Assembly: GCA_017469625.1 (NCBI GenBank)
Contig: JAFUGA010000018.1
Span: 1-64,000, forward strand
Reading direction: 5' to 3'
Length of the DNA stretch: 64,000 nt
Origin: Bacteroidales bacterium
Lineage (GTDB): Bacteria > Bacteroidota > Bacteroidia > Bacteroidales > P3
The notes under the pieces were generated by a model, which did no database searches, was not told where the DNA came from, and worked only from the letters and a program-made list of their open reading frames with translations. Positions 1 to 64,000 of this stretch are shown piece after piece (position 1 is the first letter of the stretch; every line of letters starts with the position of its first letter). The position numbers and the translations under genes are program-made.

Positions 1-18
1 AATGCAAGTACTTCTCCA

Positions 19-1032
19 ATGAAACGAAGTTTTAGAAATTTAGAATCAAGTTCTACAAAATTAGAACGAAGAGATAGAAATCTAAAACAAAGTTCTATAA
101 ATCCTTTAAATCCTCAAAAAAGTTATAATCCCTCTAATCAAGAAGTTATAAAGATTACCTCAAGTACTACATTAGGTAAACCTCGTAACATATATGATTA
201 TCAACAAAATAAGTTTTATAAAAATACTTATATTCCAAATAATCAACTACTTACAGGCGTTACCTCAAGTAATACTTTAGGTAAATCTTATAACTCTAAG
301 ATAATGAACAACTTCACTATTTTACACAACGAAGATTTATTGGCTTTTAACCAAGACCCAAAGAATAGTATTTTGTTCAATGCTTTGCAAGATAAGATTG
401 CGGAACTAAAGGATTACAACTCTATTAACAAGTCCATAATCTTCAATGACAGGAAGATAACCCTTTTGGAGAATGTTTTCTGTGCTTATAGGGTTTTGAC
501 CAACGCAAAGGGCGAGAGTATCTTTTTGCAGATAGACCACAAGGACAGAATTCGCACGGGAAAGATTATGTCATACGATAGGGACGGACACCGTAACGGT
601 TATGTCAATTGGCTTCATACTCAGAAAGATATAAAAGAAAAATACCCTAATTTCGCTTTAAAACAGTGTTTGTTTGGACAACATTTTCTTTCTACTTACG
701 ATGAGAAAATGGACCGTATAAACATTGTAGAAAGCGAGAAAACGGCGTTGATTATGTCTGTTTTCAAACCCGAATATCTTTGGTTGGCAACAGGTGGTTG
801 TGCCAATCTGAACGAGGGTATGCTTTCTTTTCTTTTGGAGATAAATATCTCAAAACTATATCTTTACCCAGACAAAGGGGAGTGGGAACGTTGGCAAGAG
901 AAAGCCCAGAAGATTATGTCTTTTCTGCACTCAAAACACATCTACACAAATATTTATGTAGATAAAACCCTTGAGGATATACCTTGCAAACCCAACACCG
1001 ACTTAGCAGACGTTCTGCTATCTTCATTATAA
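19..1032 (+). CDS. Toprim-like (DUF6371-type) mobile-element protein with repeat-derived N-terminus
   Basis: About 337 residues. The C-terminal half (from about residue 110) resembles the DUF6371/Toprim-like proteins of Bacteroidota mobile elements. It has VESEKTAL near residue 238, LATGGCANLN near 257 and YPDKGEWERW near 285, matching the acidic motifs of that fold. Such proteins are thought to act in element replication or mobilisation; no activity is shown here. The first 100 residues look unlike a folded domain. Residues 1-30 are the 21-bp repeat read in frame (KLERRDR, NLKQSSI), and residues 40-95 hold two copies of a TSSxTLGK motif that also occurs as non-coding DNA near 44.65 kb. The frame is open upstream to the window edge, so the start is uncertain. 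The ATG at 304 would give a cleaner 242-residue protein. No integrase or relaxase gene is visible nearby. Confidence 0.6.
   Translation: MKRSFRNLESSSTKLERRDRNLKQSSINPLNPQKSYNPSNQEVIKITSSTTLGKPRNIYDYQQNKFYKNTYIPNNQLLTGVTSSNTLGKSYNSKIMNNFTILHNEDLLAFNQDPKNSILFNALQDKIAELKDYNSINKSIIFNDRKITLLENVFCAYRVLTNAKGESIFLQIDHKDRIRTGKIMSYDRDGHRNGYVNWLHTQKDIKEKYPNFALKQCLFGQHFLSTYDEKMDRINIVESEKTALIMSVFKPEYLWLATGGCANLNEGMLSFLLEINISKLYLYPDKGEWERWQEKAQKIMSFLHSKHIYTNIYVDKTLEDIPCKPNTDLADVLLSSL
22..100 (+). repeat. 21-bp-period repeat array inside the first gene
   Basis: Four units of the window-wide 21-bp repeat, each with a CAAAG or similar core and TTAGAA/TCTA edges. They are translated as heptads such as KLERRDR. 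This is the only array in the window that lies inside an apparently real gene. Confidence 0.8.
136..300 (+). repeat. Two copies of a 60-70 bp repeat shared with 44.6 kb
   Basis: Copies begin at 136 and 241. Both contain ACCTCAAGTA, then ACATTAGGTAAA or a close variant. The copy at 136 shares 37 identical bases (about 157-193) with non-coding DNA at about 44640-44676. In this gene the copies encode ITSSTTLGK and VTSSNTLGK. Confidence 0.8.
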
Positions 1033-1084
1033 AAAAATCTAAAAAAAATTCATTTATTTAGAAAAATGTTATACCTTTGCAAAG

Positions 1085-1148
1085 TATTTTTTTGCATAAA
1101 TACAATTTCTTTAATTGTTCGGAGTGATAAACTCACTCCGTTCTTTTT
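1085..1148 (+). ncRNA. Candidate small RNA, cassette 1 of 4
   Basis: The -7 box TACCTTTG lies at 1072-1079, so a transcript should start near 1085. It ends in a perfect 8-bp hairpin, CGGAGTGA/TCACTCCG (1120-1140, loop TAAAC), followed by TTCTTTTT. The body of about 35 bases is AT-rich with no ORF. It is the first of four cassettes with a similar promoter block and the same hairpin core. Confidence 0.55.
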
Positions 1149-1214
1149 GTGTGTATAAACTAAAAAACTAAGAAAATTTCTCTTACTTTAGAAAAAAGTT
1201 GTATCTTTGCAGTA

Positions 1215-1279
1215 TAATTTTAAAATTTTAATTAAATAATACTTTTTTATACGGAGTGGAAAACATTCCGTATTTTTTT
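1215..1279 (+). ncRNA. Candidate small RNA, cassette 2 of 4
   Basis: The -7 box TATCTTTG lies at 1202-1209, preceded by the block TTACTTTAGAAAAAAGTTG. The terminator hairpin TACGGAGTG/CATTCCGTA (1250-1272, one G-U pair, loop GAAAA) is followed by seven T. The body has no ORF and is not alignable to the other cassettes. Confidence 0.6.
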
Positions 1280-1347
1280 ATATAATGCTGAAAAAATAAC
1301 CTGAGAAAATTCTTCCTACTTCAGAAAAATGTTGTATCTTTGCAACG

Positions 1348-1424
1348 TTAATATTTGTTTTCATAAAACTATTTTTTAGTAATATTTATTTGGTACGGAG
1401 AAAAACAACTCCGTATTTTTTTTT
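1348..1424 (+). ncRNA. Candidate small RNA, cassette 3 of 4
   Basis: The -7 box TATCTTTG lies at 1335-1342, with the upstream block CTACTTCAGAAAAATGTTG. The terminator TACGGAG/CTCCGTA (1394-1415, loop AAAAACAA) is followed by nine T. The body is AT-rich, about 45 bases, and non-coding. Confidence 0.6.
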
Positions 1425-1525
1425 GTGTATTATGACACTGTGAAATAAACTAATAGGAAAGGGTATTGGCAAATAAAAGTTAAGAAAAATTTCCTACTTT
1501 AGAAAAAAGTTGTATCTTTGCAGTG

Positions 1526-1605
1526 TAATTTACTTAAAATTTTTCATTCGATTAAATCCTTTGTAAAATGATTCGTACGGAACTTTTGCTCCGTACATTT
1601 TTTTT
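1526..1605 (+). ncRNA. Candidate small RNA, cassette 4 of 4
   Basis: The -7 box TATCTTTG lies at 1513-1520, with the upstream block CTACTTTAGAAAAAAGTTG nearly identical to cassette 2. The terminator GTACGGA/TCCGTAC (1575-1596, loop ACTTTTGC) is followed by a T-run at 1598-1605. It ends about 55 bases before the stop of the convergent small ORF at 1661-1810. Confidence 0.6.
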
Positions 1606-1660
1606 GTTATTTTGTAGTAATCAAGTGATATGAAGACAAAACGGTGTTTTGTATCCTGTA

Positions 1661-1810
1661 CTATAAATAAGTAAAACCAAAATAACACAAAATAGCAATA
1701 ATACCAGCCAAAACAAGCCAACAAATAACAAACTCTTTCCAATAGCGTTTGCGTTGTCTATTCTCATACTCTTCAAATTCTTTTAAATTTTTAAATTCAT
1801 AGTTATACAT
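1661..1810 (-). CDS. Small single-pass membrane protein (49 aa)
   Basis: An ATG at 1810 opens a 49-residue frame ending in TAG at 1661. It has a charged N-terminal half containing EEYENRQRKRYWKE, then one hydrophobic segment of about 21 residues (FVICWLVLAGIIAILCYFGF). Basic residues before the segment favour an N-in topology. I do not recognise the family. The size and layout would fit a type I toxin-like peptide or a small membrane regulator, but neither is shown. A hairpin followed by seven T sits directly before the start codon, so expression may depend on read-through of that hairpin. Confidence 0.4.
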   Translation of the reverse strand: MYNYEFKNLKEFEEYENRQRKRYWKEFVICWLVLAGIIAILCYFGFTYL

Positions 1811-1840
1811 AAAAAAAGCCTCCATATTTAATTATGAAGG
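1811..1840 (-). promoter_or_regulatory. Terminator-like hairpin directly upstream of the 49-aa ORF
   Basis: On the minus strand the sequence reads GCCTTCATA, a short loop, TATGGAGGC, then seven T and the ATG of the small ORF. The 3' arm contains GGAGG at Shine-Dalgarno distance. The element could terminate an upstream transcript, act as an attenuator, or hide the ribosome site. Confidence 0.4.
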
Positions 1841-2225
1841 CAAAATTACATAAAATTAAACAAATGACAAAATTCTAATTGTAATACACTGATTTTAATG
1901 CATATATAATATTTGTATTACTATAAATTGGTTAAAATGTTGTAGAATTATATAATATTTGTATTGCTTATAATACAACAAATTATACGATTATTTGTAA
2001 TGCATTGGTTTTATGTTTGTTTGTATTGTTAGAGATTATTTTGTTGTGGATTGAGTTGTTACAAATTATTTTGTATAGATTATTTGTATTCCTACAGATG
2101 ATGTGATACTCCTGTAGACAATTTAATTAAAACCATAAAAAATAGGGTTATCTTCCTTTTTTATAATTTTAGTTTACATAATTGTAATTATATAGAAATT
2201 TATTCTAAGAGAGGAAGGGTTATTT
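1841..2225. other. Non-coding AT-rich gap with repeated TTTGTATT motifs
   Basis: No ORF or RNA gene is recognised in this stretch. TTTGTATT or a one-base variant occurs about six times between 1910 and 2092 at irregular spacing. A 6-bp inverted repeat CTACAG/CTGTAG lies at 2092-2117. The motifs could be binding sites or iteron remnants, or simply AT bias. Confidence 0.4.
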
Positions 2226-3029
2226 TTACAGACTTTCTGCCATAAGGTCTTTGCGACCGATAAGTGAAAAAATAGTTATTGTATTATCTTCGTTTAGTAT
2301 TCTCAAGGTTCTAAGTATCTCATTTAGAGTTGAACCACTTGTTGTAACGTCATCTATAATTAGAATATTTTGTTTTCTTATAGAAGCACAAAGTTCTCTA
2401 TCTTTATCATTTGCAAATCTCAAAAAATTCATTACATACGGACGATAACGACTTTTCTTAACATCTTGGGCTATAGTAAAATAGTCTTTATGATGTATCA
2501 ATTCTATCATCTTGTCTATATTCTCTTTTACCTGTTGTTTTTGTGCAGGAGTATAACGAGGACGACCATTTTCCAAAACATCATCTAAATACTGTTGCTC
2601 ATAACTATCCATATCAAAACCAATATCTTCGGGCAAAGATTTTATAAGTTGCATTTTGTGAAGTGAAGGCTGTGCAAAACGATAGATATATCTAAGCATA
2701 TACTGATTAACTCTGCTTGAGGATTCAGGCATTATAACCAAATCGTAATTATAAAGATTTATCTGTTTATTTAGATTATCAACAGCATTTTTAATAAATT
2801 GCGTTAAATCTTCATTGCTTTGCAAGTCTTGTGTAAATTTCACATACTGAATAAATTTCGCACGTAATGAGGACTCAACATTTTTCTCAAATTCATATCC
2901 ATAATAAAAACATTTGCCAAATGCTTTTACTTGATAACCACCTCCTGTTAAGGTAATTACATCTTCTATTCCGTCCTTAGTGAAATCAAAAATAAACCTC
3001 TGCTGTTGCTCTTGGTATGTTATCCCCAT
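2226..3029 (-). CDS. Phosphoribosyltransferase-like protein
   Basis: About 267 residues. The PRPP-binding motif of type I phosphoribosyltransferases, ILIIDDVTTSGSTLNEIL, lies close to the C-terminus, as in ComF-like proteins. The rest of the chain is not typical of any purine or pyrimidine salvage enzyme, so the substrate is unknown. I chose the ATG at 3029. A longer frame starting at 3122 would place 31 residues over a clear promoter: the -7 box TATCTTTG (minus strand) sits at 3065-3058, about 30 bases before this ATG. The gene stands alone. A strong hairpin at 3140-3177 separates it from the locus upstream. Confidence 0.7.
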   Translation of the reverse strand: MGITYQEQQQRFIFDFTKDGIEDVITLTGGGYQVKAFGKCFYYGYEFEKNVESSLRAKFIQYVKFTQDLQSNEDLTQFIKNAVDNLNKQINLYNYDLVIMPESSSRVNQYMLRYIYRFAQPSLHKMQLIKSLPEDIGFDMDSYEQQYLDDVLENGRPRYTPAQKQQVKENIDKMIELIHHKDYFTIAQDVKKSRYRPYVMNFLRFANDKDRELCASIRKQNILIIDDVTTSGSTLNEILRTLRILNEDNTITIFSLIGRKDLMAESL

Positions 3030-3056
3030 AAACTTGAAATCTTTATAAACTTTGTC

Positions 3057-3109
3057 GCAAAGATACAAAGAAAATTTCAATTGGCAACAAAACAAGTGCA
3101 AAAACAGGT
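3057..3109 (-). promoter_or_regulatory. 53-bp promoter block, copy 1 (phosphoribosyltransferase gene)
   Basis: The minus strand carries TATCTTTG at 3065-3058 with TTTTGTTGCC upstream. All 53 bases recur identically at 3791-3843 in the same orientation. Confidence 0.75.
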
Positions 3110-3139
3110 TAATAAACGGCACATTTACATAATTAAGAT

Positions 3140-3178
3140 AAAGGTTCTTGCACGAAACTCATACTGCAAGAACCTTTT
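3140..3178. terminator. 13-bp perfect hairpin, terminator-like on both strands
   Basis: AAAGGTTCTTGCA pairs with TGCAAGAACCTTT around a 12-base loop. On the minus strand it follows the 39-aa ORF and would end a transcript coming from the promoter copy at 3791-3843. The T-tails are short on both strands. Confidence 0.6.
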
Positions 3179-3191
3179 ACTATTGGATTTA

Positions 3192-3311
3192 TTACCAATT
3201 TTGTATTGTCATAACTAATTGATATATACCGACAATAACCAACAGAATAAAGCCTATACCTAACAGAATTACCAAAATCTTATACAGATAATAAATTATC
3301 GCATCTAACAT
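3192..3311 (-). CDS. Small hydrophobic membrane protein (39 aa)
   Basis: An ATG at 3311 opens a 39-residue frame, almost wholly one transmembrane helix (KILVILLGIGFILLVIVGIY), with a short polar tail ending in QNW. The family is not recognised. It lies last in a minus-strand unit: the 53-bp promoter at 3791-3843, a folded RNA region at 3582-3718, a possible 30-codon ORF at 3391-3483, this ORF, then the hairpin at 3140-3178. The hydrophobic composition and structured leader recall small toxic or regulatory membrane peptides, but this is inference. Confidence 0.45.
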   Translation of the reverse strand: MLDAIIYYLYKILVILLGIGFILLVIVGIYQLVMTIQNW

Positions 3312-3493
3312 AATATCAACAATTTTACAAAATTTTAAAACTTAAAAGCAAGTGCTCCTATTAACATAGACAATATTTTAAACGCAACTATCAAATAAAA
3401 AAATATCTGACAATTTGACAAGTTTTTATAACTTGCTCTTCCATCATTTCATGTAAATTCTTGTAATCCATAATTATAACCATTTTTCTTTTA

Positions 3494-3790
3494 GTGGTTT
3501 CTGTAAAAGATGGGATAATCCTTATACCCTAATTAAATCAAACAAAGAAAGCGTGAAACCACATATACTTCATTACATCTCTTCATATAGGTGCGTGAGA
3601 AAAATACCTGAATCTAAAAGATATAACACTGGTGATAACACGCTGTAAATTACAGCAGTGAAGACAACCGATGCTTTATACTTGTTAGATTCCTAAAGTT
3701 TCTCACGCTTTATATGAACAAGTCATAACGCATAACGCTTCATTTTTTTCAAAATAGACAATAATTGCCACCTATCCAACGATAAGCATT
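3494..3790 (-). ncRNA. Candidate structured RNA or folded leader
   Basis: The minus strand from about 3785 should be transcribed from TATCTTTG at 3799-3792. Bases 3718-3582 fold into a long irregular rod: TTCATATA/TATATGAA, GCGTGAGAAA/TTTCTCACGC, GAATCTAA/TTAGATTC, then a 15-base one-sided bulge and CACTG/CAGTG enclosing GCTGTAA/TTACAGC. A second stem, GTGGTTTC/GAAACCAC, joins 3562-3555 to 3501-3494. No long ORF is present. The shape recalls 6S RNA or a riboswitch-like leader, but I cannot assign a family. It may be an independent RNA or the leader of the small ORFs downstream. Confidence 0.5.
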
Positions 3791-3843
3791 GCAAAGATAC
3801 AAAGAAAATTTCAATTGGCAACAAAACAAGTGCAAAAACAGGT
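3791..3843 (-). promoter_or_regulatory. 53-bp promoter block, copy 2
   Basis: Identical over 53 bases to 3057-3109. It points leftward into the structured RNA region. The -7 box TATCTTTG lies at 3799-3792 on the minus strand. Confidence 0.7.
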
Positions 3844-3925
3844 AATAATGTGGTCAAAAGAATTTTTCTTGTATTTTGTCTTTTCCAAAATATAATAAAA
3901 AGCGAAAATAGAAGTTATATCTTTT

Positions 3926-5113
3926 ATGATGAAAAAAGAAGAAAAACTTTGGAACGAGGGATATATAAAGGTGATGACGGCAAATTTTGCTCTCTATTTT
4001 GCTTTTTATCTGTTGATGCCTTTGTTACCACTTTATTTGAGTGAGAATTTCAACGCCACAAAAGACGTTATAGGTTTGGTGCTTTCGGGTTATACTCTTA
4101 CTTCCTTATTATCAAGACCTTTCAGTGGTTATCTTGTGGATAGTTTTCCAAGAAAAAAAGTTTTTATGTGGTGTTTCTTCTTGTTCTTCATCTTTTTTGC
4201 AGGGTATTTGGGTGCAGTGTCATTGCTGATGTTCACCATAGTAAGAACCTTGCACGGAGTACCGTTTGGTGCATTGACAGTTTCGGCTTCAACGGTGGCA
4301 ATAGACGTCCTACCCTCTTCTCGCAGGAACGAAGGAATAGGTTTTTATGGCTTGGCGAACAACATCGCTATGGCAATAGCACCGTCCGTTGCTATATTCG
4401 TTTATAAGGCTACAAATAGTTTTTATATCTTATTTTGGATAAGTCTGTTAGTTGCTTTGTTAGGACTAATTTTGGCTTCCACAATACGCATTCCGCAAAG
4501 AGAAACCGTGATAAATAAAAGCAAACTCTCCCTTGATAGATTCTTCCTTTTAAGAGGGTGGCTGTTGGCTGTGAATATGGTTTTCTTTGGATTTTGTTAT
4601 GGTGTGTTGAGTTCCTATCTTGCTATTTACAGCAAAGAAAAGATGGGAATTACCACAGGTACAGGTACTTATTTCACTTTGCTTTCTTTGGGACTTATCC
4701 TTTCTCGTCTGCAAGGAAACAAGGGGCTGAAGAAAGGTCGTCTTACTCAAAATGCTACACAGGGTGTAATCGTTTCGTCCGTAGGATATTTTCTTTTTGT
4801 GGCGTTTCCAAACCCTGTTGGCTACTATCTTTCCGCCTTTCTTATAGGTCTTGGAAATGGTCATATGTACCCTGCTTTTCAGAATATGTTTATAGCCGTT
4901 GCTCATCACAACGAAAGAGGCACAGCCAATTCTTCCATACTTGTGGCTTGGGATATTGGTGTTGGAATTGGGGTTGTTTTGGGTGGTATTGTGGCAGAAG
5001 GATTGGGTTATACGCCTGCTTTTTGGATGGTGAGTATGGCACAAATTATAGGTGCAATTCTTTTCTTAGTCGCTACAAGACAGTTCTTTAACAAAAGAAA
5101 GATAGAAAGGTAA
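3926..5113 (+). CDS. Major facilitator superfamily transporter
   Basis: A 395-residue inner-membrane protein with about twelve hydrophobic segments, the usual MFS length. The loop after the second helix carries the MFS signature RPFSGYLVDSFPRKKVF (about residues 63-79). The family moves small molecules by proton-coupled antiport or uniport. The sequence most resembles the arabinose-efflux/drug-efflux group; the substrate is not predictable. Two adjacent ATG codons (3926, 3929) are possible starts. The gene is monocistronic, with a class III aminotransferase 73 bases downstream under its own promoter. Confidence 0.85.
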   Translation: MMKKEEKLWNEGYIKVMTANFALYFAFYLLMPLLPLYLSENFNATKDVIGLVLSGYTLTSLLSRPFSGYLVDSFPRKKVFMWCFFLFFIFFAGYLGAVSLLMFTIVRTLHGVPFGALTVSASTVAIDVLPSSRRNEGIGFYGLANNIAMAIAPSVAIFVYKATNSFYILFWISLLVALLGLILASTIRIPQRETVINKSKLSLDRFFLLRGWLLAVNMVFFGFCYGVLSSYLAIYSKEKMGITTGTGTYFTLLSLGLILSRLQGNKGLKKGRLTQNATQGVIVSSVGYFLFVAFPNPVGYYLSAFLIGLGNGHMYPAFQNMFIAVAHHNERGTANSSILVAWDIGVGIGVVLGGIVAEGLGYTPAFWMVSMAQIIGAILFLVATRQFFNKRKIER

Positions 5114-5172
5114 AACCGTTGGCAAAGAAATATTTTTACGCAAATATCTTTTCTCAAAACGAAAAAAAGTAA

Positions 5173-5180
5173 TAACTTTG
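5173..5180 (+). promoter_or_regulatory. -7 box of the aminotransferase gene
   Basis: TAACTTTG ends six bases before the ATG at 5187, so the mRNA may have almost no 5' leader. Confidence 0.6.
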
Positions 5181-5186
5181 TGGATT

Positions 5187-6395
5187 ATGACAGATTTAAA
5201 AGAATTTAGAGAAAACGTTGCACAGATTTCAGAGATAGACGAGATAATTTTAGACCCTGTAAAAGCGGAGGGTATTTACGTTTATAATTCCGATGGAAGA
5301 AAGTTTATAGATATGCTTTCAGGAATATGTGTTGGCAATGCAGGACACAGAAACCCTCAGGTAATCAAGGCGATAGAAAAGCAGATAAAGGATTATCTGC
5401 ACGTAATGGTTTATGGTGAGTTTATGCAGAAACCACAGTTGGATTATATCAAGCGGTTGAAAGAATTTTTGCCTAAGGAACTCACTCAGATTTTTTACGT
5501 TAATTCTGGTAGTGAGGCAATTGAGGGAGCCATAAAAGCAGCAAAACTTTATAATCACAGGAAAGAAATCATTACATATACCAATTCTTATCACGGTTCT
5601 ACTTTGGGTTGTGTTTCTATGTTGTCTGCAAAAGAATTTACGGAGTGTTTTCAACCTCTTCTACCCGAATGTCATCATATTCAGTTCAATACAGAGAAAG
5701 ATTTACTGAAAATAACAGACAAAACTTGCTGTGTTGTGGCTGAAACGGTATCTGTTGGAGATGGCGTGAAATTGCCAAAGAATGACTATCTGAAAAAACT
5801 TCGTAAGCGTTGCGATGAAACAGGTACTGTGCTGATTTTAGACGAGATACAGACGGGATTTGGTCGCACAGGTACTCTTTTTGCTTTTGAACAATACGGA
5901 TTTGTACCCGATATTTTGTGTATTGCCAAGGCAATGGGAGGAGGTCTGCCTATAGGTGCATTTATTGGCAAAGAGGCTATAATGCAACGACTTAACAATG
6001 GACACCCACTTATTGGACACGCAACTACTTACGGTGGTAACCCGGTTTGTCTTGCCTCTGCTTTGGCTCAGTTGAACGAGGTTGCGAAACTTTTGGAAAA
6101 TGAAAGAAATAACGACAATGTTTTATCCATTCAACAGAAGGGAGAAATCTATCGCAATAAACTAAAACACAAACATATAGAAAGAGTTGAAGGTGTTGGT
6201 CTTTTCAATGCTATTTATCTGAAAAAAGATGTGGATTGGAAAAAAGTGCTTATAAGTTGTTTCAATAATGGAATAATTACAGGTACTCACCTTTTCAATG
6301 CTAACTCTCTAAGTATCAAACCACCACTAATTATAACCGAAGAAGAAATTGAAGAAAGTATTTCAAAAATCCTAAAAGCCTTAGACGAAATATAA
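5187..6395 (+). CDS. Class III PLP-dependent aminotransferase
   Basis: 402 residues, of the acetylornithine/ornithine/4-aminobutyrate aminotransferase fold type. Visible motifs are NSGSEAIEGAIK for the phosphate-binding region, ILDEIQTGFGRTG with the PLP-ring aspartate, and CIAKAMGGGLPIGAF with the Schiff-base lysine. The substrate cannot be fixed from sequence. No arginine-biosynthesis genes are nearby, so I do not assign argD. The usual AEPVQGEGG motif reads AETVSVGDGVKLP, which argues for a divergent subfamily. I moved the start to the ATG at 5187; a TTG at 5178 lies inside the -7 box. The 3' end faces the helicase gene across a repeat array. Confidence 0.8.
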   Translation: MTDLKEFRENVAQISEIDEIILDPVKAEGIYVYNSDGRKFIDMLSGICVGNAGHRNPQVIKAIEKQIKDYLHVMVYGEFMQKPQLDYIKRLKEFLPKELTQIFYVNSGSEAIEGAIKAAKLYNHRKEIITYTNSYHGSTLGCVSMLSAKEFTECFQPLLPECHHIQFNTEKDLLKITDKTCCVVAETVSVGDGVKLPKNDYLKKLRKRCDETGTVLILDEIQTGFGRTGTLFAFEQYGFVPDILCIAKAMGGGLPIGAFIGKEAIMQRLNNGHPLIGHATTYGGNPVCLASALAQLNEVAKLLENERNNDNVLSIQQKGEIYRNKLKHKHIERVEGVGLFNAIYLKKDVDWKKVLISCFNNGIITGTHLFNANSLSIKPPLIITEEEIEESISKILKALDEI

Positions 6396-6469
6396 TCTTT
6401 CACCAAAAAACATAACCCTCTATCCCCAAACACAGAACTTTCATTCTATGCAACTCCCCCTACCCTCTC

Positions 6470-6620
6470 CACAGCACTTTGTTTTATTTTTCTAAAACAA
6501 AGAAAGAGAATTCTAAAACAAAGTTTTAGAAAATTAAAACAAAGAGATAGAATTCTAAAACTTTGTTTCGTGAAATTAGAATCAAGTTTTACGAAATTAA
6601 AACGAAGTTTTGTGGGGCTT
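6470..6620. repeat. 21-bp-period repeat array (convergent gap)
   Basis: About seven 21-base units with CAAAG or CTTTG cores in both orientations. They lie between the 3' ends of the aminotransferase and helicase genes. Confidence 0.85.
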
Positions 6621-6662
6621 GGTGAAAAAGTTATGGTGAGGGGGTAATGGGGTATTAAAGAG

Positions 6663-8846
6663 TTATTTAGAGGTTTTGTTGGTGGTGTAGGTTTGGAGAA
6701 GTTGGAAGATTTGTTCGCCATATTTTTCCGCTGTTTTCTCCCCTATTCCTTTTATCTTCAAGAGGTCTTTCTTTGATGTTGGCAATGAATTTGTTATGCC
6801 TATCAAACCAACAGTAGATATTATGGTGTAGGCTGGTAGATTATTATCTTTGGATTCTTGTTTTCGCCATTCTTTCAACAAATTAAACAGTTCTTCATCT
6901 GCAATATCCGTCTGTGAAAGTTTGTCTTCAGTTTTCTTAGTAGTTTTTGCCTTAGTTTTATTTTGTTTAGAATTTTTAGAACTGTCATCTACAACAGAAT
7001 TCAACTCAATATCAGTGCCTTGTGCTATGAGATTATTTTTATAATTCAAATATTTAATAATGTCAAACTCTTTTTCATCAAAAAAACTTAACATCCTATG
7101 TTTCAATTCCTTTTCTATAGAAATCTTAACTATAAGTTCATTGAATTTTTTGTTATCCGCACTATTATCAAGTTCCACATCAATCAAACCAAACACGATT
7201 TTATTCACCGTATCCAACTTTTCCAAAAAGTAAATCTTTGCACTGTTTGAACGTTTTAAAATACTGTCAATCTTGTATTTATAATCCGTATTCTGTTGTT
7301 TTACCTTTGTAATGTACTCCCTATATTTCAAATCAACCTTTTCAACATCTTCAGCATATTCTTTGCACAAATCTATAACAGAAGAGGATATTGTAGGAAA
7401 AACTTTATAAATAGTTGTACTACAAAAAGTTTGCAAATTTTTTATAAGAATACTTAACTCCGAAAAATCAAATATAGAGATAATATTTTCTATAACAAAA
7501 TCTTCGTTGGCTTGTTGTAAGTCATTGTTATTAGGAGTATTAGCCAAAGCATTTTCATTGAAAAGTTTTATTCTATCATCAAATTTCACAGAAGAAGAAT
7601 TGAAGGGTTCAGACAAAAGCAAGCCATCTAAAGAACGGCAACGAGAGAGTGCAACATAAACTTGTCCGTGCGAAAATGCTTTGTTTGAGTTGATTATGGC
7701 TTTATCAAAGGTCAGCCCTTGCGATTTGTGTATGGTTATAGCCCAAGCCAATTTTACAGGAAATTGAGAAAAATAGCCCTTAACTTCAACTTTTATGCTC
7801 TTTGTTTGTTTATCCATAGAGTACTCATAGTTCTGCCAAGTGTATTTGAAAACAACGATTTCTTCTTCATTATCAGGGCATTTCACTTTTAGAAAATCAT
7901 CATCTAAAACAGTAATTACACCTATTTTTCCATTGTAATACCTTGGTTTTTCGATGTTTTCCTTGCCCGAATAGTCGTTTTTCAGAAACATAACTTGAGC
8001 CCCAACTTTCAGCCTTAGATACTCAACATTTGGAAAAGAATTCTCTGTAAACGAACCTTCAATTTCTGCTTTGTAAGTCTTTTCTTTGCCCTTTAATTCA
8101 CTGAGTTTGTTTTTGTTAATTTCATCTACTTGGCTATTATGTGAGCAAAGAACTATGTAATTCTTTGGAATATCATCTAAAATATTCGGTTTGTAGCATT
8201 CATTCAACCGTTCTATGCTTGTGGAAGAAAGATTTTTTGTTCTAATATCGTTTAAAATATTGATAAAATCAGACTCTTTTTGTCTGTAAATATTTTGTAA
8301 CGTTATAGTTATGTAGTTTGATTCAAGTAAGGCCTTTGATGAAAAAAAGTAAATATTGTTGTAGTATTGCAAAAGTATATTTTCTTCAAAATCAGTAGCA
8401 ATAGGCGGTAGTTGATTAAGGTCGCCAATGAGTAGAAGTTGCACTCCACCAAAGGGTTTGTTTCTTGCGTTTCGCCGAAACTTCCTAAGAATAACGTCTA
8501 TCTCATCAAGAATATCGCACCTTACCATAGAAATTTCGTCTATTATTATAAGGTCAAGGCTACGTATTAAATCTATTTTGTGTTTTGCAAATTTGCGAGT
8601 TTCTAATACTGCTCCTGGAAAATAAGGGTGAAAAGGTAACTGAAAAAAAGAATGTATAGTCATTCCACCTGCTTGCAAAGCCGCAACGCCTGTAGGTGCC
8701 AAAACGACAAAACGTTTTTTCAACCTTTCAGAAAGACTTTTCAAAAAGGTGGTTTTGCCTGTACCAGCCTTGCCCGTAAGAAAAATATTTCTGTTGGTTG
8801 TCTGTAAAAATTGGAATGCTAAATCAAGTTCTTTATTTTCTGACAT
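6663..8846 (-). CDS. Pif1/RecD2-like SF1 helicase with C-terminal HRDC-like domain
   Basis: 727 residues. A superfamily 1B DNA helicase core occupies about the first 430 residues: Walker A GKAGTGKTTF near residue 25, Walker B IIIDEIS near 98, GDLNQLPPIA near 143, the late motif AITIHKSQGLTFDKA, and VYVALSRCRSLDGL. The last 80 residues (LPTSKKDLLKIKGIGEKTAEKYG) form a helix-hairpin-helix/HRDC-like DNA-binding end. Such proteins unwind DNA 5' to 3' and are common single-copy genes in Bacteroidota, probably in repair and replication restart. The middle part (430-640) is low-complexity and charged. A repeat array flanks each end of the gene. Confidence 0.85.
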   Translation of the reverse strand: MSENKELDLAFQFLQTTNRNIFLTGKAGTGKTTFLKSLSERLKKRFVVLAPTGVAALQAGGMTIHSFFQLPFHPYFPGAVLETRKFAKHKIDLIRSLDLIIIDEISMVRCDILDEIDVILRKFRRNARNKPFGGVQLLLIGDLNQLPPIATDFEENILLQYYNNIYFFSSKALLESNYITITLQNIYRQKESDFINILNDIRTKNLSSTSIERLNECYKPNILDDIPKNYIVLCSHNSQVDEINKNKLSELKGKEKTYKAEIEGSFTENSFPNVEYLRLKVGAQVMFLKNDYSGKENIEKPRYYNGKIGVITVLDDDFLKVKCPDNEEEIVVFKYTWQNYEYSMDKQTKSIKVEVKGYFSQFPVKLAWAITIHKSQGLTFDKAIINSNKAFSHGQVYVALSRCRSLDGLLLSEPFNSSSVKFDDRIKLFNENALANTPNNNDLQQANEDFVIENIISIFDFSELSILIKNLQTFCSTTIYKVFPTISSSVIDLCKEYAEDVEKVDLKYREYITKVKQQNTDYKYKIDSILKRSNSAKIYFLEKLDTVNKIVFGLIDVELDNSADNKKFNELIVKISIEKELKHRMLSFFDEKEFDIIKYLNYKNNLIAQGTDIELNSVVDDSSKNSKQNKTKAKTTKKTEDKLSQTDIADEELFNLLKEWRKQESKDNNLPAYTIISTVGLIGITNSLPTSKKDLLKIKGIGEKTAEKYGEQIFQLLQTYTTNKTSK

Positions 8847-8875
8847 CTGAAAAATAAAACAAAATATTACTGTAG

Positions 8876-8960
8876 TGAAACTTTGTTTTAAAAGACTAAA
8901 ACTTTGTTTTAGAAAAATAGAACTTGATTCTAAAAAATTAAAACAAAGTTTTAGTTAAAC
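8876..8960. repeat. 21-bp-period repeat array
   Basis: About four units with cores CTTTG, CTTTG, CTTGA and CAAAG. They lie between the helicase start and the end of the transketolase operon, both on the minus strand. Confidence 0.8.
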
Positions 8961-8978
8961 ACAATAATATTATAAAGA

Positions 8979-9932
8979 TTATTTTCTTTCTATTGCTTTC
9001 TTTACAGCAAGCACTATATGTTCTGTATCCAAACCATATTTTGTCATAAGTTCCATAGGTTTGCCAGATTCACCAAAGGTGTCATCTACTCCTATATATT
9101 CCATAGGTGCAGGATAGTTTCTTGCCAAAAGTTGTGCGATACTGTCTGCAAGACCACCGTTATACATGTGTTCTTCGCAAGCCACAACACAACCTGTCTT
9201 CTTTACAGAAGAAAGGATAGCCTCGTTGTCCAAAGGTTTTATAGTATGTATGTTTATAACCTCTGCACTTATACCCTCTTTTTCAAGTTCTGCTGCTGCC
9301 TGAATAGATGGCCAAACCAAATGACCTGTAGCTATTATGCTGACATCTTTTCCCCCGTTGAGCATAAGGGCTTTACCTATCTCAAAAGGAGTATCTTCTG
9401 TAAGGAATACAGGAACTTTTGGTCTACCATAACGAAGATAAACAGGACCATTGTAACGTGCTGCTGCAACGGTTGCTTGCTTTGTTTGAGTATGGTCGCA
9501 CGGATTGATAACCACCATATTTGGCAACATTTTCATTAGTCCTATATCTTCAAGTATTTGATGTGTTGCACCATCTTCTCCCAAAGTAAGTCCAGCATGA
9601 GAACCTACTATTTTTACGTTTGTATTAGAATAAGCAACACTTTGTCTTATTTGGTCGTATGTTCTTCCTGTAGAGAAAGCAGCAAAAGAACCTACAAAAG
9701 GAACTTTTCCGCATATAGCCATACCAGATGCTATGCTTATCATATTTGATTCGGCTATACCTACTTCTACAAATCTTTCTGGAAATTCTTTTTGGAACAA
9801 ATCCATTCTTACACTTGGTGTAAGGTCTGCACACAAGGCAACCACGTTTGGATTTTCTCTTGCTGCCAAAACCAAACCTTCTCCAAATCCAGAACGAGTA
9901 TCTTTTTCGCCAAGTATTTTATATTCTTTCAT
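8979..9932 (-). CDS. Transketolase, C-terminal subunit
   Basis: 317 residues, covering the pyrimidine-binding and C-terminal domains of transketolase. Visible motifs are FVEVGIAESNMISIASGMA with the glutamate that activates thiamine diphosphate, SHAGLTLGEDGATHQ, and the C-terminal fold VVACEEHMYNGGL. It should pair with the N-terminal subunit at 11372-12217 to move two-carbon units between sugar phosphates in the non-oxidative pentose phosphate pathway. A vWA protein gene separates the two halves, and the intervening gaps (9 and 23 bases) imply one operon. Confidence 0.88.
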   Translation of the reverse strand: MKEYKILGEKDTRSGFGEGLVLAARENPNVVALCADLTPSVRMDLFQKEFPERFVEVGIAESNMISIASGMAICGKVPFVGSFAAFSTGRTYDQIRQSVAYSNTNVKIVGSHAGLTLGEDGATHQILEDIGLMKMLPNMVVINPCDHTQTKQATVAAARYNGPVYLRYGRPKVPVFLTEDTPFEIGKALMLNGGKDVSIIATGHLVWPSIQAAAELEKEGISAEVINIHTIKPLDNEAILSSVKKTGCVVACEEHMYNGGLADSIAQLLARNYPAPMEYIGVDDTFGESGKPMELMTKYGLDTEHIVLAVKKAIERK

Positions 9933-9941
9933 TTTTTTGTA

Positions 9942-11348
9942 CTATTTATTTTTAGACAAAGAAACATTTGTCGTTTTATTTGATTCTATTTTTATTTCTT
10001 GTATTACAGTGTCAGATGTTTTAAAAGCGTTTTTATCTTTTATTACAATCATATATTCTCCTGGCATAAGTTCAAGAGATTCTTTTATCTTGTTCTCATC
10101 AAGGTTTTTAACCCATTTCGTTTCCTGTTTATCCTTTACGAATAACGCTCCTGTAGTATTGCTGGAGCCTTTATCCAAATGCAAAAATCCAGGAAGAGGA
10201 ATCTCTATGGTAGTAGTAGAACTTTGTCCCACTTCTACGTTTTCCAAATACAAAGGAGGCAAAGAAAGAACCTCAAGGTCGTATTTGCCAACCAAATATC
10301 TATCCTTCTCTCCTATACTTTGAATATTGATTGTTTCCGTTTTTTCTGCTTGTTTTACAATTACTTGATAATTTTTTGCATTAGATGTTTTTGCAGATGA
10401 ATACCTAAGAACCATACTTCCTTGTGGAGTCTGTATAGGTACAATAGTATGAGAACCTGCTTCTATTTTTATGTTTTCTTTTTTTACAGGTGGAATAGTA
10501 TGTACAATAATATCGTAATTAACCAAAGGGTCTAAAGAAAGAGTATCTGAAATCCCTTTCTTGTTGAAAGTATGTACTATGCTGTATTTAAGATTCTTAC
10601 TCTTGGAATCATAGAAAGTAATAGGTATGTTTGTTTCCGTTGTTTCCATGTAAGAGTCTAAAAGATTTATCTGTGCAGTAGTATTGTGAAGTGCTTGTTT
10701 TATAATATTGTTTAGTATCTTTGTGAATTCTACTTCGTTGCTTGCCTCGTAATACAATCCCGCTTGCTCGTAAAAATTCCTCATTCCCTTGCTTATACCT
10801 ATTATAAAGGGTTTGATGAACTTGCCTTTCTTCTGAAGAGATTGGGATACTTCGGCTATATTTCCATCACATTTATCTATATTATCTACTATCATCACAA
10901 CTATATTGCGAGAAAATTTATCCTTTGGAAAGTCTTCCTGAGATTTTTCCAAAGATTTGGTAACAGCAGACGTACCTTTAGGTACCAAAGCCTTGAGTTT
11001 GGCTTTCATAGCATCGGTATTCATTCTATAGAATGGTACTAAAAGGTGAGTATCATCGCAATTCTGAGAACTGTAATCATATTCACTGCCAAAAACACGC
11101 AATGCTACCTCTATGTTCTCTTGTTTTGAAAGAGTATCTGCTATATTTGAAATTAAGGATTGTGTGATTTTTATCTTTGTATCGCTCTGCCATTTCTCGT
11201 ACATGTTATAAGAACAATCCACAATGAAAAGTATTCGTGTCTTTTCACTGACAGAATTTTTTGTAATCTTAACCCCTTTTTGCGAAAATGCACAAAAAGA
11301 GATTAGTATCATAAATATAACAAGAAATGTTTTCTTTGAGTGAAACAT
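9942..11348 (-). CDS. Secreted von Willebrand factor A domain protein
   Basis: About 468 residues from the ATG at 11348; a TTG three codons upstream is less likely. It has a signal peptide (KKTFLVIFMILISFCAFS), then a vWA domain at roughly 40-220 with the metal-site motif FIVDCSYNMY, where Asn replaces the last Ser of DxSxS. Beta-rich, carboxypeptidase-regulatory-like repeats follow, with recurring patterns such as SMVLRYSS and ALFVKDKQE. It is predicted periplasmic. Its role is unknown; the family often mediates protein-protein contacts at the envelope. Its position between the two transketolase subunit genes is unexpected for an exported protein. Confidence 0.75.
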   Translation of the reverse strand: MFHSKKTFLVIFMILISFCAFSQKGVKITKNSVSEKTRILFIVDCSYNMYEKWQSDTKIKITQSLISNIADTLSKQENIEVALRVFGSEYDYSSQNCDDTHLLVPFYRMNTDAMKAKLKALVPKGTSAVTKSLEKSQEDFPKDKFSRNIVVMIVDNIDKCDGNIAEVSQSLQKKGKFIKPFIIGISKGMRNFYEQAGLYYEASNEVEFTKILNNIIKQALHNTTAQINLLDSYMETTETNIPITFYDSKSKNLKYSIVHTFNKKGISDTLSLDPLVNYDIIVHTIPPVKKENIKIEAGSHTIVPIQTPQGSMVLRYSSAKTSNAKNYQVIVKQAEKTETINIQSIGEKDRYLVGKYDLEVLSLPPLYLENVEVGQSSTTTIEIPLPGFLHLDKGSSNTTGALFVKDKQETKWVKNLDENKIKESLELMPGEYMIVIKDKNAFKTSDTVIQEIKIESNKTTNVSLSKNK

Positions 11349-11371
11349 AATAAACAAAAATCCTATTTATT

Positions 11372-12217
11372 TTAATAATCTCCCAATGTTTCTTTTAGTT
11401 GAGATAAAGCCTTTTCTGCTTGTTCCATGCTTGGTGCTTTTCCGTGCCAACCATTATCATCTTCCATAAAATCGACACCATAACCCATAAGTGTGTGCAT
11501 AAGCAACATAACAGGTTTGCCTTTAAATGCATGGTTTTTACATTCCTGTAAAGTAGCAATAAGTTCTGCCATATTATTGCCATTGCATTCTAAAACGACC
11601 CATTTAAATGCAAGGAATTTGTCTTTTAAACTACTTGAAGCACAAACATTTTCTGTTCTACCATCTATTTGAACGCCATTCATATCTATGATAGATATAA
11701 GATTATCTACTTTATTTGCACCAGCAAACATAGCAGCCTCCCATATTTGACCTTCTTCTATCTCGCCATCGCCGTGAAGAGAATAAACAAGTTTATCATC
11801 TTTGTCCATCTTCTTTGCCAATGCAGAACCTATAGCAACAGACATTCCTTGACCTAAAGAACCTGAAGCAGCACGAACACCAGGCAATTGGCTATGATAA
11901 GAAGGGTGGCCTTGCAAACGTGTTCCAAGTTGTCTAAGAGTTGATAGTTCTTGTACAGGAAAATAACCTCTACGAGCCAAAGCACTATACCAAACAGGGG
12001 CTATATGACCTATACTTAGGAAAAACATATCCTCATTTTTACCTTCACGAGTAAAGTTAGCAGGATTTATATCCATAGTATTGAAATATAGTGCTGTAAA
12101 TAAATCAGCACAACCTAAACTTCCACCTGGGTGTCCTGAAGCACAGGCTGCTATCATTCGTATAACATCTCTTCTTATCTGAGTGGATATGCTTTGTAAT
12201 TTTTCTATATTTTTCAT
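11372..12217 (-). CDS. Transketolase, N-terminal subunit
   Basis: 281 residues forming the diphosphate-binding half of transketolase. GHPGGSLGCAD lies near residue 28, and the thiamine diphosphate motif runs from GDGEIEEGQIWEA (near 150) to IDMNGVQIDG. It complements the C-terminal subunit at 8979-9932. It is the first gene of the operon. A terminator at 12230-12272 lies 13 bases upstream of its start and ends the etf transcript, so this operon probably has its own promoter in the short gap or relies on read-through. Confidence 0.88.
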   Translation of the reverse strand: MKNIEKLQSISTQIRRDVIRMIAACASGHPGGSLGCADLFTALYFNTMDINPANFTREGKNEDMFFLSIGHIAPVWYSALARRGYFPVQELSTLRQLGTRLQGHPSYHSQLPGVRAASGSLGQGMSVAIGSALAKKMDKDDKLVYSLHGDGEIEEGQIWEAAMFAGANKVDNLISIIDMNGVQIDGRTENVCASSSLKDKFLAFKWVVLECNGNNMAELIATLQECKNHAFKGKPVMLLMHTLMGYGVDFMEDDNGWHGKAPSMEQAEKALSQLKETLGDY

Positions 12218-12229
12218 TTTTTATAAAAA

Positions 12230-12272
12230 TAAAATAAAAAGGGTCTGCATACTGTCAAAGTTTGCAAACCCT
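12230..12272 (-). terminator. Terminator after etfA
   Basis: The minus strand reads AGGGTTTGCA, a 13-base loop, TGCAGACCCT, then TTTTTATTTTATTTT. The stem has ten pairs including one G-U. Confidence 0.8.
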
Positions 12273-12283
12273 AAACTTTACAA

Positions 12284-13288
12284 TTATTTTTTCAATTCTT
12301 GTTGTAATTTTTCTGTAAGCAATGGTAGTATTTTGTGTAAATCACCTACTATACCAAGGTCTGCAAGTTGCATAATTGGAGCGTATTTATCTTTGTTTAT
12401 AGCAATGATGTAGTCGCTGGATTCCATACCTGCAACGTGCTGAATAGCACCAGAAATACCGCAAGCCATATACAAGTTTGGTCTTACTGTCTTTCCTGTT
12501 TGTCCTACTTGGCGTTCGTGGTCCATTATACCAGTATCAACCATAGCTCTTGAAGAAGAAACCTCTCCTTTCAATACTTCTGCCAATGCTTCCAATTTTT
12601 TGAAACCTTCTTTGTTTGCAACACCTCTACCACCTGAAACAAGAACTTTTGCTTCTGTAATATCTATGTTGGCTTCTTTCTTTACAGTTTCAAGGACTTT
12701 TACTTTGAACTTGTCTTTGTTGAAGTTTATGTTGCAATCTATTACTTCACCTTTACGGTTAGTATCTTTTGCCATTTTTTGCATAACTCCAGGACGTACT
12801 GTACTCATTTGAGGACGGTGATTAGGGCAAACGATAGTAGCCATCAAGTTTCCACCGAAAGCAGGACGAGTACTCCAAAGTTCTTTATCTTCTTCGTTTA
12901 TCTCAAGTTTTGTACAGTCTGCTGTAAGACCTGTATTTACTCTTGCAGAAACTCTTGGACCAAGGTCCCTACCTATAGTTGTAGAACCTATAAGAACGAT
13001 AGATGGTTTTCTGTCGTTTATCAATTGAGCTATTGCTTGAGTATAAGGTTCTGTAGTATAAACAGCCAAAGACTCGTCTTCAACCAAAAGAACTTTATCT
13101 GCACCGTAAGCAATCAAATCATTGGCTTGAGATTTTATGTTATGACCTAAAAACATAGCATATACCTCTTGTCCCAAGTTGTCTGCTAATTCTCTTGCTT
13201 TTCCCAAAAGTTCCAAACCTACGTTTTGTATTTTGCCTTCTCTTTGTTCAACAAATACAAATATATTTTTATAATCTTCTTTATTCAT
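12284..13288 (-). CDS. etfA: Electron transfer flavoprotein, alpha subunit
   Basis: 334 residues. The C-terminal FAD domain is clear: VLVSGGRGV near residue 205, GQTGKTVRPNLYMACGISGA near 265, and AINKDKYAPIMQLADLGIVGD near 300. EtfA binds FAD and, with EtfB, passes electrons from or to acyl-CoA dehydrogenase. It is the third gene of bcd-etfB-etfA, 65 bases after etfB and followed by a terminator. With butyryl-CoA dehydrogenase, the pair may bifurcate electrons from NADH to crotonyl-CoA and ferredoxin, as known for clostridial Bcd-Etf; that activity is inferred from gene order. Confidence 0.9.
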   Translation of the reverse strand: MNKEDYKNIFVFVEQREGKIQNVGLELLGKARELADNLGQEVYAMFLGHNIKSQANDLIAYGADKVLLVEDESLAVYTTEPYTQAIAQLINDRKPSIVLIGSTTIGRDLGPRVSARVNTGLTADCTKLEINEEDKELWSTRPAFGGNLMATIVCPNHRPQMSTVRPGVMQKMAKDTNRKGEVIDCNINFNKDKFKVKVLETVKKEANIDITEAKVLVSGGRGVANKEGFKKLEALAEVLKGEVSSSRAMVDTGIMDHERQVGQTGKTVRPNLYMACGISGAIQHVAGMESSDYIIAINKDKYAPIMQLADLGIVGDLHKILPLLTEKLQQELKK

Positions 13289-13353
13289 TTCAATCTAAAT
13301 TATTATTTTAACAACATAGTAAAAGTACTCACTCTATTAAAAGTACTTCATCA

Positions 13354-14136
13354 TTATATGATATGTTTTTCTTTAAGTTTGTTAATGATTAAATTTACAG
13401 CCTCTTCTGTTTCTACTTCAAATACTTCACCTTGTCCTTTAACGGCTTTTGCGAAAGATTTCTTAACGTTTGTAGGTGAGCCTTTCTTTCCAAGTTTTTC
13501 TTCTTCTACCTTTATATTATCTACGTTCCAAACTTCTATTTCTTTGTCATAACATTCTACTATACCGCTTACAGTCATATAACGTGGTTTGTAAGAAGAT
13601 GCTAACACACTTACCAAACAAGGCATATCTACTTGTACCATTTGATAACCGTCTTCCAATTGTTTCTTTATTGTAAGAGTTTTATTGCCATCAAATTTAC
13701 AATCTTCCAAATATGTTACTTGAGGTATATCAAGGTGTTCTGCAAGTTCAGGACCTACTTGTGCAGTATCGCCATCTATAGCCTGACGACCGGTAATAAC
13801 AAGGTCATATCCCAATTCTTTCAATGCACCACTAAGAGCGTATGATGTTGCCAAAGTATCTGCACCACCCAATTTTCTATCCGTAAGAAGTATAGCACGG
13901 TCTGCACCCATTGCTATAGATTCTCTAAGTATAGCCTCTGCTTGAGGTAATCCCATAGTGATAACAGTAACTTTTGCACCAAATTCGTCTTTCAATCTAA
14001 GAGCCAATTCCAAACCACCTTTATCATCTGGATTCATAATAGATGGAACGCCTTCTCTTATCAATGTACCAGTCTTTGGGTCTATCTTAACCTCAGTTGT
14101 ATCAGGTACTTGCTTTATACAAACTACTATATTCAT
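13354..14136 (-). CDS. etfB: Electron transfer flavoprotein, beta subunit
   Basis: 260 residues, the usual EtfB length. It starts MNIVVCIKQVPDT and contains VITGRQAIDGDTAQVGPELAE (about residues 114-134), the nucleotide-binding signature of the family. In bifurcating Etf this subunit holds the second FAD in place of AMP; which applies here is not decided by what I can see. It lies 28 bases after bcd in the same orientation and should be cotranscribed with it. Confidence 0.9.
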   Translation of the reverse strand: MNIVVCIKQVPDTTEVKIDPKTGTLIREGVPSIMNPDDKGGLELALRLKDEFGAKVTVITMGLPQAEAILRESIAMGADRAILLTDRKLGGADTLATSYALSGALKELGYDLVITGRQAIDGDTAQVGPELAEHLDIPQVTYLEDCKFDGNKTLTIKKQLEDGYQMVQVDMPCLVSVLASSYKPRYMTVSGIVECYDKEIEVWNVDNIKVEEEKLGKKGSPTNVKKSFAKAVKGQGEVFEVETEEAVNLIINKLKEKHII

Positions 14137-14164
14137 ATTATTTATTTCTAATTTCTTTTTTTGA

Positions 14165-15304
14165 TTATTTTAATAATTGACCTGCTATAACCATACGTTG
14201 AACTTCAGATGTTCCTTCATAGATTTCTGTGATTTTTGCATCACGGAACATTCTTTCAACAGGGTATTCTCTTGTGTATCCGTAACCACCGTGGAATTGA
14301 ATAGCCTTTGTAGTCATCTCCATAGCAGTTTCTGCACAGTAAAGTTTTGCCATAGAAGCATCTTTTGAGAAAGGAAGTCCATTATCTACTTTATATGCTG
14401 CACTTCTTACTAATAGTCTTGCAGCGTTTATTTTTGTTTCCATATTAGCCAATTGGAACTGAGTATTTTGGAACTGACCTATTGCTCTGCCAAATTGTTT
14501 TCTTTCTTTAACATATTTTACGGTTTCGTTCATAGCTCCTTCTGCTATACCCAAAGCCTGAGATGCTATACCCAAACGACCTCCGTCAAGGGTAATCATA
14601 GCAATCTTAAATCCCTTACCTTCTTTTCCTAATATGTTTTCCTTAGGTACTTCACAGTTTTCCATTATCAACTCGCAAGTAGCAGAACCTCTAATACCAA
14701 GTTTTTTCTCTTTCTTTCCAACAGAAAAACCTTTGAAATCTCTTTCTACTATGAAAGCGGATATACCTTTAGTTCCAAGAGATTTATCTGTCATAGCAAA
14801 TATAATATAAACATTTGCATAAGAAGCATTTGTAATAAATATCTTGCTACCGTTTAGTATCCATTTATCACCAGCATCTACAGCAGTAGTTTGTTGCATA
14901 GCAGCATCTGTACCTGCGTTTGGTTCTGTTAGACCAAAAGCACCAATCCATTCACCTGAAGCAAGTTTAGGCAAATATTTTTGTTTTTGTTCTTCTGTTC
15001 CAAATTCCAAAATAGGATGAGCACACAAAGAAGTGTGAGCAGAAACAATTACGCCTGTAGTTGCACAAACTTTTGATAATTCTTCAACAGCCATAGAATA
15101 CATTTGAGTAGTACCGCCTTGACCTCCATATTGTTTAGGAATAGGAATACCCATAAGACCTATTTTACTCATTTTCTCTACGGTTTCCATTGGAAAACGT
15201 TCTTGTTCATCAACTTCTGCAGCCAATGGTTTTACCTCTGTTTCTGCAAATTCTCTAACCATTTGCAGAAATAATTGTTCTTGTTTAGTTAAACTGAAAT
15301 CCAT
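14165..15304 (-). CDS. bcd: Short-chain acyl-CoA dehydrogenase, probably butyryl-CoA dehydrogenase
   Basis: 379 residues, the standard length. It contains the FAD/substrate motif GAFGLTEPNAGTDA, IGQFQNTQFQLANMETKI, and the C-terminal YEGTSEVQRMVI, where Glu363 aligns with the catalytic base of short- and medium-chain enzymes. It reduces crotonyl-CoA to butyryl-CoA in butyrate formation when coupled to EtfAB. Its place ahead of etfB-etfA and the ptb gene at 47 kb support the butyrate role. A -7 box (15360-15353) and a palindrome (15412-15425) precede it. Confidence 0.85.
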   Translation of the reverse strand: MDFSLTKQEQLFLQMVREFAETEVKPLAAEVDEQERFPMETVEKMSKIGLMGIPIPKQYGGQGGTTQMYSMAVEELSKVCATTGVIVSAHTSLCAHPILEFGTEEQKQKYLPKLASGEWIGAFGLTEPNAGTDAAMQQTTAVDAGDKWILNGSKIFITNASYANVYIIFAMTDKSLGTKGISAFIVERDFKGFSVGKKEKKLGIRGSATCELIMENCEVPKENILGKEGKGFKIAMITLDGGRLGIASQALGIAEGAMNETVKYVKERKQFGRAIGQFQNTQFQLANMETKINAARLLVRSAAYKVDNGLPFSKDASMAKLYCAETAMEMTTKAIQFHGGYGYTREYPVERMFRDAKITEIYEGTSEVQRMVIAGQLLK

Positions 15305-15352
15305 TATTTCTTATTTTTAATTATTTATATTATTATCTTTTAAATTAAAGCA

Positions 15353-15360
15353 CAAAATTA
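15353..15360 (-). promoter_or_regulatory. -7 box of the bcd-etfBA operon
   Basis: The minus strand reads TAATTTTG, with TTG-rich sequence about 20 bases upstream. The leader would be about 45 bases. Confidence 0.55.
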
Positions 15361-15411
15361 CTAAAAAAATATTAAAAAACAAGTATATTATCCTAATAAA
15401 ATACACAAGCC

Positions 15412-15425
15412 TGTTAATATTAACA
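15412..15425. promoter_or_regulatory. 14-bp perfect palindrome upstream of the bcd promoter
   Basis: TGTTAATATTAACA lies about 50 bases upstream of the -7 box. The GTTAA/TTAAC arms resemble a Rex operator (TTGTTAANNNNTTAACAA), but the spacer is two bases shorter. Confidence 0.35.
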
Positions 15426-15534
15426 ATTATTTTTTGTAAATTTTAACTCTTTTCTCCCCTATTTTATATCAATTTTTTACTCCAAAACCCCACCAAAAAC
15501 GATTTTTTATTTCATTATAATAAAACTTTTACTC

Positions 15535-15740
15535 TCTTTTTCTAAAACTTTATTCTACGCTCACGAAACTTTGTTTTAATTTTCTATCTCTTTGTTTTAA
15601 TTTCGTAGAACTTCGTTTTAGAATTCTATCTCTTCGTTTTAATTTCATTAAAATAAGTTTCACGCTCGCAAAACTTTGTTTCGCTCGTGTGTAACTTTGT
15701 TTTAGAAAAATAAAACGAAGTTTCGCTTTATGAAAAACTT
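15535..15740. repeat. 21-bp-period repeat array
   Basis: Roughly nine units, mostly with CTTTG or CTTCG cores, between the bcd promoter region and the 3' end of the S9 peptidase gene. The remainder of the gap (15305-15534) holds the bcd promoter, the palindrome and AT-rich DNA without ORFs. Confidence 0.85.
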
Positions 15741-15801
15741 CGTCTTGTGGTAAAATATATAAAATTGTAATTAAAAAAAAGTGAAAAACTTTTCTGTAGA
15801 A

Positions 15802-18354
15802 TTAAAATTCTTCTTTTGGGTAAAGGCTATCCCACCAAGAAGAGTCTTCTTTCAACCATTTAGAAAACCAAGCGTAAATGGTGTTGTTCCATTTCAAACG
15901 TTTGTTAAAATCTACTATGCCGTGGTTTTCTCCTTTTATGGTTACAAACTCAACTTCTTTTCCTAAGATTTTCAAAGCATTATACATCTGAATGCTCTCT
16001 CCTATTGGCACATTGGTATCGGAGGTTCCGTGAAGCAAAAGCAAAGGTGTTTTTATCTTGTCTGCATGGAACAAAGGTGAGTGTTCGGTGTATAATTTAG
16101 GGTTATTCCAAGGGTAATTCTCAGATGTAGCAGCACCAGAATAAGAATAACCCCAATATCCTTCACCCCAATAAGATGTAATATTGCTTATACCAGCATG
16201 AGATATAGCAGCAGCAAATATATCTGTCTTTGTCTGAAGATATTGCGTCATAAAACCGCCGTAACTTGCACCCATACAACCTATATGTTTTTCATCTATA
16301 AATTTCTTTTCTTTGCATAGAGTTTTTACTCCTGTAATTATCTCATCAGCTGTATAATCTCCCCAAGCATTTACATGTCTTGCTGCAAATTCTTGTCCAT
16401 AACCTATTGTACCACTTGGATTTATAACATAGACAACATAACCCTGTTGAGTGTAAAGCCAAGCCGAATAACGCATTTCAAAACTTCTATCTGTAGGTTC
16501 GCAACCTCCGTAATAATAAACAATCATTGGGTATTTCTTTGTAGAATCAAAGTCTGCTGGATAATAAATTCTACCGTCAATATCAAAATTATTTTTCTTA
16601 AAAGTCCATTTCTCCATCTTGCCTATTGCAAGTTGAGAAAACTCTCTTTCTTTTGGGAAAAACACTTCTTTAACATTCTTTATTGTCTTTGTAATTGTGT
16701 CAAACTCAGCCCTAAAAACACGTTTTGGTTTGTTGTAATTCTCGCCATAAAATACTATCTTAGTTTCATCGTCTGAAATATCAAAAGAATGAACTATATC
16801 CACACCCAAAGGTAGTAAAGAAAACGTATTCTCTTTTAAATCATAACGATATACGTTTATAGAATCCTTATCTTGACAAGTAAGATACAGGTTATTCTTT
16901 CTTACTATTACGTCCTTAACACTTGGATTGAAATACTTGCCTACAGGTTTTATCTCTTTGGTTTCAAGGTTCATAAGGTAGATACTTTGATTGAAAGCAT
17001 TGGGAATTTGATTTTTCTTCAGTGTAGAACCTATTGAGTTAAAGGCTTCATTACTTGCAAGTAAGACTATGTTTTTTCTATCTTTCAAATACTGTGCAGA
17101 AACTACAAAACCATCGTTTTCTATTATGGTATCTAAGGTTTGTTGGTCAAAATTGTACTGATATATAGAGTTAAAAGAGAAAGGTCGTTTTGTAATATCG
17201 TCTTTGGACATAGAAAACAAAATGCTATTGTCCGTTATATCGTTTAAATTTGTGGAACGATAGGTATGGAAAATAGGATACTCACCACTCATATAAAGAG
17301 TCGTCCTGTTACGCCAACCAGGTATTCTATCGTCTGGCAAATACATTCTATGAATATCTTCTGATGTGTTATCTTTTTTCACAGTTTTTGATACTATAAA
17401 AGGAATTTCTTCCAAATGGCAGTCCAAATAACCTATATTATCTTCAACATCAAAGAAGGCTATACTACCTTCGTTTTCCAAATCCTTATATATCAAATCT
17501 CTTTTTCCATTTTCTGGGTATAATGCATAAAGGTTTGAATGTTCTGTGTAGTAAAGAATATCAAAATAAGGCAACCAATGATAAGAAATTATCTTGTCAT
17601 CTGTGAATATAACCTTATCATCTTTTGTATTACGAACTTCTACTCTATAAGTACTCTTTCCTTGTTGGTCTGTGTTGTAATATTTTACCAAATACATATT
17701 CCCAGAAGATGAAATGCTTATACTATAAGGGTTTTCTCCGCAAAGCATAGTCTTCAGAGTAAGACCGCTATTAATTTCAGTGTTTGCTGTGTTTGCGTCA
17801 TTATTGTAAAGCAAAGTCTGAATAGTATAATAATCTCTATTATTTGTTTCTATTATCTTGGAAAACAAACAAAGTGCTGCTATACCTACAACGTGATTAC
17901 CTGGTTCAAGTTCTTTTTCTACCAAAAGTTTTGTGTCTTCTGTACGAGTGGCTTCTTCGGTTGATTTCTCTGCAACTTGTTCTCCGTCAATAGAAACCTT
18001 AAGTTTTGCATTTGAAAAGACTTCAAATTTCACCTTTTCTCTTTTTTGTAAACTTATGGTGAAGAAATATTTTACTACATTGTTTTCTGCTGCTCCGCAA
18101 GGGTGAATATCTATTGTGTCTATTCCGTCTTTGGCTATAGAATAGTCTCGTTGCCAAACATAATCCTTTATTACAGGAGTTTGAAAATAATCTTCTATAG
18201 AATATTTCTTGCCCTGATTGTTCAGAGAGTCCAAAATAACAGGGGCAATCCACTCTTGCCAATCCACATAATAATTAGTAACAGGTTTTTGTGCCGAAAC
18301 AGATAAACCTAACAAAGACAAGGCTACACATACTAAAAAACTAATCTTTTTCAT
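15802..18354 (-). CDS. Secreted S9-family prolyl oligopeptidase-like peptidase
   Basis: 850 residues with a Sec signal peptide (VCVALSLLGLSVSAQ). The C-terminal alpha/beta hydrolase domain has a complete triad: Ser697 in MGASYGGF, Asp779 in LHGTSDTNVP and His811 in KGENHGIVD. A beta-propeller-like region precedes it. The first 200 residues carry an extra beta-sandwich-like segment (VKYFFTISLQKREKVKFEV) that is not usual for dipeptidyl peptidase IV. The enzyme probably degrades peptides in the periplasm, as the related S9 peptidases of asaccharolytic Bacteroidales do. It is followed 18 bases upstream by rsmG in the same orientation. Confidence 0.85.
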   Translation of the reverse strand: MKKISFLVCVALSLLGLSVSAQKPVTNYYVDWQEWIAPVILDSLNNQGKKYSIEDYFQTPVIKDYVWQRDYSIAKDGIDTIDIHPCGAAENNVVKYFFTISLQKREKVKFEVFSNAKLKVSIDGEQVAEKSTEEATRTEDTKLLVEKELEPGNHVVGIAALCLFSKIIETNNRDYYTIQTLLYNNDANTANTEINSGLTLKTMLCGENPYSISISSSGNMYLVKYYNTDQQGKSTYRVEVRNTKDDKVIFTDDKIISYHWLPYFDILYYTEHSNLYALYPENGKRDLIYKDLENEGSIAFFDVEDNIGYLDCHLEEIPFIVSKTVKKDNTSEDIHRMYLPDDRIPGWRNRTTLYMSGEYPIFHTYRSTNLNDITDNSILFSMSKDDITKRPFSFNSIYQYNFDQQTLDTIIENDGFVVSAQYLKDRKNIVLLASNEAFNSIGSTLKKNQIPNAFNQSIYLMNLETKEIKPVGKYFNPSVKDVIVRKNNLYLTCQDKDSINVYRYDLKENTFSLLPLGVDIVHSFDISDDETKIVFYGENYNKPKRVFRAEFDTITKTIKNVKEVFFPKEREFSQLAIGKMEKWTFKKNNFDIDGRIYYPADFDSTKKYPMIVYYYGGCEPTDRSFEMRYSAWLYTQQGYVVYVINPSGTIGYGQEFAARHVNAWGDYTADEIITGVKTLCKEKKFIDEKHIGCMGASYGGFMTQYLQTKTDIFAAAISHAGISNITSYWGEGYWGYSYSGAATSENYPWNNPKLYTEHSPLFHADKIKTPLLLLHGTSDTNVPIGESIQMYNALKILGKEVEFVTIKGENHGIVDFNKRLKWNNTIYAWFSKWLKEDSSWWDSLYPKEEF

Positions 18355-18372
18355 ATTGCAAATTATTTTCTG

Positions 18373-19020
18373 TTATTTTTTATACATAGGTATATAAACT
18401 AAACGTTTGGTTTCAAAAAAAGGATTGTAGAAAAACTTTCCTATATTGTATATCTTATAAAAATGTTTAAAATTCTCCATTTCTTGTTCCGCATCATCGC
18501 CTCTAAGATAGAGTATTCCATTCCTTAAAGTGTGAGTGTTGTTTATAGCAATACGTTTTTTTGACATCTTGTAAAAGTCTTGCATATTGGTAACAGCACG
18601 AGATACTACGAAGTCATATTTTCCTGTAACTTCTTCACAAGGAATTTGTTCTGCAACAACGTTTTTTAGATTCAAACTATCTTTCACAGCATTCACAACC
18701 TTTATTTTCTTTCCTATGCGGTCTATAAGATGAAACTGCACCTTAGGAAACAAAATTGCCAAAGGTATACCGGGAAATCCACCTCCTGTACCTACATCTA
18801 AGATTTTAGTACCAGGATTGAAAGTACAAATTTTGGCAATAGATAAGGAGTAAAGTATATGATGAACAAACAGATTGTCAATATCTTTTCTGGAAATGAC
18901 GTTTATTTTTTCGTTCCATTCCCTGTAAAGAGGTTCTAACATAGCAAACTGTTCCAACTGCTCATCTCCCGCATACGAGAACAACTGTTTTATATATTGC
19001 GTATCTATACTATTTTTCAT
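18373..19020 (-). CDS. rsmG: 16S rRNA (guanine527-N7)-methyltransferase
   Basis: 215 residues, the normal RsmG length. The S-adenosylmethionine site is ILDVGTGGGFPGIPLAI (about residues 73-89), with FHLIDRIGKKI after it and VVSRAVTNMQ further on, all typical of RsmG/GidB. It methylates G527 in the 530 loop of 16S rRNA. A -7 box TATCTTTG at 19064-19057 (minus strand) gives a leader of about 30-40 bases. It is probably cotranscribed with the S9 peptidase gene 18 bases downstream. Confidence 0.92.
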   Translation of the reverse strand: MKNSIDTQYIKQLFSYAGDEQLEQFAMLEPLYREWNEKINVISRKDIDNLFVHHILYSLSIAKICTFNPGTKILDVGTGGGFPGIPLAILFPKVQFHLIDRIGKKIKVVNAVKDSLNLKNVVAEQIPCEEVTGKYDFVVSRAVTNMQDFYKMSKKRIAINNTHTLRNGILYLRGDDAEQEMENFKHFYKIYNIGKFFYNPFFETKRLVYIPMYKK

Positions 19021-19129
19021 CTAAGTAAAGTTTTCATTCAGTAATATAATACTTTGCAAAGATACAAAAATTTCTATAAAGCCAAATGTATCTCCCACTT
19101 TTGCCAAAGTTTTATGACAAAAAGAACAA

Positions 19130-19162
19130 ATAAAAAACCTTACGACAAGAACACCGTAAGGT
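19130..19162 (-). terminator. Terminator after tRNA-Ser
   Basis: The minus strand reads ACCTTACG, a 10-base loop, CGTAAGGT, then TTTTTTATTTG. Confidence 0.8.
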
Positions 19163-19191
19163 AAAATAAAATATCATGAAAACATCTTTGG

Positions 19192-19276
19192 CGGAAAGTG
19201 AGGGATTCGAACCCCCGGACCCGTGAAGGTCAACGGTTTTCAAGACCGCCGCTATCGACCACTCAGCCAACTTTCC
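19192..19276 (-). tRNA. tRNA-Ser (anticodon TGA)
   Basis: A complete cloverleaf on the minus strand: acceptor GGAAAGT pairing with ACTTTCC, anticodon loop CTTGAAA with TGA, a long variable arm typical of serine tRNA, and a T arm with GGTTCGAATCC. The CCA end is not encoded. The -7 box TACTTTTG lies at 19289-19282, placing the start at the mature 5' end or a few bases ahead of it. Confidence 0.95.
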
Positions 19277-19319
19277 ACTTGCAAAAGTACAACAATTTTG
19301 ATTACTGACAAGTTTTTTT

Positions 19320-20180
19320 CTACTTTTTTTCTAAAAAAATAAATCTGTCTTTATCAAAAATATCTTTAACAATTCGTCTAACATATTCTTTTTCTGAAAA
19401 TAAGACTATAGTTTCTGAAGCCAAAAAATTATTGACTTCTAAGTATATTTTTCCACCTTTTTTCAGTCTTTTTTGAGCAAATTGGACTATTTTCTCGTAA
19501 AAAATAAGCGGATTTTCATCATTTACGAACAAAGCCAAGTGTGGTTCATAGTTTAGAACGTTTTCACTCATCTGTTTCTTTTCTAATTCTCTCACATACG
19601 GAGGATTAGATACTATAATATCAAAATCTTCCTCTATATCAAACCCCTCGTCTAATATATCATTTTGCCTATATATTACATTAAGTTTTAGATTGTTAGC
19701 ATTCTTTTTTGCAAGTTCTAAAGCCTTAAGAGAAACATCTACCCCATAAACCTTACTTTTTTTGATATTATAAGCCAAAGCCAAAGAAATACACCCACTA
19801 CCCGAACACAAATCTACTATTTTCACTTCCTTATCCTTATTTTCCTGTATGATATATTGGCACAGTTCTTCTGTTTCCGGGCGTGGTATAAGCACGTTTT
19901 CATTCACCTTTATGTCTATATTCAGAAACTCAACCTTACCTATTATATATTGTATAGGTTTGTATTTTTTCAAATCTTCCACCGCAAGATATATCTTCAG
20001 AAGTTCCGACTCGTTTATGGTTTCCTGCTCAAATGCTGTAATATGTGCCGAAGACAGATTGGTAAAAGAAGAAAAAAGTATATTGGTAAAAGATTTTATT
20101 TCTTCGTTTGAATACTTGTTTTTCAATTCATTATGGATAAATTTCTTTATATCCCCTATTCTATTTGATTTAGTTTTCAT
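19320..20180 (-). CDS. prmC: Peptide chain release factor N5-glutamine methyltransferase
   Basis: 286 residues. VLIPRPETEELCQYI (near residue 96), IVDLCSGSGCISLALA (near 120) and the catalytic IIVSNPPYVRE (near 188) define PrmC/HemK, which methylates the GGQ glutamine of release factors 1 and 2. The start at 20180 lies about 20 bases from the predicted transcription start. It diverges from ribD through a 43-base gap in which the two -7 boxes face each other. Confidence 0.92.
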   Translation of the reverse strand: MKTKSNRIGDIKKFIHNELKNKYSNEEIKSFTNILFSSFTNLSSAHITAFEQETINESELLKIYLAVEDLKKYKPIQYIIGKVEFLNIDIKVNENVLIPRPETEELCQYIIQENKDKEVKIVDLCSGSGCISLALAYNIKKSKVYGVDVSLKALELAKKNANNLKLNVIYRQNDILDEGFDIEEDFDIIVSNPPYVRELEKKQMSENVLNYEPHLALFVNDENPLIFYEKIVQFAQKRLKKGGKIYLEVNNFLASETIVLFSEKEYVRRIVKDIFDKDRFIFLEKK

Positions 20181-20189
20181 AAAGTTTTG

Positions 20190-20211
20190 TAAATTTGCTT
20201 TTGCAAAAATA
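20190..20211. promoter_or_regulatory. Face-to-face promoters for prmC and ribD
   Basis: TAAATTTG (20190-20197, plus) serves ribD and TATTTTTG (20211-20204, minus) serves prmC. They face each other with six bases between, so the two 5' leaders should overlap slightly. Confidence 0.6.
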
Positions 20212-20223
20212 CAAATAAAACTT

Positions 20224-21267
20224 ATGATGGACGATAAAATTTTTATGCAACGTTGTTTTTCTTTGGCACAAATGGGTTTAGGAAACGTAAGTCCAAATCC
20301 TATGGTTGGTGCTGTGGTAGTTTATGATGGTAAGATTATAGGCGAGGGATTTCATCAGAAATATGGCTTTAGTCATGCCGAAGTTAATGCTATCAATAGC
20401 GTGAAAGACAAGAGTTTATTAAAATATTCTACCATTTATGTTAGTTTAGAACCTTGTTGTCATTATGGAAAAACTCCACCGTGTGCAGAACTGTTAATAA
20501 AACATCATATAAAAAAATGTGTTATTGCAAATACAGACCCCAATCCTAAGGTTGCCGGCAAAGGTATTAAGATATTGCAAGACAATAATATAGAAGTCGT
20601 TAGCGGTGTGCTTGAAAAGGATGGTTTGTACCTAAACAGACGATTTTTTTACAATCAAGAAAAACACCTTCCTTTTGTAATACTGAAATATGCTCAAAGT
20701 AAGGACGACTTTATAGATATTATAAGGAAAGAGGGTGAAGAAAAACAAAACTATTGGTTTACTAACGATGCTTTGAAACTTTTTGTGCATAAACAAAGGT
20801 TTGAAGAGGACGCAATATTGGTTGGTTACAATACTGTAATAAACGACAATCCTACCCTTAATGTTAGATATTATTCTGGTAAAAATCCTGTAAGAGTGGT
20901 GTATGACAAGGATTTATCTCTACCAAAAGACAAAAATATTTTCAACAGTGAAAGCAAAGCTATAGTATTTAATGGAGTGAAAAATGCTGTAGAAGACAAC
21001 GTTGAGTACATTCTTTTAAAAAATGAAAACGATTTACAGTCAATGCTTTCCATTCTTTATGAAAAAGGTATAGGCTCTATAATTGTGGAGGGTGGAAAAA
21101 AGACTATAACGAGGTTTGTAGAACGAAATCTTTGGAATGAAGCATACGTGCTAACAGGAAACACGCTTTTGAATGAGGGAATAAAAAGCCCCGTTATTCC
21201 TGCAAATAAATATAAAAGCACGAGTTATGCAGGAGATAACGGGATAGATTATTACTTTAATATATAA
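20224..21267 (+). CDS. ribD: Riboflavin biosynthesis deaminase/reductase
   Basis: 347 residues from ATG ATG at 20224; a longer frame back to 19849 only overlaps prmC. The N-terminal deaminase has zinc motifs HAEVNAI and EPCCHYGKTPPCAE. The C-terminal reductase begins near residue 150 and ends with SIIVEGGKKTI. It performs the second and third steps of riboflavin synthesis from GTP. Its 3' end converges on hutI with only two bases between the stop codons. No terminator is visible, so antisense overlap of the two transcripts is likely. Confidence 0.9.
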   Translation: MMDDKIFMQRCFSLAQMGLGNVSPNPMVGAVVVYDGKIIGEGFHQKYGFSHAEVNAINSVKDKSLLKYSTIYVSLEPCCHYGKTPPCAELLIKHHIKKCVIANTDPNPKVAGKGIKILQDNNIEVVSGVLEKDGLYLNRRFFYNQEKHLPFVILKYAQSKDDFIDIIRKEGEEKQNYWFTNDALKLFVHKQRFEEDAILVGYNTVINDNPTLNVRYYSGKNPVRVVYDKDLSLPKDKNIFNSESKAIVFNGVKNAVEDNVEYILLKNENDLQSMLSILYEKGIGSIIVEGGKKTITRFVERNLWNEAYVLTGNTLLNEGIKSPVIPANKYKSTSYAGDNGIDYYFNI

Positions 21268-21269
21268 CG

Positions 21270-22505
21270 TTAAATTTCTTTTCCGTTCAAAAATACTCTT
21301 TCCACCTTATTTTCTCCGTAACTATAAGGCAAGTATTCTATTGTAGGTATTTTGGTTGTAATGTAGAAGTTTGCTTTTTTGCCTACTGCTATTGAGCCTA
21401 AATCTTCTACAACGTCCATGGCGTAAGCCGTGTTTATGGTTGTTGCGTTTATAGCCTCTTGTGGTAAAAGTTTGTAATTTACACACGCAAAAGTAAGTAT
21501 CAACTGCATATTTCCACTTGGAGAAGAACCAGGATTGTAATCTGAAGCCATAGCCACAGGCAAGCCAGCCTCTATCATCTTGCGAGCAGGTGCATACTGC
21601 ATATTCAAAAAGAAAGCAGCACCAGGAAGAATAGTAGGCATAGTAAGAGAATTTTTCAAACACGCTATTTCTTCATCGCCTGTGTATTCAAGGTGGTCAA
21701 CAGACAAAGCATTGTATTTCACTCCTATTTGAATACCACCAGAGGCTGCAAGTTCATTAGCATGTATCTTTGGTTTCAAACCACGTTTCACTCCCTCATA
21801 CAACATTCTATCAGTCTGTTCCACAGTAAAGAATCCTCTATCGCAAAATACGTCTATAAAGTCTGCCAAACCTTCATCAGCCACCTTAGGAATCATCTCA
21901 TTTACAACCTTATCCACAAAAGCATCTATGTTATTCTTATATTCTAAAGGTACTCCGTGAGCTCCTAAAAAGTTCGCTTTAATAGTTAGAGGTGAATTTT
22001 CTTTCAACTTTCTTATAACCCTAAGCATCTTAAGTTCAGCCTCTGTTGTAAAACCATAACCAGATTTTATTTCAACAGCACCTGTTCCGTACTTAGTTAT
22101 AGTTTCTAACCTCTGCATAGCATCTTCGTAAAGTACCTCTTCTGGTGTTTGTTGCAACTTTTTTGCAGAGTTTATTATACCACCACCGCTTTGGGCTATT
22201 TCTTCGTAAGAAAGACCTTTGATTTTGTCAATATATTCAACCTCTCTACTACCTGCATAAACCAAATGTGTATGCGAATCGCAAAAAGACGGCAACACAA
22301 ATCTATCCGTTGCGTCTATAACAGTGTCTGCATTCACTTGAAGCAAATCACTATCTTTGCCAAAATCCTTTATCCTTCCGTCTTCCACTAAAAGATACGC
22401 ATTTTCAACAACTTCCACGTTCTGCATATCCTTTCCACAAACAGCCAATCTTTTATTCTGTTCTGTTTGTACAAGACCTTTTATATTTCTAATAAGTAAC
22501 CTCAT
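21270..22505 (-). CDS. hutI: Imidazolonepropionase
   Basis: 411 residues of the amidohydrolase superfamily. The metal motif is CDSHTHLVYAGSRE (near residue 74), followed by LSYEEIAQSGGGIINSA, AVEIKSGYGF and the C-terminal MASDYNPGSSP, all characteristic of HutI. It opens imidazolone propionate to formiminoglutamate in histidine breakdown. No other hut gene is in the window. A 78-codon lipoprotein gene lies six bases upstream and probably shares the transcript. Confidence 0.93.
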   Translation of the reverse strand: MRLLIRNIKGLVQTEQNKRLAVCGKDMQNVEVVENAYLLVEDGRIKDFGKDSDLLQVNADTVIDATDRFVLPSFCDSHTHLVYAGSREVEYIDKIKGLSYEEIAQSGGGIINSAKKLQQTPEEVLYEDAMQRLETITKYGTGAVEIKSGYGFTTEAELKMLRVIRKLKENSPLTIKANFLGAHGVPLEYKNNIDAFVDKVVNEMIPKVADEGLADFIDVFCDRGFFTVEQTDRMLYEGVKRGLKPKIHANELAASGGIQIGVKYNALSVDHLEYTGDEEIACLKNSLTMPTILPGAAFFLNMQYAPARKMIEAGLPVAMASDYNPGSSPSGNMQLILTFACVNYKLLPQEAINATTINTAYAMDVVEDLGSIAVGKKANFYITTKIPTIEYLPYSYGENKVERVFLNGKEI

Positions 22506-22511
22506 AACCTT

Positions 22512-22748
22512 TTATTTTTCTCTACATTTCAAAGAAGAATTGTCCAAAAGGACTTTTTTCCACTCATCTGGAAGATTATCTGAAGTCATAGCCTCACAAT
22601 CTCCCTCGTACTCATCTATAGTAAAACTTTTACTCTCTGTAGGTGATACGGTACTCATAGAGCATTCACAATCAGACTTATTGCTACATGATGAAAACAA
22701 CATCAAACCCATAGCAATGATAGATAAACCTAAAAATATCTTTTTCAT
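22512..22748 (-). CDS. Small predicted lipoprotein
   Basis: 78 residues. The signal peptide ends in a lipobox, GLMLFSSCSNKS, so the mature protein would start at that Cys and be lipid-anchored. The mature part is acidic with several cysteines (CECSMS, GDCEAM, LKC) that could form disulfides. I do not recognise a domain. It is placed directly before hutI and likely cotranscribed. Confidence 0.65.
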   Translation of the reverse strand: MKKIFLGLSIIAMGLMLFSSCSNKSDCECSMSTVSPTESKSFTIDEYEGDCEAMTSDNLPDEWKKVLLDNSSLKCREK

Positions 22749-22907
22749 AATAATCTGTCTTCAAAATTTTTGCAAAGATAGTAAATTTTTAAAACAATGT
22801 ATTAAATCTTCCTCCTAAATTTCCAAAACTTCCACCCCACTGCACAAAAAAAACTTCTCATTTTAATACCTTCACCTACCACCCTCACAAAAACAAACCC
22901 ACCCAAT

Positions 22908-23035
22908 AACAAAACTTTGTTTCGCTCTACTATAACTTTGTTTTAATTTTCTATCTCTTTGTTTTAATTTTGTAGAACTTTGTTTTAGAATTCTATTTCT
23001 TTGTTTTAGAAAATTAAAACAAAGTTTCGTGGAGA
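22908..23035. repeat. 21-bp-period repeat array
   Basis: About six units with alternating CTTTG and CAAAG cores, in the gap between the lipoprotein start and the membrane ADP-ribosyltransferase gene. The rest of 22749-23133 shows no gene. Confidence 0.85.
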
Positions 23036-23084
23036 TGGGAAATGAGGGTGTGTTTGGGGTTGATAAATTATTGTAAAGCAGAAA

Positions 23085-23150
23085 GAGAATATTAACCAAA
23101 AATAAAAGAATATTAGTCAGAAAATAAAGAGTATTAGTCAAAAAATTCTT
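23085..23150. repeat. Second 21-bp tandem repeat, three units
   Basis: GAATATTAACC, GAATATTAGTC and GAGTATTAGTC begin at 23087, 23108 and 23129, exactly 21 bases apart. The last unit overlaps the stop codon of the ADP-ribosyltransferase gene. The unit sequence differs from the main family but the period is the same. Confidence 0.7.
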
Positions 23151-24720
23151 CTATTTCGTCCCAAACTTCTTTTCTAAATAGCCAATGGCTCATTCCTCCT
23201 TTTGTTCTATAAAGAATACCTGTTCTACAATTGAATACATATATAGGTCTTATACGCCAAGGGTGGTTGTACTTATTTTGCCAATCGTACATACAATATT
23301 CCCAATAGTCATGTTGTACGTTCCACCATTCCCCACTTACAAAATTATTATTAAGTCCGTATGAAGTAATTATATTGTGGTTTCCTCCATAACCTGTTTG
23401 AGAAGACACTCTGTGAGGTGCTAAATTCATATTTATATTTCTCCCCCAAGAAACTCTACAAACTATTATTGTAGGATTCTCATCTGAACATCTATAAGGG
23501 TCATTTGCATACGCTAAAGCAGTTCTACGACATGAAGCAAAATAAGCTCCTCTACCTGCCCAACCATCTTCACTTGAAGAAAAAGTACCCTGCTTCCAAT
23601 AGTAATTATTTGCTCTAAAACCATTTCTGTTCTTTTCACAAGTAATTGCGTCCGCTGCTTTACCGTCTGTTCCGTGGTAAAGTGTAACTGTAGGTATAAA
23701 CAAATCCACCACAGTCCAAACAATTCCCTCTATAAGTGTGAGAGTACCATGATATAACGGGTATTTAATAATACGTATTGGCAAAAAAATAAACCAATTT
23801 CCTAAACCATCTCCACCCTCATCATCATCTGAAGGAATAAAAACTTCTGCCCAAAGATTATACCACGAAGAAAGAACGTAAATAATTATATTGAAATACA
23901 CTGCATTCACAAACCTCAAAGGTGTTATCGCTACAAAAAGAATCCATTGCAAAATCTCAAATGCCATTCTGCAATCTTCTCTACCAGAATCGCTTAAACC
24001 CCAATCTGATTTCAAAAACATACGCCAAGGTTTCTGCAAAGTAATCTCCAGCCAATTGAAAAAATAGGAAGGAAATCCAAAAATCATATACAAATAATAA
24101 AACACATCACTTATACTTCCACCTTCTTCTTCAGCAATTATTTGCAATGCCATAAACACACCAACAGCCGAACCTATTACAGCACCAACCATAGCATTGG
24201 AAAACAAAAGATGTGTTACCAAAGCACAGATTCCAGCCATAAGACTCACAGTAATAATGAATTGAAATATATATCTGATAAAACAAATACATAGAATAAT
24301 AAGTGCTATGATAACAATATATTTGATAATCTTCCAAATGGTGTGAAAGAAAGAAGGAATACCGCTACGAGATTGTGTTTCAACTTCTTGCTCAACAATT
24401 TCTTCTTCTGGAGCAACATAAGAAAGATAATTAAGACTTACATAAGCTCTTTGAGAATATTCGTCCGAAGTTATCCTACCCCAATTGTTTTCGGTAATAT
24501 AATAAACTACTATGGTATCGCCTCTATATAGTTGTCCCATAGATTCATACCTCGTACTATTGCCTGCTCTTACGTTAAGCCTTTGAGTATTTACAACGTA
24601 TTTTGCTGGCAAAGTAACGGTTCTTGTTTGATTTGAAGAAGATGTATTCTCAACGTATGCAAAACAAACTTCACTTAAACAGGTGAAAATCAAAACAAAA
24701 AATAATAATAGTTTTTTCAT
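23134..24720 (-). CDS. Membrane protein with SH3b domain and PARP-like ADP-ribosyltransferase domain
   Basis: 528 residues. A signal peptide is followed by a bacterial SH3 domain (about 38-101; NTQRLNVRAGNSTRYESMG), often a peptidoglycan-binding module. Several hydrophobic segments follow between 129 and 340. The C-terminal domain (about 345-505) reads like a PARP-type ADP-ribosyltransferase: VTLYHGTDG with His349, GRGAYFASC with Tyr393, and YWEYCMYDWQ with Glu474. Together they match the H-Y-E triad of that class, which uses NAD+ to modify proteins or other targets. The side of the membrane on which the domain lies is unclear. A 15-bp inverted repeat lies upstream. I know no described system with this exact architecture. 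The fold call rests on motifs, not on a search. Confidence 0.6.
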   Translation of the reverse strand: MKKLLLFFVLIFTCLSEVCFAYVENTSSSNQTRTVTLPAKYVVNTQRLNVRAGNSTRYESMGQLYRGDTIVVYYITENNWGRITSDEYSQRAYVSLNYLSYVAPEEEIVEQEVETQSRSGIPSFFHTIWKIIKYIVIIALIILCICFIRYIFQFIITVSLMAGICALVTHLLFSNAMVGAVIGSAVGVFMALQIIAEEEGGSISDVFYYLYMIFGFPSYFFNWLEITLQKPWRMFLKSDWGLSDSGREDCRMAFEILQWILFVAITPLRFVNAVYFNIIIYVLSSWYNLWAEVFIPSDDDEGGDGLGNWFIFLPIRIIKYPLYHGTLTLIEGIVWTVVDLFIPTVTLYHGTDGKAADAITCEKNRNGFRANNYYWKQGTFSSSEDGWAGRGAYFASCRRTALAYANDPYRCSDENPTIIVCRVSWGRNINMNLAPHRVSSQTGYGGNHNIITSYGLNNNFVSGEWWNVQHDYWEYCMYDWQNKYNHPWRIRPIYVFNCRTGILYRTKGGMSHWLFRKEVWDEIEEFFD

Positions 24721-24812
24721 ATTCCACTATTTTTGGTATAACAATATTTTTCGTATAACTATAAACTTTTCTTGTTTATAAGAACAAATACTTGCAAAAC
24801 ATTCAAAAATGC

Positions 24813-24888
24813 TTTCACTGTAAAGACTATGTCGTTTTTTGTATACATTTATATATTATATAGAGTGAAAAAAGTCTTTACAGTGAAA
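24813..24888. promoter_or_regulatory. 15-bp perfect inverted repeat between ligA and the ADP-ribosyltransferase gene
   Basis: TTTCACTGTAAAGAC (24813-24827) and GTCTTTACAGTGAAA (24874-24888) flank 46 AT-rich bases. It could be a pair of operators or a looped terminator after ligA. The T-tail is weak, which favours a binding site. Confidence 0.4.
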
Positions 24889-24911
24889 ACAAGATTATAT
24901 GTAGAATGCAA

Positions 24912-26972
24912 CTACACATTCAGCATATTCAAAAATTCTTCTTCTGTAATCATCTTTATGTTAAGAGTTTGTGCTTTCTTAAGTTTTTCTCCTCCCATTT
25001 TTTCACCACAAACAAGAAAATCTGTTTTAGAAGAAAGCGAAGATACATTCTTGCCTCCGTAATCTTCTACGGCTTTTTTTATTCCTTCCCTGGTAAAATG
25101 AGAGAATACTCCACTGACAACAAAAGACTTACCTTGAAGAACATTCTTTGTTTCGTGCTTTTCTATAGCGAATTGCAGACCTTGTGCTTGTAGTTTCTTT
25201 ATCTGAAGAAGATTTTCTTCGTTTCTAAACCATGAATATATACTTTGGGCTATGGTTTCGCCTATATCTTCAACGTTAAGCAACTCTTCTACTGTGGCTT
25301 TTGCAATATTTTCTATGTTTTCAAAATAACGTGCCAATGTTTTTGCACCTACCTCGCCTACATACCTTATTCCCAAAGCAAACAACACCCTTTCAAAAGG
25401 TACCGTCTTTGATTTCTCTATGGCAGAAATTATATTCTTTGCACCTTTTTCTTGAATGGATATTTTTTTGTTTGCTTGTTCATCGTTATAAACTCCTGTA
25501 ATATCCTCTTGTTTAAGGTTATATAAAGACGAAAAGTCAGTAACTTTACCAGCAGAAAGTAAATAACGCATCTTTTCACCACCAAGGGTATCTATATTCA
25601 TAGCCTTTTTTGATATAAAGTGCTGAAAACGTCCTAAGATTTGAGGTTTGCAATGGTTGTAATTTGGACAGTACCAACCTGCTTGCTCCTGCTCTTTGAC
25701 AAGCAAAGCACCACATTCTGGACAGTGAGTAATAAAGTGTATTCTTTCTAATTCTCCTTTCTCTTGTAAAGAATTATCGTGTTTAGTATCAACTATTTTA
25801 GGTATAATTTCTCCACCTTTTTCTATAATAAGAGTATCTCCGTAACAAATATCCAACTTCATCATCTGGTCTGCATTATGCAAAGTGGCACGTTTTACCA
25901 TAGTACCACCCAAATGCACAGGTGAGAAATTGGCAACAGGTGTTATAACTCCCGTTCTTCCTACTTGATATTCTATGCTTGAAAGTTTGCTGACGGCTTG
26001 CTCTGCTTTGAATTTAAAAGCTGTTGCCCAACGTGGAGATTTTGCTGTTGCTCCAAGAATATCCCAATACTTTATCTCGTTAAGTTTTATTACTATACCG
26101 TCTATATCGTATGGAAGATTATCTCTTTCTTTGTCCCAATATTCTATAAATTCCATTATTTGATGAATATTGTTGGCAACACCCATATATCTCTCCGTCT
26201 TAAAACCCCATTGTTTTGCTTTTGTAAGTCTTTCATAATGTGTATTGTATTCTATATTATCGCCAATAAGAAAGTATAGCATACAATCCAATTTTCGTTT
26301 GGCAACCTGTTTAGGGTCTAATAGTTTAAGGCTACCAGAGGCTGCATTTCTACAGTTTGCAAAAGGTTCTTCTCCGTTTGCAATCCTCTGAGCATTAAAC
26401 TCTTCAAAGGCTTTATGTGGGAAGATTACTTCCCCTCTAATCTCAAATTCTTGTGGATAATCATCGCCTTGCAAACGCAAAGGAATAGAACGTATGGTTT
26501 TTACATTGTCTGTAACATCATCGCCAACGACTCCGTTTCCTCTGGTTGCAGCACGTACCAACTCACCATTATTGTAAAGAAGACTAATAGCCAAACCGTC
26601 GTATTTTAGTTCGCAAACCCATTGCAAATCTTTCACTCCCAAGGCTTGTTCTGCCCTTACAACAAAATCTATTATCTCTTCTCTGCTGTAAGTGTTGCCC
26701 AAAGAAAGCATAGGCCAACGATGTTCGGCTTGTTTGAAATCCTTATTCACCTCTCCTCCCACTCTCTGTGTAGGAGATGAAGGAGAAAGAAACTGAGGGT
26801 ACTCTTTCTCCAAACGCTCTAAAGAGTGCATAAGTTCATCAAACTCTATATCTCCTATTGTAGGTGAATCCAAAACATAGTATTCATAGGAATACTTGTC
26901 AAGTTTCTTTCTTAGGTTTTCTATCTCTTGTTTTACTCGTTGTAAATCTTTGTCAGATGGTTGGCTCATCAT
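24912..26972 (-). CDS. ligA: NAD-dependent DNA ligase
   Basis: 686 residues, full length. The adenylation motif is CELKYDGLAISL with Lys123. The NTase/OB core is followed by a zinc finger (CPECGALL, then CPNYNHC), helix-hairpin-helix repeats (NVEDIGETIAQSIYSWF) and a C-terminal BRCT domain (GKSFVVSGVFSHFTREGI). It seals nicks in replication and repair using NAD+. Two Met codons occur at the start. The gene overlaps the 3' end of pdxA by 20 bases, so pdxA-ligA are translationally coupled. Confidence 0.96.
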   Translation of the reverse strand: MMSQPSDKDLQRVKQEIENLRKKLDKYSYEYYVLDSPTIGDIEFDELMHSLERLEKEYPQFLSPSSPTQRVGGEVNKDFKQAEHRWPMLSLGNTYSREEIIDFVVRAEQALGVKDLQWVCELKYDGLAISLLYNNGELVRAATRGNGVVGDDVTDNVKTIRSIPLRLQGDDYPQEFEIRGEVIFPHKAFEEFNAQRIANGEEPFANCRNAASGSLKLLDPKQVAKRKLDCMLYFLIGDNIEYNTHYERLTKAKQWGFKTERYMGVANNIHQIMEFIEYWDKERDNLPYDIDGIVIKLNEIKYWDILGATAKSPRWATAFKFKAEQAVSKLSSIEYQVGRTGVITPVANFSPVHLGGTMVKRATLHNADQMMKLDICYGDTLIIEKGGEIIPKIVDTKHDNSLQEKGELERIHFITHCPECGALLVKEQEQAGWYCPNYNHCKPQILGRFQHFISKKAMNIDTLGGEKMRYLLSAGKVTDFSSLYNLKQEDITGVYNDEQANKKISIQEKGAKNIISAIEKSKTVPFERVLFALGIRYVGEVGAKTLARYFENIENIAKATVEELLNVEDIGETIAQSIYSWFRNEENLLQIKKLQAQGLQFAIEKHETKNVLQGKSFVVSGVFSHFTREGIKKAVEDYGGKNVSSLSSKTDFLVCGEKMGGEKLKKAQTLNIKMITEEEFLNMLNV

Positions 26973-28104
26973 CGTCCTTTTGAAGTTCGTTTGTTATATC
27001 TTCATCTATCATATTATCTCGGCGTGCTTTTTTCAAAGTATCGCTTGTAAGCATATCGTATTCAGCACGATGCTTTATAATATCGGCAGCCAAATACACT
27101 GCATTGCGAAAACTTTGTGCAGAGGCTTGATTTTTTCCTGCTATTTCATAAGCCGTACCGTGTGCAGGTGAAGTTCTAACATATGGTAAGCCTGCTGTGA
27201 AATTGACACCCTCTGTAAAGGACATAAGTTTGAAAGGTATCAACCCTTGGTCATGATACAAAGCCATAACACCATCAAAATCGTTCATACTACCATTACC
27301 AAAGAATCCGTCAGAAGGATAAGGTCCAAATGCAAGAATACCATTATCAAAAGCCTCTTTGATGGCTGGTGCTACTATCTCATCATCTTCTCTTCCTATA
27401 AGGCCGTGGTCCCCTGCATGAGGGTTGAGTGCAAGCACTGCTATCTTTGGCATTCTTATACCAAAATCTCTTTTCAACGACTTATCCATAACCTTTAACT
27501 TTCTTACAATAAGGTCTTTGTTTATAACCTTAGGAACATCTGCAAGAGATAGATGATTAGTCATTATACCTATATGTATATCTCTGCAAGTCATAATCAT
27601 AAGAGATTCTTCTGCATTGAATTTTCTTGTAAGGTATTCTGTATGACCAGGAAAGTTAAAAGTATCGCTTTGAATGTTTTTCTTATTTATAGGATTGGTA
27701 ACCAAAGCATCTATCTTACTTTCCATTATTTCTGCACAAGCCCTTTCCAAACTAAGTGCTGCAAGTTTTCCTCCTATTTCCGTAGGTTGTCCAACGTCTA
27801 TTTTCACCTCTTCTTGTATGATATTTAAAACGTTAAACTTATGAGGTTCGGCTTGATTGGCATAACGAATATTCACAAAAGGAAAGTCCGTCATTCCTAC
27901 AAGTTTCTTATGATAAGACAATATCTTTGAAGAACCGTAAAGTATAGGAGTACAAAGTCCCATCATTCTACTATCAGAAAAACATTTAAGCATAACTTCG
28001 TAACCTATACCGTTTATATCTCCTTGAGAAATACCTATCTTTACGGGTTGAGTATCCGTATTTTGTTTTTTAGGCATTCTATCTCTATAATTATTATAAG
28101 CCAT
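26953..28104 (-). CDS. pdxA: 4-hydroxythreonine-4-phosphate dehydrogenase
   Basis: 383 residues, somewhat longer than the usual 330-360. KIGISQGDINGIGYEV lies near residue 22, VTNPINKKN and the metal-binding FPGHTEYLTRKF in the middle, LNPHAGDHGLIGREDD further on, and ALYHDQGLIPFK and RTSPAHGTAYEIAG near the end. It oxidises 4-phosphohydroxy-threonine in the DXP-dependent route to pyridoxal phosphate. The first ten residues are poorly conserved-looking, so the Met at residue 10 is an alternative start. It lies upstream of ligA with overlap. Confidence 0.92.
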   Translation of the reverse strand: MAYNNYRDRMPKKQNTDTQPVKIGISQGDINGIGYEVMLKCFSDSRMMGLCTPILYGSSKILSYHKKLVGMTDFPFVNIRYANQAEPHKFNVLNIIQEEVKIDVGQPTEIGGKLAALSLERACAEIMESKIDALVTNPINKKNIQSDTFNFPGHTEYLTRKFNAEESLMIMTCRDIHIGIMTNHLSLADVPKVINKDLIVRKLKVMDKSLKRDFGIRMPKIAVLALNPHAGDHGLIGREDDEIVAPAIKEAFDNGILAFGPYPSDGFFGNGSMNDFDGVMALYHDQGLIPFKLMSFTEGVNFTAGLPYVRTSPAHGTAYEIAGKNQASAQSFRNAVYLAADIIKHRAEYDMLTSDTLKKARRDNMIDEDITNELQKDDDEPTI

Positions 28105-28149
28105 CAGTGTTTTTATTTAAAATAATTGTTTTATTAGAAAAATACTTTG

Positions 28150-29589
28150 TTAATTATGATATGTTTTCAAAAATTCTATCAACAATCTTATACCATAGCC
28201 TGTTGCTCCCAAACGGTTGTAAAAATCTCTCTTTTCGTTGAAAGCCACGCCTGCTATATCTAAGTGTATATAAGGATAAGAAGTAAAGTAAGCCAAAAAC
28301 TTACCTGCTGTAATCATACCTGCATATTTCTCACCAGAATTTTTTATATCTGCAATATCGGATTTTATACATTCATTATATTCTTCCCAGAAAGGAAACT
28401 CTGCTATTCTTTCGTATGTACGTTTTCCACAAGTCTTCAGTATTTCCATAAAGTTTTCTGCATTTTTGTGCATAGCCACTATACCATAAGGACCTATTGC
28501 ACGAGAAGCAGCACCTGTAAGAGTAGCTGCATCTATTACAACGGCAGGGTTCAACTTCTTTGCATAAGCCAAAGCATCTGCAAGTATCATTCTACCTTCT
28601 GCATCAGTATTAACAACTTCTACATTTGTACCGTCATACATATTTATTATATCTCCATTTGCATAAGCATTATCTCCAGGACGATTATCCGTTGCAGGTA
28701 TAAGGGCTATTATATGTATAGGTAGGTTTAGACGAACAGCAGCATATATAGTACAAGCCATAGTTGCACCACCAGCCATATCACTTTTCATATCGTTCAT
28801 ATAATCTCCTGTCTTTATGTTCAAACCACCTGTATCATATACTATTCCTTTACCAACCAAAACAACAGGATTTGTATTCAAATGTTTTTCTGGTTTGTAT
28901 TCCATAATAGTAAATGTAGGAGGGCAACTGCTTCCTTTATTTACGGCAATAATTCCACCCATCTTCTCTTTTTCTATCTTCTCTTTGTCCCAAACTTCCA
29001 CATTTATACCTGTTTCTTGTGCCATAGAAACAAATTCTGAAGCCAAAGTCTGAGCATCTATTACCGTTGCAGGTTCATTTACCAAATCTCTACATTTCTC
29101 TGTCGCTTGAGTGATTATTCTCAAACTTTCCAAATCTTTTTGAGATATATCTTTATGGCAAACGTGCAAATTGTCAAAAGGATGTATGCAACGTTTAGGG
29201 TCTGTTTTGTAAGAATCAAAAATATAACTTGATAAAAGCATCCCCTCTGCAAAAGCAAGTATCATATCCTTACTACAATCGCTTTGAAGTTGCAAATCTG
29301 TTATATTTTTGTCATCGCAAAACATCAAAGCCTTTGTACCCAATCTTCTATACTTTTCTTTGTTCTGGTAGATTATCTCATCTTCTTCTACTATGTAAAG
29401 TAAAGTATAATCTTGCAATTCATTGAAAGAAAACTCTTTAACCTTCCTTTCAGCATACTCTTTTTTTACAAAATCTACTTGTTGTTTTGTAAATATTCCT
29501 TCTCTTAAAGCCGTGATATTGTTCTGATTGCAAACAACTACAGTAGAACAACCACCCTTTACTGATAAAATTTTATCTATGTTTATCAT
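28150..29589 (-). CDS. M17-family leucyl aminopeptidase
   Basis: 479 residues. The catalytic C-terminal domain carries VLVGKGIVYDTGGLNIK, DMAGGATM and NTDAEGRMILADALAYA, holding the two-metal ligands and catalytic residues of M17 enzymes. It releases N-terminal amino acids from peptides in the cytoplasm and forms hexamers in known relatives. Together with the S9 peptidase this suits a peptide-using lifestyle. A -7 box TACCTTTG at 29723-29716 (minus) gives a leader of about 120 bases. Confidence 0.9.
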   Translation of the reverse strand: MINIDKILSVKGGCSTVVVCNQNNITALREGIFTKQQVDFVKKEYAERKVKEFSFNELQDYTLLYIVEEDEIIYQNKEKYRRLGTKALMFCDDKNITDLQLQSDCSKDMILAFAEGMLLSSYIFDSYKTDPKRCIHPFDNLHVCHKDISQKDLESLRIITQATEKCRDLVNEPATVIDAQTLASEFVSMAQETGINVEVWDKEKIEKEKMGGIIAVNKGSSCPPTFTIMEYKPEKHLNTNPVVLVGKGIVYDTGGLNIKTGDYMNDMKSDMAGGATMACTIYAAVRLNLPIHIIALIPATDNRPGDNAYANGDIINMYDGTNVEVVNTDAEGRMILADALAYAKKLNPAVVIDAATLTGAASRAIGPYGIVAMHKNAENFMEILKTCGKRTYERIAEFPFWEEYNECIKSDIADIKNSGEKYAGMITAGKFLAYFTSYPYIHLDIAGVAFNEKRDFYNRLGATGYGIRLLIEFLKTYHN

Positions 29590-29710
29590 AACACTTTATA
29601 TTTTTTATAATTTATTACTTTATTATTCAATATATTAACATCTTTTCAACCAACAAAAACTTACCCTTTTAAATCATCTTTCACTTCTATTCTTCTCTTA
29701 ACACAAGAAC

Positions 29711-29739
29711 TTTTGCAAAGGTACGAAAAAAACTTTCTA
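29711..29739 (-). promoter_or_regulatory. Aminopeptidase promoter, direct-repeat copy flanking the restriction-modification operon
   Basis: TTTTGCAAAGGTACGAAAAA is shared with 32299-32318, upstream of the first methyltransferase gene; the next base also matches. The -7 box TACCTTTG lies at 29723-29716. Confidence 0.6.
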
Positions 29740-30804
29740 CTCACAAATAACATAATGCAAATATTCTGTTGTTATGTTTGTTTTTATGTGTCTTGTTTCC
29801 GATTCTTTATCTGCTTTAAAACGATTGTATTGTTTTGAAAAACAACCATATTTCCCTCGTTTAGACATAATCTGTTTTATTTCTTCAAAAGACATTAACC
29901 CTTCATTGTTATAACTTAGAAAAATATACTTAGCATTAGCATTCATTATCAAATCATTAAATACTTCTTTTACCTTTCTTTTATTGCAATAGTCAGATTT
30001 TTGCTGAGAATAATCTCTCATACCTGTTTTTCCTTTCAACAAAGGATTGTCATACTTTGCTATCGTTTCCAAAACGTGATAATTAGCAGAATATTGACGT
30101 TGATTATATGGAGGGTCTAAATACAAAATATCCGTTTTTATTTTGCGTATAAGTTTGTTTGCGTCTTCGTTATAGACAAAATGCTCCTTGTCATTGTAAA
30201 TCATTTCTGCAGGTTTCATTGTTAGAGTTTTCTGTGCAGAAGATTTTATTTTTTTCAAAAAAGCCCCATAAACGGAAGCCGTATTTGCCACCTTATCTAT
30301 ATTTTCTATCAATGTTGCCAACAAAAAATAATATTCATTATTTGTTATCTTCCTTTCCTTGTGCCAATGTTCTATTTTTTGTCTTATAGCATCGCATTTT
30401 GCACCGTTTTCATCACTGAAATACAATCTATATTCTTCGTTTTCAGTATGTTTTCCTTTACAAAAATTATTATAAACAAAACCCTCGACTCCATCTATAG
30501 TATCCAAATAAGAACATACTTTATCTTTTATATTTTCATCTTCTGTTATAGATAATTCTTCTTTAATATTATTGAATAGCAACGGCTTATGATTGTCTAT
30601 ATACTGTTTGCATAGAACATAACTATAATACTGTAAATCGTTTGCAATAATCTGAAAACCTTTCTTCTTGAAGTATTTACCTACATTTGCAGTACCTGAA
30701 AACAAATCGCAAAACACTTTGTTTTCTTCACTACCTTTAGTTACTTCAGAAATGCATTCGTCCAAAAACTGTAACAAAGAATATTTACTGCCTATATAGT
30801 TCAT
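29737..30804 (-). CDS. D12-class N6-adenine DNA methyltransferase
   Basis: 355 residues. The S-adenosylmethionine site FCDLFSGTANVGKYF (31-45) precedes the catalytic LYLDPPYNQRQYSANYH (from about 227, DPPY at 230-233), the order of alpha-type/D12 enzymes. It should methylate adenine in one strand of an asymmetric site. It is the last gene of a three-gene operon, three bases after the broken nuclease gene. The second methyltransferase at the front of the operon would modify the other strand, as in type IIS systems. The recognition sequence cannot be read from the gene. Confidence 0.88.
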   Translation of the reverse strand: MNYIGSKYSLLQFLDECISEVTKGSEENKVFCDLFSGTANVGKYFKKKGFQIIANDLQYYSYVLCKQYIDNHKPLLFNNIKEELSITEDENIKDKVCSYLDTIDGVEGFVYNNFCKGKHTENEEYRLYFSDENGAKCDAIRQKIEHWHKERKITNNEYYFLLATLIENIDKVANTASVYGAFLKKIKSSAQKTLTMKPAEMIYNDKEHFVYNEDANKLIRKIKTDILYLDPPYNQRQYSANYHVLETIAKYDNPLLKGKTGMRDYSQQKSDYCNKRKVKEVFNDLIMNANAKYIFLSYNNEGLMSFEEIKQIMSKRGKYGCFSKQYNRFKADKESETRHIKTNITTEYLHYVICE

Positions 30805-30807
30805 AAT

Positions 30808-31490
30808 CTATTCGTTTGGATATAGTTTATTCATTATAAAATCCACCGTATGTTTACTTGCTTCTTGACTTATTTTCTCTGCACAAGACCTTCTATATTC
30901 TACAGGGTCATATTGATAACACCCTCTACAACCCAATTCTATTGTATAATTTTCATCTCCTTCGTAAAAAGAGTAAGGATTACCTTTGATATTTTTTGCG
31001 TCCCAACGTTTATCTGTTTCTTTACAATGTTTGCAAATCTGTCTTTTTACATCATTTGCTGCCTTGCTAAGAGGTTGAAAATCTTCTATTTTTTGCGTTT
31101 GTGTATTAGACACTCTCCAATCATTTTTTCTACCGTCTTTATGGTCTATTTCTATTTTTGTATTCTCACTCGTGCCATTAACACCTAAAATTACACAATT
31201 TTTATTCTTGTAATAGTCCTTAATATCTTTTCTTATTTACTGTTTAAAAGTTTTATTTTCATTAAAACCATTCAATCGTATAGCATCAATAGAATTACCC
31301 TTAGTCTTGGATTTATCAAACTCTACTATATATTTTTGTGCCAACATGGAAGATTTTCTACACCAAGAACCACCGTTACCTAATTGCAAGTCTTTATAAA
31401 TACCTGTAAATTCATACACCATAACCCATCTACTAACACCCCCTTTTCGTTTGGTTGTGCCAATCTTATAAATAATTCAGTTTTTGTCAT
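30808..31490 (-). pseudogene. Broken HNH restriction endonuclease gene
   Basis: An ATG at 31490 starts MTKTELFIRLAQPNEKG, which ends in a wrong frame after a run of five G (31443-31439). Six G would join it to the next frame: VSRWVMVYEFTG through NENKTFKQ. That frame then meets a TAA at 31239-31237, beyond which the same frame runs on without break to 30808. The second part has the HNH-like IEIDHKDGRKNDW, FQPLSKAANDVKRQ and a cysteine set (CKHC, CRGCYQYD). It should be the partner nuclease of the two methyltransferases, inactivated by two lesions. A phase-variable G-run alone would not restore it because of the stop codon. Confidence 0.72.
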
Positions 31491-31493
31491 TTT

Positions 31494-32297
31494 TTAAAAT
31501 TCTTTTTTGAATACGAATATATACTCGTGTTTAAACAAAAAATAATCACTCATCAATGCTCTGTATTTCCAAATATTTTGTTGTCCTAATTTTCCTCTGT
31601 TTCCTTCAATATTTTTAACTATTATACCTTTCAGTTTTACTTTAAAATTTTTCTTTATAGCATACATAACATAAAAACCCAAAGGAATAACCTCACTATT
31701 TTTATAAACATCACCCATAACTACAGCAAAATATTTATTCTTTGGTAAATATTGTAAAGCATTTCTAAAAGCCATAACTATCTCATCTACAAAAAGATTT
31801 ACATCTGAGATATTAGATAAATCATTTTCTTGATTGGTAAATTTAACTATATCCAAATAAGGTGGGTGTGCTATTATAAAATCTACATTATCTCTTTGAA
31901 ATTCTTGCAAATCATGTTGTATATTTTTATCAAATTCATTTGTAAGAGTTACATCGCAATTATTAAGTTTATAGTTAATAGATGTACCTAACATTTTATC
32001 ATTTACATAGTTGATTATATCTTGATTAACATCAAAACCTATATATTGTCTATTTAACTTTTCACACTCAAAAAGAGTTGTACCACTACCCGAAAACATT
32101 TCCAATACGACATCATTTTCTTTAGTATAACGAGATAACAATTGATAGGGAATTTGTGGGACAAAATTACCATGATAAACATTTGCGTGCTTACCCGTCT
32201 TATCCCTCTCGTTTATAATCCAAAGACTATCAACATTTACATCGCTTTCTTTCCAATTATCTTTCGTTATTTCATTTACTTTCCCCATCTTGCACAT
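31494..32297 (-). CDS. DNA methyltransferase (N4/N6 amino type)
   Basis: About 267 residues. VVLEMFSGSGTTLFECEKL binds S-adenosylmethionine and FIIAHPPYLDIVKF is the catalytic motif, reading HPPY in place of the usual D/N/S-PP-Y. The N-terminal NFVPQIPYQLLSRYT is a motif X-like region. It is the first gene of the operon. Three ATG/TTG starts are possible (32306, 32297, 32288). The -7 box TACCTTTG at 32311-32304 overlaps the TTG, so 32297 (leaderless) or 32288 is right. It diverges from mtaB. Confidence 0.8.
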   Translation of the reverse strand: MCKMGKVNEITKDNWKESDVNVDSLWIINERDKTGKHANVYHGNFVPQIPYQLLSRYTKENDVVLEMFSGSGTTLFECEKLNRQYIGFDVNQDIINYVNDKMLGTSINYKLNNCDVTLTNEFDKNIQHDLQEFQRDNVDFIIAHPPYLDIVKFTNQENDLSNISDVNLFVDEIVMAFRNALQYLPKNKYFAVVMGDVYKNSEVIPLGFYVMYAIKKNFKVKLKGIIVKNIEGNRGKLGQQNIWKYRALMSDYFLFKHEYIFVFKKEF

Positions 32298-32298
32298 T

Positions 32299-32327
32299 TT
32301 TTGCAAAGGTACGAAAAAAGTTTCTAA
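32299..32327 (-). promoter_or_regulatory. Promoter of the restriction-modification operon
   Basis: The -7 box TACCTTTG (minus) lies at 32311-32304. Bases 32299-32319 repeat those at 29711-29731 exactly. Confidence 0.6.
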
Positions 32328-32373
32328 AAACTTTGTTTGATAGTAAGATTTTGTGAAGTTTCATAAGTTTTAT

Positions 32374-32381
32374 TATCTTTG
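32374..32381 (+). promoter_or_regulatory. -7 box of mtaB
   Basis: TATCTTTG lies 17 bases before the ATG at 32399. Confidence 0.65.
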
Positions 32382-32398
32382 CAAAAATTTTTTTATTG

Positions 32399-33682
32399 AT
32401 GACCACTATTGCTTTTCATACTTTGGGGTGCAAGTTAAATTTTGCTGAGAGTAGCGACCTTCTTCGTAGATTTGTGAATGAAGGTTTTACAGAACGTTCA
32501 TTTCACCAAAAGGCTGATGTTTATGTAATTAACACCTGTACCGTTACTGCTATAGCAGAGAAAAAAGGTAGGAATGCAATACGTTTGGCTCACAAACTCA
32601 ACCCAGATGCTATTATAGCCGTAATAGGTTGTTATTCACAAGTTAATGCAAAAGAGATAGAGAAAATAGAGGGTGTGGATATAATACTTGGCAACGATGA
32701 CAAACATTCTCTTATTGATAAGGTGAAAGAATATATCAATAAACAAGAGCAAATTAACTGTGTTAGAGATATTTCCAAAGAGAAAAAATTTTATTCTGCC
32801 TATTCTTACTCAGATAGAACGAGAGGATTTTTGAAAGTACAGGACGGTTGCGATTATTTTTGTACCTATTGCGAGATACCTTTTGCAAGGGGTAGAAGTC
32901 GTTCTTGTAGCATAGAGGAGGCTGTAAATAATGCAAAAATTCTAAGTAAGGAAAACTTCAGAGAGGTCGTTCTTACAGGTATAAATATTGGCGATTTTGG
33001 AAAACATACCGGTGAAAACTTTCTCTCTCTTTTAAAGGCTTTAGATTGTGTAACAGAGATAGATAGATATAGAATTTCCAGCATAGAACCAAATCTTTTA
33101 ACAAAAGAAATTATTGATTTTTGTAAAGATTCTCGTGCTTTTATGCCACATTTTCATATACCTTTACAGTCTGGTAGCAATGTTGTTTTAAAGAATATGC
33201 AACGCAAATACCAAAGAGAAGAATTTGCAGAGAAAGTTTTGTATATCAACGAAATAATGCCTAATGCTTTTATTGCTTGCGATGTTATGACAGGTTTCAA
33301 TGGTGAAACAGATGAGGAGTTTGAAAGCAGTGTTAAATTTTTAGAAAATCTGCCATTGGCTTTTATTCATGTTTTTACCTATTCTCTTCGTCCAAATACA
33401 AGAGCCAATTCTCTACCTAACCCTGTGGAAATTAACGTAAGAAGACAAAGAAGTGAGGTACTTAATCAACTTGCTATTGAGAAAAAGAAAGTTTTTTATA
33501 GAAAGAACATAGGAATTACTGCCAAAGTACTTTGGGAAGAGCAAGAAAAAGACGGTCTTGCTTATGGTTTTTCAGATAACTATATTAGAGTACAAAAACG
33601 TTTCTCTCAAGAACTTACAAACACTATCTCACAAGAAACCTTAACAACCCTCTCCCCTAACGAAGAATACTTTGTTTGTTAA
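32399..33682 (+). CDS. mtaB: tRNA t6A37 methylthiotransferase
   Basis: 427 residues. The N-terminal UPF0004 domain has TLGCKLN, NTCTVTA and IGCYSQ cysteines for one [4Fe-4S] cluster. The radical SAM motif VQDGCDYFCTYCEIPFARG follows, and a TRAM-like region ends the protein. MtaB adds a methylthio group to N6-threonylcarbamoyladenosine 37 in tRNAs reading ANN codons. The ATG at 32399 is chosen over an adjacent TTG. It diverges from the restriction-modification operon with about 100 bases between. Confidence 0.9.
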   Translation: MTTIAFHTLGCKLNFAESSDLLRRFVNEGFTERSFHQKADVYVINTCTVTAIAEKKGRNAIRLAHKLNPDAIIAVIGCYSQVNAKEIEKIEGVDIILGNDDKHSLIDKVKEYINKQEQINCVRDISKEKKFYSAYSYSDRTRGFLKVQDGCDYFCTYCEIPFARGRSRSCSIEEAVNNAKILSKENFREVVLTGINIGDFGKHTGENFLSLLKALDCVTEIDRYRISSIEPNLLTKEIIDFCKDSRAFMPHFHIPLQSGSNVVLKNMQRKYQREEFAEKVLYINEIMPNAFIACDVMTGFNGETDEEFESSVKFLENLPLAFIHVFTYSLRPNTRANSLPNPVEINVRRQRSEVLNQLAIEKKKVFYRKNIGITAKVLWEEQEKDGLAYGFSDNYIRVQKRFSQELTNTISQETLTTLSPNEEYFVC

Positions 33683-33717
33683 AAAACTACATAAAAAAAA
33701 ATAGATAGAACTATAAC

Positions 33718-33848
33718 TCTCCACGAAACTTTGTTTTACTTTTCTAAAACAAAGAAAGAATTTTCTAAAACAAAGAGATAGAATTCTAAAACAAAGTTCT
33801 ACGAAAGCGAAATAAAGAGATAGAAAATTATAACAAAGTTTTATTTCT
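33718..33848. repeat. 21-bp-period repeat array (convergent gap)
   Basis: About six units with CTTTG and CAAAG cores between the 3' ends of mtaB and the TPR-protein gene. The remainder of 33683-34044 is AT-rich and ends in a terminator. Confidence 0.85.
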
Positions 33849-34005
33849 CCTTTTTTGCAATGTAAAATTATTTATTAAGATTTTAAATTTCTAAAAATTT
33901 CATTTGCAGAAGTATTCATTTAAGAGCATTACACCAAATTTTTGGAAGAGTTTTTAATATTTATATAGGATTGGTTCTATTTTCTATTGTGTTTTGATAG
34001 GTATG

Positions 34006-34038
34006 AAAAAAGCCTTCTAAATTTTAGAAGGCTTTTTT
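34006..34038. terminator. Bidirectional terminator
   Basis: AAAAAAGCCTTCTA, loop AATTT, TAGAAGGCTTTTTT. It serves the TPR-protein gene on the minus strand and could also stop mtaB transcripts. Confidence 0.85.
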
Positions 34039-34044
34039 GTTGTT

Positions 34045-35301
34045 TTATTTTTGAATTAAAGCATTTAGTCTTTGGCTAACATCTTGATATTTTTCTTTGT
34101 ATGCGTTCTTTGTTTCCTGAGGAGAATCTGAACGAGAAGCCAACTGTGAATAAACTGTCTTCAAGGCTTTCAACGCTTCAAAATTATTTTTATCCATTTC
34201 TAAAACCTTAGTAAAGTAAGGGATAGAATTTTCAAATGCTTCAAAAGATGCTTTCTTGTGTGCATTGTATTCAGCATCAAATTCTGGGTCTGGTGGAAGT
34301 TTATCTGCTGCTGCATTTTCATCTGCTGCCATATTGAAATAAAGTATTCCCATTCCGCTGTATGCTTTTTTGTAGTTAGGATTTAGACTTATCGCTTTTT
34401 TGTATAACTCTGAAGCCTTTTCTGTGTTACCTGTATTCACGCAAATGTCTGCTACTGAAACCAATGTAAGAGTATCTCCTTCTCCACCTTTCAACATATC
34501 TTCTACTATCTTGTTTGCTTCGTCTGTTTTAGCAGCCCAAACGTATGCTTGTGCCAAAGAAGATTTCATAAGTATGTTTGTGTTAGTTTCTTGTGCTGTC
34601 ATACGAACACCTTTTTTCAAAGCGTTGATGGCTTTTGTAGTATCATTTTTCGCTTTATTTTCTTGATATATTGCCAAATAAACTTCTGCTTTATCAGTGT
34701 TTTGTTTTGCCAATTCTCTGTAAAGTTCCATTTGTTTGTCTTTGTTTTGCATCATTCTGTAACAGTCAGCCTCAAAAAACATAGCGTCTAAGGCTAAACT
34801 TTTAAACGTTACTGCATTTGCATCTTCTACTAATTGGTGGAACAAAGGTGCAGATTTTTCATACTCTCCATTATTGTACATTTCTCCTATGTACTTAAAT
34901 TTGTATCCACACAAAACTTTCATAGCGTCAACAGTGTTTTTAACAAACTCCGTGCTATTATTTTCTTTTTCTATAGCAAGACATCTTCTGAAACTCTCTG
35001 TTCCTATATTGCAAAGTTCCAATACAGGTTCTTTTATCTTGCTTAGTTCTTTCTTAGTTTTTTTATCTGTCTTTTCATCATCTATAGCCTGAACTATCTG
35101 TGTATATATCAAACCAGCATAGTTCCAAGTTTTGGCTTCGCGAGAAGTTTTTTCATCTTTACATGCATCATCTATATTCTGTTTTGCATTCAATAGACGA
35201 CCATTTTTCATATCTGAATATGCACTTTGAACTTTCATCGTTTGTGCTGAAACAAACGCTGTTACGCATAATAATGCTACGAATAAAAAACTTTTTTTCA
35301 T
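34045..35301 (-). CDS. Exported tetratricopeptide-repeat protein
   Basis: 418 residues with signal peptide MKKSFLFVALLCVTAFVSAQ. Repeated helical hairpins fit TPRs; the clearest is EKASELYKKAISLNPNYKKAYSGMGILYF near residue 290-320 and FTKVLEMDKNNFEALKALKT near 375. Such proteins scaffold complexes in the periplasm or at the outer membrane. The partner is unknown. It lies 41 bases downstream of gyrA and may be in the same transcript, ending at the terminator at 34006-34038. Confidence 0.8.
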   Translation of the reverse strand: MKKSFLFVALLCVTAFVSAQTMKVQSAYSDMKNGRLLNAKQNIDDACKDEKTSREAKTWNYAGLIYTQIVQAIDDEKTDKKTKKELSKIKEPVLELCNIGTESFRRCLAIEKENNSTEFVKNTVDAMKVLCGYKFKYIGEMYNNGEYEKSAPLFHQLVEDANAVTFKSLALDAMFFEADCYRMMQNKDKQMELYRELAKQNTDKAEVYLAIYQENKAKNDTTKAINALKKGVRMTAQETNTNILMKSSLAQAYVWAAKTDEANKIVEDMLKGGEGDTLTLVSVADICVNTGNTEKASELYKKAISLNPNYKKAYSGMGILYFNMAADENAAADKLPPDPEFDAEYNAHKKASFEAFENSIPYFTKVLEMDKNNFEALKALKTVYSQLASRSDSPQETKNAYKEKYQDVSQRLNALIQK

Positions 35302-35342
35302 AATTTAAAAACGTTTTTATATTTGTTTATACTATATTTATT

Positions 35343-37880
35343 TTAATTATTCTCGTTATTTTCTTGTTGTTGTTCTTCGTTTGGATTTTGCTCAATTTCT
35401 GTGCCATCGTCCATAGTTTCTTCTTCTATCTCTTCATGTTCAACTCTGGCAACAGCTGCTATGACATCGTTTTTCCTTAAGTCAATAAGTTTTACTCCTT
35501 GTGTTGCTCTACCCATTACTCTCAAAGAATTAACTGCCAAACGTATGGTAAGACCTGAACGATTCATTATCATAAGGTCATCTTCATCGGTAACATCTTT
35601 TATAGCTATCAACTCGCCTGTCTTATCTGTGATGTTAATAGTCTTAACTCCCTTTCCACCACGTCTTGTTTCTCTATAATCGTTGGCATCACTTCTCTTA
35701 CCGAAACCTTTTTCAGATACAACCATAACGTTCCGAGTTTGCATATCCTCTATGGCTATCATACCAATAACTTCATCGCTTTCAGTGTCTAAAGATATAG
35801 CCTTGACACCAGATGCACCTCTTCCCATAGGACGAACATCTTTTTCGTTGAAGTGAATGCAACGACCACTCTTTATAGCCATAAATACATCGCTTTCTCC
35901 GTTGGTAAGTTTAGCTTCAAGCAATTCATCACCTTCCCTTATTGTCAATGCAATAATTCCTTTCGTTCTTGGACGAGAATAAGCCTCAAGAGTAGTCTTC
36001 TTTATTATACCTTTCTTTGTGCAAAGTATTACATACTTGGAATTTACGTAATCTTCATTCTTCAAATCCTCTGTATTGATAAAGGCTTTCACTATTTCGT
36101 TTTCCTCTATACTCAAAAGATTTTGAATAGCCCTACCCTTGCTGGTCTTTGTTCCCTCAGGAATTTCATAGACTCTTATCCAATGCAAACGACCTTTGTT
36201 TGTAAATAACAACATATAGTCATGCATTGAAGCAATATATACATATTCTATAAAGTCTTCATCTCTTGTGGCACTACCTTTAGAACCTTTGCCTCCCCTA
36301 TTTTGAGTTCTATATTCAGAAAGAGGAGTACGTTTGATATAACCAAGATGCGAAATGGTGATAACAACTCTTTCATTTGCAATCATATCTTCTATTTTGA
36401 AGTCTTTAGAATTGTACTCTATTTCAGAACGTCTTGCATCACCATACTTTTCTTTTATCTGAAGTAATTCGTCTTTCACTACCTGCATAAGTACGTTTTC
36501 GTCTGCAAGTATAGCCTTACATTTTGCTATAAACTCTTCTAATTTATCGTGTTCTTCTTGTAGTTTTTCTCTTTCCAAACCTGTAAGTTGTCCAAGACGC
36601 ATAGCAACGATTGCAGCAGCCTGTAGTTCAGAGAAATCCCACTTCTCCATCATTCCTTCTTTGGCAATCTGAACCGTTTTTGAAGACCTGATAAGAGAAA
36701 TTATCTCATCTATTAAGTCAAGTGCTTTCAACAAACCCTCAACTATGTGCATTCTTTCCTCTGCCTTTCTTAACTCATAGCGTGTTCTTCTTTCTACAAC
36801 GTCTTTTCTATGATTGACAAAAACAGATATAATATCCTTAAGATTAAGCAATTTTGGACGGCCATTAACCAAAGCAATATTGTTTATAGAGAAAGAAGAT
36901 TGCAATTCAGAGTATTGATACAATTTATTCAGTACAACTCTTGCTATAGCGTCTTTTTTCAATTTATAAACAATACGAATACCGTCTTTATTACTTTCAT
37001 CTTTTATGTTTGAAATACCTTCTATCTTCTTTTCGTTTGCAAGTTCTGCTTGATGCTTTATCATATCCGATTTGCAAACTTCGTAAGGTATGGAAGTAAC
37101 TACTATTTGTTCGTGGTCGCCACTTTTAGATGCTTCTATAGTAGCGTGTCCTCTTATTATTACTTGCCCTTTACCTGTATGATATGCTTGTTTTACTCCG
37201 TCATAACCATATATTATACCACCTGTAGGAAAGTCCGGTGCTTTTACATACTGCATCAACTCGTCTATAGTAATATCGTTGTTGTCTATATACGCAATTA
37301 TACCGTCTATAGACTCACTTAGGTTGTGCGGAGCCATATTTGTAGCCATACCTACTGCTATACCGTTGGTACCATTTACCAAAAGAGTAGGTATTTTTGT
37401 AGGAAGAACGGTAGGTTCTCTCAATGAATCATCAAAATTGTTCTGAAAATCTACAGTATCCTTGTCTATATCTGCCAAAAGTTCTGCTGCTATCTTTGAC
37501 ATTCTTGCCTCAGTATAACGCATGGCTGCTGGCGGGTCAAGGTCTATACTACCGAAGTTTCCTTGTCCATCTACAAGCGGGTATCTCAAAGCCCACTTTT
37601 GTGCCATTCTTACCATAGCACCATATACAGAAGAATCTCCATGTGGGTGGTACTTACCAAGAACCTCTCCCACTATTCTGGCAGATTTTTTATGCTTTGT
37701 GTTGTAGTACATACCCATATCGCCCATTGCGAACATTATTCTACGATGCACAGGCTTCATTCCATCTCTGGCATCTGGCAATGCACGTGCCACAATTACA
37801 CTCATGGCATAATCTATATAGGCTTGTTTCATCTGGGTTTCTATATTAACCCGTTGTATTCTTTCGCTATTTTCGTCCAT
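35343..37880 (-). CDS. gyrA: DNA gyrase subunit A
   Basis: 845 residues, full length. The start region is typical ([23 protein letters not shown]). The catalytic Tyr122 lies in [10 protein letters not shown]. The quinolone region reads [19 protein letters not shown], with Ser83 kept and Gly at the position of E. coli Asp87. The C-terminal beta-pinwheel ends with a GyrA-box-like [10 protein letters not shown], which distinguishes it from ParC, then an acidic Q/N/E-rich tail. With GyrB it introduces negative supercoils. Confidence 0.95.
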
Positions 37881-37989
37881 ATATGTATAAATAATTTTCT
37901 TTCAAAAAAAAGTTTTTCCACGCTGGAAAACGAATATACAAAATTACAAAAATTCTAAAAAATACAAAAATTTTGAAACCTAAAAAATG

Positions 37990-38027
37990 CAAACAAACCC
38001 CTTTAAAATGCGTTTAAAGGGGTTTTT
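37990..38027 (-). terminator. Terminator after the TonB-domain lipoprotein gene
   Basis: AACCCCTTTAAA pairs perfectly with TTTAAAGGGGTT (37996-38024, loop of five). The minus-strand tail is TTTGTTTG. Confidence 0.7.
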
Positions 38028-38083
38028 GATAAAAAAATATAAAAATTAAACGAATGTTCTTTTTGTAAAAAGAAAGTTTTGGG

Positions 38084-38539
38084 CTATTTGTTCATAGAGA
38101 ATTTCAAAGGAAGATTGTACAGACATCTTACAGGTTTGCCTCTTTGTTTTGCAGGTTGCCATTTTGGCATGGCTTTCACAACTCTTACGGCTTCTTTACC
38201 ACAACCTCCACCTATATCTCTTAAAATTTTCACATTAGAAACAGAACCATCTTTTTCAACTGTAAATTGTACAAAAACAGTTCCTTGAATATTGTTTTTC
38301 TTTGCTTTCTTAGGATACTTTATATTATCCTGTAAGAATTTTGTCAAGCCTTCGTATCCTCCAGGAAATACAGCCTCCTCTTCTACTGCCACAAACACAG
38401 GTTCATCTTCCTTGTTTAATGTTTGTGAAATAGTAGGTTGCGATGTTTTGGCGTTGCTTTGTGTTTTCTTGGTTTGATTACAAGAAAGCAAACAGATACT
38501 TACACATAAAAGTATCAAAATCTTTGATGTTGTTTTCAT
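38084..38539 (-). CDS. TonB C-terminal-domain lipoprotein
   Basis: 151 residues. The signal peptide ends in a lipobox, SICLLSCNQTKK. The C-terminal 90 residues form a TonB-type energy-transducer domain (NNIQGTVFVQFTVEKDGSVS, then GKEAVRVVKAMPKWQPAKQRG). Classical TonB has an N-terminal membrane anchor and contacts ExbBD; a lipid-anchored version without a proline-rich spacer is common in Bacteroidota, and its function is unsettled. The gene is monocistronic. Confidence 0.8.
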   Translation of the reverse strand: MKTTSKILILLCVSICLLSCNQTKKTQSNAKTSQPTISQTLNKEDEPVFVAVEEEAVFPGGYEGLTKFLQDNIKYPKKAKKNNIQGTVFVQFTVEKDGSVSNVKILRDIGGGCGKEAVRVVKAMPKWQPAKQRGKPVRCLYNLPLKFSMNK

Positions 38540-38651
38540 AAGTAATAATGTGTTTTATTGAACGTTAAATTTCTATGTACAAAGATACGTTATTTTTTTT
38601 TATTAACAATCTTTTCACATTCTTTTTTACAAAATTTTGTGTTTTTGTATA

Positions 38652-38762
38652 GTTTTTCTAAAACAAAGAAAGAATTTTCTATCTCTTTGTTTTAATTTTC
38701 TAAAACTTTGTTTTAGAATTCTCTTTCTTTGTTTTAGAAAATTAAAACAAAGTTTCGCTGAA
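38652..38762. repeat. 21-bp-period repeat array (divergent gap)
   Basis: About five units between the divergent starts of the TonB-domain lipoprotein and the 2-hydroxyacid dehydrogenase. The rest of 38540-38898 holds the dehydrogenase promoter (TAATTTTG at 38840-38847). Confidence 0.85.
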
Positions 38763-38839
38763 ACAGAACAAAGAAGTATTTTTCTATAATAAAATTAGAA
38801 AAAATACACTCTTTATATTCTAAAGGTGAAAATAATTTG

Positions 38840-38847
38840 TAATTTTG
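38840..38847 (+). promoter_or_regulatory. -7 box of the 2-hydroxyacid dehydrogenase gene
   Basis: TAATTTTG, about 50 bases before the start codon. Confidence 0.55.
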
Positions 38848-38898
38848 CACCTTATAAATATATAACAACACAACATACTTTATAAATAGTAATAGACG

Positions 38899-39846
38899 AT
38901 GAAAGAGAATTTGAAAATAGTAGCCGTTGAGCCAATAGGCATAAGCGAAGCAAGAGAAAAAGAATTGAAAGAAAGATTTGCAAAATACAATTGTTCGTTT
39001 TCTATGTTCCACGACAGGAAAGAAGATGAACAAACTCTTGTAGAGAGAATTGCAGACAATGATATAGTAATTATTTCCAACATACCTTTGAAAGAGAGTG
39101 TTTTATCTAAGTGTGAGAACGTTAAACTTTTGGCTGTGGCTTTTACAGGTATAGACCACATAGACCAGAACTATTGCAAAGAAAGAGGAATAGAGATTGT
39201 GAACGCAAGTGGCTATGCTACAGAAGCGGTAAGTGAGTTAGCAATAGGTTTGATGTTAGATGTTCTAAGGCAAATATCATTTATGAATAACTCTATTAGA
39301 GAAAGTGGTACAAGGAATAATTATCTTGGTACAGAGTTGAAAGGTAAGACTGTAGGTATAGTAGGTTTGGGTGCTATAGGTAAAAGAACGGCTTTGCTTC
39401 TTAGGGCTTTCGGTGCAAATGTTTTAGTTTATACCAGAAAGAAAAATAACCTTGTATATACAAGAGAAGGAATAAAATATGTAAGTATAGAAGAACTTAT
39501 GAAAGAGTCAGATATTATTTCTGTGCATACTCCTTTGACAGAAGAAACTTATCATTTGATAAACAAAGAACATCTTTCTCTTTGCAAACCTTCTGCTATC
39601 ATTATAAACACTGCAAGAGGTAACGTCATAGATATGCAAGCCTTGAGTGAAGCTTTAAACAATGGAAAAATTGCTGGTGCTGGTATAGATGTGTATGAAA
39701 AAGAACCACCATTGGAAGAAAATCACCCTCTTTTGAATGCAAAGAACTGTGTTTGCGTTCCTCATATTGCATACGCAACTAAAGAAAGTTTTGATGCAAG
39801 AATAGATATAGTTGCACACAATATAGAATCTTGGCTACAGAAATAG
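38899..39846 (+). CDS. D-isomer-specific 2-hydroxyacid dehydrogenase
   Basis: 315 residues. The NAD site is TVGIVGLGAIGKRTALLLRAFG (150-171). The catalytic residues appear in INTARGNVIDMQALSEAL (Arg), AGIDVYEKEPP (Glu) and CVPHIAYATKES (His). The family includes glycerate, lactate and phosphoglycerate dehydrogenases; the substrate is not determined by sequence. It converges on the rlmI-like gene, and a single hairpin serves both 3' ends. Confidence 0.85.
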   Translation: MKENLKIVAVEPIGISEAREKELKERFAKYNCSFSMFHDRKEDEQTLVERIADNDIVIISNIPLKESVLSKCENVKLLAVAFTGIDHIDQNYCKERGIEIVNASGYATEAVSELAIGLMLDVLRQISFMNNSIRESGTRNNYLGTELKGKTVGIVGLGAIGKRTALLLRAFGANVLVYTRKKNNLVYTREGIKYVSIEELMKESDIISVHTPLTEETYHLINKEHLSLCKPSAIIINTARGNVIDMQALSEALNNGKIAGAGIDVYEKEPPLEENHPLLNAKNCVCVPHIAYATKESFDARIDIVAHNIESWLQK

Positions 39847-39870
39847 CAAGATAAGAAATCTTTATAAAAC

Positions 39871-39911
39871 AAAAAAAGGAGTTTTACTCTACATAGAGTA
39901 GAACTCCTTTT
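39871..39911. terminator. Bidirectional terminator overlapping the end of the rlmI-like gene
   Basis: AAAAGGAGTTTTACTC, loop TACATA, GAGTAGAACTCCTTTT. The minus-strand stop codon at 39886-39884 lies inside the stem, so the last codons of that gene are part of the hairpin. Confidence 0.75.
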
Positions 39912-41068
39912 AAATACTCTCCTTCAGGGTGAAAAATACTTTGCGGGTGGTCAAAATTGTGAGGTAGTTTTCTTACTATTCTCACTTTTCTATTTGATAA
40001 TGCTGCACTTGAAAACAACATAGTAATAAAGTCTTCATTTTTTACGGCTTGCGAACAAGAGAACGTGAAAAGCAGACCTCCACTTTTTATTTTCTCCATC
40101 GCTTTCTTGTTTATAGTTCTATAACCTTTCAAAGCACGAACCAAATCTCTGTTATGTTTTGCAAAGGCTGGTGGGTCTAAAACTATAATATCATACTCCC
40201 CTTTCTTTATGTTGTCCAAATATTCCAAAACATCTACAACCTTTGCTTCGTGTTTAGAAGAATAAGAGTTATTTTCTATGTTTTTATTGCAAATATCTAT
40301 AGCCTTTTTTGATATATCCAAAGTAGTAACGAAAGATGCACCTCCTTTTAATGCTGCTACAGAAAAACCTCCTGTGTATCCGAAACAGTTAAGCACTTTT
40401 TTGTCTTTAGATAATGAAGAAAGGAGTTTTCTATTGCTGGCTTGGTCTATAAAGAAACCAGTTTTCTGACCCTCTTTGTAGTCTATTATAAAATTGCAAT
40501 CATTCTCTTTTGCTATGAAATAGTCTTCCTCACTTGTAGAGTAAAGAAACTCATCTTTTGTTTCTATGTTTTCTTTTTTCGGTAAAGTGGAAGATGATTT
40601 GGAAAAGATAGTCTTAAGATTTTTTACGTTATCCACTAAGGCTTTTACTATAAAATCTTTCATCAAATACATTCCCACGCTGTGAAATTGTAAGACAATA
40701 TTTCCGTCATAATAATCTGCAATAAGCCCAGATAAGAAATCCCCTTCTGAGTTTATCAATCTGAAAATATTGTTCTTCTCATCAGAGAACAAACCTAAAG
40801 ATTCTCTGTATTTAACTGCTTGAGATATAACTCTATTGAAAAACTTTTGGTCTATAGGTTCCTCATCAAAGGTAAGGATTTTTACTGCTATGGTATCGTT
40901 TTGCCAATAACCCGTTGCCAAATATTCTTTCTCTATAGAATAAACAGACACTAAATCTCCCTCTTTTATGTTTTCGTCCTGCCTTGCTATAGCACCAGAA
41001 AATAACCAAGGGTGTTTTCTTTGCAAAGATTTATCTCTGTTCCACCCAAGTATAACTTTTTTATACAT
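39884..41068 (-). CDS. rlmI: RlmI-like 23S rRNA (cytosine-5) methyltransferase
   Basis: 394 residues. An N-terminal PUA domain (about 1-75; HPWLFSGAI) and the EEHD-like middle region precede the Rossmann methyltransferase: GQKTGFFIDQASNR, VLNCFGYTGGFSVAAL, DIIVLDPPAFAKH and LFTFSCSQAV. This is the RlmI family, which makes m5C1962 in 23S rRNA. The gene starts four bases after a RyR-domain gene and is in the same operon as the membrane RCK-RyR protein. The grouping may be incidental or may mean the methyltransferase has another target. Confidence 0.82.
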   Translation of the reverse strand: MYKKVILGWNRDKSLQRKHPWLFSGAIARQDENIKEGDLVSVYSIEKEYLATGYWQNDTIAVKILTFDEEPIDQKFFNRVISQAVKYRESLGLFSDEKNNIFRLINSEGDFLSGLIADYYDGNIVLQFHSVGMYLMKDFIVKALVDNVKNLKTIFSKSSSTLPKKENIETKDEFLYSTSEEDYFIAKENDCNFIIDYKEGQKTGFFIDQASNRKLLSSLSKDKKVLNCFGYTGGFSVAALKGGASFVTTLDISKKAIDICNKNIENNSYSSKHEAKVVDVLEYLDNIKKGEYDIIVLDPPAFAKHNRDLVRALKGYRTINKKAMEKIKSGGLLFTFSCSQAVKNEDFITMLFSSAALSNRKVRIVRKLPHNFDHPQSIFHPEGEYLKGVLLYVE

Positions 41069-41072
41069 CTAT

Positions 41073-41357
41073 TTATTTAGTTATTTTGAAACCAAGTTTC
41101 AGTATCAGTTTTAGAGTTTCTATAGCAGAATTTCTATCATACACTTTTTCACTATCTGGCAAATCTTCGTATGCTATCAAACATGGGTGAAGTTTGTTTT
41201 CATCATCTCTTTTTTCTCCGTACTTCCAACCCTGCTCTATTCTGGTTTGAGACCAAAGTTCATGTACATTCTTTGCCATTTCTTCTGTTAATTGTTCCAA
41301 TTCTTTTGGAAGTACCACATCAGAAGTATTTATCGGATTTGGTGTGTAAGTTTTCAT
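41073..41357 (-). CDS. Stand-alone RyR-domain protein
   Basis: 94 residues, almost all one RyR domain: NVHELWSQTRIEQGWKYGE, then LHPCLIAYEDLPDSEKVYD and ETLKLILKLGF match the repeat first named in ryanodine receptors. Bacterial RyR domains have been proposed by comparative genomics to sense nucleotide-derived ligands in signalling or conflict systems. It lies 25 bases after the large membrane protein gene, whose own C-terminus is RyR-like, and four bases before the rlmI-like gene. No signal peptide is seen, so it should be cytoplasmic. Confidence 0.75.
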   Translation of the reverse strand: MKTYTPNPINTSDVVLPKELEQLTEEMAKNVHELWSQTRIEQGWKYGEKRDDENKLHPCLIAYEDLPDSEKVYDRNSAIETLKLILKLGFKITK

Positions 41358-41382
41358 TTCGTTTATATTTTGTTTTTATATG

Positions 41383-43758
41383 TTATTCACTTAAATCAAG
41401 ATTATCTTTATACAACCTTAAGGACAAATCTATTGTATTACAATCATATTTATAAGTTTCTTTCTTTTCTAATATAGAATGCAATGTTCTGTTTGAAACA
41501 AGACAGTCATGGGTTTTATTTACATAGGATTTGTCATTTGTTCCCGAATATGTATATCCTAAAAGTGTGGATAAAGCATTCCATCTAAGATGTTCGCATT
41601 TTGCTATATTATTCAGTAATAGAGATTGTTCCTTTGTAGCATTTGGATAAGTTACTAAATAGTCAATTACTTCTTTATCGTCTTTATCTTTTATCTCACT
41701 ATCTTTTCTATCCAAAGAAGCCATCTGATATTCTTCCAATCTCTCTAAATCGTCTGAAGATATGCTCATAAGTTTCATTTTTGTAGCAATGTGCATAACG
41801 TTTGCTATATCTTGAGATTCTACAGATAACAATCTTCTTTCTACTTCTATAGTACTATTGTATTTTGTTTTCTCCTTTTTTCTTCTTTTTTGCCACATTT
41901 CTTCTGGAGATTCTTTTGATTTTTCATATTGTTGATAGAAGATTTTAGCCCTCGTTAATATCTTATCTGACACAATAGAATCTTCTGTAAAAATCTTCTC
42001 ATCTGTTCCAAAAATATGCACATTATCTTTTATGGTTTCATATTTTTTGGAATAAATATTATTATAATGATTTGCCAAGGCGTTAAGTTCATTGTATGTT
42101 TCTTTCTTGTAATTTCTTACGAACAAACGAAAATAACTTAAATTACCTTTTCGTTTAGAAAACATATTATTTAAAAATGTAGGTAGAAAATCAAGACTTA
42201 ATTTATCATCTCCCATTGCTACCACAACATAGTTTAGTTTTTCTAATAATGTTTTACCGTCTTTTTCTTTTGTTTCATCGTCTTCTTCTTTTGTTTTACC
42301 ATCTTGTTTTCTGTTCATCAAATCCCAAAACTCTTGAGAAAAGGCAGAACAATTCAAAAACTCTAAATGAGTATTATTTTCTTCCTCTCCTTCCAATTTT
42401 GGTCTTTTCGGGTCTAATCCGGGCATTTTTTGATACAACTCTGGTAAAATTTCATTCATCTTAGTATCTACTACATAGATATTTACAGGTGATTTATCTC
42501 CCTCATTATTAGAACAGAAAGCAGAAAACTCGTACAAGAAATTAAAGGCTTCTTTTCCTGTACGATTGAAACCTATAACCAAAGCATTAAACTCGCTTTC
42601 TACCGTTCCTTTTTCTTTGTTTATTTTTACAAAACTAACAGGTTGAGATTTTATATCTTTTTTCAACTCTTGCACTGTAAGATATGCAGAATCTATTACA
42701 TGTATTTCCAAACGTTCTGGATATTCCAAAACCTTTGAATCATATTCAAATACTGTATCTTGGTTTTCTTTTTGAGCATGGCAATAAACATCTATCTTAG
42801 GAAATTCATTCTTTTGATTATATTTTTTATTGTCCGTATTATAAGTATAGACAGCATTTACTATTTCCCAAGTTTTGCTTATATTATCTTCCTCTTTTTC
42901 GTATGAAAGCAAAAATAATTTAAATTGTTTCAGTCTATTGCGTTTTATTATTCTATCCAAATTCTTCAGTCCTAATTTTCCAAAAATTCCATCTTTAGAA
43001 CTATCCATTTTAAATTCTCCATGTTGTCTTAAAATCAAAGCATTCCAATCTGAAATATAATCTGTTTTAGTTCTTTTGTTACTTGTACCTGAGAATATTT
43101 TTGTAACAGAAATTTTTTCTTCGTTCTCGTCCAACAAACCTTTCTCTGATTCTATGAAAATGAACATAGATTTTTTCTGACTTTTCTTATATAAATCTTG
43201 TGCCAAAAGAGTAGTCGTATCGTTCAAGCCAAAAAAAACATATACATACTCTATTCTTTTTTTAATGATGGTATACCATAATACCCTTAAATTATTTACC
43301 AATCTAAAACCTATTAACTTTAAGACTACCAAAGAGATAAGCAATAAAGCCAACGTATGCACAAGTATAAACCAAAACATATAAACCCCATTCACTTCTT
43401 TCAAATGAGGATTTATGCCTATAATAGAGGATTTTCCGAGAAACATTTCCAATGATGCAGTAAAGGAGCGAAGAAAGACCGTTGCAGGATTTTTAGCCAT
43501 TGCATCATAATAAAAACCTTTAAAGTAAATAACAAACCCAGCAAGGAATATAATTATAAAACTAAAAAGCAGTACCTTATTGTTGTATAGAGTTTTTCTA
43601 AATCTTTTTCTTGAAACCAAAACACTTAGTAAAAATATAAAAACAACTAAGATTACCAGTAATGTAATCAAATAAGAAAACGTAAAAGAAAAAGTATCTA
43701 TCTTTTTATCTAATTCCGGAGAAAATCTAAACAATATACTAAAAATATCTATATTCAT
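41383..43758 (-). CDS. Membrane protein with two RCK/TrkA-like domains and a RyR-like C-terminus
   Basis: 791 residues. Hydrophobic helices lie at about 26-49, 60-80 and 127-150, with an amphipathic stretch at 92-112 that could be a re-entrant pore loop (no TVGYG filter seen). Two Rossmann-like parts follow: EYVYVFFGLNDTTTLLAQDL (170-189) and FNALVIGFNRTGKEAFNFLY (390-409), the order expected of tandem RCK/TrkA-N domains. The C-terminal NNIAKCEHLRWNALSTLLGY (716-735) and THDCLVSNRTL resemble a RyR repeat. This fits a ligand-gated ion channel or membrane sensor. The gene heads an operon with a lone RyR gene. Function is inferred from layout. Confidence 0.6.
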   Translation of the reverse strand: MNIDIFSILFRFSPELDKKIDTFSFTFSYLITLLVILVVFIFLLSVLVSRKRFRKTLYNNKVLLFSFIIIFLAGFVIYFKGFYYDAMAKNPATVFLRSFTASLEMFLGKSSIIGINPHLKEVNGVYMFWFILVHTLALLLISLVVLKLIGFRLVNNLRVLWYTIIKKRIEYVYVFFGLNDTTTLLAQDLYKKSQKKSMFIFIESEKGLLDENEEKISVTKIFSGTSNKRTKTDYISDWNALILRQHGEFKMDSSKDGIFGKLGLKNLDRIIKRNRLKQFKLFLLSYEKEEDNISKTWEIVNAVYTYNTDNKKYNQKNEFPKIDVYCHAQKENQDTVFEYDSKVLEYPERLEIHVIDSAYLTVQELKKDIKSQPVSFVKINKEKGTVESEFNALVIGFNRTGKEAFNFLYEFSAFCSNNEGDKSPVNIYVVDTKMNEILPELYQKMPGLDPKRPKLEGEEENNTHLEFLNCSAFSQEFWDLMNRKQDGKTKEEDDETKEKDGKTLLEKLNYVVVAMGDDKLSLDFLPTFLNNMFSKRKGNLSYFRLFVRNYKKETYNELNALANHYNNIYSKKYETIKDNVHIFGTDEKIFTEDSIVSDKILTRAKIFYQQYEKSKESPEEMWQKRRKKEKTKYNSTIEVERRLLSVESQDIANVMHIATKMKLMSISSDDLERLEEYQMASLDRKDSEIKDKDDKEVIDYLVTYPNATKEQSLLLNNIAKCEHLRWNALSTLLGYTYSGTNDKSYVNKTHDCLVSNRTLHSILEKKETYKYDCNTIDLSLRLYKDNLDLSE

Positions 43759-43887
43759 ATCGCATTCTGTTTATTTTATTGTGCAAATGTATGACAATAT
43801 TTTATTTTAACAAAATTTTATAACACTTTTTTAGAAATAAGCCCTACTCTTCTTTATCTCTTGTCCAATTTTCTACCATTTAGTTTC

Positions 43888-44122
43888 ACACTCATGAAAC
43901 TTCGTTTTAATTTTCTAAAACAAAGAAAGAATTTTCTATCTCTTTGTTTTAATTTCGTAGAACTTGATTTTAATTTTCTAAAACAAAGAAAGAATTTTCT
44001 ATCTCTTTGTTTTAATTTCGTAGAACTTGATTCTAATTTTCTAAAACAAAGAGATAGAAAATTAAAACAAAGTTTTAGAATTCTCTTTCTTTGTTTCGCT
44101 GAATTAAAATATAATTCTATAA
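43888..44122. repeat. Longest 21-bp-period repeat array
   Basis: About ten contiguous 21-base units with cores in the order CTTCG, CAAAG, CTTTG, CTTGA, CAAAG, CTTTG, CTTGA, CAAAG, CAAAG, CTTTG. A three-unit block is duplicated. Both strands are free of stop codons across it, but no gene signals are present. Confidence 0.88.
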
Positions 44123-44221
44123 CAACTGTCATTAAATCAATACTTTAATCTTTTTACAACAAAAAGCAGACAGACGGACAAACAACACTCTCCTACACTC
44201 TTTCTTATGCTATTAACTTTT

Positions 44222-44505
44222 TCGGGGGGGGTAAATGTTTCAAGTGGTTTTGTTTTGGTTTATTCACTCACTCACCTATATATGTAAAAGTGAGTGAACT
44301 TTTCAGTAATGACATAACAAAGCATACACTCTTTAAGAGTGGAGTGTATGCGGTTTTGATTCTTTGTCATTAGTTTGGAGTTAATAAATACAGTTTTCAA
44401 ACGGGGCGGGGCGGGGTCCCTATATGTATAAAAATCCCCCCGCTTTTTACTAACTATATAAGAGTGAAGGGAGAGAGATTAAAATCTCTCTCTCCCTTTT
44501 TCCTC
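44222..44505 (+). other. Cluster of four terminator-like hairpins
   Basis: Stems are TTCACTCAC/GTGAGTGAA (44263-44298), GCATACACTC/GAGTGTATGC (44322-44351), GCGGGG/CCCCGC (44411-44442, then TTTTT) and AAGGGAGAGAGA/TCTCTCTCCCTT (44467-44498, then a T-run). G-runs lie at 44224-44231 and 44403-44416. The loops of the first and third share CCTATAT with GTA and AAAA nearby. No ORF or clear -7 box is seen between them. Confidence 0.55.
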
Positions 44506-44618
44506 TTATTCATAGTTACTTTTGGGTGTGTCCGTCTTGTTTTGTCATCAAATTCCTTTATTTTACTACTGAAAAAGTCATATTTTTACTTTGATAGTAT
44601 TTATATTATATTTCAAAT

Positions 44619-44785
44619 AATCAAGAACTTACAGCATTCACCTCAAGTACTACATTAGGTAAACCTCGTAACATATCTGATAAACAAACACTTAACTATT
44701 TTTTAATTTGAATAATACAGCATATAAAAAATATAATTATCTTGTTAATCAATCTCTTACAGAATTCACCTCAAGTAAAATTTTA
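44619..44785. repeat. Two degenerate copies of the first gene's N-terminal repeat
   Basis: Copies begin at 44619 and 44747. The first shares 37 identical bases (44640-44676) with 157-193. Neither lies in an ORF. They are followed by a short 21-bp array, so the two repeat types neighbour each other here as at the left end. Confidence 0.75.
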
Positions 44786-44811
44786 TGAAAATATCCCAAA
44801 AACAAAAGTTA

Positions 44812-44880
44812 TTTGGAGTTCTCTTTGTTTTTGAAAATTAGAATCAAGTTCTGTGAAATTAAAATGAAGTTATATAGGAA
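44812..44880. repeat. Short 21-bp-period repeat array
   Basis: About three degenerate units (CTTTG, CAAGT and GAAGT cores) next to the 60-70 bp repeats. 44881-45013 shows only the SRP RNA promoter. Confidence 0.65.
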
Positions 44881-45013
44881 GTGAGAGAAAGAGTTTGGGT
44901 TGTGAGGGTTATTAGTTTGATTTTGTGCATAAAAAGTGGGTGTGAGAGTGTATGATTTATAAAAATAAAAAAGAATTTAGTGCAAATATTGTTGTTATTT
45001 CCAAAAATAGTTG

Positions 45014-45021
45014 TACTTTTG
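45014..45021 (+). promoter_or_regulatory. -7 box of the SRP RNA gene
   Basis: TACTTTTG lies six bases before the first stem base of the RNA. Confidence 0.7.
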
Positions 45022-45026
45022 CAATC

Positions 45027-45123
45027 GGGTAAGTCTTATACGACCAGCTCCCTTTGAATCTCCCCAGGGCAGGAATGCAGCAAGGTAAGAAGGTTGTAGC
45101 GGTGCGATATGAGTAGCTTACCT
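45027..45123 (+). ncRNA. ffs: Signal recognition particle RNA, small bacterial type
   Basis: GGGTAAG at the 5' end pairs with CTTACC at the 3' end. The apical domain contains CAGGGCAGGAATGCAGCAAGG-like sequence, the conserved Ffh-binding loop and tetraloop region of 4.5S RNA. A T-run at 45123-45133 terminates it. The size of about 97 bases fits bacteria that lack the Alu domain. It works with Ffh and FtsY to target membrane proteins. Confidence 0.9.
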
Positions 45124-45197
45124 TTCTTTTTTTGTATATTTTGTTTCCTAATCAAAGAGTTTTACTTTCAAAATCTTGTTTTCAAGAGAAGTATCTC

Positions 45198-46241
45198 CTA
45201 CTTTATGTTGCGTGCGTTTAAGGCTTTATGATATTTTTTTGCGTTCTTTTGATGTTGTTCAAAAGTTTTTGCAAAATTGTGAGAACCTGAGAAATCTTCT
45301 TTTGCACAGAAATAATAATAGTCGTGTTTCTCGTATTTCAAAGCCGCTTTCAAAGAAGATATAGTCGGTATGCAGATTGGTGCCGGTGGAAGACCTGTTT
45401 CTTTGTAGGTATTGAAAGGAGAGTCTGTTTTTAACATATCCGAAGTTATTCTTCTTATGGAAAAATCTCCCAAAGCGAACTTAACCGTTGGGTCTGCTTG
45501 CAAAGCCTGTCCTATTTTCAACCTATTAACATACACACCTGCTATTCTCTTTTTTTCTTTCTCGTAATTGGTTTCCTCATTAACAATAGAAGCCAACGTA
45601 ACTATCTCTGTGCGAGAAAATCCACTCTTTTCCAAATCCTTTTCTTTCTTGTCCCACCATCTGTCTGCATATTTTTTCAACTTTTTCAGTAAATCTTTTG
45701 CCGAAACCGTCCAATAAAATTCGTAAGTATCGGGTAACACATCACAATATACCATTGTAGGATATTCATACCCTAAAGAATCTATTTCAGATGATAAATC
45801 CTCCTTTGTCATCAAAAGTTTTTGGGTAACAAGATTTGCAAATTCATCTACACTTCTTGCGTACGCAATAGTAACTCTTATAGGCTCTTGTTCCCCATTA
45901 CGAAGATGTTTAACGAGTTTCAAAACAGGCATTTTTTTGTCTATAATATAGTAACCTGTCTTTATGTTTTGTTTCAGTGAAAAGGCTTTGGAATAAGTTT
46001 TAAAAGCAAAATGTTTGGTATTCACTATGTTTTTGGCTTCCAAACTATCGCAAAGTTGTTTATAAGTTGTATTTGGGTAAATGTAAAACTCTGTTTCACT
46101 TGTGTTTTGTGTCTTAGAGAAACACAGAATAGCAGAAATAATCGCACAAACAACCACTATACCAAAAAATATCAAAAGTATCTGTTTTGTTAATTTGTGT
46201 GTGGAGAAATAGGTCTTTATTTTATTAAATGTATCTTTCAT
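45198..46241 (-). CDS. mltG: Endolytic murein transglycosylase
   Basis: 347 residues. One N-terminal membrane helix (about 19-40) anchors a periplasmic LysM-like and YceG domain. Signatures are LPDTYEFYWTVS, EIVTLASIVNEETNYEKEK, IAGVYVNRLKIGQALQADPTV and NTYKETGLPPAPI. MltG cuts nascent glycan strands and sets their length. An oddity is that the motif usually read as ASIVExET has Asn221 in place of the first Glu; Glu222 and Glu223 follow. Which Glu is catalytic must be checked. The 3' end converges on ffs. Confidence 0.88.
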   Translation of the reverse strand: MKDTFNKIKTYFSTHKLTKQILLIFFGIVVVCAIISAILCFSKTQNTSETEFYIYPNTTYKQLCDSLEAKNIVNTKHFAFKTYSKAFSLKQNIKTGYYIIDKKMPVLKLVKHLRNGEQEPIRVTIAYARSVDEFANLVTQKLLMTKEDLSSEIDSLGYEYPTMVYCDVLPDTYEFYWTVSAKDLLKKLKKYADRWWDKKEKDLEKSGFSRTEIVTLASIVNEETNYEKEKKRIAGVYVNRLKIGQALQADPTVKFALGDFSIRRITSDMLKTDSPFNTYKETGLPPAPICIPTISSLKAALKYEKHDYYYFCAKEDFSGSHNFAKTFEQHQKNAKKYHKALNARNIK

Positions 46242-46289
46242 AATATTTTCCTAATTGTTTTTTTTAACAGATTTTATATCAAAGAATTA

Positions 46290-46811
46290 TCATAATATTT
46301 TTTGATAAACTATTACGTTTTCAAATTTCTTGCCAATTCTTACCCAATCTTTCAATTCTACTGTTTTATTATAACCTAATGAAGCGAATAAAGATTGACT
46401 AACAACATTATTTTCAGATACAAAAGCATAGAGTTGATAAAGGCAAAGTGTGTTTGAAGCATATTGTTCCAAAAGGGAGATAGATTTTTTTGCATATCCC
46501 TGCCCTCTTTTTTCCTTTTGTATGTATATTCCTATGCCTGCTTTTGAGTTTTTTGCGTCTATATCATACAAATCCACACAACCTATAATCTCTTTTTTCG
46601 TATCGTTTTGCAGTTCTATTATATTCCTTGTCTGACACGAAGAAAAAATATCATCGTTCTGCTGGTTGAAAATATATTCCTTTATTCCCACAAGTGAAAA
46701 AAAACGAGTATTCACACCGTTATTCCATTGCTCAGAGTCGTTTTCCCATTCGTATATTTTCTCTGCATCTTCAGGCTCTAAGGCTCTCATTATGATTTTT
46801 TCTTCCTGCAT
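46290..46811 (-). CDS. GNAT-family N-acetyltransferase
   Basis: 173 residues. It opens IIMRALEPEDAEKIYEWEND, typical of the RimJ/RimL/SpeG-like branch. The acetyl-CoA site is IYIQKEKRGQGYAKKSISLL (about 96-115) and SQSLFASLGY follows near 141. Substrates of relatives range from ribosomal protein N-termini to spermidine; none can be chosen here. It lies 48 bases upstream of mltG on the same strand. It diverges from ptb. Confidence 0.78.
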   Translation of the reverse strand: MQEEKIIMRALEPEDAEKIYEWENDSEQWNNGVNTRFFSLVGIKEYIFNQQNDDIFSSCQTRNIIELQNDTKKEIIGCVDLYDIDAKNSKAGIGIYIQKEKRGQGYAKKSISLLEQYASNTLCLYQLYAFVSENNVVSQSLFASLGYNKTVELKDWVRIGKKFENVIVYQKIL

Positions 46812-46913
46812 TTTCTTGGTTTTTCTTTTTGCAAATATACAATTTTTCTTGTCATTGCTTGCACATATTATTGTTTTTCTTAAATTTTATTTTGTAATAT
46901 CACTAAAACCTCT

Positions 46914-46921
46914 TAATTTTG
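46914..46921 (+). promoter_or_regulatory. -7 box of ptb
   Basis: TAATTTTG, about 50 bases before the ATG. Confidence 0.6.
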
Positions 46922-46971
46922 CACGTGATTTTCAATAAAAAAACTAACAAAAATAAAAACAATAAAAATAA

Positions 46972-47877
46972 ATGAAAAAATTAGAAGAGTTAATTTCTGC
47001 TGCTAAAGCTGCCCCAAGAAAAACTTTGGTTGCTGCTTTTGCAAACGATTCTCACACATTGGGTGCTACAAGCAAGGCTATAGACCTTGGTATTGCAGAT
47101 GTAATACTTGTAGGTGATATAGAAACAATTAAGGCTACATGTCAAAAAGAAGGTATAGACGTAAATAAATACAAAGAATTGGTACAAGAAGCAGATGAAG
47201 CAAAAGCTGCTGCAAAGGCTGTTGCTCTTGTAAATGAAGGCAAAGGACAAATACTTATGAAAGGTCTTTGTTCAACAGACAAATACATGAAAGCCATTCT
47301 AAATAAAGAAAACGGACTTATGCCAGGTGGAAAACCTGTTTTATCTCACGTTTCTGTATTTGAAATACCTGCTTATCATAAATTGCTTATAACTTCTGAC
47401 GTTGCAGTTATCCCTGCTCCAGATTTCAAACAAAAAACTGCTATAGTTAATTACGTAATTAAGACTGCACATACTTTAGGTATAGAATGTCCAAAAGTAG
47501 CTATGATAGCTGCTACAGAACAAATGCTTACAGGTATGCCTGCTTGCGTAGATGCTGCTTTAATAGCAACTATGAACCGTAGAGGTCAAATAAAAGGTGC
47601 AATAGTTGATGGTCCTTTGGCTATGGACGTTGCTATAGATAAAGAATCTGCACAAATCAAAAAACTTGATTCAGAAGTTGCAGGTGATGCAGACTGTTTG
47701 GTATGGCCAGCAATAGAACCTGGAAACGTATTCTACAAAACTGCTACAAAATTTGCAGGTGCTGAACTTGCAGCTATGGTTGTTGGAGCAAAAGTTCCTT
47801 GTATCCTATCTTCAAGAGGAGATTCTATACAAACAAAAACTTACTCTATAGCATTAGCAGCTTTGAGTGCAAAATAA
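46972..47877 (+). CDS. ptb: Phosphate butyryltransferase
   Basis: 301 residues, the normal Ptb length and shorter than most Pta catalytic domains. Motifs include LMKGLCSTDKYMKAIL, LSHVSVFEIP, IPAPDFKQKTAIVNYVI and VDGPLAMDVAIDKESA. It converts butyryl-CoA and phosphate to butyryl phosphate, the step before butyrate kinase makes ATP. No buk gene is in the window. With the Bcd-EtfBA operon at 12-15 kb it supports butyrate fermentation. It ends in a clear terminator and is monocistronic. Confidence 0.88.
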   Translation: MKKLEELISAAKAAPRKTLVAAFANDSHTLGATSKAIDLGIADVILVGDIETIKATCQKEGIDVNKYKELVQEADEAKAAAKAVALVNEGKGQILMKGLCSTDKYMKAILNKENGLMPGGKPVLSHVSVFEIPAYHKLLITSDVAVIPAPDFKQKTAIVNYVIKTAHTLGIECPKVAMIAATEQMLTGMPACVDAALIATMNRRGQIKGAIVDGPLAMDVAIDKESAQIKKLDSEVAGDADCLVWPAIEPGNVFYKTATKFAGAELAAMVVGAKVPCILSSRGDSIQTKTYSIALAALSAK

Positions 47878-47897
47878 TATTAAAAAAATAACGTTAT

Positions 47898-47948
47898 CAA
47901 AAGGTAAGAATAAGAAACAAAACAAAATTCTTACCTTTTGTTTTTTTA
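47898..47948 (+). terminator. Terminator after ptb
   Basis: CAAAAGGTAAGAAT pairs with ATTCTTACCTTTTG, followed by eight T. Confidence 0.85.
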
Positions 47949-47966
47949 TTAAAAAAAAGATATTAT

Positions 47967-48317
47967 ATGGAAAATTGGGCTGAAGGCTTGAAAAGTATAG
48001 CCATAACAGTAACAGATGAAAACGGAGATTATATAGATATGAATCTTCATTCAAAAGAGGTTAATCTGAAAGATGTAAATAAAAGTATAATAGGTCAAAA
48101 CATTATGGGTTGTCATAATGAACGTTCAAAGCAAATAATAGAACATCTTATGAAAGACACCGTTCAGAATGTTTATACTATAACAAAGAAAGGTCAAAAA
48201 AAACTTATCTATCAGACTCCTTGGTACAAGAATGATGGAAGTTTTGGAGGATTGGTTGAGTTCTCTTTGGAGATACCAGACACTATGCCTCATTACAATA
48301 GAGATAAACAAGAGTAA
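47967..48317 (+). CDS. Small PAS-like sensor-domain protein
   Basis: 116 residues in a single PAS-like fold. ITVTDENGDYIDMN resembles the first strands, GQNIMGCHNERSKQIIEHL the helical middle with a CH pair that could bind heme or a metal, and KLIYQTPWYKNDGSFGGLVEFSLEIP the final sheet. It has no output domain, so it may signal through a partner. The gene precedes a radical SAM gene by 20 bases in the same direction. Confidence 0.6.
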   Translation: MENWAEGLKSIAITVTDENGDYIDMNLHSKEVNLKDVNKSIIGQNIMGCHNERSKQIIEHLMKDTVQNVYTITKKGQKKLIYQTPWYKNDGSFGGLVEFSLEIPDTMPHYNRDKQE

Positions 48318-48337
48318 ATCTCTTTCAAACAAAAAAG

Positions 48338-49336
48338 ATGAACATCTATTCTCTGCTAAAAGCAAACAGAATAATAAAAAGCAATAGGTTGAAACTTGCT
48401 GGAATACTTTCTTTACATAGTATGAAAAGAAGGTATTTCGGTATTTTCTTTGACCCTATCTTGGCTTGCAATCTTCGTTGTAAGATGTGTTATTTTTCAG
48501 ACGAAGAAAAGAGAAAAAGCATGCAGGGAGCGTTTTCAAAAGAAGAGATAGACCTAATAGCAGAGAAATTTTTCCCTTATTCGTTAAAACTTCAGATAGG
48601 TTGCGGTGCAGAGCCTACAATGTACAAGAATTTGGCTTATATAATAAGTAAGGCTAAGGAAAAGAAAGTTCCGTACATTTCTATGACAACCAATGCCAAC
48701 CTTTTGAAAAAAGAGGATTTGGAAAACTATATACAACAAGGGTTAAACGAGATAACAGTTTCTCTACATGGCACAAACAAAGAAACTTACGAAGATTTAA
48801 TGACAAATGGTTCGTTTTCCAAATTCCAAAATGCGTTGTTATTTATCTCGGATTTGAAGAAAAAATACCCAAACTTCAAACTAAGGATAAACTACACTAT
48901 GAACTCCGACAATGTTTTGCAGTTAAAGGATTTTTTCAAAGTTTTTGACGGTATAGACTTGGATATTATACAGTTAAGACCTATAGTCAATTTGGGAGAA
49001 ACTACTTATAAGGATTTTTCTTGGCAAAACATACTGTCCAATTATGAACAAAGCGTTGGTACTCTAAAAGAAGAATGCATAAAAAGAAACATTACCCTTA
49101 TTTGCCCTGAAAAGAAAGATTTGACAAAAGAAACTAATAATGAGGGTCTTATATTTGAATACACATATATATACATCTCACCTAAGGAAGTTTATAGAAA
49201 AGATTTCTCTTTAAAAAACGACACTTTCTTTTCTTATAACAAGAGAAAACATTTGAAAAAAGAACTTCTGAAAAAAATATTCTCTAAAAACCTCTCCTCC
49301 ACTCTAAAATCCAAACTCAACTATAATATAAATTAA
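48338..49336 (+). CDS. Radical SAM protein with truncated or unusual C-terminus
   Basis: 332 residues. The iron-sulfur motif LACNLRCKMCYF has Cys44, Cys48 and Cys51. GAEPTMYKNL stands where GGEP is usual, TTNANLL follows, and the barrel continues with EITVSLHGTNKETYEDLM. The C-terminal 80 residues are Lys-rich and lack a recognisable SPASM cysteine set. The reaction is unknown. The short spacing to the PAS-like gene suggests the two act together. Confidence 0.75.
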   Translation: MNIYSLLKANRIIKSNRLKLAGILSLHSMKRRYFGIFFDPILACNLRCKMCYFSDEEKRKSMQGAFSKEEIDLIAEKFFPYSLKLQIGCGAEPTMYKNLAYIISKAKEKKVPYISMTTNANLLKKEDLENYIQQGLNEITVSLHGTNKETYEDLMTNGSFSKFQNALLFISDLKKKYPNFKLRINYTMNSDNVLQLKDFFKVFDGIDLDIIQLRPIVNLGETTYKDFSWQNILSNYEQSVGTLKEECIKRNITLICPEKKDLTKETNNEGLIFEYTYIYISPKEVYRKDFSLKNDTFFSYNKRKHLKKELLKKIFSKNLSSTLKSKLNYNIN

Positions 49337-49475
49337 ACCTTTTACTAATTTTTACAAAACGAGTTTAATATTTCACTTTTTGTGTTTTAAAGTCTTAAAA
49401 TCTTTAATTTTTTTAACATATTGAAGTTTTTGATAGCACAAAACATACTTGTTTTTTACAAAATCTCACTTCATT

Positions 49476-49582
49476 CTCACGAAACTTTGTTTTAGATTTC
49501 TATCTCTTTGTTTTAATTTCGTAGAACTTTGTTTTAATTTTCTCTTTCTTTGTTTTATTTTTGTAAAACAAAGAAAGAGTTT
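49476..49582. repeat. 21-bp-period repeat array (convergent gap)
   Basis: About five units, four with CTTTG cores and one with CAAAG, between the ends of the radical SAM gene and the beta-barrel gene. Nothing else is seen in 49337-49704. Confidence 0.85.
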
Positions 49583-49704
49583 TCAGTTTTTTGCCCTTGA
49601 AGTTTAAAGACTTTAAATGTTATAATAGTTATTAAAGATTTAAAAGTTTTGTAAATATGTTTCTTTATAACGAAACAATGTTTTGCCTGCTACTTATAAA
49701 AATC

Positions 49705-50631
49705 TTATAAACGTATTCCGTGATTGAAATTGTCAAAGAAATATGATATAGAGAAAGTTATAAGTTGCTGACGAGGTGAGTCTATATCTATGTTAAAGTA
49801 TTCAAATGACGTATGATAACTTTGTCCTCTTTGTTTGTAACGGTAAGAAAAATCGTAACCATAATCATAGAAAGGAGTAAGAGAATATTGGTATCTAAGC
49901 ATAAATTGAAGGCTTTTGTATTCAACACCTACACCCAATTGGAAACCTCCGTCAAATCTCCAAGTACCTTCAGATGCAAAAGTGTCGTCCCTATCTTTCC
50001 AATAAACATTGGCACCATGTACAGAATAATCACAACCAATATAAACGCTTGTACCTAAATCTTCGTTGATGTAAGGAGATTGCAACGCTGGGTGGTTTTG
50101 TCTTGGTGAATAATCTTCTCCATAGTGGTCTTCAAAGTCTGTAAATCCTGCCACACCTACACCTAAGAACGCTCCAGCAGATACTATGAAAGAAGTATTC
50201 TTTGCAGGAAACTTGTACATAACTTCCAATGGTATTTGCATATAACCAGCAGTAGCACTTATATCTACATTCTGAGTACTTACTTTGTAACCTTTGGTTG
50301 TGTAAAGCAAACTACTCTGCCAGAAAAGATGAGCTGAAGAACCAAATCTGCCTTGTGCAGTTACTCCAAAGTTAAAACCCCATTTGAAAGGTTTGGTATC
50401 GGTAAAACCTATGTAGTTTGAGTTCTTGTCAAAGTAAGCCAAACCGTTCCAAATATCCAATCCCTTGGCACTTGTCAAATCACTCATATTCACACCTGCA
50501 GTAAGACCTATACGTATCTGTTCCTTGGTGTTTGTTCTTTTTATAGACTTAGGATTATATCTTTGAGCATTTACAGATAATGCTAATATACAGGCTGAAA
50601 TCAGCAAAATAATATGTTTTTTCCTTCTCAT
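49705..50631 (-). CDS. Outer-membrane beta-barrel protein, PorT-like
   Basis: About 308 residues from the ATG at 50631, which begins a signal peptide (MRRKKHIILLISACILALSV, cut after NAQ). The -7 box TATATTTG at 50660-50653 lies about 20 bases upstream and rules out the longer frame from 50682. Alternating aromatic and polar strands (LRYQYSLTPFYDYGYDFSYR) and a C-terminal FDNF/IRL end fit an eight-or-more-strand barrel of the outer-membrane beta-barrel family. The function is unknown. It is monocistronic. Confidence 0.75.
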   Translation of the reverse strand: MRRKKHIILLISACILALSVNAQRYNPKSIKRTNTKEQIRIGLTAGVNMSDLTSAKGLDIWNGLAYFDKNSNYIGFTDTKPFKWGFNFGVTAQGRFGSSAHLFWQSSLLYTTKGYKVSTQNVDISATAGYMQIPLEVMYKFPAKNTSFIVSAGAFLGVGVAGFTDFEDHYGEDYSPRQNHPALQSPYINEDLGTSVYIGCDYSVHGANVYWKDRDDTFASEGTWRFDGGFQLGVGVEYKSLQFMLRYQYSLTPFYDYGYDFSYRYKQRGQSYHTSFEYFNIDIDSPRQQLITFSISYFFDNFNHGIRL

Positions 50632-50652
50632 AGTATGCTTATTTAGAGTTTG

Positions 50653-50660
50653 CAAATATA
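50653..50660 (-). promoter_or_regulatory. -7 box that fixes the start of the PorT-like gene
   Basis: TATATTTG on the minus strand. It overlaps the N-terminus of the longer possible frame, which is therefore rejected. Confidence 0.6.
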
Positions 50661-50720
50661 AGAAAAAAGTTTTGATATTCACTTGCTTTAAGTAAAAAAA
50701 ATGATTTTTTTTAAGAATAA

Positions 50721-50758
50721 AATAAAAAGAGGCAGAATTCCTTCCACCTCTTTTATTT
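50721..50758 (-). terminator. Terminator after the NfnAB-like gene
   Basis: AAAAGAGG, a 14-base loop and CCTCTTTT, with a minus-strand tail TTTTTATTTTATT. Confidence 0.75.
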
Positions 50759-50775
50759 TCATAAAGTGTTAATTA

Positions 50776-53034
50776 TTAAAGAGATTTAATATATTCGTCT
50801 ATGCTTGCAGCAGCTTTTCTACCAGCACCCATTGCAAGGATTACAGTAGCAGCACCGCTAACTATATCTCCACCTGCAAATACTCCTGGACGAGAAGTTG
50901 CTTGGCTATCATCTGCAACGATGTTTCCTCTCTTGTTTATGTCAAGGTTTTCTGTTGTAGAAGTAATAAGTTTGTTAGCATCTGTACCCAAAGCCATTAT
51001 AACGCAATCGCATTCCATATCAAACTCACTTCCTGGTTTTTCTACAGGTTTTCTTCTTCCGCTTGCGTCTGGTTCTCCAAGTTCCATTTCTATACAACGG
51101 ATACCTCTTACCCAACCTTTATCATCGGCAAGTATTTCCACAGGATTGTTCAATGTTTTGAAGTTGATACCTTCTTCTTTTGCGTGGTGAACCTCTTCTT
51201 TTCTTGCAGGCATTTCTTCTATGGTTCTTCTATAAACTATGCTTACATCTGAACCTAAACGTTTTGCACTTCTTGCAGCGTCCATAGCCACGTTACCACC
51301 ACCTACTACAACGGTTTTCTTTCCAACGAAAACAGGTGTTTCGTATTCATTGCTGTAAGCTTTCATAAGATTTACTCTTGTAAGGAACTCATTGGCTGAA
51401 ACAACACCGTTTAGATTTATACCATCTATAGGCATAAATTTAGGAGTACCTGCTCCTGTTGCAATATATACTGCTTTGTAACCTTGTTCAAACAAATCAT
51501 CTACTGTCATACTTTTTCCTACAAGTACATCACAGTTGATTTCTACACCAAGTTTTGTAACCTCTTCTATTTCTTTTTCTACAACCTTTGATTTTGGAAG
51601 ACGGAATTCTGGAATACCATAAGAAAGCACACCACCACTACGATGCAATGCTTCAAAGATAGTAACAGTATAACCCATCTTTGCTAAATCGCTTGCACAA
51701 GCCAAAGATGAAGGACCACTACCTATAACGGCAACTTTGTTACCATTTTTCTCTATGTTTATTTCTTCATGTACGTTGTTATCTCTTGCCCAATCGGCTA
51801 CATATCTTTCAAGTTTACCTATAGCAACAGCATCGTTTTTCTTACCCATTATACATGAACCTTCGCATTGAGATTCTTGAGGACAAACTCTACCACAAAT
51901 TGCTGGAAGAGAAGAACTTTGATGAATAATCTTTATAGCCTCTTCGTTGTTTCCTTCTGCTATTTCGTGTATAAAAGCAGGTATGTTTATATTTACAGGA
52001 CAAGCCTTTACACACATAGGAACTTTACAATTCAAACAACGAGATGCTTCCAATTTTGCTTCGCTATCGTTGTAACCAAAGCAAACTTCTTCAAAGTTTT
52101 TGTTTCTCACATCTGGGTCTTGTTCTCTTACAGGAACACGTTTCTTTTTGTCAAACTCTGCCAAAGATGCTTCTACCTTATCAGCAAGGTTACATTTATG
52201 TTCAGGTGTATTGAATGCTATTTTATGAGGAGGGAACATTCTTTGTCTTTGCATAGCTTGGTCAAAATCTACAAGATGTCCATCAAATTCAGGACCATCT
52301 ACACAAGCAAATTTCATTTCTCCACCTACTGTAACTCTACATGCACCGCACATACCTGTACCATCTACCATTAAAGAGTTTAAACTAACTATGGTTTTGA
52401 TACCTAATTTCTTTGTCATGAGACAAACAAACTTCATCATAATCATAGGTCCTATAGCAACGGCTATATCATAGTGCATACCTTTATTTACAACAAGGTC
52501 TTCAAGGCAAGCAGTAACCATACCATTGAATCCATAAGAACCATCATCTGTACATACGTACAAATTGTCGGCAACTTCTTTCATCTCTTCTTCATAGATA
52601 AGAGTAGATTTAGTTTTTGTTCCTATGATAACATCGTGTGCAACTCCTGCTTGTTTAGCCCATTTTGCTTGAGGATAAACAGGTGCTGTTCCCAAACCTC
52701 CTGCTATGAAAACTATACGTTTGTCTTTTAGATTTTCAACATCTTCTATAAGTTCTGAAGGATTACCAAGTGGACCTGCTATATCTCTCATATACTGTCC
52801 TGCTTCCATTTGAGCAAGTTTCTTTGAACCATCTCCCACTATTTGTATTACTAATGTAATAGTTTCTTCCTTGCGGTCAAAATCGCAAATAGTAAAAGGT
52901 AATCTTTCACCTTTTTCATCATCAACCACAATAACGAATTGTCCTGGCTGACATTTCAAAGCAACATTTGGAGCATGTACTTTGAATAACACAATATTTT
53001 CTGTTAGCTGACGCTTTTCTAAAATTTTGAACAT
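50776..53034 (-). CDS. Fused NfnAB-type NADH-dependent ferredoxin:NADP+ transhydrogenase (sulfide dehydrogenase-like)
   Basis: 752 residues joining two proteins. Residues 1-285 match NfnA/PyrK: FAD site RLPFTICDF, NAD site FIAGGLGTAPVYPQ, and a [2Fe-2S] set MCGACRVTVGGEMKFACVDG. From about 300 the chain is NfnB/GltD-like: [4Fe-4S] motifs CLNCKVPMCVKACPVN and CGRVCPQESQCEGSC, then two nucleotide folds (VAVIGSGPSSLACASDL, VVVGGGNVAMDAARSAKRLG). The enzyme links NADH, NADPH and ferredoxin by flavin bifurcation in known relatives. In a Bcd-Etf butyrate former it would recycle reduced ferredoxin. The fusion is common in Bacteroidota. A small membrane-protein gene precedes it by 25 bases. Confidence 0.85.
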   Translation of the reverse strand: MFKILEKRQLTENIVLFKVHAPNVALKCQPGQFVIVVDDEKGERLPFTICDFDRKEETITLVIQIVGDGSKKLAQMEAGQYMRDIAGPLGNPSELIEDVENLKDKRIVFIAGGLGTAPVYPQAKWAKQAGVAHDVIIGTKTKSTLIYEEEMKEVADNLYVCTDDGSYGFNGMVTACLEDLVVNKGMHYDIAVAIGPMIMMKFVCLMTKKLGIKTIVSLNSLMVDGTGMCGACRVTVGGEMKFACVDGPEFDGHLVDFDQAMQRQRMFPPHKIAFNTPEHKCNLADKVEASLAEFDKKKRVPVREQDPDVRNKNFEEVCFGYNDSEAKLEASRCLNCKVPMCVKACPVNINIPAFIHEIAEGNNEEAIKIIHQSSSLPAICGRVCPQESQCEGSCIMGKKNDAVAIGKLERYVADWARDNNVHEEINIEKNGNKVAVIGSGPSSLACASDLAKMGYTVTIFEALHRSGGVLSYGIPEFRLPKSKVVEKEIEEVTKLGVEINCDVLVGKSMTVDDLFEQGYKAVYIATGAGTPKFMPIDGINLNGVVSANEFLTRVNLMKAYSNEYETPVFVGKKTVVVGGGNVAMDAARSAKRLGSDVSIVYRRTIEEMPARKEEVHHAKEEGINFKTLNNPVEILADDKGWVRGIRCIEMELGEPDASGRRKPVEKPGSEFDMECDCVIMALGTDANKLITSTTENLDINKRGNIVADDSQATSRPGVFAGGDIVSGAATVILAMGAGRKAAASIDEYIKSL

Positions 53035-53059
53035 AACTTTTTGTAAAAGAATTTTATTT

Positions 53060-53551
53060 TTAATAATTTTTATTTCTTACTATTTTCAAATTTTTCAGTT
53101 TCTCTACATCTTCTTCACTTAAATCCATTTCCATTTTTGCTTTTATTGCGTATGGAAAAGAAGTTAAGATGAAAAGTAACGCTATTATATTGTAGAATAT
53201 AGATATATAATTCTTAGTAATAATCCACAAAACAAAAGCAACAATATTTGCTGCTATATACAAATATTGTGTTTTTATGAAAAACTGTCTATGTAGTTCT
53301 AATTTACGTTTTATAGACTGTTCTTCTTTTATGTGTTTTATGTTTTTTTTAGAATATCTTCTTACAAGCAAGATAAGTACGAACTGAATAAGAGTAAAGA
53401 TATATATAAGTATGGTAGAAGACTTTGCGGTCATAACAACGACAGGGGAAGATTTAAGAACATACCCTACTGTTATGATAACCATAAGTAGCAATGATAA
53501 AATGAGAGAAAACAACCAACTAACCCTCAATATTTTTATATATTGTCCCAT
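53060..53551 (-). CDS. Small integral membrane protein
   Basis: 163 residues from the ATG at 53551. Four hydrophobic segments are visible (SWLFSLILSLLLMVIITVGY, TILIYIFTLIQFVLILLV, YIAANIVAFVLWII, IFYNIIALLFILTSFPY), with a basic loop after the second and an acidic C-terminal tail (SEEDVEKLKN). The family is not recognised. A 20-bp tandem duplication (53531-53570) spans the start region, giving two in-register ATG contexts. The first (53571) leads to an 11-codon ORF, the second to this protein. It probably shares a transcript with the NfnAB-like gene. Confidence 0.6.
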   Translation of the reverse strand: MGQYIKILRVSWLFSLILSLLLMVIITVGYVLKSSPVVVMTAKSSTILIYIFTLIQFVLILLVRRYSKKNIKHIKEEQSIKRKLELHRQFFIKTQYLYIAANIVAFVLWIITKNYISIFYNIIALLFILTSFPYAIKAKMEMDLSEEDVEKLKNLKIVRNKNY

Positions 53552-53570
53552 ATTTTTATATATTGTCCCA
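53531..53570. repeat. 20-bp tandem duplication at a start codon
   Basis: TATTTTTATATATTGTCCCA occurs twice without spacer. Because 20 is not a multiple of three, reading from the upstream ATG terminates after 11 codons. Confidence 0.9.
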
Positions 53571-53593
53571 TAAATACTTTCAATAACGGTGTG

Positions 53594-53601
53594 CAAAAAT
53601 A
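53594..53601 (-). promoter_or_regulatory. -7 box of the membrane protein-NfnAB unit
   Basis: TATTTTTG on the minus strand, about 23 bases ahead of the first ATG. Confidence 0.55.
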
Positions 53602-53645
53602 CAAAAAAAAATATACAAAAAGCATTTTGTTTAAAAAATATATTG

Positions 53646-53695
53646 TATTTTTGCAATCGCATTTATCAAAAGAAGGCACTATTCTTTTGATTTTT
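53646..53695 (+). promoter_or_regulatory. rho promoter and leader terminator (candidate attenuator)
   Basis: TATTTTTG (53646-53653) is followed within a dozen bases by ATCAAAAGAA/TTCTTTTGAT (53665-53691) and five T, an intrinsic terminator about 70 bases before the rho ATG. AAAAGAA at 53712-53718 could pair with TTCTTTT and compete with the terminator. Confidence 0.6.
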
Positions 53696-53766
53696 CCCAT
53701 TATTTTTTAATAAAAGAATGAAATTATAAAGACTAAAAATAGTCATACTTTAACCTAAATAAATAT

Positions 53767-55605
53767 ATGTATAGTAAAGCAGCCCTTGAAGAAAAGTCTT
53801 TGCAAGAATTGAAAGAGATAGCAAAATCTATGAACATTTCAAGACTTTTTCGTGTTACAGAACAAGAACTTATTTATAAAATATTAGATTATCAAGCTTC
53901 AAATCCTCAACAAATGGAGAACAAGACAGAAAATAATGTAGAAAACACACCTAAAAGAAGAAGAGGTAGACCTTCTAAAGCAGAAATTTTGGCAAGGAAT
54001 AATGCTCAAGCACAACAACCTTCTAACAGCGAGGTAAAGGAACAACCAAAACACACAAGAACAAGACTAAAACCTAAGCCAATAGCAGAATCCAATGTAA
54101 AAAATTCAAATCCTGTAAATGTAGTAGCAAACAACTCTACTTTGGAACAAGCAAAAAAACAGATAGTAAGAGATTTGAATGTGCAGAAACTACCAGAAAC
54201 ACCTGTAGTAGAAGAAATAGATTTACCAGATTTTCAACCAAAGAAAAACATAACTTCTTCCCTATTCAGAGAAAAAGAAGAAGAGAAAATTACAGAGGTT
54301 AAGGTAGAAAGCACTAAAACTTTTGAAAATCCTACTCCAAATAAACTAAATACTAATAATATTACTAATAATACTATAAATGATAAAGAAAAAAGCCAAG
54401 AAGTTGCGACAAAACCAGAGCAAATAGATAATCAAAGAAATCCTCAGAAAAAAGAACAGACTCCTGCACCTGCTTTGATTTCAGATGTAGAAGGATTGGT
54501 AGAATCTGAAGGAGTTTTGGAGATAATGCCAGATGGTTATGGCTTTTTGCGTTCTTCGGATTATAATTATTTGAATTCTCCAGACGATATTTATATATCT
54601 CAATCTCAAATCAAGTTCTTTAGTTTGAAAACAGGAGATACTGTAAATGGTATGATACGTCCGCCAAAGGAAGGTGAGAAATATTTTCCTATGGTAAAGA
54701 TAATGTATATAAATGGTAGAAAACCAGAAAGCATAAGAGATAGAATACCTTTTGATTACCTAACACCACTATTCCCAGAAGAAAAATTTAGACTTACAGG
54801 TCATCAAGGTGAAAGTATTTCTACACGTATTATAGATATATTTACTCCTATAGGCAAGGGACAAAGGGCTTTGATTGTTGCTCCTCCTAAGACAGGTAAG
54901 ACTACTCTTCTGAAAGAGATTGCTAATGCTATAGCAGCAAACCACCCAGACGTCTATCTAATAGTATTACTTATAGATGAAAGACCTGAGGAAGTTACAG
55001 ATATGCAAAGAACTGTTAATGCTGAAGTCATAGCCTCTACTTTTGATGAACCAGCAGAAAGACACGTAAAAATAGCAAACATAGTCCTTGAGAAAGCAAA
55101 ACGTATGACAGAGTGCGGACACGATGTTGTCATAGTATTGGACTCTATTACACGTTTGGCACGAGCATATAACACTGTTGCTCCTGCAAGTGGAAAAGTA
55201 CTTTCAGGAGGTGTTGAAGCCAATGCTTTACAAAAACCTAAACGTTTCTTTGGTGCAGCAAGAAATATAGAAAATGGAGGTTCTCTTACCATAATTGCCA
55301 CCGCTCTAACTGAGACAGGGTCAAAGATGGACGAAGTAATATTTGAAGAGTTCAAAGGAACAGGTAATATGGAACTTCAACTTGATAGAAAACTATCAAA
55401 CAAACGTATCTACCCTGCTGTAGATTTGGTTTCATCTTCTACAAGAAGAGATGATTTGCTTCTTAGCGAAAATGTACTGAATAGAATGTTCATTCTAAGA
55501 AATCATATTGCGGATATGAATCCTAATGAAGCAATGGATTTGATAAAGAACAGAATGAATGGAACTCGCACAAACGAAGAGTTTTTATTGAATATGAATT
55601 CTTAA
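53767..55605 (+). CDS. rho: Transcription termination factor Rho with long disordered insert
   Basis: 612 residues against about 420 in E. coli. An N-terminal SAP/Rho-N-like helix set (1-45) is followed by about 190 low-complexity residues (46-240) containing the AT-hook-like [11 protein letters not shown] and many N, K, E and P. The RNA-binding cold-shock domain starts near 245 ([19 protein letters not shown]). The hexameric ATPase has Walker [15 protein letters not shown] (371-384). A comparable insert in Bacteroides Rho has been reported to drive phase separation. A terminator hairpin sits in its leader. glyS follows after 13 bases. Confidence 0.93.
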
Positions 55606-55618
55606 ACAATAAAAGATA

Positions 55619-57130
55619 ATGGCAAATACTGAAGATTTTTTCAAAAAAATAACATCTCACGCAAAAGAATACGGTTTTATATATCAGTCAAGTGAGTTAT
55701 ATGACGGTCTTTCTGCCGTTTATGATTATGGTCCTAATGGTGTAGAGTTGAAAAACAACATAAAAAACTATTGGTGGAAAGCAATGACACAAATGCACGA
55801 AAACATAGTAGGTTTAGACTCTGCTGTGTTTATGCATCCTAAGATATGGAAGGCTTCAGGCCACGTTGATGCTTTCAATGACCCACTTATAGACAACAAA
55901 GATAGCAAAAAACGTTATCGTGCCGATGTTTTGATAGAGGATTATTTGGCAAAGATAGAAGAAAAGATAAATAAAGAAATAGTAAAGGCGAAAAAACGTT
56001 TCGGAGATAACTTTAACCAAGAGCAGTTCCTTGCTACAAGTGATAGAGTTAAAGGTTATCAAGCACAGATAGAGAACGTACATTCTCGTTTTGCTGAACT
56101 TATGAACAACAACGACCTTAAAGGGTTGAGAGATTTGATAATAGAGTTGGAAATTGCTTGTCCTATAAGTGGCACTCGCAATTGGACAGACGTAAGACAA
56201 TTCAACCTTATGTTTGCTACAAAGATGGGTAGTGTAAGCGATGATTCCGATACTATATATCTTCGTCCTGAAACTGCACAAGGTATATTCGTTAATTACC
56301 TAAACGTACAAAAAACCAACAGAATGAAGATTCCTTTCGGTATAGCACAGATAGGTAAAGCGTTTCGTAACGAAATAGTCGCTCGTCAGTTCATCTTCCG
56401 TATGAGAGAGTTTGAACAAATGGAGATGGAGTTCTTCTGCCGTCCAGGAACTGAAATGCAATGGTTTGAATACTGGAAACAAGAACGTTTGAATTGGCAT
56501 TTGGCTCTTGGTATTCCTAAAGAGAAATATCGTTACCACGACCACGAAAAACTTGCTCATTATGCAAATGCTGCAACCGATATAGAGTTTGAGTTTCCTT
56601 TTGGTTTCAAAGAACTTGAGGGCATTCACTCTCGTACAGATTTTGATTTGAAACGTCATCAAGAGTTTTCCGGCAAGAAGATTCAATATTTTGATAGTGA
56701 AATAAACGAATCCTACACTCCTTACTGTGTAGAAACATCTATAGGTTTAGACCGTACATTCCTTGCTGTATTTTCATACGCATACAATGAAGAAACATTG
56801 GAAGACGGTTCTGTTCGCACAGTTATGAAACTTCCAAAGATGCTTGCACCTTATCGTTGTGCTGTTTTGCCTTTAGTAGGCAAAGACGGTTTGCCAGAAA
56901 TAGCACACGGCATAGTAAATGATTTAAGATTGTCTTATCGTGTTCATTACGAAGAAAAAGATACTATAGGAAAACGTTATCGTCGTCATGATGCAATAGG
57001 AACACCTTTCTGCATAACAGTAGATAACGAAACTCCACAAGACAATTGCGTAACTATAAGAGAAAGAGATACTATGCAACAAGAAAGAGTGGCTATAGAA
57101 AACATAAGAGAATATATAGCAAAACATTAA
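55619..57130 (+). CDS. glyS: Glycyl-tRNA synthetase, class II single-chain type
   Basis: 503 residues. Class II motifs are visible: YLRPETAQGIFVNYLNV, FGIAQIGKAFRNEIVARQFIFRMREFEQMEMEFF (motif 2 region), and a motif 3 around VETSIGLDRTFLAVF. The C-terminal anticodon domain follows (VLPLVGKDGLPEIA). It charges tRNA-Gly. A lysine-rich insertion lies at about 100-160. It is translated from the rho transcript and ends at a strong terminator. Confidence 0.95.
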   Translation: MANTEDFFKKITSHAKEYGFIYQSSELYDGLSAVYDYGPNGVELKNNIKNYWWKAMTQMHENIVGLDSAVFMHPKIWKASGHVDAFNDPLIDNKDSKKRYRADVLIEDYLAKIEEKINKEIVKAKKRFGDNFNQEQFLATSDRVKGYQAQIENVHSRFAELMNNNDLKGLRDLIIELEIACPISGTRNWTDVRQFNLMFATKMGSVSDDSDTIYLRPETAQGIFVNYLNVQKTNRMKIPFGIAQIGKAFRNEIVARQFIFRMREFEQMEMEFFCRPGTEMQWFEYWKQERLNWHLALGIPKEKYRYHDHEKLAHYANAATDIEFEFPFGFKELEGIHSRTDFDLKRHQEFSGKKIQYFDSEINESYTPYCVETSIGLDRTFLAVFSYAYNEETLEDGSVRTVMKLPKMLAPYRCAVLPLVGKDGLPEIAHGIVNDLRLSYRVHYEEKDTIGKRYRRHDAIGTPFCITVDNETPQDNCVTIRERDTMQQERVAIENIREYIAKH

Positions 57131-57160
57131 ATTTTTCATAAGATTGTTTTTTAATAGTTA

Positions 57161-57192
57161 GGCGAAGTTCCATAGAAGAACTTCGCCTTTTT
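57161..57192 (+). terminator. Terminator after rho-glyS
   Basis: GGCGAAGTTC, loop CATAGAA, GAACTTCGCC, then TTTTT. Confidence 0.9.
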
Positions 57193-57222
57193 CAAAACAA
57201 TACTTATATGCTTAAATATATT

Positions 57223-58422
57223 TTATAGTCCCAACATTACACCGAAGGAGAACGGTTTCATATCTTTTCCATAACTATCTTTGAACATATTAGTTAAGGT
57301 ATGATAAGCATAGAAAGTCCAACCATAAACATCTATTCCTAATAGAACGTCTGCTTTAAAGTTGTTGAAATCCTTGAAACTGCTTCCTGTAGATTGTTCT
57401 ATTTTTTCACCATTTGTTTTAAATGTTCTCTTAAATCCTGTGTGAGAATTTCTGTAATTCAAACCTCCTATTGCTCCTACTTGAATAGCAATATTGTTTG
57501 ACAATTTTATCTTTGCAATAAGTGGAACGGTAACATATCTTGCTACAAGTTTGCATTTCTCTTTGGAATAGTTAGTTGTAGGAGTTGAAACTGTGTAAGG
57601 ATAAATATCAAAACCATCTTCAAATCTGAAAACATTGCTTTGCAATCCTATACCTGTAGAGAATGAAAATACATTGTCAGGAAAGAAAGTCAATCTGTAG
57701 AAAATATCCCATTTATCCGACCATTTCAAAGAGTAATTATCTTCTGGAGTGGAATATAATCCGTCATCACTCCAATTAAGGTAAGAATATCCAAACACAA
57801 AACCACTTGACATCTTACGATTTGCTTTACTTGTGTATCCTTTACTTGATTTCATATCAGATAAAACGTCAATAACATCTACCACTTCATCAAAAACATC
57901 ACCCAAAGCACCATTAGTTTCTCCTTTACTCTTCAAATAAAGAGAACTTTCTCCGTTTTTGTTTCTTGTAGTTGTGGCTGAAGATATTTTATAGTCCTCT
58001 CCGTCTGCATAGATATGCACAAAGTTAGCATCGTACAACAAACCATTATCCTCTTGATTGATAAGTCTTTCCAATACTATAGAATCGGCTTGAACAAACA
58101 ATGTATCATCTGAAGAAATCTTTGTAGTACTCTGTCCATTAGGTAGTTTCTCCATATCATTGTTTATTTTCTCCAACAAATAATCTGCACTCTTCTTGGC
58201 ATACTTTACTTCAGAATTACCCTCTGCTTTTTCTTTGGAAACAAGCGAGATATAGCCGACTAATTTCTTTGTTTCACCCTGATGTATTACCATTCTTTCA
58301 CCCATAGTTTTGCCTTCTGAAAGAATACTAACACTATCTTTTACAAAGTCTTGTGCTTTCAGCGTGCTGAAACTTGACACTGCAAATAGGAAAGCACTTA
58401 GTAAAAAAATCTTCTTTTTCAT
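57223..58422 (-). CDS. Outer-membrane beta-barrel protein of the ECF sigma operon
   Basis: 399 residues with a signal peptide (LLSAFLFAVSSFSTLKAQ). The N-terminal 200 residues are a charged periplasmic-type domain with no recognised family. The C-terminal half alternates barrel strands (FVFGYSYLNWSDDGLYS, YVTVPLIAKIKLSNNIAIQVGAIGGLNY) and ends FSFGVMLGL, as PorT-like barrels do. It is the third gene after an ECF sigma factor and its presumed anti-sigma factor, so it may be the regulated target or part of the sensing chain. Confidence 0.7.
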   Translation of the reverse strand: MKKKIFLLSAFLFAVSSFSTLKAQDFVKDSVSILSEGKTMGERMVIHQGETKKLVGYISLVSKEKAEGNSEVKYAKKSADYLLEKINNDMEKLPNGQSTTKISSDDTLFVQADSIVLERLINQEDNGLLYDANFVHIYADGEDYKISSATTTRNKNGESSLYLKSKGETNGALGDVFDEVVDVIDVLSDMKSSKGYTSKANRKMSSGFVFGYSYLNWSDDGLYSTPEDNYSLKWSDKWDIFYRLTFFPDNVFSFSTGIGLQSNVFRFEDGFDIYPYTVSTPTTNYSKEKCKLVARYVTVPLIAKIKLSNNIAIQVGAIGGLNYRNSHTGFKRTFKTNGEKIEQSTGSSFKDFNNFKADVLLGIDVYGWTFYAYHTLTNMFKDSYGKDMKPFSFGVMLGL

Positions 58423-58459
58423 TTTAGTTTTATTTTTACGTTATTTATTTATCTTATTT

Positions 58460-59335
58460 TTAAGCATTTATCTTCTTTATAACTTTCTTTTTCTCATAAA
58501 CAGGTTGTCTATCTCTGTTTCTTCTTTCTTTGAAATTCATTATTATTTTGTTAACTTTAGACTCTTTCACTGTAGAGATAATATTTGAAGTTTTTTCTGT
58601 AATGTTCTCAATTGTTTCCTCTATAGGTGTGTATTTTGCTATCAAACCAAACAAACCACGACTTTCTTCCTGCACCTCTTTTGTATAATTCTCGTGTCTA
58701 TCCACTACATTTACAATATTATCTTCTTGTGTTTGAGTTTGTTTGTCTACATTCTCTTCTTCTATAATTGTTTCTAACACCTCATTGTCTGCCAAAAGAA
58801 TCTCTTGTTCTACTTCCTCCTTAGTTTCGTTTTCTACTTCTTGTGGCTGTTCTTCTTTTAGTTTAAAATCCTCTTTTGTTAAATTATTAGTGTTTTTTAT
58901 CTGTAAATCATTTTGTTGTAAAGTATTTTCAGTATCTAATTTTTTAGAGTTATTCTCTTCATTTTCAACCTTGACAATAGAAGGTAAAGAATTTGTCTTT
59001 GAATTATTTACAAGATTTAACTCATAAAAAGTTTTTATTCCAAAAACAAGCAAAAACATAGCAGCCATAGCAGAAAACCATTTCACATATTTGGTTATGA
59101 TTATAGTTTTCTTAGGACTTTGTTTCATAATATCTGAAACAATGTTTTCTTTGTTTGCAAAGACAACATCTTCTTGTTTAGGCACAACAACAGAAGTATC
59201 ATATTCAGATAACATTTCTTTGTACTGTGGATTTTCTAACAAGAACAAATCCACCTGATTACGTTCTTTCTGTGAGAGATTTCCCTCTGCATAATCGTAC
59301 AATAAAGCCTCTATATTTTTTTCATTTATTAACAT
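58460..59335 (-). CDS. Putative membrane anti-sigma factor
   Basis: 291 residues. The cytoplasmic N-terminus (IEALLYDYAEGNLSQKER, NPQYKEMLSEYD) resembles the anti-sigma domain of Bacteroidota FecR/RseA-like proteins. One transmembrane helix lies at about 85-105 (WFSAMAAMFLLVFGIKTFY). The periplasmic remainder is low-complexity, rich in E, N, T and V, and ends in a basic tail (FKERRNRDRQPVYEKKK). Position 17 bases after the ECF sigma gene is the main reason for the call. Confidence 0.65.
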   Translation of the reverse strand: MLINEKNIEALLYDYAEGNLSQKERNQVDLFLLENPQYKEMLSEYDTSVVVPKQEDVVFANKENIVSDIMKQSPKKTIIITKYVKWFSAMAAMFLLVFGIKTFYELNLVNNSKTNSLPSIVKVENEENNSKKLDTENTLQQNDLQIKNTNNLTKEDFKLKEEQPQEVENETKEEVEQEILLADNEVLETIIEEENVDKQTQTQEDNIVNVVDRHENYTKEVQEESRGLFGLIAKYTPIEETIENITEKTSNIISTVKESKVNKIIMNFKERRNRDRQPVYEKKKVIKKINA

Positions 59336-59352
59336 AAAAACAAAGTTTATTT

Positions 59353-59817
59353 TTACTGTTTTATCAAAATTTCTCTTAACATTCTTCTTGCTCTGAAAAT
59401 GATTATCTTCACATTTTCTTCGCTAATATTCAGCATTTCAGATATTTCACTTGCTTTGTACCCCTCCCAATCTTTCAAAAGCAAACACGAACGCATTTTC
59501 TCGGGCAATTGTTCCAAAGCGTATGAAACCAATTGTTTATTGTCGTAATCATTAGTAGTAATTTCCGTGTTTGTTTCTTCTTTTCCCGTCCTTATTTTAT
59601 TATATTTCAAAACATTAAGCATATTTCTGTATGCTACAGTGAAAAGATAACTTTTCGCCTTTTCTTTTTCTACACTGTTATGATTGTTCCAAAGTGTCAA
59701 AAGAGAATCCTGTAATACATCTTCCGCCTCTTCAACACTTTTCATATTCTTATATAAGAACCTGAAAACGTTGTCGCAACATTGCAATACGGATTCTTTA
59801 TATTCTTTTTCTGTCAT
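59353..59817 (-). CDS. ECF-type RNA polymerase sigma factor
   Basis: 154 residues holding only regions 2 and 4. Region 2 includes EEAEDVLQDSLLTLWNNH and KAKSYLFTVAYRNMLNVLKY. Region 4 has ALEQLPEKMRSCLLLKDWEGY and the recognition helix EISEMLNISEENVKIIIFRARRML. It should direct transcription to an envelope-response regulon once freed from the membrane protein encoded next. It heads the three-gene operon. Confidence 0.88.
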   Translation of the reverse strand: MTEKEYKESVLQCCDNVFRFLYKNMKSVEEAEDVLQDSLLTLWNNHNSVEKEKAKSYLFTVAYRNMLNVLKYNKIRTGKEETNTEITTNDYDNKQLVSYALEQLPEKMRSCLLLKDWEGYKASEISEMLNISEENVKIIIFRARRMLREILIKQ

Positions 59818-59959
59818 ACAGTGTTTGTTCTTTGTTTCCCTATCTTTGTATGTATAACCACCGAAGGCATAGAAAAGTTACAAAAGTTTTTGATTTTTTT
59901 TGAAAAAATATTTTTTCTCCCCTCTCTCCTACTCTTATAATCTTGTTTTATAAGATATT

Positions 59960-60145
59960 AACTCTTCTTTCACGAAACTTTGTTTTAGAATTCTATCTCT
60001 TTGTTTTAATTTCACGAAACAAAGTTTTAATTTTCTATCTCTTTGTTTTAATTTTCTAAAGCTTTGTTTTAGAATTCTATCTCTTTGTTTTAGAAAATTA
60101 GAATCAAGTTCTATTTTTCTGTTTCTTTGTTTTGGAAAAAGGGTA
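59960..60145. repeat. 21-bp-period repeat array
   Basis: About nine units, chiefly CTTTG cores with two CAAAG-type and one CAAGT, between the sigma gene start and the lipid A deacylase stop. The rest of 59818-60173 shows no gene. Confidence 0.88.
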
Positions 60146-60173
60146 TCAAAGGTTTGGGTATAAAAATTTTATC

Positions 60174-61313
60174 TTAGAGTTTGAAACCTAAACCCCATTC
60201 TATGAAATCGGCAACGTGATAATTGTATGCTCTTAAAGCAACGTGGGCGAAGAAATGTTCAGCAAAATTGTATCTCAACCCCAAGCGTTGGTACTGTTTT
60301 GGAGCATAACCATGCACTTGCCAAAAAGCATAACCCGGTTCTACCAAAACAGAAAGTTTATTTATATTGTACTGAAACGAAAGATAGAAACCAGCAGACA
60401 TTCTATCCACAAAATCATAATTCCTTTTTTCTGGGTGAAGCAAATAAACCGAGTCAGTTTTTCCTATAGAAGAATTATAAACCAAATCCACACCCAAACC
60501 AACTGAATATTTGTCATTTAAGTTTCTTATAACCCTTTGTTGAAGTCCTGTTACGGCGTATGATTTTTTTATGGTGTCTTTCTCTTGTGTGGTTTTCTCA
60601 TAGTTAAACCAAACAGCGTGCGAACCTACCCAAATGTTAGTAAAGTAGTCGTATTTCTTATTTGTTTGAGGTTTTGGTGCAACATCGTATTTCACTATTT
60701 GCTCTGGTGTATATGTTAGTCCCAAAGAATACGATGCTATATTTATACCCTTATTAGGTTTTATGACAGCACCGTTTGAAAAATGAATAAAGGACAACCC
60801 TGTATTTAGTTGCCAATTGTTTTTCATACGCCAAAAGAACTGAAAATCAAAATGTATATACGCTTCCACAGGCATAGAAACTGCTATATTATGAGGATTG
60901 TTTTCTGAATAATAATCCCATATACCAGACAAACCAACTGCAAGTTCATTTTTGAAAGAAAAAGTTTCGTTTTTCCAAGGTGTAAAACCTGCAAAAGCAT
61001 AGAGAGAAAAAGGATTGCCTAAGTTTTTACTATAATTGAATATACCATAAAAAGCACCCAAACCGTAGCGTAAATCATTGTAGCGAGCGTGCCAAGGTTT
61101 AGAATTATCGGTTTCTTTGCTCACTTTGAGAGAAAAATGAGTTAGATTGGTTATTTTCTTGTTGTCTTCATTTACTCCTTTAAGAAAATCGTTTGTAGGC
61201 AAAACATAGCCTTCTCCTATGCTGAAAGAATAAGATAAGTTGTTTATTTTCTGAGCATAAAGTTCAACAAAAGCAAACAAAGACAAGAATATTACAAACA
61301 GTTTTTTAACCAT
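60174..61313 (-). CDS. Acyloxyacyl hydrolase / PagL-like lipid A 3-O-deacylase
   Basis: 379 residues with signal peptide (LFVIFLSLFAFVELYA). The sequence is a transmembrane barrel. PagL catalytic residues are visible in IHFSNGAVIKPNKGIN: His177, Ser179, Asn180. The family removes an acyl chain from lipid A in the outer membrane, changing permeability and immune recognition. About 380 residues is longer than Pseudomonas PagL but usual for Bacteroidota members. It lies 18 bases after asd on the same strand. Confidence 0.78.
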   Translation of the reverse strand: MVKKLFVIFLSLFAFVELYAQKINNLSYSFSIGEGYVLPTNDFLKGVNEDNKKITNLTHFSLKVSKETDNSKPWHARYNDLRYGLGAFYGIFNYSKNLGNPFSLYAFAGFTPWKNETFSFKNELAVGLSGIWDYYSENNPHNIAVSMPVEAYIHFDFQFFWRMKNNWQLNTGLSFIHFSNGAVIKPNKGINIASYSLGLTYTPEQIVKYDVAPKPQTNKKYDYFTNIWVGSHAVWFNYEKTTQEKDTIKKSYAVTGLQQRVIRNLNDKYSVGLGVDLVYNSSIGKTDSVYLLHPEKRNYDFVDRMSAGFYLSFQYNINKLSVLVEPGYAFWQVHGYAPKQYQRLGLRYNFAEHFFAHVALRAYNYHVADFIEWGLGFKL

Positions 61314-61331
61314 ATAAAAATATAAAGCAGT

Positions 61332-62315
61332 TTATTTTCTATCCATCAAAGATTGCATGATTTGTATAGCATTTGTGGCAGCACCTTTTCTTAAATTATC
61401 GGCTACTATCCACATATTCAAACCGTTTTCTATGGTTTCATCTCTCCTAAGTCTTCCAACAAATACCTCGTCTTTTCCTTCTGAGATTATAGGCATAGGA
61501 TATATATGTTTAGATGGTTGGTCTAAAACAGTAATACCAGGAGTGCTTTCCAAAACTTCATATACTTCTTGCATTTTGAAAGGTTTTGCAAACTCTATAT
61601 TTACACTCTCGCTATGACCTCCTAAAACAGGAACTCTAACTACCGTTGCTGAAACTTTTATATCTGGTTTGGAAAGTATCTTCTTTGTTTCTTTTACAAG
61701 CTTTTCTTCTTCTGTGGTATAGCCATTATCAAGAAAATCTCCACCGTATGGAAGTACGTTTCTATGTATTGGATACGTATAAGCCATATCTGCTTTTTCT
61801 CCTTTTTCTTCTGCAAAAAGTTGATTCAAAGCTTTAACTCCTGTACCTGTTACACTCTGATAGGTAGAGATAACTATTCTTTTTATATCAAAAAGTTTAT
61901 CCAATGGTGCTATAGCCATAATCATCTGTATGGTTGAGCAGTTTGGGTTGGCTATTATACGGTCAGAGTCTTTCACAGCGTCTATATTCACCTCTGGAAC
62001 AACCAAAGGAACGCTTTTTTCCATACGCCAGCAAGACGAATTGTCTATTACCGTTGTCCCTTTTTCAGCAAATAATGGTGCATATTGTTTAGATGCTTTG
62101 CTTCCTGCAGAAAATATTGCATAATCGCAATTTTGATTTATCGCCTCTTCCACACTTACCACCGTAAGTTCTTTTGCAACAAATTTTATCTTCTTTCCTA
62201 CACTTTTCTCTGAGGCTGCAGGTATTATAGTATGATTGGCAAAACCTCTTTCAGCCAATACTTTAAGCATTACACTACCTACTAAACCTGTTGCACCTAC
62301 TACTGCTATTTTCAT
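61332..62315 (-). CDS. asd: Aspartate-semialdehyde dehydrogenase
   Basis: 327 residues. The NADP site is IAVVGATGLVGSVMLKVL (3-20). The catalytic cysteine is Cys126 in IANPNCSTIQM, and the substrate-binding histidine lies in LGGHSESVNIEF. It makes aspartate semialdehyde for lysine/diaminopimelate, threonine and methionine synthesis. It is 29 bases downstream of the ClC gene and probably cotranscribed with it and the deacylase gene. Confidence 0.93.
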   Translation of the reverse strand: MKIAVVGATGLVGSVMLKVLAERGFANHTIIPAASEKSVGKKIKFVAKELTVVSVEEAINQNCDYAIFSAGSKASKQYAPLFAEKGTTVIDNSSCWRMEKSVPLVVPEVNIDAVKDSDRIIANPNCSTIQMIMAIAPLDKLFDIKRIVISTYQSVTGTGVKALNQLFAEEKGEKADMAYTYPIHRNVLPYGGDFLDNGYTTEEEKLVKETKKILSKPDIKVSATVVRVPVLGGHSESVNIEFAKPFKMQEVYEVLESTPGITVLDQPSKHIYPMPIISEGKDEVFVGRLRRDETIENGLNMWIVADNLRKGAATNAIQIMQSLMDRK

Positions 62316-62344
62316 TTTATTTTATGTTTTTTAAGATTAGTTTT

Positions 62345-64000
62345 TTATTCGTCAGAATTGTTATGTATAAAATTTTGATAAGCCAAAAAGACATTAGCCC
62401 TTGACATACAACCTACAAATTTTCCTTTATCCAAAATGATGATTGTATATCTATCCACACCTTTAAACTTTTTGACTATCTTTTCCATACTATCGTTTAT
62501 ATCTGCTATGAAATATTCAGAGTAACGCATAAAACTTTTAACCTTTAGTTTATCGTAAAATTCTGAATGGAAGAGTACTCCCCTTACATCGTCCAAAACT
62601 ATTACCCCTTTAAAATTGTTGTCTTTATCTACAACAGGGAAGAAACTCCTTGAAGAGTTTTCTACCGCTCTTACTATATCTCTAAGTGTGTCGTCTTCGT
62701 TCAGTTTGTAGAAATTGGTTTCCAAAATTTTGGATTTGTCCATAAAATGTATAGCAGTCTTATCTTTGTTGTGTGTCATAAGGTCGCCGTGTTTTGCCAA
62801 AGGCTGTGCGTAAATGGAATACCTATTTACACTTCTTACTACCAAATAACAGATAGTTGTAGAAATCATCAACGGAGCAAATAACGCATATCCTCCTGTT
62901 ATTTCCGCAATAAGGAAGATAGAAGTCATAGGTGCGTACATTATTCCCGCCATAACCGAAGCCATACCCACCAAAACAAAATTGCTTTCTTCAACACTCA
63001 CTCCTATACCTAAAACATTTATCAACCTTGCTACAAAAAATCCTACAAAACCACCAATGAACAATGATGGAGCAAAGACACCTCCCACTCCTCCTGAAGC
63101 ACAGGTAATGGTAGTAGCAAAGGCTTTAATCAAAACTATGGCAAGTGATATTAGAATGACTAAATAAAGGTTGTCCTTCATCTCAAAAAAGAAACTATTT
63201 GTAAGAAGTGAAGATATATCGTTTTTCAATAGTTCATTCAATCCTGCATAACCTTCTCCAAAAAGAGGTGGAAAGATATAAACCATTGTACCTAAAAGAA
63301 TACCTCCTACAATTATCTTCCACACTGCATTGAGTTTTCTGAACATTTTGGTAACAAATCCATTTACTCTAAAATAGTACAGAGATATTATAGCAGAAAC
63401 CACTCCTAAGATAATGAAAGAAGGTATCTTTGCCAATTCAAACGGGGTTGTAACCGAATAAGAAAACTGTGCATCTGGACCAAGGAAAAAGTAAGCAATC
63501 ATTGCGGCAGTTATAGCAGAGATAAGCATAGGCAAAACTGAAACCATACTTAAATCTAACATCAAAACCTCAAAAGCAAACAAGATTCCAGCAATAGGGG
63601 CTTTGAAAGCACCAGCAATAGCACCTGCTGCTCCACAACCAATAAGAAGAGTTGTAAGATGAGAATTAAGACGGAAAAACCTTGAAATATTAGATGCTAT
63701 AGCACTACCTGTATATACAATAGGGGCTTCCAATCCTACCGAACCACCAAAAGCAACCGTAATAGAGGAAGTAAGCATAGATGACCAGCAGTTATGAGGT
63801 GCTATCTTACCTCCTTTCCTTGATATAGCGAACATTACTTTGCTCACTCCGTGAGATAAATCGTCTTTTATAACATATCTTACTATCAACACAGTTATTG
63901 CTATACCTATCATAGGATACATTAGAAACAAAAAATTTCCTCTATCTGCAGTAACGAAAGACCAACTTGTAATAAGATTATATGTATAGGAAACAATATT
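62345..64000 (-). CDS. ClC-family chloride channel/transporter with CBS domains (5' end outside window)
   Basis: At least 551 residues; the frame stays open to the right edge, so the N-terminus is missing. The ion path is marked by GGSVGLEAPIVYTGSAIAS, the counterpart of GREGP with the gating glutamate, and by GGVGGVFAPSLFIGGFVG. Two CBS domains close the chain (MDKSKILETNFYKLNEDDTL and VKSFMRYSEYFIADINDSM), which in relatives bind adenine nucleotides. It moves chloride or exchanges it for protons in the inner membrane. Confidence 0.88.
   Translation of the reverse strand, partial: NIVSYTYNLITSWSFVTADRGNFLFLMYPMIGIAITVLIVRYVIKDDLSHGVSKVMFAISRKGGKIAPHNCWSSMLTSSITVAFGGSVGLEAPIVYTGSAIASNISRFFRLNSHLTTLLIGCGAAGAIAGAFKAPIAGILFAFEVLMLDLSMVSVLPMLISAITAAMIAYFFLGPDAQFSYSVTTPFELAKIPSFIILGVVSAIISLYYFRVNGFVTKMFRKLNAVWKIIVGGILLGTMVYIFPPLFGEGYAGLNELLKNDISSLLTNSFFFEMKDNLYLVILISLAIVLIKAFATTITCASGGVGGVFAPSLFIGGFVGFFVARLINVLGIGVSVEESNFVLVGMASVMAGIMYAPMTSIFLIAEITGGYALFAPLMISTTICYLVVRSVNRYSIYAQPLAKHGDLMTHNKDKTAIHFMDKSKILETNFYKLNEDDTLRDIVRAVENSSRSFFPVVDKDNNFKGVIVLDDVRGVLFHSEFYDKLKVKSFMRYSEYFIADINDSMEKIVKKFKGVDRYTIIILDKGKFVGCMSRANVFLAYQNFIHNNSDE

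Follow-up and report, generated by a model that had tools for sequence, protein, structure and literature searches.

Four tandem promoter–terminator cassettes in a Bacteroidales genome: a candidate lineage-specific cluster of sibling small RNAs

What is encoded where four promoters, each followed by a short body and an intrinsic terminator, stand head to tail within about 570 bp? We addressed this question for positions 1034–1606 of a 64,000-nt stretch of DNA (the window; 33% GC). The window forms the first part of a 293,628-bp contig from a 99%-complete, AT-rich genome of 2.37 Mb, which its small SRP RNA places in the Bacteroidales. The initial annotation of this DNA had proposed a small RNA array. 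That reading remains the best fit to the anatomy of the locus, with its autonomous units, non-coding unstructured bodies and convergent next gene, whereas the covariation and the links to FopS and to DUF6371 genes that had accompanied it found no support. The explanation that we favour, and hold to be rather probable, is that four sibling small RNAs form a tandem cluster specific to this lineage.

Each promoter lies in one of four copies of a 57-bp direct repeat (68–84% identity to copy 2, used as the reference), which bears out the initial description of four -7 boxes preceded by a shared block. The copies span 1034–1090 (68%), 1164–1220 (the reference), 1297–1353 (75%) and 1475–1531 (84%), all on the forward strand, as are the bodies and terminators that follow them. 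A -7 box of the form TAnCTTTG is found in all four, as TACCTTTG at 1072–1079 and as TATCTTTG at 1202–1209, 1335–1342 and 1513–1520, with spacings of 130, 133 and 178 between successive boxes. The -33 element of these promoters is weak (TTTC, TTCT or TTTA, not TTTG, in our own reading of the letters). The bodies, which would form the leaders of putative sRNAs 1 to 4, occupy 1080–1119, 1210–1248, 1343–1391 and 1521–1574. A hairpin with a CGGA/TCCG core and a T-run had been noted 35–55 bases after each box, and we found one in all four cassettes, at distances of 40, 39, 49 and 54 nt from the -7 box in cassettes 1 to 4. The hairpins span 1120–1140, 1249–1273, 1392–1417 and 1575–1596; together with their T-runs, the terminators cover 1120–1149 (CGGAGTGA/TCACTCCG followed by TTCTTTTTG), 1249–1280 (ATACGGAGTG/CATTCCGTAT), 1392–1424 (TACGGAG/CTCCGTA) and 1575–1606 (GTACGGA/TCCGTAC).

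Because the 57-bp repeat carries each promoter and the common CGGA/TCCG core is nearly private to the array, the four cassettes are, as judged from these shared parts, true paralogues. The core was present in 4/4 array hairpins versus 0/11 of the remaining terminator-like hairpins detected across the window. Genome-wide, the pattern ACGGA-N3-16-TCCGT-NNN-TTTT occurs four times; three of these occurrences are in the array, and the fourth looks, by our own inspection, like the opening of a coding frame (ATG AAG TCA ATG ACA GGT TAC GGA). A whole-genome search with a 23-mer promoter block (TTTAGAAAAANGTTGTATCTTTG) returned zero-mismatch copies confined to the array, and most of the matches with 2–3 mismatches outside it, where the sequence downstream was read, were ordinary gene promoters. 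All cassette copies found in the genome fall within 570 bp. By these counts, the array is more than a chance assembly, and the cluster is real and unusual.

We then compared the copies with one another. The promoter core is 84–100% identical and the terminator core is invariant, whereas the bodies have diverged nearly beyond recognition (four copies only). The view that the bodies are not similar held for four of the six body pairs, which were at shuffle level (p 0.3–0.6), but not for bodies 1 and 3 (z 2.6–2.9) or bodies 2 and 4 (z 2.4–2.9), for which nominal p-values, among six pairs compared, were about 0.005–0.01 relative to dinucleotide shuffles under three scoring schemes. A 25-nt promoter core is exactly the same in cassettes 2 and 4. 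The 3' flanks of cassettes 1 and 3 align (p 0.006), but so do those of cassettes 1 and 2 (p 0.0095), and the body sequences had no extended match elsewhere in the array genome. In the simplest history, a pair of cassettes A-B would have been copied as a block to give A-B-A'-B'; the evidence for this is suggestive and falls short of proof, given nominal p-values from six comparisons.

The hairpin arms had also been said to vary by paired changes, as if their structure were conserved. Counting pairs, we found four invariant pairs, two-sided changes in 2 of 11 pairs and 79.5% of cells paired. Two-sided changes were at least as high in 346 of 500 shuffles, and none of the three measures rose above the shuffled controls, while the paired cells were far above slid controls. 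Alignment folding of the two pairs of cassettes predicted no common structure either, and covariation was rejected as proof of RNA structure on these grounds. What has been kept is a core of four base pairs, together with the capacity to fold as a hairpin; structural covariation is unsupported.

Searches for related arrays were mostly pattern-based, and strongly diverged copies would be missed by them. The array was absent from the other 13 genomes of the genus. A looser pattern run on 190 family genomes gave scattered single matches with varied stems and no array, and a tandem pattern run on 393 order genomes matched the array genome only, plus one match that we read as chance. With the full cassette pattern, the array genome alone matched among 395 class genomes (three matches in the array and the coding match). 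No cassette match was found in plasmids and phages. In IMG/VR, two single-motif matches were a gene promoter and an unrelated terminator, and ten tandem-pattern matches were read as coding or gene-promoter chance matches. The exact pattern had 0 matches in a genome-contig collection from which the genome of the window may be absent. As far as searched, the array is thus restricted to one genome. The search for conserved homologues suggested by the initial annotation came back empty in the genus, family, order and class samples, plasmids, phages and IMG/VR, and therefore no between-species conservation supports a function.

Such confinement to one genome, as searched, would also be expected if neutral tandem amplification next to a mobile-element remnant had multiplied one promoter–terminator module, either an sRNA gene or a leader whose gene has been lost; transcripts would be possible, with no selected function. 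The absence of covariation above shuffles agrees with this account, as does the location of the array, which lies at the end of a contig and has as neighbours dispersed repeats and a mobile-element gene that may lack its 5' part. Neutral decay would not, however, favour the retention of promoter and terminator cores beside diverged bodies, although this contrast is small and comes from four copies. We regard neutral amplification as unlikely, while giving it real weight.

The neighbourhood of the array bears on two further accounts. An ORF open at the contig start (1–1032, forward strand) lies outside the cassettes and contains a DUF6371 domain (PF19898, E 6e-37, residues 156–292); its stop is 2 nt before the first cassette repeat. 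DUF6371 genes are known from plasmids and Tn4555-type elements, where their neighbours are an AAA/DUF3987 gene and a mobilisation gene (PMC13183296). In these elements and plasmids the gap after DUF6371 comes before the mobilisation gene, and a phage relative of the DUF6371 gene is annotated as a DNA primase/helicase. The array probably adjoins a mobile-element gene. This gene may be a remnant, either 5'-truncated or fused to repeat sequence, because its first ~100 codons consist of repeats and its similarity starts near codon 156. These codons comprise a copy of a dispersed 21-nt-period family at 18–97 and a second repeat at 123–322, which recurs at 44606–44791. The contig break at position 1 is probably a repeat break.

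The company that DUF6371 keeps in mobile elements, including the gap before the mobilisation gene and the primase/helicase annotation of the phage relative, would suit antisense or regulatory RNAs of such an element, acting in copy number or transfer control and belonging with the DUF6371 gene. Against this, we scanned the loci of DUF6371 family relatives for a box and hairpin downstream and found none in the stretches covered, so that the proposed linkage to DUF6371 genes did not hold up; the plasmid and phage searches had no match, no mobilisation gene follows the array, and a genome search gave no antisense partner. A query with the DUF6371 protein against genome-contig and viral-contig collections had no match. 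We consider RNAs of a mobile element improbable.

Beyond the array, a 54-aa ORF without a Pfam family (1661–1825, reverse strand) is convergent, and no co-directional gene follows closely. Since the next gene is convergent, the cassettes are not leaders of a downstream gene. With the first cassette 2 nt after the DUF6371 stop and a convergent gene on the other side, the cassettes could instead act as a termination or insulation block, in which stacked terminators separate transcription of the DUF6371 gene from that of the convergent genes by blocking read-through, and the promoters are incidental. A single terminator would suffice for this, though, and conservation within the cassettes is strongest in the promoter, a part for which an insulator has no use; we take this account to be very improbable.

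The claim that the bodies are without ORFs proved correct: putative transcripts 1–3 contain no ATG, and the lone ATG of putative transcript 4 (at 1568) starts a reading frame that continues across the terminator, with no closed frame in any transcript. Four genes for very short peptides, which have nothing in their favour beyond length, are highly improbable on this count. In computed folds, the bodies behaved like shuffles (z -1.25, 0.34, 0.26 and 0.91 for bodies 1 to 4), and the complete putative transcripts folded better than shuffles (z -4.4, -3.6, -1.9 and -2.0) because of the terminator hairpin. With the bodies at shuffle level and the folding gain coming from the terminator, each RNA would therefore be a single-stranded AU-rich leader followed by a terminator hairpin.

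A relation to FopS had been raised. In Bacteroides thetaiotaomicron, these paralogous sRNAs are encoded at 14 loci, have a common 41-nt seed motif, are bound by RbpB and are conserved in Bacteroidaceae; they are built of a single-stranded 5' part and a terminator, with a canonical promoter (PMC11697453). The array is like FopS in its canonical Bacteroidota promoters (sigma-ABfr type; TAnCTTTG boxes in 4/4, with a weak -33 element) and in having, by computed folds, an unstructured body and a terminator hairpin in every cassette. Unlike FopS, it has no body block common to all four copies, four of the six pairs being at shuffle level; its copies are clustered within 570 bp as opposed to dispersed, and no relatives of it were found. 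Moreover, a search of the 99%-complete array genome for an RRM_1 (PF00076, RbpB-type) protein had no match, while the same search was positive in the control Bacteroides ihuae. In Rfam, neither the gathering threshold nor a relaxed E-value limit of 5 gave a match (the presence of FopS in that Rfam copy is unconfirmed). FopS membership was rejected on the seed, the clustering and the missing RRM_1 match; the array appears to be built like FopS, and membership is not shown.

Tandem sibling sRNAs of other bacteria offer a closer likeness in arrangement. OmrA and OmrB of enterobacteria are tandem genes for RNAs of 80–90 nt that agree at their ends and differ in the middle. PrrF1 and PrrF2 of Pseudomonas aeruginosa are also in tandem; each has its own promoter and terminator, and longer RNAs could arise from them by read-through (PMC4211561). 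The array resembles OmrA/OmrB in its tandem order, alike ends and different middles, but OmrA/OmrB have two copies, proven transcripts and family-wide conservation, whereas the array has four copies in one genome and putative transcripts, and the 5' similarity among its copies falls mainly in the promoter, before the RNA begins. It shares with PrrF1/PrrF2 the tandem units with their own promoter and terminator; PrrF1/PrrF2 number two, are regulated by iron and have known targets, whereas regulation and targets in the array are putative. Among the features of a tandem sibling cluster, we found adjacent, non-coding paralogous units with their own promoter and terminator, and no conservation in related species in the genus, family, order and class samples. 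The arrangement is of a known kind, that of tandem sibling sRNAs, and the family is new and apparently an orphan.

Under the reading as four sibling small RNAs, each cassette would use its own Bacteroidota-type promoter and intrinsic terminator to yield a discrete RNA of about 65–85 nt, predicted to comprise an unstructured AU-rich 5' stretch of 40–55 nt (39–54 nt measured) and then the terminator hairpin. The cluster probably originated when cassettes were duplicated, most likely two at a time as a unit; promoters and the cores of the terminators would then have stayed alike while bodies and loops diverged. The single-stranded 5' stretch would likely base-pair with mRNAs in trans, and the siblings, on the logic of OmrA/OmrB, could be under common control via their like promoters and have different targets. 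Transcription, termination, base pairing and target divergence are thus inferred from the anatomy of the cassettes.

We propose more tentatively, as a possibility that we would not yet back, that the array is a new lineage-restricted tandem family of four sRNAs in a genome with no RRM_1-type protein found, formed by duplication of a two-sRNA unit and with diverging pairing regions, and hence an instance, independent of the RbpB system, of sRNAs being born and their targets diversifying. Bacteroidota small-RNA biology is based on few species. If true, this would be a compact natural case of sibling sRNAs arising and splitting targets, absent from all sampled relatives and set in a genome without a detected RRM_1 protein, the known Bacteroides type of RNA-binding partner.

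We also considered a conserved chromosomal site. A gene at 2226–3122 (reverse strand), with a weak phosphoribosyltransferase match, is 82–84% identical in 3 of the 13 other genus genomes, and the idea was rejected because the gene has other neighbours in these three and no array. The neighbours differ in each of the three and, in our own ORF reading, are restriction-modification-like in two, which suggests a mobile or hotspot gene.

The dispersed AT-rich family noted above, which repeats about every 21 nt (CTTTGTTTTAGAATTCTNTTTCTTTGTTTTA, also present as its reverse complement), has 225 genome matches at ≤3 mismatches (reversed control, 0); loci from other genomes and records, about 428 kb in all, gave only one loose match (≤6 mismatches). 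Further copies in the window lie at 6465–6616, 8818–8957, 15527–15729, 22894–23035, 33717–33845, 38622–38782, 43879–44096, 44823–44878, 49443–49575 and 59978–60138, and copies are also present near several contig ends. Separately, a perfect 53-bp direct repeat (GCAAAGATACAAAGAAAATTTCAATTGGCAACAAAACAAGTGCAAAAACAGGT) occurs at 3057–3109 and 3791–3843, 734 bp apart, and reads as a reversed promoter-like -7 box (CAAAGATA).
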